Source: Kiritimatiellia bacterium
GTDB lineage: Bacteria; Verrucomicrobiota; Kiritimatiellia; RFP12; UBA1067
Length of the DNA: 34,029 nt
Assembly (NCBI GenBank): GCA_017652705.1
Contig: JAGCAM010000014.1
Coordinates: forward strand, 1-34,029
Reading direction: 5' to 3'
Below the pieces are notes generated by a model. It saw only the letters and a program-made list of their open reading frames with translations. It had not been told where the DNA came from and searched no databases. How positions within the stretch are numbered: the stretch's first letter is position 1; each line of letters starts with the position of its first letter. Positions 1-34,029 of this stretch are shown here, piece by piece. The position numbers and the translations under genes were made by a program.

Positions 1-578
1 CAGGGCAGGAACGCGACGTCGATGTCCTTCAGATTCGCCATCTCGGGGATGTCCTCGGTGTCGCCGGCGATGTAGATGCGAAGTCCGTCGATTGTCAGCG
101 CGTACCCGTTGTCGCGTCCCTTGGGATGGAACTGCGTATGACCGGGCGTGGTGTTGTAGGCCGGAACGGCGTCGAGTTTGATGCCTTTCGCGATCACACG
201 CTCTTCGCCGTTCGTGAGCGCCGTGCCGAAGCCGAGCATTTTCTGGACGGCGGGATTTGCGATCACCTGCGTGCCATCCTTCTTCAGCGTGGCGATGGCA
301 TCGCGGTCGAAGTGGTCGAAATGCTCGTGCGTGACGAGGATGACATCGGCTTTCGGGAACTTCGAGTAGTCCGTCTCGGGCGCATACTGCGCCACGGGAT
401 CGACCCGGATCTCAAGCCCGTCGTACTGAATGCGCAGACTGGCGTGCTTGATCGCCGTGATTGTGACGGCCTTGCCTTCCTTGGCCTTGAAGGTATCCGT
501 CTGGAAGTCCATCGCGCATCCAGTTGTCGCGAAAGCGGCGGTCGCGGCGAGGGTTCCGATGATTGCTGGTGTTTTCAT
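1..578 (-). CDS. MBL-fold metallo-hydrolase, exported lipoprotein-like (3' end outside window)
   Basis: Partial gene; 192 codons are visible and the C-terminus runs off the left edge. The protein begins with a signal-like stretch (MKTPAIIGTLAATAAFATTGC) whose Cys21 may be lipidated, although TTGC is a weak lipobox. The metallo-beta-lactamase zinc motif HxHxDH is seen as THEHFDH (H84, H86, D88, H89), followed by a conserved HTQFHPKG segment and a GDTED segment that fits the later metal-ligand Asp. This resembles small UPF0173/YcbK-like MBL hydrolases whose substrate is usually unknown. The start ATG overlaps the aat stop as ATGA and lies behind an AAGGAG site, so it is translationally coupled to aat. 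The family is confident; the substrate is not known. Confidence 0.85.
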   Translation of the reverse strand, partial: MKTPAIIGTLAATAAFATTGCAMDFQTDTFKAKEGKAVTITAIKHASLRIQYDGLEIRVDPVAQYAPETDYSKFPKADVILVTHEHFDHFDRDAIATLKKDGTQVIANPAVQKMLGFGTALTNGEERVIAKGIKLDAVPAYNTTPGHTQFHPKGRDNGYALTIDGLRIYIAGDTEDIPEMANLKDIDVAFLP

Positions 579-1264
579 GCTTTCTCCTTTTTGTGGTTTG
601 CGATTGATTCGACTGACGAGTTAAGCATTTCCAGATACTCGGCGCGGGGAATCTCCTTCGCACCGAAACGTGCGAGATGTTCCGTGTAGACCTGACAGTC
701 AATCCAGGGAACACCGTTGTCGAACATCCACCGGGCGAAGGTGGCGAAGGCGCACTTGCTCGCATCGGGGACCGTTGCAAACATTGACTCGCCGAAGAAG
801 CACGGCCCGATCGACACACCGTAGAAGCCACCGACGAGACGTCCGTCCTGCCACGACTCAAAGGAATGCGCGAATCCGAGCCGGTTAAGTTCACAGTATC
901 CCTTTTCGAGTTCGTCGGTGATCCACGTGCCCTCTTGTTCCGGACGCGGCACGGCCGCACAGGCATGGATCACCTCGGGAAACGCCGTGTCGACGCGATA
1001 CTCGAACAGACCCTTCCGGAGCGTCTTTGCAAGCGACTTAGGGATGTGCAGATCCTCCGCCTTCAGGACGAACCGCGTATCCGGCGAGAACCAGGTTATC
1101 GGCTCGCCCTCCGCGACAGGCCACGGGAAGATACCTCCTGCGTATGCGTTGAGCAGCCGCTCAGGACGGAAGTCCCCGCCGATGGCGAGCAATCCGTCAT
1201 CCGGATCGGCATCCTCCGCGGGCGGAAACTCAAACGAGTCATCGTCTAGGCAATAGACGGCCAT
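575..1264 (-). CDS. aat: Leucyl/phenylalanyl-tRNA--protein transferase
   Basis: A 229-residue protein matching the Aat family in full. It has the N-terminal GLLAIGGDFRPERLLNAYAGGIFPW block, a WFSPDTR motif, the central GFAHSFESWQDGRLVGGFYGVSIG block and the GESMF motif. Aat transfers Leu or Phe from tRNA to N-terminal Arg/Lys of proteins, marking them for ClpS/ClpAP (N-degron pathway) in the cytoplasm. The length is typical for the family (about 230). A 19-codon ORF and a TGATATACT promoter-like element lie just upstream on the same strand. The downstream MBL gene starts inside the stop codon. The start is preceded by GAGGG about 6 nt upstream and by a stronger AGGAGG about 15 nt upstream. 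Confidence 0.95.
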   Translation of the reverse strand: MAVYCLDDDSFEFPPAEDADPDDGLLAIGGDFRPERLLNAYAGGIFPWPVAEGEPITWFSPDTRFVLKAEDLHIPKSLAKTLRKGLFEYRVDTAFPEVIHACAAVPRPEQEGTWITDELEKGYCELNRLGFAHSFESWQDGRLVGGFYGVSIGPCFFGESMFATVPDASKCAFATFARWMFDNGVPWIDCQVYTEHLARFGAKEIPRAEYLEMLNSSVESIANHKKEKA

Positions 1265-1273
1265 GCTCTACCC

Positions 1274-1333
1274 TCATATCCTCCTACCAAGATCGAAGGC
1301 CGCCCTCATGAACTTTGTCTTCTTCGTGGACAT
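1274..1333 (-). CDS. 19-residue leader or small-protein ORF upstream of aat
   Basis: On the minus strand an ATG at 1333 is preceded by a strong AAAGGAG site with 8 nt spacing and opens MSTKKTKFMRAAFDLGRRI, ending in TGA at 1274. It ends 9 nt before aat. A promoter-like TGATATACT sits about 55 nt upstream (1396-1388), so the predicted transcript would start near 1381 and meet this ORF first. The peptide is strongly basic (7 of 19 Lys/Arg). It could be a genuine small protein, a regulatory leader peptide for aat, or a chance ORF behind a real ribosome site. No homologue is recognised. Confidence 0.45.
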   Translation of the reverse strand: MSTKKTKFMRAAFDLGRRI

Positions 1334-1387
1334 AACTAAATCTCCTTTGGGTTTTAGAATCGGTGCGCCAGCACGCATGACACCAGT

Positions 1388-1396
1388 AGTATATCA
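1388..1396 (-). promoter_or_regulatory. Extended -10 promoter for leader ORF and aat
   Basis: The minus strand reads TGATATACT (TGn extended -10 with TATACT). No good -35 is seen 17 bp upstream. The predicted start is near 1381, about 48 nt before the leader ORF. It resembles the other extended -10 sites in this window. Confidence 0.5.
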
Positions 1397-1537
1397 TTTC
1401 TTCGGCACGAAGGACACCTCAGAGCCGTGTCGATGTGATCAGATGTAAAAAGTGAATCGTCTTGTCAGCCAAAATGTGACATGTGGAAATCCGCTTGAAT
1501 ACGTCCGTCCATTCCAAAGTCAATACATTGTGGCAGA

Positions 1538-1780
1538 TCAAGTTTCCTTGTCGCACGGCACGGGGAGCCCCATGCGCGTGAACCAGGCCGCGCCCCACTT
1601 GTCCATCGCCTTGACGATGGGCACAAGGGATTTTCCAAGGTCGGTAAGCGAGTACTCCGTCTTTGGCGGCACCACGGGATAGACTTTGCGCGAGACGAGT
1701 TCGTCGCCCTTCATCTCGCGGAGCTGCTGGATGAGCATCTTCGCCGTCGCCTGCGGAATCGCCCGCTGGAGTAAGATAGG
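1538..1780 (-). pseudogene. HxlR-family winged-helix regulator, N-terminus missing
   Basis: The minus-strand reading frame gives LLQRAIPQATAKMLIQQLRE followed by VYPVVPPKTEYSLTDLGKSL and ends PVPCDKET. This is the second half of an HxlR-type DNA-binding domain: recognition helix, wing with the VPPKVEYSLT signature and C-terminal helix. The family's N-terminal part (CPv...lGGKWtl.IL...) is absent. Upstream of about 1780 the sequence changes to AT-rich DNA and then unrelated coding debris. The frame stays open into that debris, giving a misleading 236-codon ORF (2248-1538) that is a chimera, not one protein. A deletion or insertion junction near 1780 is the simplest reading. Confidence 0.7.
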
Positions 1781-1839
1781 GTAAGTATGGCACAAATAAG
1801 CGCCTACTTCCTTAATTTGGGCACGTATTATAATATAAT

Positions 1840-2165
1840 TCACCACATTCCGCGGACAGGATTGGCCTGGAATATCTCCATCTTTGAAAAGCGCTGTCAA
1901 GCTCCTGCCGTTCGTCATCGAGGCTACCTGCCCGATCACCTGCTCGACCTCGTCGTTCTCGCTGACGTACTCGGGATGGACGGCCGACCACAGCCGCAGC
2001 ATGAGTGGCACTATCTTCCGGCATCCGTCCTCGCAGGCGATCGCCATGCGTGGATGCCGGGCGCGGCGTCGCAGAGGATGCCGACATGGATCCTGGCATC
2101 CATGCCGTCCGCCGCGAGGTGCCGCACAAGCCGCTCCAGCGGCTCCCCTTGAGCTGGGGAGAAAA
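1840..2165 (-). pseudogene. Unidentified frameshifted coding remnant
   Basis: On the minus strand two frames read sensibly in succession. About 2160-2045 gives EPLERLVRHLAADGMDAR then HVGILCDAAPGIHAW, and from about 2055 downstream a different frame gives EDGCRKIVPLMLRLWSAVHP then VIGQVASMTNGRSL. The switch implies a small indel near 2050. I do not recognise the family. The fragment is sandwiched between the truncated HxlR gene and a transposase remnant and is probably debris. Confidence 0.35.
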
Positions 2166-2174
2166 CATCCCCAG
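2154..2174. repeat. 7-bp stem-loop
   Basis: CTGGGGA (2154-2160) and TCCCCAG (2168-2174) are exact reverse complements with a 7-nt AT-rich loop. No T-run follows on either strand, so this is not a typical terminator. It lies at the edge of the decay zone. Confidence 0.4.
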
Positions 2175-2193
2175 AGATGCCGTGCAGTCTTAG

Positions 2194-2223
2194 TTGTGCG
2201 GTAACGGTGAATCTTGATATAAT
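2194..2223 (+). promoter_or_regulatory. Promoter at transposase remnant / ogt
   Basis: TTGTGC (2194-2199), an 18-bp spacer and TATAAT (2218-2223), with a TGA extended -10 just before. Only 6 nt separate the -10 from the remnant's ATG at 2230. It is the nearest recognisable promoter to ogt, about 130 bp downstream. Confidence 0.55.
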
Positions 2224-2229
2224 ACAAGC

Positions 2230-2367
2230 ATGAGACGGATAAGATCATTCACGGATGAATGCTGCTACCACTTGATCAGCCGAGTGGCGCATAATGCTGT
2301 TGGTGGCTATGTCGGACCTTTCCCGCCGCTTGTAGGAAATAATCAGTTGACAAATGCGCAAAATTGA
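2230..2367 (+). pseudogene. 5' remnant of a REP-associated (Y1/HUH) transposase
   Basis: A 45-codon ORF starts MRRIRSFTDECCYHLISRVA. Its first 24 residues have the N-terminal strand of Y1_Tnp/RAYT proteins (xYHLxSRVAHxA), after which similarity stops and the ORF ends at 2367. It shares 14 of its first 24 residues with the second remnant at 23382, and both have a -10 element directly before an identical ATGAGACG start. The catalytic HUH and Tyr are absent, so it cannot be active. Its 3' end overlaps ogt by 14 nt. Confidence 0.65.
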
Positions 2368-2695
2368 CATGAGCAGCGTTACTCCGTTTCAAAGACGGGT
2401 ATATGAGGAGCTGATGAAGGTTCCCCGGGGAAACGTCATCACCTATGGCGAATTGGCTCGCCGGATCAATTGCAAGTCGCCGCAGGCAATCGGCCAGGCG
2501 TTGAGGGTCAACCCCTTCGCACCGCAGGTGCCATGCCACCGCGTAATCGCCTCGGATGGTACGCTGGGGGGCTTCAATGGACGCCGTTCCGGGCCGGAAC
2601 TCGCTCGCAAGCGCGTACTCCTTGAATCCGAAGGCGTACGATTCTTCCCGGACAGGCGAGTAGCACAATTTGTCGATGATGCGCGCCGGAAATGA
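2354..2695 (+). CDS. ogt: Methylated-DNA--protein-cysteine methyltransferase (O6-alkylguanine repair), single-domain
   Basis: A 113-residue protein comprising only the conserved DNA-binding/catalytic half of the MGMT family. It has FQRRVYEELMKVPRGNVITYGELA (helix-turn-helix region), RVNPFAPQVPCHRVIASDGT with acceptor Cys61 and GGFNGRRSGPELARKRVLL. Because the site is PCHR and not PWHR, it should be an active alkyl-acceptor and not an ATL protein. It transfers alkyl groups from O6-guanine to its own Cys. Two in-frame starts exist (2354 and 2369); neither has a strong ribosome site, and 2369 lies 1 nt after the stop of the transposase remnant. The next gene starts in its stop codon (ATGA). Confidence 0.9.
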   Translation: MRKIDMSSVTPFQRRVYEELMKVPRGNVITYGELARRINCKSPQAIGQALRVNPFAPQVPCHRVIASDGTLGGFNGRRSGPELARKRVLLESEGVRFFPDRRVAQFVDDARRK

Positions 2696-3663
2696 AAGGA
2701 TTGATCATGGCGGTAATGTTGATGGCTACGGGAGCGGCTCGCGCCGAGGCGTGGTTCGTGCCCGGATGGATGCGGACGAGCCGCCCTGAAAGCGAGGCGT
2801 GGACCGGATTCACCAATGTGTTCGGCCGGGCCGAGACTCGGTTCTGGAACTGGGACGGCGACCGCATGTGGCCGACCGCGGCGGCGAATGCGGACGTGGC
2901 CGCTGGGCGGATGGCGGACGAAATCGCCGGCATGGGCGAGTCGCGTCGCGCCCGGCTGACCATCGTCGGGCATTCGCTCGGGGCGCGTCTGACGGCCCGT
3001 GCGCTCTCGCGGATCGGAGATAGGGGAATCAAGATCAAGCAGGGCGTGCTGCTCGCGCCGGCGGTGCGCAACGACGATCCGGAACTCAAGGGTATGGGCC
3101 GCGGTTCGACGGAGCCGGTTATCCTTCTGGTGAATCCGCAGGATATCACGCTCAAGTATGTCTACGCCATCGCCGGCGGGGAGGGCGGACGCGCGCTCGG
3201 CAACGACGGCGTGACGGATCCGCTTGCCAATGTCCGGGAATATTCCGTGCCGACGGACATCACCGATACGACTGAAATCGCCGCGGCGTGGGGCGGGACG
3301 GAGGCGGTCAAGCGCATAGCCAACCACCATGCGGCGTTCTATTTTGCGGAATTGAAGCGCATCCTTGCCGGGGAACCTTCCGTCAAGGCGCAGGTGCGGG
3401 TTCCGCAGGATCTGGTGAACGTCGAACTCAAGGTCGCGGACGCCGGCATTTGGTGGGACGTGCTTGATTCGGCGCAGGACTGGAAGCTCGAACGCAACAT
3501 CGTGACCGGCCACTGCCGCATAATAGACCCCGATAAGCGCCGCGTCGCCTGGGGCGCGGAGGCGGATATGCGGCGCTCGCTCGAAACGGTCCGCCGTCAA
3601 CTGAATCGTCCGTCTTGCGCGTCGGATTCCACTGGAGACGGGCCGGTGAAAAAGATGCCCTGA
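2692..3663 (+). CDS. Exported alpha/beta-hydrolase
   Basis: A 323-residue protein with a short signal peptide (MKGLIMAVMLMATGAARA) and an alpha/beta-hydrolase nucleophile elbow GHSLG (Ser95) after a beta strand (RLTIVGHSLGARLTARAL). The layout resembles DUF726/lipase-like hydrolases: an N-terminal W-rich segment (FWNWDGD), a nucleophile near residue 95, a likely acid in NPQD and a late His in NHHAAFYF. The substrate is unknown. Its ATG overlaps the ogt stop by 4 nt, so the two are probably co-translated although no functional link is obvious. The C-terminal 60 residues are less typical. Confidence 0.7.
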   Translation: MKGLIMAVMLMATGAARAEAWFVPGWMRTSRPESEAWTGFTNVFGRAETRFWNWDGDRMWPTAAANADVAAGRMADEIAGMGESRRARLTIVGHSLGARLTARALSRIGDRGIKIKQGVLLAPAVRNDDPELKGMGRGSTEPVILLVNPQDITLKYVYAIAGGEGGRALGNDGVTDPLANVREYSVPTDITDTTEIAAAWGGTEAVKRIANHHAAFYFAELKRILAGEPSVKAQVRVPQDLVNVELKVADAGIWWDVLDSAQDWKLERNIVTGHCRIIDPDKRRVAWGAEADMRRSLETVRRQLNRPSCASDSTGDGPVKKMP

Positions 3664-3692
3664 GTTCCGCGGTGGCGGACATGCGTTGTTTT

Positions 3693-3701
3693 TGGTATAA
3701 T
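3693..3701 (+). promoter_or_regulatory. Extended -10 promoter of gltA
   Basis: TGGTATAAT, with no recognisable -35 at 17 bp but a T-rich run just upstream. The predicted start is near 3708, giving a leader of about 22 nt that contains the GAGGAAG ribosome site. The apparent upstream ATG at 3700 lies inside the -10 hexamer and cannot be translated from this promoter, which settles the gltA start at 3730. Confidence 0.7.
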
Positions 3702-3729
3702 GTACGGAGTTTTGACGAGGAAGCGCCAG

Positions 3730-5082
3730 ATGGTTGACAAGAAATGGTTACTGAAACAGGCCGAGAAGGTCAGAAAGGTCGATTACATCGATCCCGCCCT
3801 GTACCGCACTTACGGCGTTAAGCGAGGTCTCCGCAACGACAACGGCACGGGTGTGCTCGTGGGGTTGACCACGATCGGCAACGTGCACGGCTACGTGATG
3901 AACGAAGGGGAAAAACAGGCCGTTCCCGGTGAACTTTACTATCGCGGCATCAACGTGAAAGACATCGTGGCCGCCGACAAGCGCGAACACCGTTTCGGCT
4001 ACGAAGAGACCGCCTATCTCATACTTTTCGGCGAATTGCCCACCGCACGGCAGCTTGTGGACTGGAAGAACAAGATAGGTTCCTGCCGCAAGTTGTCGGA
4101 CGGTTTCCGCGACAACGCGATTTTGAAACATCCCTCCCGCGACCTGATGAACGCTCTCGCCCGGGCGGTGCTTTTCGCCTACGCATTCGATCCCGAGGGC
4201 ACACCCGACGACATATCGCTTGAAACCTGTCTCGCGCAGTCGGTGGACATGATAGGTTCCATACCGACCATCGCCGCCTACGCCTACCGGGCCAAAGTCC
4301 ACTACCACGGGGGGGCGTCGCTGCTGATACGCAACCCCGATCCTGACCGGTCGACCGCCGAAAATCTGCTTATGCTGACGCGCGAGGACGGGCGCTACAC
4401 CAAACTTGAAGCCGAAACCCTCGATTTGGCGCTGATAATCCACGCCGAACACGGCGGCGGCAACAATTCCTCGTTCATCACCCATGTGGTGACTTCGGCC
4501 CATTCCGACATTTATTCTTCGATCGCCGCGTCGGTGCTGTCGCTCAAGGGCTCGCGTCACGGCGGCGCCAATCTGCGCGTCATGCGGCAGATGGACGAAA
4601 TCAAGGCGAATGTCAAGGACTGGCGGCGTTCCGAGTGCGTGGCGAAGTATCTTGAAAAGATCGCCGACAGGAAGGCCGGCGACGGCACCGGGCTCATCTA
4701 CGGTCTCGGACACGCGGTGTACACGATTTCAGATCCCCGGGCGCAGATGCTCAAGACCAAGGCTGAGGCGCTCGCCCGCGAGAAGGGGCGCATGGACGAG
4801 ATGGCGTTGTTTGAAATGATCGAGAAGCTCGGTCCGGACGTCATCCGGGCGCGTCACCGGAGCGCCGACAACATCTGCGCGAACGTAGATCTGTATTCCG
4901 GCTTCGTTTACGACATGCTGGGCATACCGCGAGAGCTGTACACACCGCTTTTCGCCGTGGCGCGCTGCGTGAGCTGGTGCGCCCACCGCATGGAGGAGCT
5001 TGTGAACGACGGTCCGATCATACGGCCGGCGTACAAGCCCATATTCCATCCGAGGACGTATTTGAAATTATCGGACCGCTGA
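3730..5082 (+). CDS. gltA: Citrate synthase
   Basis: A 450-residue citrate synthase, condensing oxaloacetate and acetyl-CoA in the cytoplasm. Visible family motifs are the GELYYRG substrate region, HAEHGGGNNSSF (first catalytic His region, His238/241), GSRHGGAN, GLGHAVY with the second catalytic His328, and NVDLYSG with catalytic Asp387, followed by the FAVARCVSWCAHRMEE helix. Start 3730 has GAGGAAG 6 nt upstream; the longer frame from 3700 starts in the promoter. The GH127 gene follows after 16 nt, so the two are probably cotranscribed. The N-terminal 40 residues (MVDKKWLLKQAEKVRK) resemble citrate synthases of anaerobes such as Clostridia and not the E. coli GltA N-domain. Confidence 0.95.
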   Translation: MVDKKWLLKQAEKVRKVDYIDPALYRTYGVKRGLRNDNGTGVLVGLTTIGNVHGYVMNEGEKQAVPGELYYRGINVKDIVAADKREHRFGYEETAYLILFGELPTARQLVDWKNKIGSCRKLSDGFRDNAILKHPSRDLMNALARAVLFAYAFDPEGTPDDISLETCLAQSVDMIGSIPTIAAYAYRAKVHYHGGASLLIRNPDPDRSTAENLLMLTREDGRYTKLEAETLDLALIIHAEHGGGNNSSFITHVVTSAHSDIYSSIAASVLSLKGSRHGGANLRVMRQMDEIKANVKDWRRSECVAKYLEKIADRKAGDGTGLIYGLGHAVYTISDPRAQMLKTKAEALAREKGRMDEMALFEMIEKLGPDVIRARHRSADNICANVDLYSGFVYDMLGIPRELYTPLFAVARCVSWCAHRMEELVNDGPIIRPAYKPIFHPRTYLKLSDR

Positions 5083-5098
5083 CAAGGAAGGGTCGGCA

Positions 5099-7102
5099 AT
5101 GGTGAAAAGAATCCGGAAGTTCATGTTCGTCTCAGGGTTGCTGGTCTCGGCGGCCGGCGCATACGCGGCGGCCGGTCTCGAACCGGCCGCGATGACTCCG
5201 CTGCCGACCGGCGCCGTGATGCCGGAGGGGTGGCTCAAGGTGCAGCTTGACCAGATGGCGGACGGCCTCTGCGGCCACCTCCACGAATACAGCCGCTTTC
5301 TGACGCCGACCAACGGCTGGCTTCGGGCCGACGGCGCCATCGGCTGGGAAGAGCAGCCGTACTGGTTTCGCGGGTTCGTGAAGACCGCCGCGCTGACCGG
5401 CGACAAACGGCTTCTGGCGGTGGCGAAAGACTGGGTGGAGAAGATTCTCGCCACGCGCGACGGCGACGGCTGGTACGGGCCGCGGAGGCTCAAGAACCAC
5501 CGTTGCAGGAACGGAAAGAAAATCTGCGACATATGGGGGCACATGGTGATGAACGAAGCGCTGATCAGCTGGCATGAATACACCGGCGACAAGCGCGTTT
5601 TTGACATGCTGCTCGGTTTCTACCGCTATCTGTCGACGCTGGATGAAACGCAGTTCATACCGAGTTACGCCGACCAGGAGGGGTCCGGCAGCTGGACGTG
5701 GGGCATTCAGACCGCGCGCGCGGGCGATATTCTGCCCGGCATATACCAGTTCCATGAAAAGGTGAAGGAGCCGTGGCTGCTCGATCTGGCGTTCCGGGCA
5801 TGGAACCACCGGGAACGGCCGGCGCTTTTCATGAACAACCACAACGTGAACTTCGCGCAGCTTTTCGGTTACGGAACGGTGATGTACCGTCTGACGCGGC
5901 GGCCGGCCGACCGTGAAAGCGCCGCGTACTGGTTCGACCTGCACATGAAGGCGTGGGGCTCGACGCCGCGCTGCGGTTTCGCTGCCGACGAGGTCGTCCG
6001 CATCGGCTGCACCGACCCGCGTTACGGCACCGAGACCTGCACTTGGGCGGAGTTTATCCGCTCCTTCGGCCTTGTCGGTTCGGTCACCGGCGACACCGTC
6101 TGGGGCGACCGCACCGAAGACGTGATGTTCAACTGGTATCCGATCGCCTACACGCCGGGCTGGAAGGAGCTCCACTACATCACCGCCGGCAACCAGGTGA
6201 ACCTCGACGTCGACACCGACCACAACTACTGCAACCTTCCGCCGCAGGCGGCTTATTCGTCGCGCTCCTACCGCTGCTGTCGGCACAACGCCCACTTCGG
6301 TCTGCCGCATTTCTGCGAGTCGCTGGTGATGAAAGACCGTTCCGGAGCGCTCGACTTCTGGCTGTACGCCCCCCACCGCGGCCGGGCGGAAATGCCCGGC
6401 GGCAAGACGGTTTCGTGGAAGATGGAAACGCGGTATCCCTTCCGCGAGACGGTAAAACTCTCGATCGACGGGGAGGCGGCGGTGCGTCTGCGCGTACCCG
6501 GCTGGTGCCGCCGCTTCGAGGTGAAACGAGGCGGCGAAACGGTCGCGTCCGCCGACGGCGGCGGCTGGCTCGACCTCGGCAAAGTCGGCGGCGGGGCGTT
6601 CGACATCGCCATGAAGGCGGATTGTTCGTGGCGTGACTACCCGCGGCACGGCGGCGTTTCGCTGGAACGCGGCCCCCTGACATATTCGCTTGCGATCAAA
6701 CCGGTTGCGGAGAGCGTCCGTGGCGGGGACTTCGTGCAGATGAAGCCAGCTTCCGGCAGCCGGTGGAACTTCGCGCTCGACAAATCTTTTTCGCCGGTTT
6801 ACCGCGAACTGGCGTTTGACGAAGACTGCTTCCGGTTCGCGAACGCGTCCGCTGAAATCCTCGTCAAAGGGCGCAGGCTGCCGCAGTGGACGCTTCAGGA
6901 CAACCAGCCGGCCGAGCTGCAGGAGTCGCCCGCATACACCGAGGAGCCGCTTGAAGATCTGCGTTTCATACCGATGTGCTGCGCACGGCTGCATCTTACG
7001 GTGCTGCCGGAGGCGACAACCGACGCCAAGCGAGGTTTCGTCTGGAAGAAAACGCCCCCGTTCACGGAACGCGCGAAGCGTCCGAAAGCGATGCCACAGT
7101 AA
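5099..7102 (+). CDS. GH127-type glycoside hydrolase (DUF1680), probable beta-L-arabinofuranosidase, exported
   Basis: A 667-residue protein with a signal peptide (FMFVSGLLVSAAGAYAAA) and the DUF1680/GH127 hallmark start LPTGAVMPEGWLKVQLDQMADGL. The zinc-thiolate catalytic residues known for GH127 are present: a Glu-x-Cys in YGTETCTW (E312, C314) and a Cys-Cys pair in RCCRHN (C393, C394). GH127/GH146 enzymes release beta-L-arabinofuranose from arabinan or plant glycoproteins using a Cys nucleophile. GH127 relatives normally have CCPPN where this one has CCRHN, so specificity may differ. It starts 16 nt after gltA with AAGGAAGG upstream and ends 14 nt before argJ. Periplasmic or outer location is inferred from the signal peptide. 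Confidence 0.85.
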   Translation: MVKRIRKFMFVSGLLVSAAGAYAAAGLEPAAMTPLPTGAVMPEGWLKVQLDQMADGLCGHLHEYSRFLTPTNGWLRADGAIGWEEQPYWFRGFVKTAALTGDKRLLAVAKDWVEKILATRDGDGWYGPRRLKNHRCRNGKKICDIWGHMVMNEALISWHEYTGDKRVFDMLLGFYRYLSTLDETQFIPSYADQEGSGSWTWGIQTARAGDILPGIYQFHEKVKEPWLLDLAFRAWNHRERPALFMNNHNVNFAQLFGYGTVMYRLTRRPADRESAAYWFDLHMKAWGSTPRCGFAADEVVRIGCTDPRYGTETCTWAEFIRSFGLVGSVTGDTVWGDRTEDVMFNWYPIAYTPGWKELHYITAGNQVNLDVDTDHNYCNLPPQAAYSSRSYRCCRHNAHFGLPHFCESLVMKDRSGALDFWLYAPHRGRAEMPGGKTVSWKMETRYPFRETVKLSIDGEAAVRLRVPGWCRRFEVKRGGETVASADGGGWLDLGKVGGGAFDIAMKADCSWRDYPRHGGVSLERGPLTYSLAIKPVAESVRGGDFVQMKPASGSRWNFALDKSFSPVYRELAFDEDCFRFANASAEILVKGRRLPQWTLQDNQPAELQESPAYTEEPLEDLRFIPMCCARLHLTVLPEATTDAKRGFVWKKTPPFTERAKRPKAMPQ

Positions 7103-7116
7103 TCGACGTAGAGGAT

Positions 7117-8373
7117 ATGGCCCGATCTGAAGTAAAAAGAAACGGTTCCGCGCCGGCGGTCGTCAGAACGTCCGCCGGCGGAGTGTGTTCGGCGAAGGGG
7201 TTCCGCGCGGCGGCGGCGGCGGCCGGCATCAAGTACCGCGGGCGCGACGACGTCGCGCTGATAGTTTCCGACGCGCCGTGCAGGGCGGCGGCGCTTTTCA
7301 CCACCAACAAGGTGGCGGCGGCGCCGGTGATCTACGACCGCGGGGTCGTCAGGTCCGGGTCGGCACGGGTGATACTCGCGAACTCCGGCTGCGCCAACGC
7401 CTGCACCGGCGAACTCGGTCTCAAGGACGCGCGTCTTTCGGCGCTCGTGACCGCCGGGGAGCTCGGCGTGCGGCCGGAGGAGGTTCTCGTGGCTTCGACG
7501 GGGGTCATCGGGCGTCCGCTGCCGGTCGACCGTCTGCTTGCCGGCATGAAGGCGGCGGCGGGGAAACTCGGCTCGACGCGCGCCCACGGCCTCGCCGCGG
7601 CGAAGGCGGTGATGACGACCGACACCCGCCCCAAGCAGGCGTGCGCGACGGTCGTGGCCGGCGGGGCGGAGGTGACGGTCGGCGGCATGGCGAAGGGGTC
7701 GGGCATGATCGAGCCGAACATGGCGACGATGCTCGGCTTCATCACCACCGACGCGGCGGTTTCGTCCGCGATGCTCAAACGAGCGCTCCGCCGAGCGGTG
7801 GCGGAAAGTTTCAACCGGCTGGTGGTGGACGGCGACGAGTCGACTAACGATTCGGTCTTTCTGCTCGCGAACGGCGCGGCCGGCAACCGCGAGATCCGCG
7901 CTCCCGGCGGGGACTACGAAGCGTTTTTCCTGGGGCTGAAGGCGGTGTGCGTGTCGCTGGCCAGGCAGATGGCGGCGGACGGCGAGGGCGCGACCCGCTT
8001 CGTGACGGTCAGGGTGACCGGCGCGAGGACGGCGAAAGACGCGGCCCGGGCGGCCCGGGCGGTGGCGAGATCGCCGCTGGCGAAGACGAGCTGGTTCGGC
8101 GGCGACCCCAACTGGGGCCGGGTTCTCGCCGCGGTCGGCTATTCGGGCGCGGAAGTCGACGACATGAAAGCCGAGGTCTTCTACGACGGGGAAACCGCGT
8201 TCAGCCGCGGCGCGACGGCCGGGCCCGCGCAGCTCGCCAGACTCGCGAAAGTCATGAAGAAAAAAGCGTTCACGGTCTCGGTCGATCTGCATCTCGGCGA
8301 CGGGGCCGCCGAAATCTACACCTGCGATCTGTCGACGGAATACGTGCACATCAACGCCGACTACACCACCTGA
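7117..8373 (+). CDS. argJ: Bifunctional glutamate N-acetyltransferase / ornithine acetyltransferase
   Basis: A 418-residue ArgJ. It recycles the acetyl group from N-acetylornithine to glutamate in arginine synthesis. The precursor is cut autocatalytically inside KGSGMIEPNMATML, before Thr204, which becomes the N-terminal nucleophile of the beta chain. Other motifs are the oxyanion-type ASTGVIGRPLP, VDGDESTNDSV and SWFGGDPNWGR, ending TCDLSTEYVHINADYTT as usual for the family. Start 7117 (MARSEVKRNG) gives the usual length and lies 14 nt after the GH127 gene. The frame is open further upstream to 6976 but only inside the glycosidase gene. No other arg gene is in the window. Confidence 0.93.
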   Translation: MARSEVKRNGSAPAVVRTSAGGVCSAKGFRAAAAAAGIKYRGRDDVALIVSDAPCRAAALFTTNKVAAAPVIYDRGVVRSGSARVILANSGCANACTGELGLKDARLSALVTAGELGVRPEEVLVASTGVIGRPLPVDRLLAGMKAAAGKLGSTRAHGLAAAKAVMTTDTRPKQACATVVAGGAEVTVGGMAKGSGMIEPNMATMLGFITTDAAVSSAMLKRALRRAVAESFNRLVVDGDESTNDSVFLLANGAAGNREIRAPGGDYEAFFLGLKAVCVSLARQMAADGEGATRFVTVRVTGARTAKDAARAARAVARSPLAKTSWFGGDPNWGRVLAAVGYSGAEVDDMKAEVFYDGETAFSRGATAGPAQLARLAKVMKKKAFTVSVDLHLGDGAAEIYTCDLSTEYVHINADYTT

Positions 8374-8391
8374 CGCAGCGACATGATTTTA

Positions 8392-8400
8392 TGGTATAAT
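8392..8400 (+). promoter_or_regulatory. Extended -10 promoter of the tolB-polA unit
   Basis: TGGTATAAT 19 bp after the argJ stop, no clear -35. The predicted start near 8407 gives a leader of about 20 nt holding an AAAGGAGGAAG ribosome site before the tolB ATG at 8427. No comparable promoter is seen before 19459. Confidence 0.7.
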
Positions 8401-8426
8401 AGGCTGAATTCAAGCAAAGGAGGAAG

Positions 8427-9584
8427 ATGAACGTAAAAGCAATCGCGGCCGTGCTGTGCATGGCGCTTGCGGCAACCGCCGGGGCCGAGACGATAGTCGA
8501 CGTCTCGGGCGTCGGCAACAGGAAGTTCACCGTCGAGGTGAACGTCGGCAACCAGATGTTCGCAAAATGCCTGAAGCGCAACCTTGAAATATCCGGTCTG
8601 TTCGTGATCGCCCAGGGCGGCGGAATTAAAGTGACCGGCGACGGAGCGGCGATCACGGCGGAAGGCGGCGGCAAGCGGCTCACCTCGAACACGCCGTTCA
8701 ACGACGATAAATCGGCGAGAATGGCGGCGCGCAGGCTGTCCGACGCGATGTGTTCGGCGTACGGCCGGCAGAAGGGGTTCGCGCTTGACAAAATCGTCTT
8801 TCTGAACCGCGGCCGCCAGCAGGCGAAGGGCGCCGCCGTGCCCGGCGAAATCTGCATGACCTATCCGGACGGCCTCGACATCCGCCAGTTGACGAGCGAC
8901 GCCAAAATGACGGTGTTTCCGCGCTGGAAGAACGACGGCGAATCGATTTTCTACATAAGCGACAGGAACGGCTCCCCGCAGATATGGGAGATGAACACTT
9001 CGACGGGGCGGAGCAACCGCAAGTGGAGCTTCCGCGGAACCCCCGCCGGCATCGCCGTCTCGCCAGACGGCTCCAAAGTGGCGGCGATTCTCTCTTTTCA
9101 GGGCAACCCCGAGCTATATCTGCTGCACGGCGACAGTTTCACCCGTCTCACCACCACCCCCAACGCCAGCGAGGGGCAGCCGACGTGGAGCCCCGACGGG
9201 CGCAAGATCGCATACGTCTCAAACGAGACGCGCTACCCGCAGATATACGTGGTTGACGTCGCAACCCGTCAGAAACGCCGTCTTACGTCGAAAGGGTCCC
9301 AGAACGTGGACCCCGACTGGGGCGGGGACGGGCGAATCGCCTACATCACGAAGCGCGGCGGCTCGCAGGTCGCCGTGATGAACCCCGCGGAGGGCGACTC
9401 CACCGCCGAACTCGTGACCGAAGTTTCGAACTGGGAACATCCGAGCTGGTCGCGCGACATGCGCCATCTCGCCGCCAACCGCGACAAGGCGCTGTTCATA
9501 ATCGACACGCTGAAGGACGGCGACAAGCCGCGGCAGATATTCCACGCCTCCGGCAACTGGATATCGCCCTGCTGGGTGAAGTGA
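8427..9584 (+). CDS. tolB: TolB-like periplasmic beta-propeller protein
   Basis: A 385-residue protein with a signal peptide (MNVKAIAAVLCMALAATAGA), a TolB N-terminal domain to about residue 130 (NLEISGLFVI, then MCSAYGRQKGFALDKIVFLNR) and a WD40-like propeller of TolB repeats, such as FPRWKNDGESIFYISDRNG, GIAVSPDGSKVAAILS, PTWSPDGRKIAYVSNE and HPSWSRDMRHLAAN. TolB works with Pal and TolAQR in envelope integrity. No tolA, tolQR or pal gene is next to it here. Its strong ribosome site and promoter make it the first gene of the long unit that continues with gatC after 19 nt. Confidence 0.85.
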   Translation: MNVKAIAAVLCMALAATAGAETIVDVSGVGNRKFTVEVNVGNQMFAKCLKRNLEISGLFVIAQGGGIKVTGDGAAITAEGGGKRLTSNTPFNDDKSARMAARRLSDAMCSAYGRQKGFALDKIVFLNRGRQQAKGAAVPGEICMTYPDGLDIRQLTSDAKMTVFPRWKNDGESIFYISDRNGSPQIWEMNTSTGRSNRKWSFRGTPAGIAVSPDGSKVAAILSFQGNPELYLLHGDSFTRLTTTPNASEGQPTWSPDGRKIAYVSNETRYPQIYVVDVATRQKRRLTSKGSQNVDPDWGGDGRIAYITKRGGSQVAVMNPAEGDSTAELVTEVSNWEHPSWSRDMRHLAANRDKALFIIDTLKDGDKPRQIFHASGNWISPCWVK

Positions 9585-9603
9585 AAACGCGCCGCGGCGG
9601 ATC

Positions 9604-9894
9604 ATGAAAATCGACGTTGCATATGTGGCGGAACTCGCGCGGCTGGCGCTGAGCGACGGGGAGAAGGCGGTTTTCCAGCCGCAGCTGGAAAACATCGTCG
9701 GCTACGTGGAGAAAATATCGTCGGTGGACGTTGAAGGCGTCGAGCCGATGATGCACGGCCGGCCGCTCTCGAACGTCTTCCGCAAAGACGAGGTGCGCCC
9801 GTCGCTGCCTGCGGAGACGGCTCTCGCCAACGCGCCTGCGCGGACCGGGGACGAGTTTCTGCTCCCCAAGATCGTGGAAGGGGCCGACTCGTGA
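9604..9894 (+). CDS. gatC: Aspartyl/glutamyl-tRNA amidotransferase subunit C
   Basis: A 96-residue GatC: DVAYVAELARLALSDGEKAV, a central QLENIVGYVEKISSVDVEGV and a C-terminal LRKD-like FRKDEVRPS. GatC is the small chaperone-like subunit of the GatCAB amidotransferase, which converts Glu-tRNA(Gln) and/or Asp-tRNA(Asn). The stop overlaps the gatA start (GTGA). Length and all blocks are normal. Confidence 0.93.
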   Translation: MKIDVAYVAELARLALSDGEKAVFQPQLENIVGYVEKISSVDVEGVEPMMHGRPLSNVFRKDEVRPSLPAETALANAPARTGDEFLLPKIVEGADS

Positions 9895-11297
9895 AACTTT
9901 ACGAACTCGGCGTGAAAGAGGCACAGGAAGGCGTCGTGAAAGGCGATTTCACGTGCGCCGACATCGTGCGTTCGGTGATTGAACGATTCCACGAGAAGAA
10001 CGGCGAAATCGGGGCTTATCTGACATTCGACGAAGAAGGCGCGCTCGCGCTCGCGGAACGCAACCCGAAGGCGGTGCCGATCGCGGTGAAAGACCTCATC
10101 AACGTCGCCGGCCAGCCCTGCACCTGCGCCTCGAAAATCCTCCGCGGCTACGTTTCGCCCTATGACGCCACCGTGATCAAGAATCTGAAAGCCGGGGGGT
10201 TCATCCCGGCCAGGCGCGCCAACATGGACGAATTCGCGATGGGTTCGTCGACGGAGAACTCGGCGCTCGGCGTCACCCGCAACCCCTACGACACGACGCG
10301 CGTGCCGGGAGGTTCGTCCGGGGGCAGCGCGGCGGCGGTCGGCGGGAACATGTGCATCGCCGCGCTCGGCACCGACACCGGAGGTTCCATCCGCCAGCCG
10401 GCGAGTTTCTGCAACTGCGTCGGCTTGAAGCCGAGTTACGGGCGCGTCAGCCGGTTCGGGGTGACCGCGTTCGCCTCGTCGCTCGACCAGGTCGGGCCGA
10501 TGACCAAGTCGGTCGAAGACGCCGCCATTCTGCTCAAGGCGCTCGCCGGGCACGATGAAATGGACGGGACGACTCCCGACGAACCGGTGCCGGACTATCC
10601 GGAACTGATAAAGGGGGCGTCGTTCAAAGGCGTCAAACTCGGGTTGCCGAAGGAGTATTTCAACACCGCCGGCATCGACCCCGAGGTGAAACGCATCACC
10701 GACGAGGCGGTGCGGCGCTGCGCAGCCGCCGGCGCCGAAATAGTCGAGGTGTCGCTGCCTCACACCGAATACGCCATGGCCGTTTATTACATCATCGCCC
10801 CGGCCGAGGCGAGCGCCAATCTCGCGCGTTTCGACGGTGTGCGCTACGGCCACCGCAGCGCCAAGGCGTCCGACGTTTTTTCGCTTTACACCCAAAGCCG
10901 CGCCGAGGGGTTCGGTCCGGAAGTGAAACGCCGCATCATCATGGGCACATACGTGCTGTCCAGCGGCTATTACGACGCCTATTACGGCCGCGCCCAGAAG
11001 GTGCGGACGCTCATCAAGCGCGATTTCGACCGCGTTTTCGGGGAGGTGGACGCCCTGATCACCCCGTGCGCCCCGACGCCGGCTTTCAAATTCGGCGCCA
11101 ATCAGGATCCGCTGACGATGTACCTCAACGATTTGTACACCATACCCTCCGCGCTGGCCGGCGTTTGCGCCTCGTCGGTGCCGGCGGGTTTCACCCGCGA
11201 CACAAACCTCCCCGTCGGCGTGCAGTTCATCTGCGGCGGCTTCGAGGAGGCCAAACTCCTGAAAGTGAGCAAAGCGTATGAAGACTGCAACCATTGA
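9891..11297 (+). CDS. gatA: Aspartyl/glutamyl-tRNA amidotransferase subunit A
   Basis: A 468-residue amidase-signature protein. The Ser-cisSer-Lys triad is present as K67 (IAVKDL), S142 (GGSSGGSA) and S166 ([11 protein letters not shown]), with the same spacing as characterised GatA (99 and 24 residues). It generates ammonia from glutamine for GatB. It starts at GTG 9891 inside the gatC stop and overlaps the cyclophilin start by 20 nt. gatB is not in the window, so the third subunit must be encoded elsewhere. The C-terminus (SKAYEDCNH) is slightly unusual because it is read through the start of the next gene. Confidence 0.95.
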
Positions 11298-11796
11298 GAC
11301 CACTAAGGGCGTCATCACCCTTGCGCTGGACGACGGGAAAGCCCCGGAAACCGTGGCCAATTTCGTCCGCTACGCCAAAGAGGGCCACTACGACGGAACG
11401 ATCTTCCACCGCGTCATCGCCGGGTTCATGATCCAGGGCGGCGGTTTCACCAAAGACATGAACCAGAAGGAAACCCGCGAACCCATCCGCAACGAGGCGA
11501 TGAACGGGCTGAAGAACAAGCGCGGGACCATCGCGATGGCGCGCACCTCGGTCGTGGACTCGGCGACCAGCCAGTTCTTCATCAATCTGGTCGACAACGA
11601 CTTTCTCGATTTCCGCAATCCGACGCCGGACGGGTTCGGCTACGCCGTTTTCGGCGAGGTCGCAGACGGCATGGAAACCGTGGACGCCATCGCCAAAGTG
11701 AAAACGGGGTTCGCCGGCCCTCACCAGAACGTTCCCGAAGAGGCCGTGGTCATAACCAGAGTCACGGTAGCGGGGGAAGGCCCCGCGCGGTCATGA
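11278..11796 (+). CDS. Cyclophilin-type peptidyl-prolyl cis-trans isomerase
   Basis: A 172-residue cytoplasmic cyclophilin with no signal peptide. Motifs are [22 protein letters not shown], the catalytic [30 protein letters not shown] and [14 protein letters not shown]. It is of the PpiB type and catalyses proline isomerisation during protein folding. Its start lies 20 nt inside gatA, and its stop overlaps the xseB ATG, so it is tightly embedded in the operon. Confidence 0.93.
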
Positions 11797-11993
11797 AATT
11801 CGAAGACAACCTGAAAAAGCTGGAAGGCCTCGTCGCCAAAATGGAGTCGGGGGCGATGAGCCTCGATGACATGATCAAGGCGTTCGAAGAGGGCAGGGGA
11901 CTCGTCGCCGAATGCCAGAAAGACCTTGATTCCATCCGTCTGCGCATCGAGAAAGTGACGAAAGACGGCGCTGTGGAGGAACTTGAAGCATGA
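11793..11993 (+). CDS. xseB: Exodeoxyribonuclease VII small subunit
   Basis: A 66-residue Xse[21 protein letters not shown], then [20 protein letters not shown] and a helical C-terminus. XseB subunits form the coiled-coil stalk with XseA in exonuclease VII, which degrades single-stranded DNA from both ends. The large subunit gene xseA is not in the window. It is linked by 4-nt ATGA overlaps to the cyclophilin upstream and to a GHKL ATPase downstream. Confidence 0.93.
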
Positions 11994-13033
11994 AGCGGAT
12001 CTACGTCCAGGCGCAGGCCGACCACATCGAGTCGATGTTCCGCGGCACCCCGCTCGCAGCGGTCGAAGAAATGATCTGGAATGCGCTTGACGCGGACGCC
12101 AAAGAAGTGAAAGTCGATCTCGTCACCAATCCGCTGGGCGCGGTAGAAGCCGTGCGCATCGCCGACGACGGCACGGGAATCGACGCGGTCAAGGCCGACC
12201 TCGCCTTCGGCAATCTCGGCGGCAGCTGGAAGCGCTCCGGCGGCGGAACCGAACTTTCCGGCAGACGTCTTCACGGGCGTCACGGGCGCGGACGCTTCAA
12301 GGCGTTCGCTCTTGGGATGAACGTCGAATGGCGCACGACGGTGGACACGGGCCACGGGCTTTTCTCGTACAAACTTTCCGGGTCGGCGGACCGGCCGGGC
12401 GTCTTCGACCTCGAAGATGCGGTGTCGGCGCCGGGAGAGGGCAGCGGCACCGAGGTGTACGTGACGAACGTGCGCGCCGCGGTCGACAGCCTGCTGGACG
12501 CAGGCGAAACGGTGCAGAATCTCGCCGCCAGATTCGCGCTGTACCTGAAAAGCTACCCCGACGTGCGGATTTATTTCAACGGGCTGCCGGTGACGCCCGT
12601 CATCGTGCAGAAACGCGTCACCGACTATAAAATCTCCCTTGGCAACGGCGCCTCGGCGAAGCTGGAAATCATCGAATGGAAGCGCAAGTTCGCAGGCTCC
12701 GGCAGACTCGTTTTCGTCGGCGGGGACGGGTTTCAGCTTCACGAACAGCCTTCGGGGGTCAGATCCGGCACCGGGGCCTCGTTCACCGCGTATTTCGTTT
12801 CACCGCGGTTTACCGCGCTCGCCGCGGAAAACGCCCTGTTGATGGACGAACTAAATCCCGAAGTGCGCATGTATCTCGACGAGGCGAAAAAGGTTATCAA
12901 GGCCCACTTTATCGCGCTCGGCGGAGAGAAGAGCGCTTTCGAACGGGAATGGGAGGAAAAGGTCGAGACTTTTAGCGTGGAGGAGCGCAAAACTCTTCTC
13001 TCCATCCTTAAACGTTCGCTCAAGGCGAGATAA
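11990..13033 (+). CDS. GHKL-family ATPase (Hsp90/MutL/MORC-like fold)
   Basis: A 347-residue protein with a Bergerat ATP fold at its N-terminus. The N box is EEMIWNALDADA (N31), the G1 box is ADDGTGID (D60) and the G2 box is GRHGRGRFKAFALG (about 96-109). The FGNLGGSWKR and LHGRHGRGRFKAFALG segments are typical of a prokaryotic ATP-binding family distantly like MutL and MORC; those relatives are often much longer. Here a transducer-like middle region (about 180-290) is followed by a short acidic helix and no large C-terminal domain. The start is fused to the xseB stop (ATGA), which suggests a role connected to DNA processing. The exact function is unknown. Confidence 0.8.
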   Translation: MKRIYVQAQADHIESMFRGTPLAAVEEMIWNALDADAKEVKVDLVTNPLGAVEAVRIADDGTGIDAVKADLAFGNLGGSWKRSGGGTELSGRRLHGRHGRGRFKAFALGMNVEWRTTVDTGHGLFSYKLSGSADRPGVFDLEDAVSAPGEGSGTEVYVTNVRAAVDSLLDAGETVQNLAARFALYLKSYPDVRIYFNGLPVTPVIVQKRVTDYKISLGNGASAKLEIIEWKRKFAGSGRLVFVGGDGFQLHEQPSGVRSGTGASFTAYFVSPRFTALAAENALLMDELNPEVRMYLDEAKKVIKAHFIALGGEKSAFEREWEEKVETFSVEERKTLLSILKRSLKAR

Positions 13034-13050
13034 AAAGGGAGGTGGCGCTG

Positions 13051-15840
13051 ATGAACCCGACGATTCTTTTGCTGGCGGCCGTTGCCCCGTGGCAGACGCC
13101 GGAAGTTAACTCGATAAACCGGCTGCCCGCAAGGTGTCTCGCCGTACCATGCGAAACCGAAGAGATGGCGGTGGACATCGCCAAGTGGCTGCGGCCGAAA
13201 TCAGATTCGCGCTGGGTCATTTCGCTTGACGGCGAATGGGATTTCCGGTGGAAGCGCTCGCCGGACCGCGACTGGGAGAAAACGTCGAAAATCAAGGTTC
13301 CCTCCTGCTGGCAGCTTCAGGGCGAATACGATCCGCCGCTTTATATCAACTCTCTCTATCCTCTCGCCTTCAACCAGTCGGGCGATCCGATGGGGGAACC
13401 TCCCGCCGGATTCACCAGCCGGGAATTCCGCAATCCGGTCGGCCTCTACAAAACCACTTTCAAACGGCCGTGGCGCTGGTGGTTCCGCCGAACAGTGCTG
13501 CGTTTCGAAGGGGTGTCTTCGGCGTTTTACGTCAGAGTCAACGGCGAAGACGTCGGCTACGCCGAGGACAGCCGGCTGCCTTCCGAATTCGACCTCACCC
13601 CGCACCTCAAGTGGTTCGGCGAAAACACCCTTGAAGTGGAGGTTTTCAAACACTCAGACGGAACGTTCCTCGAAGATCAGGACTTCTGGCGCCTTTCGGG
13701 CATATTCCGCTCCGTCTCGCTCGTCTCCGAACACAAAAAAGCGCCCCGCGACTTCGTGGCAGAAACGAGCCTTTCAAGCGATTTCAAAACCGGCGTCGTC
13801 AGGATATCCAACGAAAAGGGGGAGCTGCTCAAAGAACGCCGCATCGACAACCCCTATCTGTGGAGCAGCGAACTCCCGTGCGTCTACATGACGCCGGTCG
13901 AGCACAAGTGGGGATGGTGGATTTTCGGCGGAACCGACCACTACATCATTTCGTTCGGCTTCCGCAAAGTGGAGATCAAGAACAGCGTCGTGCTCATCAA
14001 CGGCAGGCGAGCGGTCTTCCGCGGGGTCAACCGTCACGAGATGGATCCCGAATCCGGCTACACCGTCGGCCGCGACCTTATGGAAAGAGACGTGGAAATC
14101 ATGCGGTTCCTGAATGTGAACGCGGTGCGAACCAGCCACTACCCGAACGCGCCCGACTGGTACGATCTTTGCGACCGCGCCGGGTTGATGCTCGTCTGCG
14201 AGGCGAATGTCGAGAGCCACGGTGCGCCCAACAGCGACACTCCGGCCAATTCCGTCGCGAACGATCCGAAATGGCGCCGCAGCCATGTCGACCGCGGAGT
14301 GCGCATGGTCGGTTTTTACCGCAACCATCCGTCCGTCATCTTCTGGTCGCTCGGCAATGAATCCGGCAACGGGCCGAATCTCGAAGCGGAGTACGAGACG
14401 ATCAAGGCGATGGACAAGACGCGCCCGGTGCAGTACTGCGGCGCGAGAGATTCATGGAACACCGACATAAAGTGCCCCGCCTACACGCGTCCGTGGGACT
14501 GTGAAGCGTACGCATCCACCAACCCTCCGAAACCGATGATTCTCTGCGAATATTCACACGCGATGGGAAATTCCAACGGCGGAATCTGCAAATACTGGGA
14601 TCTCGTGAGGAAATATCCGCCGTTCCAGGGCGGTTTCATCTGGGACTTCGCCGACCAGGCGCTGTGGAAGACCGACTCGCGCGGCAGATGGCTCGCCTAC
14701 GGCGGAGATTTCGCGGATGTGCCTAACGACGGCAATTTCAACTGCAACGGCGTGGTTGACGCGCTGCGCAATCCCCATCCCGCCGCGAACGAAATTAAAT
14801 ACGCCTACCGTCCGGTGCAGGTCGACTCGTTCGACTGGAACGCCCGCGTCGCCAAAATCCACAACTCCTACATGTTCACCGACCTTGAAGAACTCGACGA
14901 AATCACCTGGACCGGGGTGGACGGCGACGGCAACGAAACTTCAAAAGGCAGCATACGGGATTTTTCGCTCGGACCCGGCCGCGACGGAGAAATCAAACTC
15001 GACGGATTCAGCGGAGAATCGGTCACACTGCGTTTCATGCGCGACGGCCGCCTCGTTGCATGGGATTCGTTCACCAGGCCCTTCTCCCCCCCCGCCGCGC
15101 CCGCCGTGAAATCCGCCGCGGACCCGAAAGCCTTCCGCATCAATCTGTGGCGCGCGCCGATCGACAACGACCGCGGCTGGAAAATGCCCGAAGTGTGCAG
15201 AGTGTGGAAAGAGGCGACCGACAGCCAGAAGATGCCTGAAGGCGTGAAGAGCGACCTCAAAGTGTCGAAAACCCCCGACGGTTCAACTTTCGTGGACTGG
15301 ACGCTGACCGTGCCCGCGGGGTTGCCGCCGATACCGCGCGCGGGGCTGTCCTTTACACTGCCGGCCGACGCCGGCGGCAAGGTTGAATACGTCGGGTTGG
15401 GCCCGTGGGAGAATTACTCCGACCGTTCGCGGTCGGCGTATTTCGGACGCCACACTGCGACGGTCGGCGCCGTGAGCGGCGTCGCGGCCGCGGCGACCGG
15501 GCGGATCGTTTACCCGCGCAACCGCCTCAACCCGGATAATTACGTGGAGCCGGGCGAACAGGGGTACCGTACCGGCTGCAGACGTCTTTTCGTCGCGGGA
15601 CGGGAAATCTCCGCCGTGAGCGCGCCGTTCGGATTCAACGTGTGGCCCTACACGCAGGAAGCGCTCGAAGCGGCGGATCACCAGTGGAATGTCAAGGCCT
15701 CCGACGGCGTGTGGACGGTAAACATCGACGCCGTTCAGATGGGCGTCGGCGGCGACGACAGCTGGGGGGCGCGCCCCCATGACGACGTCATGCCAGGCGC
15801 GGGGACGTACCGGTTGTCGTTTCTTGTGAAGGGATTGTGA
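13051..15840 (+). CDS. GH2 beta-galactosidase (LacZ-type)
   Basis: A 929-residue GH2 enzyme with the LacZ order of domains: a sugar-binding jelly roll (SLDGEWDFRW, PSCWQLQGEYDPP), an Ig-like domain, a TIM barrel and a C-terminal beta-galactosidase small-chain domain (LWRAPIDNDRG; WENYSDRSRSAYFG). The acid/base Glu437 lies in SLGNESGNG and the nucleophile Glu500 in ILCEYSHAMGN. The Ig-like domain between the jelly roll and the barrel looks short: KAPRDFVAETSLSSDFK passes quickly to the GFRKVEI strand, so the total is about 95 residues below E. coli LacZ. Start 13051 has AGGGAGG 8 nt upstream; a GTG at 13042 lies in that site. The hydrophobic start (MNPTILLLAAVAP) is a weak signal peptide. Confidence 0.9.
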   Translation: MNPTILLLAAVAPWQTPEVNSINRLPARCLAVPCETEEMAVDIAKWLRPKSDSRWVISLDGEWDFRWKRSPDRDWEKTSKIKVPSCWQLQGEYDPPLYINSLYPLAFNQSGDPMGEPPAGFTSREFRNPVGLYKTTFKRPWRWWFRRTVLRFEGVSSAFYVRVNGEDVGYAEDSRLPSEFDLTPHLKWFGENTLEVEVFKHSDGTFLEDQDFWRLSGIFRSVSLVSEHKKAPRDFVAETSLSSDFKTGVVRISNEKGELLKERRIDNPYLWSSELPCVYMTPVEHKWGWWIFGGTDHYIISFGFRKVEIKNSVVLINGRRAVFRGVNRHEMDPESGYTVGRDLMERDVEIMRFLNVNAVRTSHYPNAPDWYDLCDRAGLMLVCEANVESHGAPNSDTPANSVANDPKWRRSHVDRGVRMVGFYRNHPSVIFWSLGNESGNGPNLEAEYETIKAMDKTRPVQYCGARDSWNTDIKCPAYTRPWDCEAYASTNPPKPMILCEYSHAMGNSNGGICKYWDLVRKYPPFQGGFIWDFADQALWKTDSRGRWLAYGGDFADVPNDGNFNCNGVVDALRNPHPAANEIKYAYRPVQVDSFDWNARVAKIHNSYMFTDLEELDEITWTGVDGDGNETSKGSIRDFSLGPGRDGEIKLDGFSGESVTLRFMRDGRLVAWDSFTRPFSPPAAPAVKSAADPKAFRINLWRAPIDNDRGWKMPEVCRVWKEATDSQKMPEGVKSDLKVSKTPDGSTFVDWTLTVPAGLPPIPRAGLSFTLPADAGGKVEYVGLGPWENYSDRSRSAYFGRHTATVGAVSGVAAAATGRIVYPRNRLNPDNYVEPGEQGYRTGCRRLFVAGREISAVSAPFGFNVWPYTQEALEAADHQWNVKASDGVWTVNIDAVQMGVGGDDSWGARPHDDVMPGAGTYRLSFLVKGL

Positions 15841-15924
15841 GACGGGAGTTTTGACCGAATGGAGTCGCACGGCATGAATTTCGCTTTGCCGATAAGGGCT
15901 TTCAAGGCTTTTGCACCGGAGGTG

Positions 15925-16722
15925 ATGGTGAATGCCGCGAAGCTTCTGCTTTGCGTTGCCGCCTTCGCTTCCGCCGGCGCGGCCGGGGCGTCGGAATATC
16001 CGATCGACCGGATGATCGCGGGGCGGGATCCGTCGGTCGCGATGAAAATCTACGACGAATTCTATTCCAACGCATCGAACCTCGTCTTCAAGCCCAATCC
16101 GGGCTGCTGGGCGGCGCGTCTCGATCTGTCCTGCCTGTCGGTGTGGAACACGTCCGCCGAACCCCACAGCCACGGGGGTACGCTGATAAGCCCGTGGCAT
16201 GTGCTGTTCGCCAAGCACTGGTATCTCGGACCGGGGACCGGACTTTACTTCCGCGAACCCGGCGGCCGCGTCGTGATGCGCAAAATCGCCGGGGTGCGGC
16301 ATGTCGGCGGAACCGATCTCACGGTGGCTTCGCTCGCCGGGGAACTGCGCGGCGTCGAGCCGGTCAGGGTGCTCTCCGCCGGTTCCGCCGGCGAGCTCAC
16401 CAACGGTGCCCCGGTGCTGGTGGTAAACCAGGACAAATTCGCCACCGTCGCCGACCTCTCGCCCTTCCCCGCCGGCAAAACCGCGTCCGCGTCCGCCAAG
16501 TTCGCTTTCAGGAAATCCGCCGAACCCGGCAGGGCCGCTTTTTTCTTCAGGGTGCGGAGCATGGATTCCGGCTCGCCGACCTTTCTCGTGGACGGGCGGG
16601 GGCCGGTGCTGGCGGGGCTTCACTGGGAAGTCGGCGAAGATTCCAACGTGGCGGCTTACGCCGGCGCGATCCAACGCTGCATGGACGAGCTGAAACCCGG
16701 CTGCAAGCTGAAGATGAAGTGA
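15925..16722 (+). CDS. Exported trypsin-fold protein, putative serine protease
   Basis: About 265 residues with a signal peptide (MVNAAKLLLCVAAFASAGAA). The chymotrypsin-type triad can be read in order: His98 in GTLISPWHVLFAKHW (compare GTLISPxxVLTAAHC), Asp131 in GGTDLTVASL (compare NDIALL) and Ser215 in SMDSGSPTFLVDG (compare GDSGGPLV). The Gly before the Asp-Ser is Met. I infer a trypsin-like protease or a degenerate relative; no family name is certain. In-frame starts at 15859 and 15874 would lengthen it by up to 22 residues and reduce the gap after the beta-galactosidase to 18 nt, but the signal peptide favours 15925. polA follows after 13 nt. Confidence 0.65.
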   Translation: MVNAAKLLLCVAAFASAGAAGASEYPIDRMIAGRDPSVAMKIYDEFYSNASNLVFKPNPGCWAARLDLSCLSVWNTSAEPHSHGGTLISPWHVLFAKHWYLGPGTGLYFREPGGRVVMRKIAGVRHVGGTDLTVASLAGELRGVEPVRVLSAGSAGELTNGAPVLVVNQDKFATVADLSPFPAGKTASASAKFAFRKSAEPGRAAFFFRVRSMDSGSPTFLVDGRGPVLAGLHWEVGEDSNVAAYAGAIQRCMDELKPGCKLKMK

Positions 16723-16735
16723 AGGAGGCGCGGTG

Positions 16736-19459
16736 ATGGCGGCTGCGGCGGGAAAACTTTTCATAATAGACCTGATGCCTTTTCTATACCGCGGGCATTT
16801 CGTTTTTCTGCGAAATCCGCGGGTGACTTCCGGCGGCGTCAACACCTCGGCGCTGCTCGGTCTCGCCAACGGACTGCAGGCGATACTGAAGAAGGAGAAA
16901 CCAACGCACGCGGTGCTGGCGATGGATCCTGACGGACCGACGTTCAGGCACGAGGCGTACGCCCCGTACAAGGCGCAGCGTCAGAAGATGCCCGAAGATC
17001 TCGCCGCTTCGATACCATACGCTTTCGAGCTGGCGGAGGCGCTTAAGATACAGGTGGTGCGGGTGGACGGGTTCGAGGCAGACGACGTAATGGGCACGCT
17101 GGCGGTGAAGGGCGCGGCGGCTGGGTTCGACGTCTACCTGGCCACGCCCGACAAGGATGCCGCCCAGCTGGTGCGGCCGGGGGTCAAACTGTACCGGCCG
17201 GCGCACGCGGGCGACGCCGCGGAGATTTACGACGAGGCCGGGGTGTGCGAACACTGGCATCTGCGCGAACCGCGGCAGATGATCGATTTTCTCGCGCTCG
17301 CCGGCGACGCGTCAGACAACATCCCCGGCATCCGCGGCGTCGGCGAAAAGACGGCGGCGGATCTGCTCGCGAAATTCGGCGACGTCGAGGGCATACTCGC
17401 CAACCAGACGAAACTCAAGGGCAAGCTGGCCGAAAAGGTGTTCGCCGGCCGCGAAGACGCGAAGATTTCAAAGTTTCTCACCACGATACGCACCGACGTG
17501 CCGGTCGAGCCGGTGTGGGACCGCTACCGCCTTGACGGCGTCGACCGAGAAAAGCTTTCGGCGGTGTGCGCAAAATTCGAACTGAACCGTTTCGCGGCGG
17601 AGCTGCTGGGCGACGCCGCTCCGGAACCTTCCGCCGCCGTCGCGGGGCTCAGGACGCTCGCCGACGTTCCCCACGACTACCGTTACGTATCCACCGAGGC
17701 GGAGGCGCAGAAGCTGCTGGCGACGCTGATGGCGGAGCCCCGCATCGCCTTCGACACCGAAACCGCGGCGCGGGAGCCGGGGCTGTCCGCCACCGACGCC
17801 GGAACCTGCCGGCTGATCGGCTTCTCCTTCGCCGTGGGCGGCGGCAGGGCATGGTACGTCGACGCCTGTCTCGTGGACTTGTTCCGTCCGCTTTTCGCCG
17901 ATCCGTCGAAATCGCTGGTCGGCCTGAACGTGAAGTTCGACCGCGCCGTTCTGCACCGCTACGGCGTGGGGTTCGCTTCCGTTCCGCACGACGTGATGCT
18001 CGCGCACTACTGCCTCGACGCGTCGGCGCGGCACGGAATGGACTTTCTCGCCGAGCGCTATCTCGGGTACCGCACGATACGGTTCGCCGAAGTGGCCGGC
18101 GAACAGGAGCGCGGCAAGCCGGAGCCCACGCTGGCCGGCAAGGACATTGCGAAGGTGACCGACTACGCCGCCGAAGACGCCGACGTGACGCTGCGGCTGT
18201 ACGACGCGATACGGCCGCTGGTGGCGGAGGCAGGCGCGCTCGCGGCGCTCGAGGAGGTGGAAGAGCCGCTTGTCAAGGTGCTGCTCGACATGGAGCGCGA
18301 AGGCGTGCGTCTCGACACCGCCGCGCTGAAGGAGTACGGGTTGGAACTCGACCGCGAGATTCTCGGATACACCCGGCGCATCCTCGAATTCGCCGGTCCC
18401 GGCTTCAATCCTGACAGCCCCAAGCAGCTTGGCGAACTGCTGTTCGGCCGGCTCGGCCTGCCCGGCGGCAGAAAGACGGCGACCGGTCAGTGGGCGACCG
18501 ACGAGAAGACGCTGTCGAAAATAGCGGGGGAACATCCGGTGGTGCCGGCGGTTCTGGAATACCGGGCCTGTGCGAAGCTGAAATCCACCTACGTGGACAA
18601 ACTGCCGGCGCTGATCGGCGGCGATGGGCGGGTGCACACGACATACGCGCAGGCGTTCACCGAAACGGGGCGGCTTTCTTCGTCCGACCCCAATCTGCAG
18701 AACATACCGGTGCGCACCGAACGCGGCAGGATGATACGCAGGGCTTTCGTGGCGAGGGACGCCGGACACGTGCTCGTTTCGGCCGATTATTCGCAGATCG
18801 AACTCAGGCTGATGGCGGCGATGTCGGGCGACCCGGCGATGCTGGACGCGTTCCGCCGCGGCGACGACATCCACCGCGACACGGCGAGCCGGGTGTTCAA
18901 CGTGATGCCGGCGTTCGTGACGCCGGAGCAGCGTTCGCAGTGCAAGATGGTGAACTTCGGCATCATATACGGCATCAGCGCGTTCGGGCTTTCGCAGCGG
19001 CTGAAAGTGACGCGTCGGGAGGCCGCCGAACTCATCGAAGCGTATTTCGCGCTGTACCCGAAAGTGCGCGAATACATGGCCGCGGCGGTGGCGAAGGCCC
19101 GCGAAAAAGGTTACGCCGAGACGGTGCTCGGGCGCCGCCGCACCCTGCGCGACATCAATTCGCGCAACGCCACCGCGCGGCAGGCCGCCGAACGCGACGC
19201 CATCAACACCCCGATCCAGGGCAGCGCGGCCGATCTTATAAAGATCGCGATGGTGAGGGTCGACCGTGTCATGAAAGCGGCCGGCATGCGCGCTAAGATG
19301 GTGCTGCAGATTCACGACGAACTCGTTTTCGACTGCCCGAAAGACGAGGCGGAACCGCTCAAGGAACTCGTCCGCCGCGAAATGATTTCGGCCTACGACT
19401 TCGGCGTTCCGCTCGAAGTCGGCGTCGGTGAAGGCGCCGACTGGCTGTCCGCCCACTGA
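16736..19459 (+). CDS. polA: DNA polymerase I with 5'-3' and 3'-5' exonuclease domains
   Basis: A 907-residue PolA. The N-terminal flap-endonuclease domain has DGFEADDVMGTLA, ATPDKDAAQL and GDASDNIPGIRGVGEKTA. The proofreading domain keeps its acids: FDTET (Exo I), LNVKFDRAVL (Exo II) and YAAEDADVT (Exo III). The polymerase domain has motif A (ADYSQIELRLMA), motif B (CKMVNFGIIYGISAFGL), NTPIQGSAADLIK and motif C (QIHDELVFD). It performs gap filling, RNA primer removal and repair synthesis. Start ATG 16736 has AGGAGG 7 nt upstream, better spaced than the GTG at 16733. It is the last gene of the long unit; the rhaB promoter begins 6 nt after its stop. Confidence 0.97.
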   Translation: MAAAAGKLFIIDLMPFLYRGHFVFLRNPRVTSGGVNTSALLGLANGLQAILKKEKPTHAVLAMDPDGPTFRHEAYAPYKAQRQKMPEDLAASIPYAFELAEALKIQVVRVDGFEADDVMGTLAVKGAAAGFDVYLATPDKDAAQLVRPGVKLYRPAHAGDAAEIYDEAGVCEHWHLREPRQMIDFLALAGDASDNIPGIRGVGEKTAADLLAKFGDVEGILANQTKLKGKLAEKVFAGREDAKISKFLTTIRTDVPVEPVWDRYRLDGVDREKLSAVCAKFELNRFAAELLGDAAPEPSAAVAGLRTLADVPHDYRYVSTEAEAQKLLATLMAEPRIAFDTETAAREPGLSATDAGTCRLIGFSFAVGGGRAWYVDACLVDLFRPLFADPSKSLVGLNVKFDRAVLHRYGVGFASVPHDVMLAHYCLDASARHGMDFLAERYLGYRTIRFAEVAGEQERGKPEPTLAGKDIAKVTDYAAEDADVTLRLYDAIRPLVAEAGALAALEEVEEPLVKVLLDMEREGVRLDTAALKEYGLELDREILGYTRRILEFAGPGFNPDSPKQLGELLFGRLGLPGGRKTATGQWATDEKTLSKIAGEHPVVPAVLEYRACAKLKSTYVDKLPALIGGDGRVHTTYAQAFTETGRLSSSDPNLQNIPVRTERGRMIRRAFVARDAGHVLVSADYSQIELRLMAAMSGDPAMLDAFRRGDDIHRDTASRVFNVMPAFVTPEQRSQCKMVNFGIIYGISAFGLSQRLKVTRREAAELIEAYFALYPKVREYMAAAVAKAREKGYAETVLGRRRTLRDINSRNATARQAAERDAINTPIQGSAADLIKIAMVRVDRVMKAAGMRAKMVLQIHDELVFDCPKDEAEPLKELVRREMISAYDFGVPLEVGVGEGADWLSAH

Positions 19460-19465
19460 AATTTG

Positions 19466-19474
19466 TGGTATAAT
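19466..19474 (+). promoter_or_regulatory. Extended -10 promoter of rhaB, very short leader
   Basis: TGGTATAAT begins 6 nt after the polA stop. Only 12 nt separate the -10 from the rhaB ATG at 19487, so the transcript would start about 6 nt before the ATG, and those bases contain no ribosome site. Confidence 0.65.
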
Positions 19475-19486
19475 CTATCCCAGACC

Positions 19487-20908
19487 ATGAAAAACTACCT
19501 TGCTATAGATATCGGCGCTTCGAGCGGGCGGCATATCATCGGCCGCGTCGAGGGCGGCAAGATCGTCCTTGAAGAGGTGCACCGTTTCGAGAACTCGCAG
19601 ATCCGCAAAGACGGCCACGACTGCTGGGACGTTGAACGCCTCGTCGGTTCCGTGAAGGAGGGCATCGACGCGGCGATGGCGAAGACGCGCATCGATTCGA
19701 TCGGCATAGACACGTGGGGGGTCGATTTCGTTCTGCTCGATGAATCGGGCGGGCGCTGCTGCGACGCCGTAGCCTACCGCGACCTGCGCACGAACGGGGC
19801 GGACGCCGAAATCGAGCGCGACGTCATGTCCTTTGAAGACATGTACGCCCGCACCGGCATCCAGAAGGCGAGCTACAACACCGTTTACCAGCTTTGGGCG
19901 CTGAAGAAGGAGCATCCGGAGCAGCTGGAGAAGGCGCGTGCGTTCCTCACCCTGCCCGAATATCTTAACTACCGGCTCACCGGCAGAATCGTGCACGAAT
20001 ACACCGACTCTTCGACCACGTCGCTGCTTGACGCCAGGAAGAAGGACTGGGACTTCGATCTGATCGGGCGGCTGGGCTTTCCGCGGAGGATTTTCGGCAA
20101 ACTTGAAATGCCCGGGGCGGAGGTCGGCGAATACCGGGGCGCCAAAGTGGTGCTGCCGGCGCTCCACGACACCGGCTGCGCGTACCTGGCGGTGCCGGCG
20201 CGGGACGACAAGGCGGTGTATCTTTCAAGCGGCACGTGGTCGCTGCTGGGCGTCGAGAACGAGCGGCCCATCACCGACGGCGCGGCGCTCGCCGCCAACT
20301 TCACGAACGAAGGCGGCGCGTGGGGGCGGTACCGGTTCCTCAAAAACATCATGGGGCTGTGGATGATACAGTCGATACGGCGCGAACTCAACGGCGTGCA
20401 GTACATCGCCGGCAGGGACGGCGCCGACACCCGGGCGGCGCTGAAGAAGCTTTCCGACTACGGCCGGGGGCGCAAGTATTCGTTCGGCGAACTGTCGAAC
20501 ATCGCCCGCGGCGAAAACACGTTCAACATTCTGATCGACGTCAACCAGCAGCGCTTCATCAACCCCGATTCCATGATCGGCGAGGTGATCGAAGCGGCGT
20601 CGGAGGAGGGCGGGGCGCCGGCTACGGTCGGGGAACTCATGCAGTGCGTCTACAAATCGCTCGCCGAATGCTACGCCGACGCGATACGCAACCTTTCGGA
20701 GATAACCGGCAAGACCTACACCTCGCTGAACATCGTCGGCGGCGGCTGCCAGGATCTCTACCTGAACGCGCTCACGGCGGAGGCCACCGGGTTGGAAGTT
20801 TTCGCCGGCCCGGTCGAGGGAACCGCGACCGGCAATCTGATCGTGCAGATGATCGCGGGCGGGGAATTCAAAGACCTGGCCGAAGCCCGCGCCGCGATCG
20901 TGCGCTGA
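19487..20908 (+). CDS. rhaB: Rhamnulokinase
   Basis: A 473-residue FGGY-family kinase that phosphorylates L-rhamnulose to L-rhamnulose-1-phosphate. It shows the RhaB signature YLAIDIGASSGRHIIGRV, DSIGIDTWGVDFVLLDESGG, VAYRDLRTNG and the second-lobe SSGTWSLLGVE and LNIVGGGCQDLYLNALTA (adenosine/Gly-rich) motifs. The start is fixed at 19487 by the conserved N-terminus and by the promoter; a TTG-initiated extension to 19463 would lie in the -10. It precedes a class II aldolase by 33 nt and a lactaldehyde reductase, forming a rhamnose catabolic set without the isomerase. Confidence 0.93.
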   Translation: MKNYLAIDIGASSGRHIIGRVEGGKIVLEEVHRFENSQIRKDGHDCWDVERLVGSVKEGIDAAMAKTRIDSIGIDTWGVDFVLLDESGGRCCDAVAYRDLRTNGADAEIERDVMSFEDMYARTGIQKASYNTVYQLWALKKEHPEQLEKARAFLTLPEYLNYRLTGRIVHEYTDSSTTSLLDARKKDWDFDLIGRLGFPRRIFGKLEMPGAEVGEYRGAKVVLPALHDTGCAYLAVPARDDKAVYLSSGTWSLLGVENERPITDGAALAANFTNEGGAWGRYRFLKNIMGLWMIQSIRRELNGVQYIAGRDGADTRAALKKLSDYGRGRKYSFGELSNIARGENTFNILIDVNQQRFINPDSMIGEVIEAASEEGGAPATVGELMQCVYKSLAECYADAIRNLSEITGKTYTSLNIVGGGCQDLYLNALTAEATGLEVFAGPVEGTATGNLIVQMIAGGEFKDLAEARAAIVR

Positions 20909-20941
20909 AACGCCTGAAAAATGTCAAGGAAGAAAAAGAAA

Positions 20942-21760
20942 ATGAATTCGAAACTGTACATAAAACCGCCGCTGGTCGACCGCGCGTACGACTGGCGGGG
21001 CGGTCCGCAGCCGAAAACCCGCGCCGCCCTCGACCGCTTTTTCAAATCAGCCCCGGTGGTGAAAGTGAAAGACGCGATCTGCGAAATGGGGCGGCGCATC
21101 TACGCGCGCGGTTTCACCGACGGCAACGGCGGCAACATCTCGGTGCGGGTGGGCGAAGACCTCGTGCTGTGCACGCCGACGCTGTGCTGCAAGGGTTTCA
21201 TGAAGCGCGAAGACGTCTGCCTCGTCGACATGAATGCCGGCCAGCTGTGCGGGTACCGGCCGCGCACCAGCGAAGTCAAAGTGCACATCGCGATGATGAA
21301 GGCGTCGGGCATGAGCGCGTGCATCCACTGCCACCCGCCGCACTGCAACGCGTTTCTCTTCGCCGGGCAGGTGCCGCCCAACGGCGTCAACCCCGAAGCG
21401 GACATCTTCTTCAACCAGATACCGCTTGCCCCGTACGCGACGCCCGGCTCCGACGAGGTCGCCGCGTCCGTCGCCGCCGCCGCAAAAACGGCCAACGTCA
21501 TTTTCATGGAGAACCACGGCATCGTCTGCGGCGGGCGCGACGTGGAGGAGGCCGAATGGTTCGCCGAAAACGCCGACGCGTATTGTCAGGTGCTGCTGCT
21601 CGCCGCCGGGCACGGAGCGAAAATCAACCAGGTCGGGCCGGAAAGCGTGAAGGACTTTCTCGCCATCCGCCGCGCGATGGGGCTGCCCGTCGACGACAAG
21701 GCGCAGGTCTACAACACCAACCGTTTCAACGGCTACAGCATGCGCAAGTGCAGCAGATAG
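20942..21760 (+). CDS. Class II aldolase, probable rhamnulose-1-phosphate (or fuculose-1-phosphate) aldolase
   Basis: A 272-residue class II aldolase/adducin-fold enzyme. The Gly-rich phosphate loop is GFTDGNGGNISVRV. The zinc site is IHCHPPHC plus the later ENHG. Length fits RhaD (about 274) better than FucA (about 215), and the neighbour rhaB makes rhamnulose-1-phosphate the likely substrate, giving dihydroxyacetone phosphate and L-lactaldehyde. It could also resemble the aldolases of fucose/rhamnose microcompartments, but no shell genes are present here. Start 20942 has AAGGAAG 9 nt upstream, better than an in-frame ATG at 20921. Confidence 0.85.
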   Translation: MNSKLYIKPPLVDRAYDWRGGPQPKTRAALDRFFKSAPVVKVKDAICEMGRRIYARGFTDGNGGNISVRVGEDLVLCTPTLCCKGFMKREDVCLVDMNAGQLCGYRPRTSEVKVHIAMMKASGMSACIHCHPPHCNAFLFAGQVPPNGVNPEADIFFNQIPLAPYATPGSDEVAASVAAAAKTANVIFMENHGIVCGGRDVEEAEWFAENADAYCQVLLLAAGHGAKINQVGPESVKDFLAIRRAMGLPVDDKAQVYNTNRFNGYSMRKCSR

Positions 21761-21804
21761 CCGCCCGCGAAATTTCAATCACCACCCCAAAAAGGAATAA
21801 TCCA

Positions 21805-22953
21805 ATGGTCAACCGAATCATCCTCAACGAGACTTCGTACCACGGCGCCGGCGCCGTCAAATCCATCGTCGCCGAACTGGCCGCCCGCAGACTGAAAAAG
21901 CCGGTCGTGTTCTCCGACCCCGACCTCGTGAAGTTCGGCGTCACCGCCAAGGTGACGGCGCTCCTCGACGCGGCGAAAGTGAAATACGCGGTCTACACCG
22001 ACATCAAGCCGAACCCGACCATCGCCAACGTGAAGAACGGCGTCAAGGCGTTCAAGGCGGCGAAGGCCGACTCGATAATCGCCATCGGCGGCGGCAGTTC
22101 GATGGACACCGCCAAGGCGGTCGGCATAATCGCGGCGAACCCGAAGTTCGCCGACGTTCGCTCGCTTGAAGGCGTCGCCCCGACGAAGAACCCCTCGAAG
22201 CCGATTCTCGCCGTGCCGACGACCGCCGGCACCGCGGCGGAGGTTACGATCAACTACGTCATCACCGACGTGGAGAAGAAACGCAAATTCGTGTGCGTCG
22301 ACCCCCACGACATCCCCGTCGTCGCGTTCGTCGACCCCGACATGATGAGCTCCATGCCCAGAGGCCTCACCGCGTTCACCGGCATGGACGCGCTCACCCA
22401 CGCGATTGAAGGGCTCATCACCAAGGCCGCCTGCCCGATGACCGACATGATGCATCTGGAGGCGATACGGCTGATTTCGCTTTCCCTCCGCGACGCCGTC
22501 GCCAACAAACCATCCGGGCGCGCCGGCATGGCCCTCGGCCAGTACATCGCCGGCATGGGGTTCTCGAACGTCGGTCTCGGCATCGACCACTCGATGGCGC
22601 ACGGGCTTTCGGCGCTTTACGACATGCCCCACGGCAAGGCGTGCGCGATTTTGCTGCCGACCGCCATGAAGTTCAACGCGCCGAAGACCGGCGACAAATA
22701 CCGCAGGATCGCCGTCGCCATGGGCGTGAAGGGCGCCGAGAAGATGCCGATCGGCAAGGCCCGAAAAGCCGCCATCGCCGCCGTCGAGAAACTCGCCGGA
22801 GACGTCGGCATCCCGCCGGATCTGAAAGGCGTCCTGAAGAAGGAGGATGTCGCGTTCCTCGCGAAGTCCGCCTACGCCGACGCCTGCCGCCCGGGCAACC
22901 CCCGCGACCTCACGGTGAAAGACATCGAGCGGCTCTACAAGAGCCTGATGTGA
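21805..22953 (+). CDS. fucO: Iron-containing alcohol dehydrogenase, lactaldehyde reductase
   Basis: A 382-residue group III alcohol dehydrogenase close to FucO: IIAIGGGSSMDTAKAVG (NAD-binding), TTAGTAAEVTINYVI, GMDALTHAIEG (metal Asp and His) and GIDHSMAHGLSALYDMPHG (two more metal His). It reduces L-lactaldehyde from the aldolase to L-1,2-propanediol and regenerates NAD+. An AAAGGA site precedes the ATG at 21805, 44 nt after the aldolase. It closes the rhamnose unit. The frame is open far upstream through rhaB in a shadow frame, which is not coding. Confidence 0.92.
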   Translation: MVNRIILNETSYHGAGAVKSIVAELAARRLKKPVVFSDPDLVKFGVTAKVTALLDAAKVKYAVYTDIKPNPTIANVKNGVKAFKAAKADSIIAIGGGSSMDTAKAVGIIAANPKFADVRSLEGVAPTKNPSKPILAVPTTAGTAAEVTINYVITDVEKKRKFVCVDPHDIPVVAFVDPDMMSSMPRGLTAFTGMDALTHAIEGLITKAACPMTDMMHLEAIRLISLSLRDAVANKPSGRAGMALGQYIAGMGFSNVGLGIDHSMAHGLSALYDMPHGKACAILLPTAMKFNAPKTGDKYRRIAVAMGVKGAEKMPIGKARKAAIAAVEKLAGDVGIPPDLKGVLKKEDVAFLAKSAYADACRPGNPRDLTVKDIERLYKSLM

Positions 22954-23084
22954 CGGGCTGTCACTATCGCGCTCCCGGTGCGCATGACGGCGGAGTAGAT
23001 TGCCTCGGCAGCCTCCCCCGCCACCTTGCCGAGAGAGGGGACCCCCTTGCCGAGGAGCGGACCCTTCCCATGCGCAGGGAAATT
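22954..23084. other. Gap after fucO with a repeated CCTTGCCGAG block
   Basis: The block CCTTGCCGAG occurs at 23024-23033 and 23045-23054, a 21-nt period, and CTCGGCA at 23004-23010 is complementary to it, allowing a stem with a 16-nt loop. No T-run follows. I see no gene here. It may hold the fucO transcript end. Confidence 0.35.
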
Positions 23085-23093
23085 TGATATAAT
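23085..23093 (+). promoter_or_regulatory. Extended -10 promoter of an orphan signal-peptide ORF
   Basis: TGATATAAT, with a weak TTCCCA 17 bp upstream. The predicted start is near 23100, about 70 nt before the GTG at 23170. Confidence 0.5.
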
Positions 23094-23312
23094 TCGCGGC
23101 GTTACAGGGCTTTGGACGGAGATTCTGGGCCTGAAGCGACAAAACGCCAAAGACAAGAATGGATACGACGTGAAATCGAAAGCATCCCTTGTGACGTGTG
23201 CTGCGCTTGCGGCGGCTGTCGTGTTCGCGGCGGACGTATGCTCCGCCGCGACGTTCGCAAAGCCCTCGGCGTCGGGGCAACGAGGGTCAGACCCCGGTGA
23301 ATACGTTGGGGA

Positions 23313-23341
23313 CAACAGGGTCAGACTTGACTGCCACAGTA
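23313..23341 (+). repeat. Left 29-nt inverted-repeat arm
   Basis: Reverse complement of 23507-23535 at 27 of 29 positions; the differences are two substitutions in the central CTTGACTG / CCTGATTG part. Confidence 0.8.
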
Positions 23342-23368
23342 GATTACCACAGTGGCGGGAGTTTAAGA

Positions 23369-23374
23369 TATACT
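23369..23374 (+). promoter_or_regulatory. -10 element of transposase remnant
   Basis: TATACT 7 nt before the ATG at 23382, in the same position as TATAAT before the other remnant at 2230. This implies a transcript with almost no leader. Confidence 0.4.
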
Positions 23375-23381
23375 GTTCAGC

Positions 23382-23495
23382 ATGAGACGTTGCAGGATAA
23401 ATCTTCCAAATCGGTGCTATCACCTGGTCAGCCGTGTCGCCCATCACGCTTTTGAATTAGGCAAGCGGCGAATCGGAAGGGTCGCGCCGCTATGA
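23382..23495 (+). pseudogene. REP-associated (Y1/HUH) transposase remnant, internally deleted
   Basis: A 37-codon ORF opens MRRCRINLPNRCYHLVSRVA then HHAF, the classic N-terminal strand of a RAYT/Y1_Tnp protein, and continues FELGKRRIGRVAPL before stopping. The HUH motif, the catalytic Tyr and about 200 residues are absent, so the basic tail may be the original C-terminus joined by an internal deletion; that joining is inference. The element lies within inverted repeats. Confidence 0.6.
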
Positions 23496-23506
23496 CAAGG
23501 AAACCC

Positions 23507-23535
23507 TACTGTGGCAATCAGGTCTGACCCTGTTG
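23507..23535 (-). repeat. Right 29-nt inverted-repeat arm
   Basis: Partner of 23313-23341, with 165 nt between the arms. Confidence 0.8.
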
Positions 23536-23638
23536 GCTCCCGGAGTTGGGGCAGGGCTATTTCGGATTTCGCCTTGCGCGTCCGGCCAGGATGCCGGCGG
23601 CGGAATGAGGCTAAGCTTATAGACGGGGGAGACTGGTC

Positions 23639-24829
23639 TTGAACCTGCAGTGTCTGGTGTGCGTGGCAATGGCAACGGCCACGTCTTTCGCGGGAGTCTC
23701 TCGGGAGACGCCGGCGATTCAATCGCAGATCGATGCGGCTGCCGCGGCAGGCGGAGGCCGCGTCACGGTGACGGAAGGTGTGCATCCGTGCGGGACGCTG
23801 CACCTGAAGTCCGGCGTCGAGCTGCATCTCGAGGAGGGGGCTGTCCTGCTGGGCGGCGCGAGGAGCGAGGACTACGCCGATGTCGAGAACAGCGACGGGA
23901 TCCGCCCCGAGGCGAATCCGCCTTTTTCGCGCAAGGCGTTCATCGTCGCCGCCGACGCTCACGACATCGCCATCACCGGCAAGGGAGTCATCGACGGACA
24001 GGGGACCTTGTTCTTCGACCAAAGCTCGGTCTTGTGGGGACAGTGGTGGCAGAAGCCGCCGCATCCGAGGCCGCGCATGATCCAGTTCGCGCGGTGCAGA
24101 AACGTGCGGCTCGAGGGCGTGACGTTCAAGGACAGCCCGATGTGGACGATGTGGATGCGCCGGTGCGAGAACCTGACAGTGTCGGGCATCCGCGTCGTGG
24201 CCCATCCGAAGATCATCAACTCCGACGGCATCGACGTCGACGGCTGCCGGCACGTGCGGATCGGCGATTCGTTCTTCTCCACGGGCGACGACTGCATCGT
24301 CCTCAGGGCGATCGCCGACAGGATCGATCCCGCGAATCCGGTTGTCTGCGAGGACGTGGTCGTCTCGAACTGCACTCTCAGGAGCGTCTGCCAGGGCGTG
24401 CGCATCGGGTGCCCGTCGGACGATCTCATCCGCAATGCCGTCTTCCGCGACATGGTCTTCGAGGGTCGCAACGCCGTTGTGTCGCAGCAGCCGCTCTGCT
24501 ACCTGCGTACCGATCTGCTGCCTCGGTGCCGCGGGCTACTGAAGACGCAAAACATCCTCTTTGAGAACTGGAAGGCTACTTGCACGGGCCGCCCCGTCGA
24601 GATCGCGGTGCAGGAGGGCATCGTTCTGCCGGGCTTCGGCCACATGACGTTCCGCAACTTCGACGTGAAGGCCGACAAGCCCGTCCTCGTGCACGGCAAT
24701 GCCGCATCGCACGTGAACGACATCCGGTTCGAAAACGTAAAGGGCAAGATATCCGCCGACCGTGCGTTCGACCTGGCGAACGCCTCGTGCGAGACGAATG
24801 CGCTGTCCAATGCGATCCTCCTTTTATGA
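23639..24829 (+). CDS. GH28 polygalacturonase / rhamnogalacturonase family protein, exported
   Basis: A 396-residue right-handed beta-helix enzyme of GH28. Catalytic motifs are present: NSDGIDVDGC (NTD motif, first Asp), STGDDCIVLR (the DD pair) and GVRIGCPSDD (RIK/GHG-region equivalent, lacking the usual His). The N-terminus has a signal-like MNLQCLVCVAMATATSFAGV and the pectinase start IQSQIDAAAAAGGGRVTV. GH28 enzymes hydrolyse alpha-1,4-galacturonosyl links in pectin or rhamnogalacturonan. Start is TTG 23639 behind GGGGGAG (7 nt spacing); no ATG or GTG lies between an upstream stop at 23612 and this codon. It follows the mobile-element scar. Confidence 0.85.
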   Translation: MNLQCLVCVAMATATSFAGVSRETPAIQSQIDAAAAAGGGRVTVTEGVHPCGTLHLKSGVELHLEEGAVLLGGARSEDYADVENSDGIRPEANPPFSRKAFIVAADAHDIAITGKGVIDGQGTLFFDQSSVLWGQWWQKPPHPRPRMIQFARCRNVRLEGVTFKDSPMWTMWMRRCENLTVSGIRVVAHPKIINSDGIDVDGCRHVRIGDSFFSTGDDCIVLRAIADRIDPANPVVCEDVVVSNCTLRSVCQGVRIGCPSDDLIRNAVFRDMVFEGRNAVVSQQPLCYLRTDLLPRCRGLLKTQNILFENWKATCTGRPVEIAVQEGIVLPGFGHMTFRNFDVKADKPVLVHGNAASHVNDIRFENVKGKISADRAFDLANASCETNALSNAILLL

Positions 24830-24833
24830 GTAC

Positions 24834-24862
24834 TTGATTATTCCGGTTTTATTTGGTACAAT
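24834..24862 (+). promoter_or_regulatory. Promoter of the glycine-rich exported protein gene
   Basis: TTGATT (24834-24839), a 17-bp spacer and TACAAT (24857-24862) with a TGG extended -10. The leader of about 20 nt carries AAAGGA 8 nt before the ATG at 24889. Confidence 0.65.
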
Positions 24863-24888
24863 TAACGCGTCAAGAAAGGAAATTGAAA

Positions 24889-27800
24889 ATGAAGACTTTT
24901 GTCCGGGCGCTTGCTGTTGCGGGCGCGGTGTTTTGTGTTTTTGCATTTGCGGGAGCGACAGGCGCCTCGGCCGGGGGCGTTTCTCGCACCTGGGTAGGCG
25001 GCGTCGATGGCAGCTGGACAACGGCCGACAACTGGTCGCCGTCGGGCGTTCCTGCGGCGGGCGATGACGTGACTATAGGCGCAGGTTGCGCGGTGACGGT
25101 GTCGGTGGCGACTGCGGAGCTCAACAGCTTCTCGCTGTCTGGCACGGGGGCGAAGCTCACAATGGCGGAGCCTGTGCGCGCGGCGGTTGCGGATTGCGTC
25201 ACGGTGCTCAGGGCGGGCACCGTCAGCATTACAGGCGGCGCGGTCGTGACGCACGTCGCCAACAAGCAGACGTATGCGGAGTACTCCGCCAATACGTCCG
25301 CGGGATGGATGATCGACGGCCGAGTCAACATCGAATGTACGACCTTTACCCTCGACGCCGATTCGAAGATCGACGCGAACGGCCTCGGCTATGACTGCGC
25401 GAAAAGCGCCCGCTATCCTGCGACGGTCGGGCCTGGCGGGCTCTATCCCAAGTACTGCGACGGCTACAACGCCACCGGCGGACATGGCGGCTACGGCTGT
25501 GGCTGGATTTACGATATGAACGGTGGAGAGGCCCAGGTTGACGTCATAGGCGGCCAGCCGTATGATACGCCGGAGGCGCCTGTCATGCCGGGGTCTTCCG
25601 GAACGGCCAACGGATCTACTTCCAATCTAAGCGGAGGCGGTGTCGTGCGGGTTGCCGTTTCAGGTACGGCGACAATCGACGGCATCGTCTGCGCTGACGC
25701 TCGTACGATGAATTCCAATACCAGCTTGGGCTCAGGCGGTTCCGTCTGGGTGACGGCCCAAGTCGTCCGCGGCTCTGGCAAGCTGACGGCGAACGGCGGC
25801 TTTAGCGGTTCTGCCTATGGTTACAATTATTGCGGGGCCGGCGGCCGCGTGGCCCTGGTCTACGATCCCGCCGAGCAGGACGAATCGGATGCCGCACTCG
25901 GCGTGCCGACGCTGCGCCTGCAGGCGGCGACCAAGTGGACGCATGCGAGCGCGAAGAGCCGTCCTCAGGCCGACGTCGGTTCGGTCTACATGACGGACGA
26001 CCGGTTTCTCGGCGAGACGTTCGACGGCACTCGCGGCGTCATGGACGGGCAGATATACTGCGGCACATGGAGCCGGTGGCATCCCCGGTCGCTCACGGTG
26101 ACCGGTTCGTGGGTGCGTTTTCCGGAGGGGACGGCTACCAACCTTGCGCTTTCTGGCGACGTGCTCGTGTCGGGTGTCCACGGGCGGCTTGAGATCGGCG
26201 GTGACGAGGCTTTTCCGTACTGCTTTTCGGTCAATACGACTGTCGAGGCCACGGAAAGGGCCTCTCGGGTGCGCCGGATGAGCGCGGTCCGTCCGCGGCT
26301 CGCCTGCGCGAACCTGACGCTGGCCGACGGCGGACAGTTCATGATATACCCCGGCTTGACGAACGGCGTCGACCAGGCCGACGGCGCGGAAATCGTCCTC
26401 ACTGGCGACTTCACGGTCGGAACGAACTCCTTCGCCCTCTTGCCATGCCATCCTACGAACGGCGCCGCCGTTAAGGTGACGGCGGAGAACGTCAAGGTCG
26501 ATCCCGGTGCTTGGCTGTCTTCGGCCGGGCAGGGCTTTATGGAATACAAGTTGCCGGGCACGACGGTGTCGACGGGAGGCATAGCACCGGGCTATCCCGA
26601 TTATGTGCGCGCCAACGGCTTTGCTCCCTCCCATGGCGGCTACGGCACACGCTACGTCAACAGTCTGACGGCGATGTCCTATGATTCGCTGGAAAATCCT
26701 CTTCTTCCCGGCAGCCCTGGTAACCGCTCGTACAACAACCGCGGCGGCGGTTCTGGCGGCGGTGTGGTGTTGATCGTGGCGCGTAGCAAGGTGACGGTCG
26801 ACGGTACTGTTGATGCGCGCGGACAGAGTCTGGACAGTGCCAATACCGCTCCCGGTTCTGGCGGCACGGTGAACATCACATGCCGGACGATTGCAGGCTC
26901 CGGCACGATTGACGCTTCCGGCGGGCGGCACAATGTCGCCAACAAGTATTACCCGAATTGGGTCGGCGCCGGTGGTCGAGTTGCCGTCCACTATGACCGC
27001 GGGGCGCAGGCCGCTTCCGGGGACATCGTCGCCATCACGTGGAAGTGCGGCACGCAGGTCTGCGCCGAGACGGTCAATCATTGCTGTCGTGCCAATGAAG
27101 GCGGACTCGGGACTGTCTGGTTCCCTGATACGAGGCTTTTGGGGCATGCGTTCGGCTCCGGTACGCTGACGTCAGGCGAGTTCCACTTCGGCACATGGAC
27201 GGGCTGGACGCCTGCGGACGTCGTCGCGGACGGTCCGGACGTGAACGTGCGGCTCGTGTCGGACGGCAACGACTTTGTCATCAACGGCAATCTGACGATC
27301 CGCAACGGCGCGGCCTTGGGCTTCGGCGGCGGCACGAACTACTGTACGCATCCGACGACCTATCTGCCGTTTTCGCCGGCCGGGAAGGGGGCGGTCGTCA
27401 AGGTCAACGGCAGCGTCATCATGGAAGCGCCCGGGCAGTCGGGGTGGCGCAACGAGCTGCATGTCTACGCGGGACATGGCTGCACGGTGCAGGCCGAAGA
27501 CGTGGGCGGCGTCTTGGAGATAGCCCGCCAGTTCATGATCGGCACGAACAGCTGGGTATATCCGTCGAGCGAACCGTATTCCGGCGAGTCGGTGAAGGTG
27601 ACGGTCGGCGGCAAGGTGAACATCGACCCGAACGCCGGATTTGACGCGACCGGGCTCGGCTACTCTGGCGGTTCGCATCCGGCGCGCGAGTGGCACAATG
27701 CGGGCTATGGCCCTGGCGCCGTCGCCGGCCGTGGCCGCGGCAGCGCCTATGGCGGCATCGGCGGATGCAGCGTGGGCTCGGCGACGACTAAGTTTCCTCT

Positions 27801-28275
27801 GCCCGGGTATGGCACAAGCGGCGAAGGCGTCCCGCTGTGGCAGATTCCGTCGAAGCCTGGCTCCGGCTCTTCTGTGGGCGACACTGGCTTTGGCGGACCA
27901 GGAGGCGGCTGCATCTGGATCGAGACGAAGAGTTCCTTCAAGATCGCCGGCAGTCTGATCGCCGACGGGCAAGGGGGTGCTATGGCCGGATGGTCATCCA
28001 GCGGCTCCGGCGGCGCGGTCTACGTTCGCTGCCGGCATTGGGTGCCGGACGAAACGGCCGTCGTTCGTGCCAAGGGCGGTGCGACCGGCGGCGCCGGCGG
28101 CGGCGGATGCATAGCGATCTGGCGCGCCATGGATCACGATCTGACGCCGACAAACGAGCGTACATATGTGAGCGCGCCTGCCGGCAGCTACGGCAATACT
28201 GTCCAGAAGGCGACCGACGGCACGATCTACTGGGGCGACCTGCCGATGCCGGGATTGATGCTGCTTGTGCGGTAG
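24889..28275 (+). CDS. Giant glycine-rich repeat exported protein
   Basis: An 1128-residue protein with a signal peptide (VRALAVAGAVFCVFAFAGAT) and an autotransporter-like entry motif (TWVGGVDGSWTTADNWSP). Three similar units of about 375 residues follow, each with a Gly-rich core: about 154-326 (IDANGLGY to GGRVALVYD), 537-703 (to GGRVAVHYD) and 911-1079 (IDPNAGFDATGLGY to GGGGCIAIWR). A GTWxxWxPxxL segment recurs between cores (GTWSRWHPRSL, GTWTGWTPADV). It ends in a hydrophobic-basic tail, PGLMLLVR. I infer a surface or secreted beta-solenoid-type protein; the function is unknown. A TTG-initiated extension to 24853 lies within the promoter. The deacetylase follows after 17 nt. Confidence 0.75.
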   Translation: MKTFVRALAVAGAVFCVFAFAGATGASAGGVSRTWVGGVDGSWTTADNWSPSGVPAAGDDVTIGAGCAVTVSVATAELNSFSLSGTGAKLTMAEPVRAAVADCVTVLRAGTVSITGGAVVTHVANKQTYAEYSANTSAGWMIDGRVNIECTTFTLDADSKIDANGLGYDCAKSARYPATVGPGGLYPKYCDGYNATGGHGGYGCGWIYDMNGGEAQVDVIGGQPYDTPEAPVMPGSSGTANGSTSNLSGGGVVRVAVSGTATIDGIVCADARTMNSNTSLGSGGSVWVTAQVVRGSGKLTANGGFSGSAYGYNYCGAGGRVALVYDPAEQDESDAALGVPTLRLQAATKWTHASAKSRPQADVGSVYMTDDRFLGETFDGTRGVMDGQIYCGTWSRWHPRSLTVTGSWVRFPEGTATNLALSGDVLVSGVHGRLEIGGDEAFPYCFSVNTTVEATERASRVRRMSAVRPRLACANLTLADGGQFMIYPGLTNGVDQADGAEIVLTGDFTVGTNSFALLPCHPTNGAAVKVTAENVKVDPGAWLSSAGQGFMEYKLPGTTVSTGGIAPGYPDYVRANGFAPSHGGYGTRYVNSLTAMSYDSLENPLLPGSPGNRSYNNRGGGSGGGVVLIVARSKVTVDGTVDARGQSLDSANTAPGSGGTVNITCRTIAGSGTIDASGGRHNVANKYYPNWVGAGGRVAVHYDRGAQAASGDIVAITWKCGTQVCAETVNHCCRANEGGLGTVWFPDTRLLGHAFGSGTLTSGEFHFGTWTGWTPADVVADGPDVNVRLVSDGNDFVINGNLTIRNGAALGFGGGTNYCTHPTTYLPFSPAGKGAVVKVNGSVIMEAPGQSGWRNELHVYAGHGCTVQAEDVGGVLEIARQFMIGTNSWVYPSSEPYSGESVKVTVGGKVNIDPNAGFDATGLGYSGGSHPAREWHNAGYGPGAVAGRGRGSAYGGIGGCSVGSATTKFPLPGYGTSGEGVPLWQIPSKPGSGSSVGDTGFGGPGGGCIWIETKSSFKIAGSLIADGQGGAMAGWSSSGSGGAVYVRCRHWVPDETAVVRAKGGATGGAGGGGCIAIWRAMDHDLTPTNERTYVSAPAGSYGNTVQKATDGTIYWGDLPMPGLMLLVR

Positions 28276-28292
28276 CCTTTGTCTTTGCCGAT

Positions 28293-29732
28293 ATGAAAGA
28301 TTTCTCCATAATGCGGCTTGGCAAGTGGCTCCTGTGCCCGGTTCTCCTGGCCGGACTGTGCTTCGGCAGCGCTGCCGGCGCCGAGACGACTAAGCTGATG
28401 TTCTCGTTCGATACCGAAGACTTCACCAATCCGCGGAGCGCCGACGCCATCTTGCGGGTCGCCGAGCTCTTCGAGTCTGAGGGCCTGGTCGGACACTTCC
28501 AGGTGGTCGGGCAGCTCGCGCGGCAGCTTGAGAACTGGGGACGGCAGGACGTCATCAAGGCGCTGTCGCGCCATCTGATCGGCACTCATACGCTCAATCA
28601 CTCCATACACCCGAACATTCTGGAGCTTTCCGACGGCGAGGACTATACGGCGGCCTACGAACGGGTCATGGCGCAGGAGTCGGAGTGCGTAGCTACGTTG
28701 AAGCGCGTGTTCAAGACAGACCGCATCTGGTCCAGTTCGCCGTCTGGCAACTGCGAGTCGTATGTCGCCGACCGCGTCTACGCCGACATGGGCATCGACT
28801 ACGGGGTCGGCCCCCACTACACGACGATGGACGGCGATGACATCTGGTTCGCCGGGCAGCGCCGCATCGCCTACATCTATTCGTGGGACGATTTCTTCTA
28901 CTGCGGGGAGTCCTTCGACCGGTCGGAGAAGAAGCTCCTTGACCGGCTGGCGAAAAGCCGTGTCGGCATGGTCTTTCTGCATCCGAACTTCGCCTGTTCC
29001 AAGGTCTTCTGGGACCGGCTCAACTACAACGGCGGCAACCATGCGCGCTGGGGCGAGTGGAAGCTCTCTGCGCCGCGCGACAAGAAGACCGTCGACGCGT
29101 ATTTCGACTGGATACGCCAGACGCTCCGCGCGATCAAGCGGGATCCGCGCTTTGAGCTGACGACGATTCCAGAGCTGGACCGCGCCCGCAAACCGCGCCG
29201 GCCCATCCGCCGCGGAGACCTCGCGCAGATCCGCGAATCCCTGAGGAAAGACCTCACGACAATCCGGGAGCCGGCGTCGTGGTGCGTGTCGGACGTGTTC
29301 GTGGCGGTCGTGAAGATGCTGCGCGGCGAAGACGAGTATCTGCCGGGCGTTGCATACGGCTTTCTCGACCGTCCCGTCGGCGTCACCAACCGGGTCGTCG
29401 TCAGCCGCGCCGACGTGGCCAAGGCCGCCGAAGTGATGGATGTCGGCGGCTTCTTGCCGGCGTCGATCAGAGTCGGCGATTACGTCATCGGCCCAGCTGA
29501 TTTTCTCTTTGCAGGGCTTGACATCCTTGTTGACGGGGGTGAGACGGCGCTTGTCGTTCCAAAAGAGCAGTTGGGACGGTTCAAGGGCACGCCGCTCGAG
29601 CCGCTTGAACACAGGGTGCGGGTGAAGATCCCGGGCGATCCGCGCAGCGGGTGGATGCACACGGCGGCGTTCCGCGACGAGTTTACGGCCCCGCGACTGC
29701 GCTGGCAACTCTGGACTTTTCGCTACGAGTGA
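28293..29732 (+). CDS. Exported polysaccharide deacetylase (NodB-like) with an extra C-terminal domain
   Basis: A 479-residue protein with a signal peptide (MRLGKWLLCPVLLAGLCFGS, alternative start 28311). The NodB homology region shows the metal Asp motif LMFSFDTEDF and the His motif GTHTLNHSIHP (HxxxH type), with later GPHYTT and VFLHPNF strands. These enzymes remove acetyl groups from chitin, peptidoglycan or xylan-like glycans using a divalent metal. The C-terminal 180 residues (FLDRPVGVTNRVVVSRADVA onwards) are not part of a standard NodB domain and I do not recognise them. It lies 17 nt after the glycine-rich gene with no clear ribosome site, so coupling is plausible. Confidence 0.75.
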   Translation: MKDFSIMRLGKWLLCPVLLAGLCFGSAAGAETTKLMFSFDTEDFTNPRSADAILRVAELFESEGLVGHFQVVGQLARQLENWGRQDVIKALSRHLIGTHTLNHSIHPNILELSDGEDYTAAYERVMAQESECVATLKRVFKTDRIWSSSPSGNCESYVADRVYADMGIDYGVGPHYTTMDGDDIWFAGQRRIAYIYSWDDFFYCGESFDRSEKKLLDRLAKSRVGMVFLHPNFACSKVFWDRLNYNGGNHARWGEWKLSAPRDKKTVDAYFDWIRQTLRAIKRDPRFELTTIPELDRARKPRRPIRRGDLAQIRESLRKDLTTIREPASWCVSDVFVAVVKMLRGEDEYLPGVAYGFLDRPVGVTNRVVVSRADVAKAAEVMDVGGFLPASIRVGDYVIGPADFLFAGLDILVDGGETALVVPKEQLGRFKGTPLEPLEHRVRVKIPGDPRSGWMHTAAFRDEFTAPRLRWQLWTFRYE

Positions 29733-29863
29733 CACCCGCACCGCCGCCCCCGCGCGCTTCTTCAGGCTCAAGGTGGAGGAGTAACGGTCTTAATTTATGG
29801 GAATAAAAGTCTTTAATTTTTGGATAATGTGGCAAAGTCTGGGACGAAGTTCTATTCTATGAG

Positions 29864-29882
29864 GTTGACAACTGTTGTCAAC
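29864..29882. repeat. 19-bp perfect palindrome
   Basis: GTTGACAACTGTTGTCAAC: two exact 9-nt arms around one T. It contains TTGACA and TTGTCA, and TATACA follows 19 bp after the latter (29900), so it could be an operator overlapping a promoter. No gene follows within 800 bp. Confidence 0.6.
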
Positions 29883-30195
29883 TGTTTGAGGCCATGGTTT
29901 ATACATTGTGAGAAAAGCAGCTATCTGCCTTGTATGTGAATATAACTCGCAGTAGTCAGCATGGGCTCTCGTCTACCCGGCGGCGTTCGCGAAGTAGCGG
30001 GCGGAGTCCGAGAGTTGGCGGCGACTTGGAACGACTTTGCCGAAATGCCGCAGGCGGGAGGCTTTACGACGTGCTCTGGACATGTCAACCTTGTCGACGG
30101 GCTTGTCGTAAACCCTCATACTCCCGCCCGTGACATTTCGCAGTTGGCTGCAGCAACCTAGGAATGGCGCGGCACGGGGTTGGAGGGGGATAGGT

Positions 30196-30229
30196 GCTGA
30201 ACGGCAATCCACCAGGCGCTGAACGGCAA
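30196..30229. repeat. 12-nt direct repeat, 22-nt period
   Basis: GCTGAACGGCAA occurs at 30196-30207 and 30218-30229. Repeated short blocks of this sort are found at the ends of IS21-type elements, but no transposase gene is recognised beside it. Confidence 0.4.
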
Positions 30230-30481
30230 CTTGATCAGCATCTAAACCCCTTTTGCCATGAGTGTAAGGGATTCCTGCCAGCAATGTAAGTACCTACCAA
30301 GCATGGTGTACGCCGTTTCATCCGCCGATGCAAGCGAATGCGGATATTTCGCCGAAGCCTACCTGCCAAATGTCGCATCGAGAATGGAATTTCAAGCGAC
30401 TCCATGCCATGTCAGTGTCATTCCGTGTTGGCGCTTTAGGGCCGCTTCTGTCTGGCGGCAAGGCGACATGCACCTGCGGGC

Positions 30482-30508
30482 GAAGCCGTCAGGTTCCCCG
30501 ACGGCTTC
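30482..30508. repeat. 9-bp stem-loop
   Basis: GAAGCCGTC (30482-30490) and GACGGCTTC (30500-30508) pair perfectly around a 9-nt loop. No T-run follows on either strand, so it is not a standard terminator; it may be a structural RNA hairpin or a REP-like palindrome. Confidence 0.5.
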
Positions 30509-30706
30509 AGTAGTCGCGTGTGAAGCGCTCTCGCTCCTGCGGCAACTCATGTCGGCTGAGAATCGCGGAGCTGATGCCGTAGTGGTAACGGAGGCTGTTT
30601 GCCAGCCGTCGGAATTGTTTCTCAAATGTGCAAGGCTCTCCAGGGGCTCGACAGCGTTTTCCAAAGGTGGGGATTCCAGACTGAATCACCGAATCACCAT
30701 GTGGAG

Positions 30707-30735
30707 TTGACAGGCAAAAAGAATATGGATATAAT
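30707..30735 (+). promoter_or_regulatory. Perfect sigma-70 consensus promoter of the BspA-like gene
   Basis: TTGACA (30707-30712), a 17-bp spacer and TATAAT (30730-30735). The predicted start near 30742 gives a leader of about 28 nt with AGGAG 8 nt before the ATG at 30770. Confidence 0.8.
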
Positions 30736-30769
30736 AATCATCCTCAAACCGAAAATAGGAGTTCAGAGG

Positions 30770-33700
30770 ATGACAAGAAAGGGTTTTCGCAATAAGGCAA
30801 CATCAACGCTCCGCGCTGCGCTTGCGGTGATGACGTTCGGCCTCGCCTCGTGCGTTCTAGCCGAGACGGAAACCGTCGGCAGCTACACGTGGTCGTACCG
30901 CATCGTCGGCGGCAAGGCGGAAATCTACAAGGACGACGGTTCCGGCGACGGCACCACCGCCGTCTCGCCGAAGCCGACTGGCGCGGTGACGATTCCTTCT
31001 ACGCTCGGCGGCAAGACAGTCACAAGCATCGGATGTTATGCGTTCGACGAGTGCTCCGGCATGACTTCCGCGGCGATCCCCTCCGGCGTGACGAGTCTCG
31101 GGGATGGGGCGTTCAGGTACTGCAGCGGCTTGAAGAGCGTGACAATACCCAACTCCGTGACGAGCATCGGCTGGGGGGCGTTTTGGTCTTCTGGCTTGAC
31201 GAGCGTGACGATTCCCGCAGACATGACCTCGATTGGGGCGAATGCGTTCTATCTCTGCACGGCCCTGGCGGACGTGTACTGCTATGCCGATCCTGTCTTG
31301 TTGACATGGGGCGACGCAAGCGAGGACTTCAAGAGCGGCAAGGCGACGACGATCCACGTTAGGGCGGGACAGCTTTCGGGCTACAGTTCGAAGTTCGGCT
31401 CCACCGTTCGCGCCACCTTCGTCGGAGACCTCGACACCAATACGGAGACCGTCGGCGGCTACACGTGGTCGTTCCGCATCGTCGGCGGCAAGGCGGAAAT
31501 CTACAAGGAGGACGTGGCGGCCCCCGGCTATGGCGACACCGCCATATCGCCGAAGCCGACCGGCGCGGTGACGATTCCTTCTACGCTCGGCGGCAAGCCC
31601 GTCACGAGCATCGGGGATTCCGCGTTTCTCGGCTGCAGCGGCCTTACCAGCGTGACGGTTCCAGAAAGCGTGACGAAATTCGACAGGTCCGCGTTCTACG
31701 GCTGCACTGGCCTTGCGAGCGTGACGATTCCCGCGAGCGTGACATTAATTGGGGACTATGCGTTCTACAATTGCACGGCCATGACGGATGTGTACTGCCA
31801 TCCAGCTCCTGCTTCGCTGGCGTGGGGCAACGCAAGCAGCGACTTCAAGAGCGGCAAGGCGACGAAGATCCACGTGAAGTCCGGGCAACTTTCGGGCTAC
31901 AGTTCGAAGTTCGGCTCCTCTGTCCGCGCCACCTTCGTCGGCGACCTCGACATCAAGACGGAGACCGTCGGCGGCTACTCGTGGTCGTACCGCATCGTCG
32001 GCGGCAAGGCGGAAATCTACAAGGACGATGGTTCCGGCGACGGAACCACCGCCGTTTCGCCGAAGCCGACCGGCGCGGTGACGATTCCTGCTACGCTCGG
32101 CGGCAAGACAGTCACATGCATCGGGTGTCATGCGTTGGACGCGTGCACCGGCATGACTTCCGCGACGATCCCCTCCGGCGTGACAAGCCTCGGGGATGGG
32201 GCGTTCAGGTACTGCAGCGGCTTGAAGGGCGTGACAATGCCCGACTCCGTGGCGAATATCAGTTGGGGGGCGTTCTATAGTTGCAGCGCGTTGACGAGCG
32301 TGACGATTCCCGCAAACGTGACCTCGATCGGGGCGAATGCGTTCTATCTCTGCACGGCCCTGGCGGACGTGTACTGCCATGCCGATCCTGTCTTGTTGAC
32401 ATGGGGCGACGCAAGCGACGACTTCAAGAGCGGCAAGGCGACGAAGATTCACGTGAAGTCCGGGCAATTTTCGGGCTACAGTTCGAAGTTCGGCTCCTCT
32501 GTCCGCGCCACCTTCGTCGGCGACCTTGACATTCTCACGGTGACGTTCAACGCGAACGGCGGCAGCGTGTCTCCGGCCGCGCGCTCGGTCAACTACAACG
32601 CGGCGGTCGGGACGTTGCCCACGCCCACGCGCACGGGCTACACGTTCGCGGGCTGGTTCACGTCGGCGAGCGGCGGCACGCAGATAGGCACGGCGACCAA
32701 GGTGACGGCGGACGTGACGTACTACGCGCACTGGAAGGCGACCTACGCGGTGACATACAGGCCCGGCGCCTACGGCATGGGGGCCGAGCAGACCGCCACG
32801 AAGACCGAGGGCGTAGTGCTGGCGCTGAAGAACGCGGTCTTCACGCGTGAGGGCTACACGCAGACGGGGTGGGCCACGAGCGACGGGGGCGCGAAGGCCT
32901 ACGCCCTCGGCGCGTCATATGCCGTCAACGCCGCGCTTACGCTCTACCCGTTCTGGACTGCCAACACTTACGAGCTTACTCTCACGCCCAACAACACGAT
33001 GTATGGCACGGTGAGCGGCGGCGGGAATTACGAGGCGGGTGCGACGGCGACGCTGAGGGCGACGGCGAAGACGGGCAATGCGTTCGCGGGGTGGTTCACG
33101 GACGAGGCGTGCACTAAGCCGCTGAACCCAGCGGGCTACGACAACCGTAGCCCGACGGTGAAGATCGCAATGCCCGTGAAGGGCACGACGGTCTACGCGA
33201 TGTTCGTCACCGCGGCGGAGGCGAAGAAGTCGCTCAAGTTCTCGTCCGCGACGGCAAAGCTCGCCAAGACGCCCGCCAAGGCGACGGCGGGCAAGGCGTT
33301 CTCGCTGAAGCTCGGAATCTCGTCCGCCTCGCTCGTGACGGTGACGGCTACGGGCCTTCCGAAGGGGCTCAAGATAGACAAGGCGACCGGGGCGATAACA
33401 GGCACGGGGACGGTGTCGGGCGACTTCACCGCGACCGTGACGGTAAAGGACGCGGCGGGCAACAAAATCACGCAGAAGGTGAAGATAACCGTCGAGGCCG
33501 CCGCATACGCCAAAGGCGACTTCTATGGCACGGCGAAGCCCGGCAAGAAGGGCGACCCGATGGCGTATCTCCAGTTCACGGTCGGCAAGACCGGCAAGGT
33601 GTCCGGCAAGGTCACTTACAAGGGCAAGGCGTATTCGTTCAAGTCGACGCTCTCCTCCTGCACGGCGTCAAAGGCTGCGTTCACGCCGAGCGTGAAGATC

Positions 33701-33982
33701 GGCAAGGCGACTTTCAAGCCAGGCGCGGTGACGATACGCGAGACTGAGAATGCCGGCGGTTTCTTAGTCGAGGCGGCGAACAAGAAGGGCACCTTCACCG
33801 GGCAGAAGAAGGCGAACCTCGTGAAGAAGGGGAAGGCGCTCGCCAAACTCATTGGCAAGAGCTTCACGTTCACGAAGAAGACGAAGAACTCGGGCCTGAC
33901 TAAGAACGGCGACAAGCTGAAGGTGAAGCTGCTGACGGCGACAAGGTTACGGCGTCCGGCACTGTTAACGGCAAGAAGCTGA
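30770..33982 (+). CDS. BspA-type leucine-rich-repeat surface protein with InlB repeats (apparent 3' frameshift)
   Basis: 1070 residues as read. The signal region MTRKGFRNKATSTLRAALAV ends in LASC, a good lipobox, or in VLA for signal peptidase I. Three tandem modules follow: residues 33-224, 225-396 and 397-588, each opening TVGxYxWSxRIVGGKAEIYK and carrying LRR_5/BspA repeats (SVTIPxSVTSIGxxAFxxC). Next come two or three InlB/Listeria-Bacteroides B repeats (FNANGGSV...GYTFAGWF), a putative-Ig module (GLPKGLKIDKATGAITGTGT) and a Lys-rich beta domain from about 910. BspA/InlB proteins bind host or glycan surfaces. The stop at 33982 probably results from a one-base shift near 33930, after which the natural frame runs on past the window. 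Start 30770 is set by AGGAG and the promoter. Confidence 0.8.
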   Translation: MTRKGFRNKATSTLRAALAVMTFGLASCVLAETETVGSYTWSYRIVGGKAEIYKDDGSGDGTTAVSPKPTGAVTIPSTLGGKTVTSIGCYAFDECSGMTSAAIPSGVTSLGDGAFRYCSGLKSVTIPNSVTSIGWGAFWSSGLTSVTIPADMTSIGANAFYLCTALADVYCYADPVLLTWGDASEDFKSGKATTIHVRAGQLSGYSSKFGSTVRATFVGDLDTNTETVGGYTWSFRIVGGKAEIYKEDVAAPGYGDTAISPKPTGAVTIPSTLGGKPVTSIGDSAFLGCSGLTSVTVPESVTKFDRSAFYGCTGLASVTIPASVTLIGDYAFYNCTAMTDVYCHPAPASLAWGNASSDFKSGKATKIHVKSGQLSGYSSKFGSSVRATFVGDLDIKTETVGGYSWSYRIVGGKAEIYKDDGSGDGTTAVSPKPTGAVTIPATLGGKTVTCIGCHALDACTGMTSATIPSGVTSLGDGAFRYCSGLKGVTMPDSVANISWGAFYSCSALTSVTIPANVTSIGANAFYLCTALADVYCHADPVLLTWGDASDDFKSGKATKIHVKSGQFSGYSSKFGSSVRATFVGDLDILTVTFNANGGSVSPAARSVNYNAAVGTLPTPTRTGYTFAGWFTSASGGTQIGTATKVTADVTYYAHWKATYAVTYRPGAYGMGAEQTATKTEGVVLALKNAVFTREGYTQTGWATSDGGAKAYALGASYAVNAALTLYPFWTANTYELTLTPNNTMYGTVSGGGNYEAGATATLRATAKTGNAFAGWFTDEACTKPLNPAGYDNRSPTVKIAMPVKGTTVYAMFVTAAEAKKSLKFSSATAKLAKTPAKATAGKAFSLKLGISSASLVTVTATGLPKGLKIDKATGAITGTGTVSGDFTATVTVKDAAGNKITQKVKITVEAAAYAKGDFYGTAKPGKKGDPMAYLQFTVGKTGKVSGKVTYKGKAYSFKSTLSSCTASKAAFTPSVKIGKATFKPGAVTIRETENAGGFLVEAANKKGTFTGQKKANLVKKGKALAKLIGKSFTFTKKTKNSGLTKNGDKLKVKLLTATRLRRPALLTARS

Positions 33983-34029
33983 CGGCTCTTTCGGCGCCGT
34001 TGATCGTCTCGGCGGTGTCGGCGCTGGAC

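Follow-up and report, generated by a model that had tools for sequence, protein, structure and literature searches.

A miniature inverted-repeat element in a Kiritimatiellia genome, probably derived by internal deletion from a TIRtron

The window analysed here is the whole stretch of 34,029 nt from Kiritimatiellia bacterium (assembly GCA_017652705.1, contig JAGCAM010000014.1). Within it a short open reading frame (ORF) lies between inverted arms, downstream of a truncated gene for an exported protein, and the locus raises the question of what this arrangement is and what it was derived from. The original prediction took it for a MITE of a RAYT family in which the transposase start is kept and the middle deleted. 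In our analysis the element is very probably a nonautonomous miniature derivative of a TIRtron, an internal-deletion MITE. Its ends are those of a 1.2-kb element encoding a Y1/HUH transposase of 356 aa that has a winged helix at its C-terminus, the transposase gene is gone save for its first ~26 and last ~11 codons, and the family is dispersed in many copies within one genus.

Extent of the element and the truncated gene beside it

The bounds first proposed, 23284–23535, located the element correctly, but its limits had to be moved. The family consensus, together with a left boundary exposed at a locus in relatives, places it at 23309–23540 on the forward strand (232 nt, inverted ends), which excludes an outer copy of the arm motif. 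The predicted 29-nt arms matching at 27 positions were recovered exactly (23314–23342 against 23506–23534, 27/29); when extended, the arms are 35 nt long with 89% complementarity. The features of the locus are:

23170–23280, forward: 5' stub of an exported-protein gene with signal peptide CSAATFAKPSASG; homology is lost at ~23278
23274–23295, forward: additional arm-like palindrome GGGTCAGACCC, lying outside the MITE; includes AGGGTCAGAC at 23283–23292
23309–23540, forward: the whole probable MITE (internal-deletion TIRtron derivative), from alignment to family copies and consensus, with the left boundary taken from one locus in genomes G032, G034, G078 and G065
23309–23342, forward: left arm (terminal inverted repeat), with core GGGTCAGAC at 23318–23326 and first box CTGCCACAGTA at 23331–23341
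23344–23354, forward: arm box repeated directly a second time, TTACCACAGTG, with one mismatch; the family consensus has two boxes per arm
23382–23495, forward: fused ORF of 37 codons, MRRCRINLPNRCYHLVSRVAHHAFELGKRRIGRVAPL, reading MRRCRINLPNRCYHLVSRVAHHAFEL followed by GKRRIGRVAPL
23382–23459, forward: surviving 5' end of the transposase gene, ~26 codons up to the junction; its DNA is 87% identical to the 5' part of the transposase gene on contig C51 of the same genome, and the protein also matches
23460–23495, forward: surviving 3' end of the same gene, GKRRIGRVAPL-stop against GSERIRRVAPL-stop in the full-length gene
23506–23540, reverse: right arm, with core at 23522–23530 (reverse) and a single box TTGCCACAGTA at 23507–23517, against two in the consensus

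The motif GGGTCWGAC occurs four times in the window (0.43 expected), and all four occurrences fall within 23284–23530. A consensus scan of 23000–23700 detected no promoter within the element; its one promoter-like site, 23065–23093, lies outside. No Rfam family matched the window at gathering thresholds.

The arm-motif copy outside the left arm, noted in the original prediction, is indeed present. Partial extra ends just beyond the boundary (score of at least 9) were found on 9 of 60 flank sides, compared with 1 of 60 shuffled sides and 0 of 52 distant stretches, and the outer copy of the window thus follows a minority habit among the copies. It may be a remnant of another element or arm, because it is palindromic, unlike the arms of lineage A, and resembles the heads of lineage C. 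The claim that the element had cut off an exported-protein gene at its signal peptide is supported for the truncation but not for the place of the break. Relatives of the stub MKSKASLVTCAALAAAVVFAADVCSAATFAKPSASG occur in one of 57 other genomes (G004, two places; best match 59% over 32 aa, E = 3.3e-5) as frames of 217–224 aa, and the remainder of such a protein is absent from the window. Homology stops at ~23278, before the left end of the MITE at 23309 and inside the outer copy; the outer arm, not the MITE itself, therefore marks the break. Upstream of the element, ~99 nt of the window (22961–23059) recur as a 93% copy on contig C105 of the same genome and as an 82% copy in G060, and are another dispersed repeat.

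The parent transposase and the retained gene ends

The full-length Y1_Tnp gene with the same arms that the original prediction proposed to look for exists in a sister genome, G031 [contig C23, CAMAHK010000023.1, uncultured Verrucomicrobia MAG; locus L030:1500-2695]. This parent has inverted arms of 31 nt and the same arm design, and L030:1568-2635 encodes 356 aa that start with MRKSRVNLPNRCYHLISRVAHRAF and end with GSERIRRVAPL. Compared with this relative, the 37-codon ORF of the window consists of the first ~26 and the last ~11 codons of the transposase. The ORF, which has no match in Pfam, had been described as the N-terminus of an HUH transposase; this is correct for its start, but the gene's last codons are present as well. 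Of the MITE description, the derivation from a REP-type (Y1/HUH) element with its middle deleted is borne out; the retention of the start alone is not, and the REP/RAYT label gives way to TIRtron/TIRYT as the closest known kind. The right end of the full-length copy is repeated in tandem 132 nt further on (L030:2560-2830; C-terminal codons and right arm).

The L030 protein matches PF01797 (Y1_Tnp) at 38.7 bits (cut-off 23) and Fic-like_C at 52.1 bits (cut-off 27; residues 284–343). Its score against NCBIfam NF047646 (REP_Tyr_transpos) is 46.5 bits, under the curated cut-off of 80, and six of six relatives also fall under it (43.6 to 57.8 bits). Phmmer against the PDB identifies the Fic protein 4rgl (E = 5e-5) and, weakly, IS200-type transposases (2ec2, E = 0.055). 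The AlphaFold2 model [12-sequence alignment, mean pLDDT 86.1, pTM 0.66] has a low-confidence linker at residues 251–269 followed by a C-terminal helical/winged part; Foldseek places the E. coli REP transposase first among PDB structures [4er8, E = 4.8e-5, TM by target 0.73] and 4rgl (Fic) second. Y1_Tnp scores above cut-off in all ten relatives from the genus. Five of them have Fic-like_C at E ≤ 0.01 (L050, L052, L057, L053 and L056; four above cut-off) and the remaining five match other helix-turn-helix families. The L030 motifs NHFH, GTMWES and GYIDANP follow the REP-type Y1/HUH pattern (NH[YF]H, WE, YI..NP), and NHFH, WE and YIDANP agree with subclass 2.1 as given in Table 1 of PMC6006769. 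In a full-length copy of lineage B (L052:778-1833) ACVDIN stands where other copies have Y(I/V)D.N, so that the presumed catalytic tyrosine is replaced.

Between the parent and the miniature copies there are elements of intermediate size. Longer copies of 308, 330, 617 and 736 nt were found beside the full-length copy of 1204 nt; the 617-nt copy (L103; SUWC01000003.1, Lentisphaerae MAG, probably identical with G062:C152, which is likewise 87,944 nt long) has a frame of 161 codons in which 15 N-terminal residues are fused in frame to the last 146. The deletion junctions are of several types, e.g. GCGTTTGAAGGGGGCAAGC, GCGTTTGAAGGATGGCAAGC and GCGCCATGACGAAGGATGGCAAGC. Part of this variety can come from small indels in a single ancestor, yet the GCGCCATGACGAAGGATGGCAAGC junction keeps more of the 3' end, and we therefore judge that the internal deletions represent at least two events. 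A second clade of transposases, B, is ~50% identical over the N-terminal part and has short copies too. Four among those listed are shorter than the full element, and three of these (L051, L104 and L166) keep 42 N-terminal codons and ~20 nt of the 3' end, with the frame disturbed in L104. The L104 locus is also nested (L104:1934-2450): the right arm of its lineage B MITE contains a lineage A right end that is bordered on either side by CTGACCCTTTTGACCC, which would fit a duplication of the target.

The element of the window is thus short, has no functional transposase, has its ends in common with an autonomous element and belongs to many dispersed copies, which are the marks of a MITE. The origin of short REP-like or TIR-like pairs from Y1 transposase elements has so far been mostly inferred; here one genus shows side by side the parent, intermediate sizes, gutted copies that retain the gene at both ends, and remnants of ends.

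Dispersal, insertion sites and alternative explanations

In the window's own genome BLAST finds a transposase element's 5' end on contig C51, as well as fragments of ends on C7 (two regions) and C80. This assembly comprises 1.66 Mb in 106 contigs and is 67.7% complete, and the only transposase that it shows is the 5' part cut by the edge of C51. Matches to the element were found in 18 of 58 related genomes, all of the same genus, and in 0 of 23 genomes from other genera of the order. When 61 genomes of the genus were searched with the 245-nt consensus, 22 of them gave at least 101 matches in all (E ≤ 1e-20); this count is too low for dense genomes, since scoring was limited to 12 candidates in each genome. 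The copy in the window has diverged rather far, with 87% identity to the consensus against 94–96% for the best copies. A plasmid collection searched with 23304–23540 in distant mode gave no match. The original prediction had named beforehand two outcomes that would count against it, arms that occur once and an ORF unrelated to Y1 transposases; instead, the arms recur both in the same genome and in relatives, and the ORF corresponds to the ends of a Y1 transposase.

Further shared or repeated sequence was seen among these genomes. Sequence to the left of the arm is common to L108, L118, L131, L142, L148 and L149, which are at different sites; it ends in CGCCGCGTGGAGCCGACAAGAC, replaces the usual left end and is possibly a larger mobile unit. 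A partly palindromic repeat of 45–60 nt with CCCGCTTCGCGGGCAGTCGCATTCACTCTG is located at several contig ends of G081 and at G058:C44:18719-18769, and is probably a dispersed repeat at which the assembly breaks off.

Empty sites had also been proposed as a check, and a joined-flank search of four loci in 19 genomes yielded no clean one; a single locus had both flanks without the full element. At this locus G032 carries a 250-nt copy after ...GCCCGCATG, and in G034 the same flanks enclose 30 nt, AAATTTACAGTTGCAGACCCTGTTGGTTCC, the 3' half of which is the right end of the element. The 30 nt are either a remnant or a separate short insertion, so the site is not cleanly empty. Behind the same left flank, G078 and G065 have 16 and 15 nt of the left end, respectively, before another element or sequence begins; comparison of the four genomes therefore fixes the left boundary at GAGGCTACAGGGTCAG. 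For the insertion site of the window copy itself, none of the matches listed covers 23060–23282 or 23550–23716, so no empty site is available. At other loci one flank is common at 98–100% and the other is not (L129, L196, L199 and L200; L127/L155; L158/L165; L145/L159/L038), and in L145/L159 both flanks are common. One-flank sharing possibly reflects recombination between copies, one-ended HUH events or misassembly; the copies come from metagenome assemblies, in which repeats can be misjoined.

How far could the locus be explained otherwise? A chance inverted repeat around an accidental ORF is vanishingly improbable: the top inverted-repeat score in 22800–24200 is 24, the maximum in 200 mononucleotide shuffles is 13 and the arms outscore every one of them, and the family matches refute an accidental origin. 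Spread by ordinary recombination, or as passengers on other mobile DNA with arms inactive as ends, is unlikely. It would fit the several genome pairs with one copy flank in common and not both, and the copies that lie within or next to other repeats, but identity between most copies ends at the arms, with unrelated flanks, and the right end is the best-conserved part. A REPIN or REP element moved by a classical RAYT would account for an inverted pair with arms of ~30 nt and for a parent that is a REP-type Y1 transposase by its Foldseek match and its sub-threshold REP_Tyr_transpos match. The whole element does fold strongly as single-stranded DNA (z = -6.1), but through arm–arm pairing; folding isolated arms, on either strand, revealed no stable REP hairpin (z = -0.4 to -2.5, four folds), and neither these folds nor the arm sequences contain a REP hairpin with a 5' GTAG foot at the element ends. 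Since the parent also has a C-terminal DNA-binding domain and is below the REP_Tyr_transpos cut-off, we regard this origin as very unlikely.

The retained gene ends would find another explanation if the fused N+C mini-ORF were itself selected, e.g. as a small regulatory or dominant-negative peptide acting on the transposase. We compared 47 copies, which remain of 52 distinct elements after removal of L029, L139, L140 and the two of L163, these five being longer or different in kind. The in-frame fusion seen in the window is present in 21 of the 47 in all, intact to an RVAPL-like end, and third codon positions vary more (mismatch to consensus 6.8, 7.0 and 13.7% at positions 1, 2 and 3), but the ORF is broken or out of frame in 26 copies and the C-terminal part is out of frame in clade B copies. 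Within the main junction type (18/47 copies) the excess drops to 5.6% against 3.8 and 3.5%, with a Fisher p of 0.049 when related copies are counted as independent, and it may stem from full-length parents. A working fused peptide is probably to be discounted because so many copies have lost the frame, and selection on the mini-ORF is quite unlikely as an explanation. Tests for such selection (frame status, codon positions, and the comparison within the subfamily) were mostly negative. Non-coding mismatch is 10.6% on the left and 4.3% on the right, and the strongest constraint is thus on the right end, as expected for a cis-acting end. In the internal-deletion reading that we prefer, the gene ends would mostly be passengers left by the deletion, or else belong to the cis-acting ends.

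Arm design and comparison with known systems

Among the genus loci compared, three transposase clades have one arm design, a core GGGTCWGA followed by two direct clade-specific boxes of 9–11 nt spaced 13–14 nt:

Clade A arm: AGGGTCAGAC..TTGCCACAGTA..TTGCCACAGTA
Clade B arm: AAGGGTCAGAGC..TTGATACAGTA..TTGATACAGTA
Clade C arm: GAGGGTCTGACCCC..TGGTGGAGTA..TGGTGGAGTA
L049 arm, cut by the contig end: TTAACATAGTA..TTGACATAGTA

In L056, L058, L059, L060, L061, L066, L067 and L069 the arms are palindromic around GGTCWGACC. Comparison of clades A, B and C with other clades of the genus shows that the core is common property and the boxes are owned by the clades. An ungapped inverted-repeat routine applied to 29 transposase ORFs across the phylum gave a score above 12 in eight, one of them from the genus, and the pattern of core and double box is therefore claimed for this genus only.

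A transposase encoded elsewhere in the cell would recognise the arms as single-stranded or cruciform DNA, its catalytic tyrosine would cut at or near the constant GGGTCAGA core, and the miniature copy would be moved in trans by the parent's enzyme. The winged-helix tail would bind the clade-specific box, twice per arm, so that each transposase finds its own ends. A Fic-like tail is present in all of clades A, B and C, which points to the tail as a possible reader of the boxes; a simple tail–box rule is weakened by L056, with a tail of the same kind and palindromic arms, and the pairing of winged helix and box is drawn from few clades. We therefore put forward only tentatively, and with some doubt, the proposal that ends are modular, the HUH domain cutting the constant core and the tail reading the doubled box as a family address, with each lineage owning its ends and its gutted copies (A and, independently, B). 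Because boxes vary by clade while the core stays, the role of the helix-turn-helix could be reduced to a simple binding experiment. If true, the modular reading would also give a direct view of the origin of miniature TIR pairs, through deletion in the middle of a transposase gene.

By title, open-licence full texts containing GGGTCAGAC were, among the matches listed, apparently unrelated papers, and the open-licence literature on Kiritimatiellae transposases held none on such elements. Other open-licence searches gave nothing further on this point, and the MITE papers among the matches listed were mostly eukaryotic.

Internal-deletion MITEs of classical insertion sequences keep their ends, have lost the transposase gene and occur in many copies, and their parents encode DDE transposases; MITEAba12 is reportedly one example. 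The element described here resembles them in all three respects but differs in its parent, an HUH single-strand enzyme. With REPINs and RAYTs, as presented by Bertels and Rainey (2011; PMC3116915), it has in common short nonautonomous inverted pairs, which a Y1 transposase presumably moves in trans, and solo ends as remnants. REPIN ends in that account are hairpin-forming REPs, with no transposase-gene ends described, whereas the present element has TIRs at its ends and a spacer that consists of gene ends.

TIRtrons or TIRYTs carry a REP-type Y1/HUH transposase with terminal inverted repeats and a C-terminal helix-turn-helix (Di Nocera et al., 2013, PMC3733652; Quentin et al., 2018, PMC6006769), and Quentin et al. 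tentatively equate subclass 2.1 of TnpA-Y1 with the TIRYTs of Di Nocera et al. The parent is better named TIRtron/TIRYT than REP/RAYT, because its arms are without REP hairpins, its REP_Tyr_transpos score of 46.5 is under 80 and its tail is a Fic-like winged helix. Like the elements in these two accounts, it has a REP-type Y1/HUH gene flanked by TIRs instead of REP hairpins (the arms of the window fold weakly alone and strongly together), a C-terminal helix-turn-helix tail, here as Fic-like_C, and TIR families in pairs and clusters. Both arms have AGGGTCAG, which agrees at 7 of 8 positions with GGGGWSAS, a motif of some but not all published TIRtrons (PMC3733652, PMC6006769). It departs from the TIRtrons as described there in the kind of tail (Fic-like_C rather than Bac_DnaA_C, HTH_23 or HTH_28), in arms with two direct clade-specific boxes, and in short copies that retain the transposase gene at its two ends. 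Whether the C-terminal helix-turn-helix helps target choice was left open by the 2018 classification (PMC6006769); the modular reading, if true, would give this domain of TIRYTs a function. Against the open-licence literature, the family and some of its details appear to be new, and the kind of element is already known.

Follow-up and report, generated by a model that had tools for sequence, protein, structure and literature searches.

A seven-residue C-terminal tail on unrelated exported proteins: a candidate sorting or anchoring signal of one bacterial class, probably Kiritimatiellia

LPXTG/sortase and GlyGly-CTERM/rhombosortase systems are characterized by a modular C-terminal tail, which is carried by diverse passengers and which combines a motif with a helix and a basic cluster. 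The PEP-CTERM signal of exosortase systems is likewise short, C-terminal and present on many unrelated exported proteins, and comprises a PEP box, a transmembrane helix and an Arg cluster. The outer-membrane β-signal handled by BAM is a terminal strand of alternating hydrophobic residues, with a glycine near its start. To judge by its name, the choice-of-anchor Q domain (NF041518) presumably precedes, in other bacteria, a slot for any of several known surface anchors. The type IX secretion system (T9SS) of Bacteroidota acts on unrelated Sec-exported surface proteins, such as RgpB and HBP35, which possess a C-terminal domain (CTD) that is at least some 43 residues long and contains motifs B and D, and motif E as the final hydrophobic strand, including a conserved Lys/Arg (PMC11969387, PMC11285876). 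The very end of these domains is essential for translocation (PMC11285876, PMC11969387), and in HBP35 the last 22 residues suffice to target a fusion by T9SS (PMC11969387, PMC11285876). Here we compare with these systems a tail of seven residues that terminates a large glycine-rich protein and many proteins unrelated to it.

The window analysed here (the whole stretch of 34,029 nucleotides) is contig C85 of a MAG of 1.66 Mb that is 67.7% complete (G000). On the forward strand, positions 24889..28275 encode, from ATG to stop, an exported glycine-rich protein of 1128 aa, recognized as an open reading frame and by its homologs in the same genome; an in-frame TTG upstream, at 24853, is also possible as a start. 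Both inspection and a simple hydropathy rule identify its N-terminal stretch MKTFVRALAVAGAVFCVFAFAGATGASA as a Sec-type signal peptide of about 28 aa (24889..24972, forward strand). Its C-terminus is GTIYWGDLPMPGLMLLVR followed by the stop codon, i.e. the protein ends with PGLMLLVR, of which the seven residues GLMLLVR and the stop (28252..28275, forward strand) form the tail. The sole Pfam match is a weak, N-terminal, G8-domain-like stretch (residues 49-117; 25033..25239, forward strand; PF10162, E=2.6e-4), which scores 21.3 bits, below the curated cut-off of 22.9; the same scan found no autotransporter domain, and the only NCBIfam match is a weak and local one to AgmC. The passenger resembles glycine-rich β-solenoid proteins (AgmC-like, G8-like) in its glycine-rich repeats and solenoid fold, but the matches are weak and local and the homologs outside the lineage have no tail.

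The initial annotation proposed an internal triplication, and self-alignment bears this out. The three glycine-rich blocks cover approximately residues 139-326 (25303..25866), 516-703 (26434..26997) and 890-1077 (27556..28119), all on the forward strand, and end with GAGGRVALVYD, GAGGRVAVHYD and GAGGGGCIAIW, respectively. GAGG recurs at residues 316, 693 and 1068, with spacings of 377 and 375 residues, and Smith-Waterman comparison of the units against composition-preserving shuffles gave z = 26 for units 1 and 2, 20 for units 2 and 3 and 7.5 for units 1 and 3. The sequence blocks that all three units were said to share hold only in part: GAGG and PGS (residues 234, 607 and 990) occur in each unit, but SGGG is found only at residues 248 and 622, unit 3 is degenerate at the landmarks (PGGGC for SGGGV, GAGGGGCIAIW for GAGGRVAxxYD), and unit 2 has GQGF in place of GLGY.

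Structure prediction, also suggested in that annotation, was carried out with AlphaFold2 for the last 270 residues, using an alignment of 12 relatives (A2), and returned a β-solenoid of moderate confidence (mean pLDDT 64, pTM 0.71) that includes the unit 3 block. The final predicted strand is GTIYWG (28219..28236, forward strand; alignments A1 and A2 and the secondary structure of the model), and the tail lies past it, outside the solenoid, irregular and with low confidence. Comparison of the model with the PDB by Foldseek gave no significant match (best E 0.15), while the top rows of VIA-align were β-solenoids, including bactofilin, an adhesin and SRRP, with tied rows and a best Z of 8.3; this resemblance may be to generic β-solenoids, and perhaps reflects a common arrangement and nothing more. 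A sequence search of the PDB found no relative, and the model of a second architecture (alignment A3) was poor (mean pLDDT 47).

When the window protein was searched against its own genome, paralogs were found on several other contigs, and the tail G-[LFM]-x-h-x-h-[RK], directly followed by a stop, terminates 10 of the 10 family members with a complete C-terminus, the window protein included, although this set was picked by homology without use of the tail. The endings are GLMLLVR (C85), GLLIWVR (C98), GFLLLLR (C21), GLTVIVR (C28), GMSIFVR (C52), GLLIYVK (C50), GLMLFVR (C35), GLMLFLR (C30), GFMLLLR (C47) and GLKVMLK (C97); a further member, on C82, was left out of the count because the contig end truncates it. 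An exact PGLMLLVR-like DNA pattern gave 0 matches, so that a looser pattern was required, and a scan of genome contigs with the whole window protein as the query found no relative. The pattern G-h-x-h-x-h-R-stop matched 20 times in this genome, against 9 times for the reversed pattern, and added proteins unrelated to the window protein, on C31 (a weak LamG-like match), C33 (574 aa, of no family) and C80, as well as others on C42, C62 and C69; a tail protein of 1008 aa on C6 ends with GLMIFVK. The expectation that other proteins of the genome would end in a similar way is therefore confirmed, by homologs and unrelated proteins alike. In 17 tail proteins of this genome, which total 15,684 residues, all 17 occurrences of the motif are at the terminus and none is internal.

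Some genes of the same genome deserve mention on their own. Three tail genes are seemingly deleted internally (L018:6433-7071, 213 aa; L014:8408-8845, 146 aa; and a frameshifted remnant at about 5500 of L040), with the signal peptide and the tail kept and most of the passenger lost; these may be either real deletions or a collapse of repeats in the assembly. A translated stretch GKP(Y/D)AGNPHVRFDEGEVA, which resembles an in-frame reading of a repeated element, occurs just upstream of the starts of tail genes in two species (L014:8408-8845 and L109:205-1521). Within the window, positions 30599-33982 encode a BspA-type LRR protein with InlB-type repeats and three repeated LRR sections, whose C-terminus is KVKLLTATRLRRPALLTARS; since the tail is absent from it, the tail is not used by all exported proteins of the genome.

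The tail is common on otherwise unrelated passengers. In a relative that is 92% complete (G010), it is present on about 30 distinct long open reading frames (e.g. GFKVIVR, GLIIIFR, GMKIIIR). The 47 tail proteins of both genomes, a set largely selected with the motif itself, fall into 20 clusters, between which BLASTP detects no similarity in the last 400 residues at 1e-4; conservation across them is confined to the last seven residues and does not reach the positions upstream. All 47 have F, L or M at position -6, though the pattern also permits I and V, and all 47 have R or K at position -1; the latter is partly set by the search pattern, yet it also holds for the 10 of 10 members found by homology. 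By a crude hydropathy rule, a signal-peptide-like start is seen in 11 of 12 complete proteins of the source genome and in 13 of 16 of the relative, a moderate enrichment over the 23 of 39 nearby open reading frames that satisfy the same rule. In choice-of-anchor Q proteins, the tail directly follows the domain in four of five matched tail proteins, the window protein not being among them, and the domain ends 11, 10, 11 and 16 residues from the C-terminus (L168, L172, L133 and L177). To judge from these sequences, the tail would sit there in the place of an anchor; it differs from the anchors that have a Pfam or NCBIfam model, since no model in either database was found to cover it. A search of the literature, confined to open-licence papers, found no description of the tail.

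Counts of the pattern over related genomes contain chance matches, and lone matches are weak, because the motif is short and hydrophobic; each count is given here with its control. With the tight pattern and 58 relatives scanned, the genus (35 genomes) gave 345 matches against 70 in the control, and other families of the order gave 73 against 47. In a scan of 288 genomes of the class, with a more permissive second position and the reversed pattern as control, the genus gave 345 against 57 and other genera of the same family (36 genomes) 970 against 93, the highest count in a single genome being 126 against 9 (G228), with 82 against 1 in another (G297). Three further families are enriched (44 against 3 in f25, 49 against 3 in f45, 24 against 0 in f46), and two others are not (4 against 4 in f10, 5 against 16 in f31). 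Even in the genus itself, several species with small genomes lack the tail (G017, G021, G022, G181, G221, G274). In distant families, the second residue is preferably T or S (GTLILIR, GTMFIIR, GTVFLMQ, GSLIIVR). Homology to the solenoid led independently to further records; of the 17 that are PVC-type and have their C-terminus complete, 16 end with the tail, including a few variants with H or Q as the last residue and one with A for G; the 17th (L054:182-2284) ends with GTLVEVRYNQ, i.e. the tail plus three more residues. Three solenoid homologs without the tail come from Gammaproteobacteria, Hydrogenedentes and Acanthopleuribacter. A locus of family f25 (L165:13562-19605) comprises three near-identical tail genes in tandem, of about 670 aa, ending with GTLILVR or GTLILIR.

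The tail is thus shared far beyond chance. We consider it probable, on the strength of these sequence comparisons, that G-[LFMTS]-x-h-x-h-[RK, sometimes Q/H]-COOH serves one class (probably Kiritimatiellia) as a modular C-terminal signal for sorting or anchoring, and that the window protein, as a large Sec-exported, adhesin-like protein built of β-solenoid units, is one of its cargos. The suspicion raised in the initial annotation, that the hydrophobic tail is a terminal sorting or anchoring signal, accordingly gains support from a tail family that extends over the genome and the class on non-homologous exported proteins, while the sorting role itself is inferred.

The tail might instead merely cap the β-solenoid or form its last strand, and have no role in sorting. 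The glycine-rich passengers are indeed β-solenoids according to AlphaFold2 and VIA-align, and in many members the tail comes after a conserved GT-I/V-Y/W strand. However, the tail also terminates many non-homologous passengers, choice-of-anchor Q proteins among them, and is missing from solenoid homologs of other phyla, outside the lineage, which makes this explanation unlikely. Besides, the tail is irregular and of low confidence in the model, and neither unit 1 nor unit 2 ends with an internal copy of it.

A sorting role could also take the form of an ordinary outer-membrane β-signal, read by BamA, with the C-terminal strand being inserted in the way that the final strand of outer-membrane proteins is. 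The length and the alternation are similar (G, followed by hydrophobic residues at +1, +3 and +5). On the other hand, the tail ends with R or K and has no aromatic residue, whereas an apparent barrel protein of the same genome (L009:1880-3268) ends with QVDFKF, and the last 270 residues of the window protein, i.e. the region upstream of the tail, were modelled as a solenoid and not as a barrel. We regard this reading as very unlikely. The L009 protein itself appears to be a porin-like outer-membrane protein, and its ending an ordinary aromatic-ended β-signal.

Still less probable, in our estimate, is that the tail is the end of a divergent T9SS CTD. A feature like motif E, a terminal strand with Lys/Arg, is present in the tail proteins, and 28 of 34 genomes of the genus encode distant PorV/PorQ-like proteins. 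But conservation is limited to seven residues; motifs B and D (GxY) are absent upstream, 30 tails of G010 showing no conservation at positions -14 to -8, and the NCBIfam T9SS CTD models gave no match at E<=10 to ten tail proteins, taken either whole or as their last 80 residues. SprA (SprA_N, PF14349) was found in 0 of 34 genomes, in a search that had no positive control, as no control genome gave a match. The PorV-like matches all fall far below the cut-off; they are present in tail-less genomes and missing from the tail-rich G004, G008, G014 and G029, and this family was rejected as a partner of the tail. The matched proteins (L159-L164), of about 430 residues and with E-values down to 2e-12, under the cut-off, are found in most genomes of the genus.

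That the exosortase of the genus, present in 31 of 34 genomes and, in G000, encoded on a contig (C6) that has a tail gene shortly upstream of it, should accept the tail as an unusual substrate is hardly credible, since the tail lacks the PEP motif, the transmembrane helix and the basic cluster, PEP-CTERM models do not match the tail proteins, classical PEP-CTERM proteins exist in 28 of 34 genomes of the genus, and the two distributions dissociate, with about 30 tails and one weak PEP-CTERM in G010, and exosortase and PEP-CTERM without tail enrichment in G017 and G021. On that contig, the tail protein of 1008 aa is encoded a few genes upstream of the exosortase gene (L150:5763-7252), which overlaps an EpsI-like open reading frame; next come a glycosyltransferase-like gene and a GspE/PilB-like ATPase. 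The features of LPXTG and GlyGly-CTERM signals (motif, helix and basic cluster) are also absent from the tail; in the window protein it consists of the glycine, five hydrophobic residues and a single basic one, and no LPXTG model matches. The sortase-like partner foreseen in the initial annotation did not materialize: no such enzyme that tracks the tail was found, and exosortase, which was rejected on the above dissociation, has its own PEP-CTERM cargo and persists in tail-less species. The secretin family was rejected as well, being universal in the genus and hence not discriminating; each genome of the genus has one to ten secretin-domain matches, often above the need of one secretion or pilus system.

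If the tail is a sorting or anchoring signal, as we prefer to think, its proteins would be exported by Sec, owing to the N-terminal signal peptide that most of them exhibit, and an extended hydrophobic strand with a terminal basic residue would then be left exposed. This strand could be bound by one common, putative outer-membrane receptor, perhaps via β-strand augmentation, in a way that we infer by analogy to PorV, the presumed reader of the last strands of T9SS domains, and the receptor would bring the passenger to the surface and then hold or process it there. For folded passengers, a type II-like route is possible, given that secretins are universal in the genus. More tentatively, and with somewhat less than even confidence, we propose that one class (probably Kiritimatiellia) may possess its own surface sorting system, separate from T9SS, exosortase and sortase, in which a putative receptor or translocon reads a bare seven-residue C-terminal β-strand (G-h-x-h-x-h-R/K), the unrelated carriers of which would number up to about 100 in a genome.

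Exosortase and secretins persist without the tail in some species of the same genus, so that a comparison of tail-rich and tail-less genomes could propose the receptor by computation alone. If the proposed role is true, the tail points to a new outer-membrane receptor, and one short motif would predict the surface proteome of a widespread, almost uncultured class of gut and environmental bacteria.
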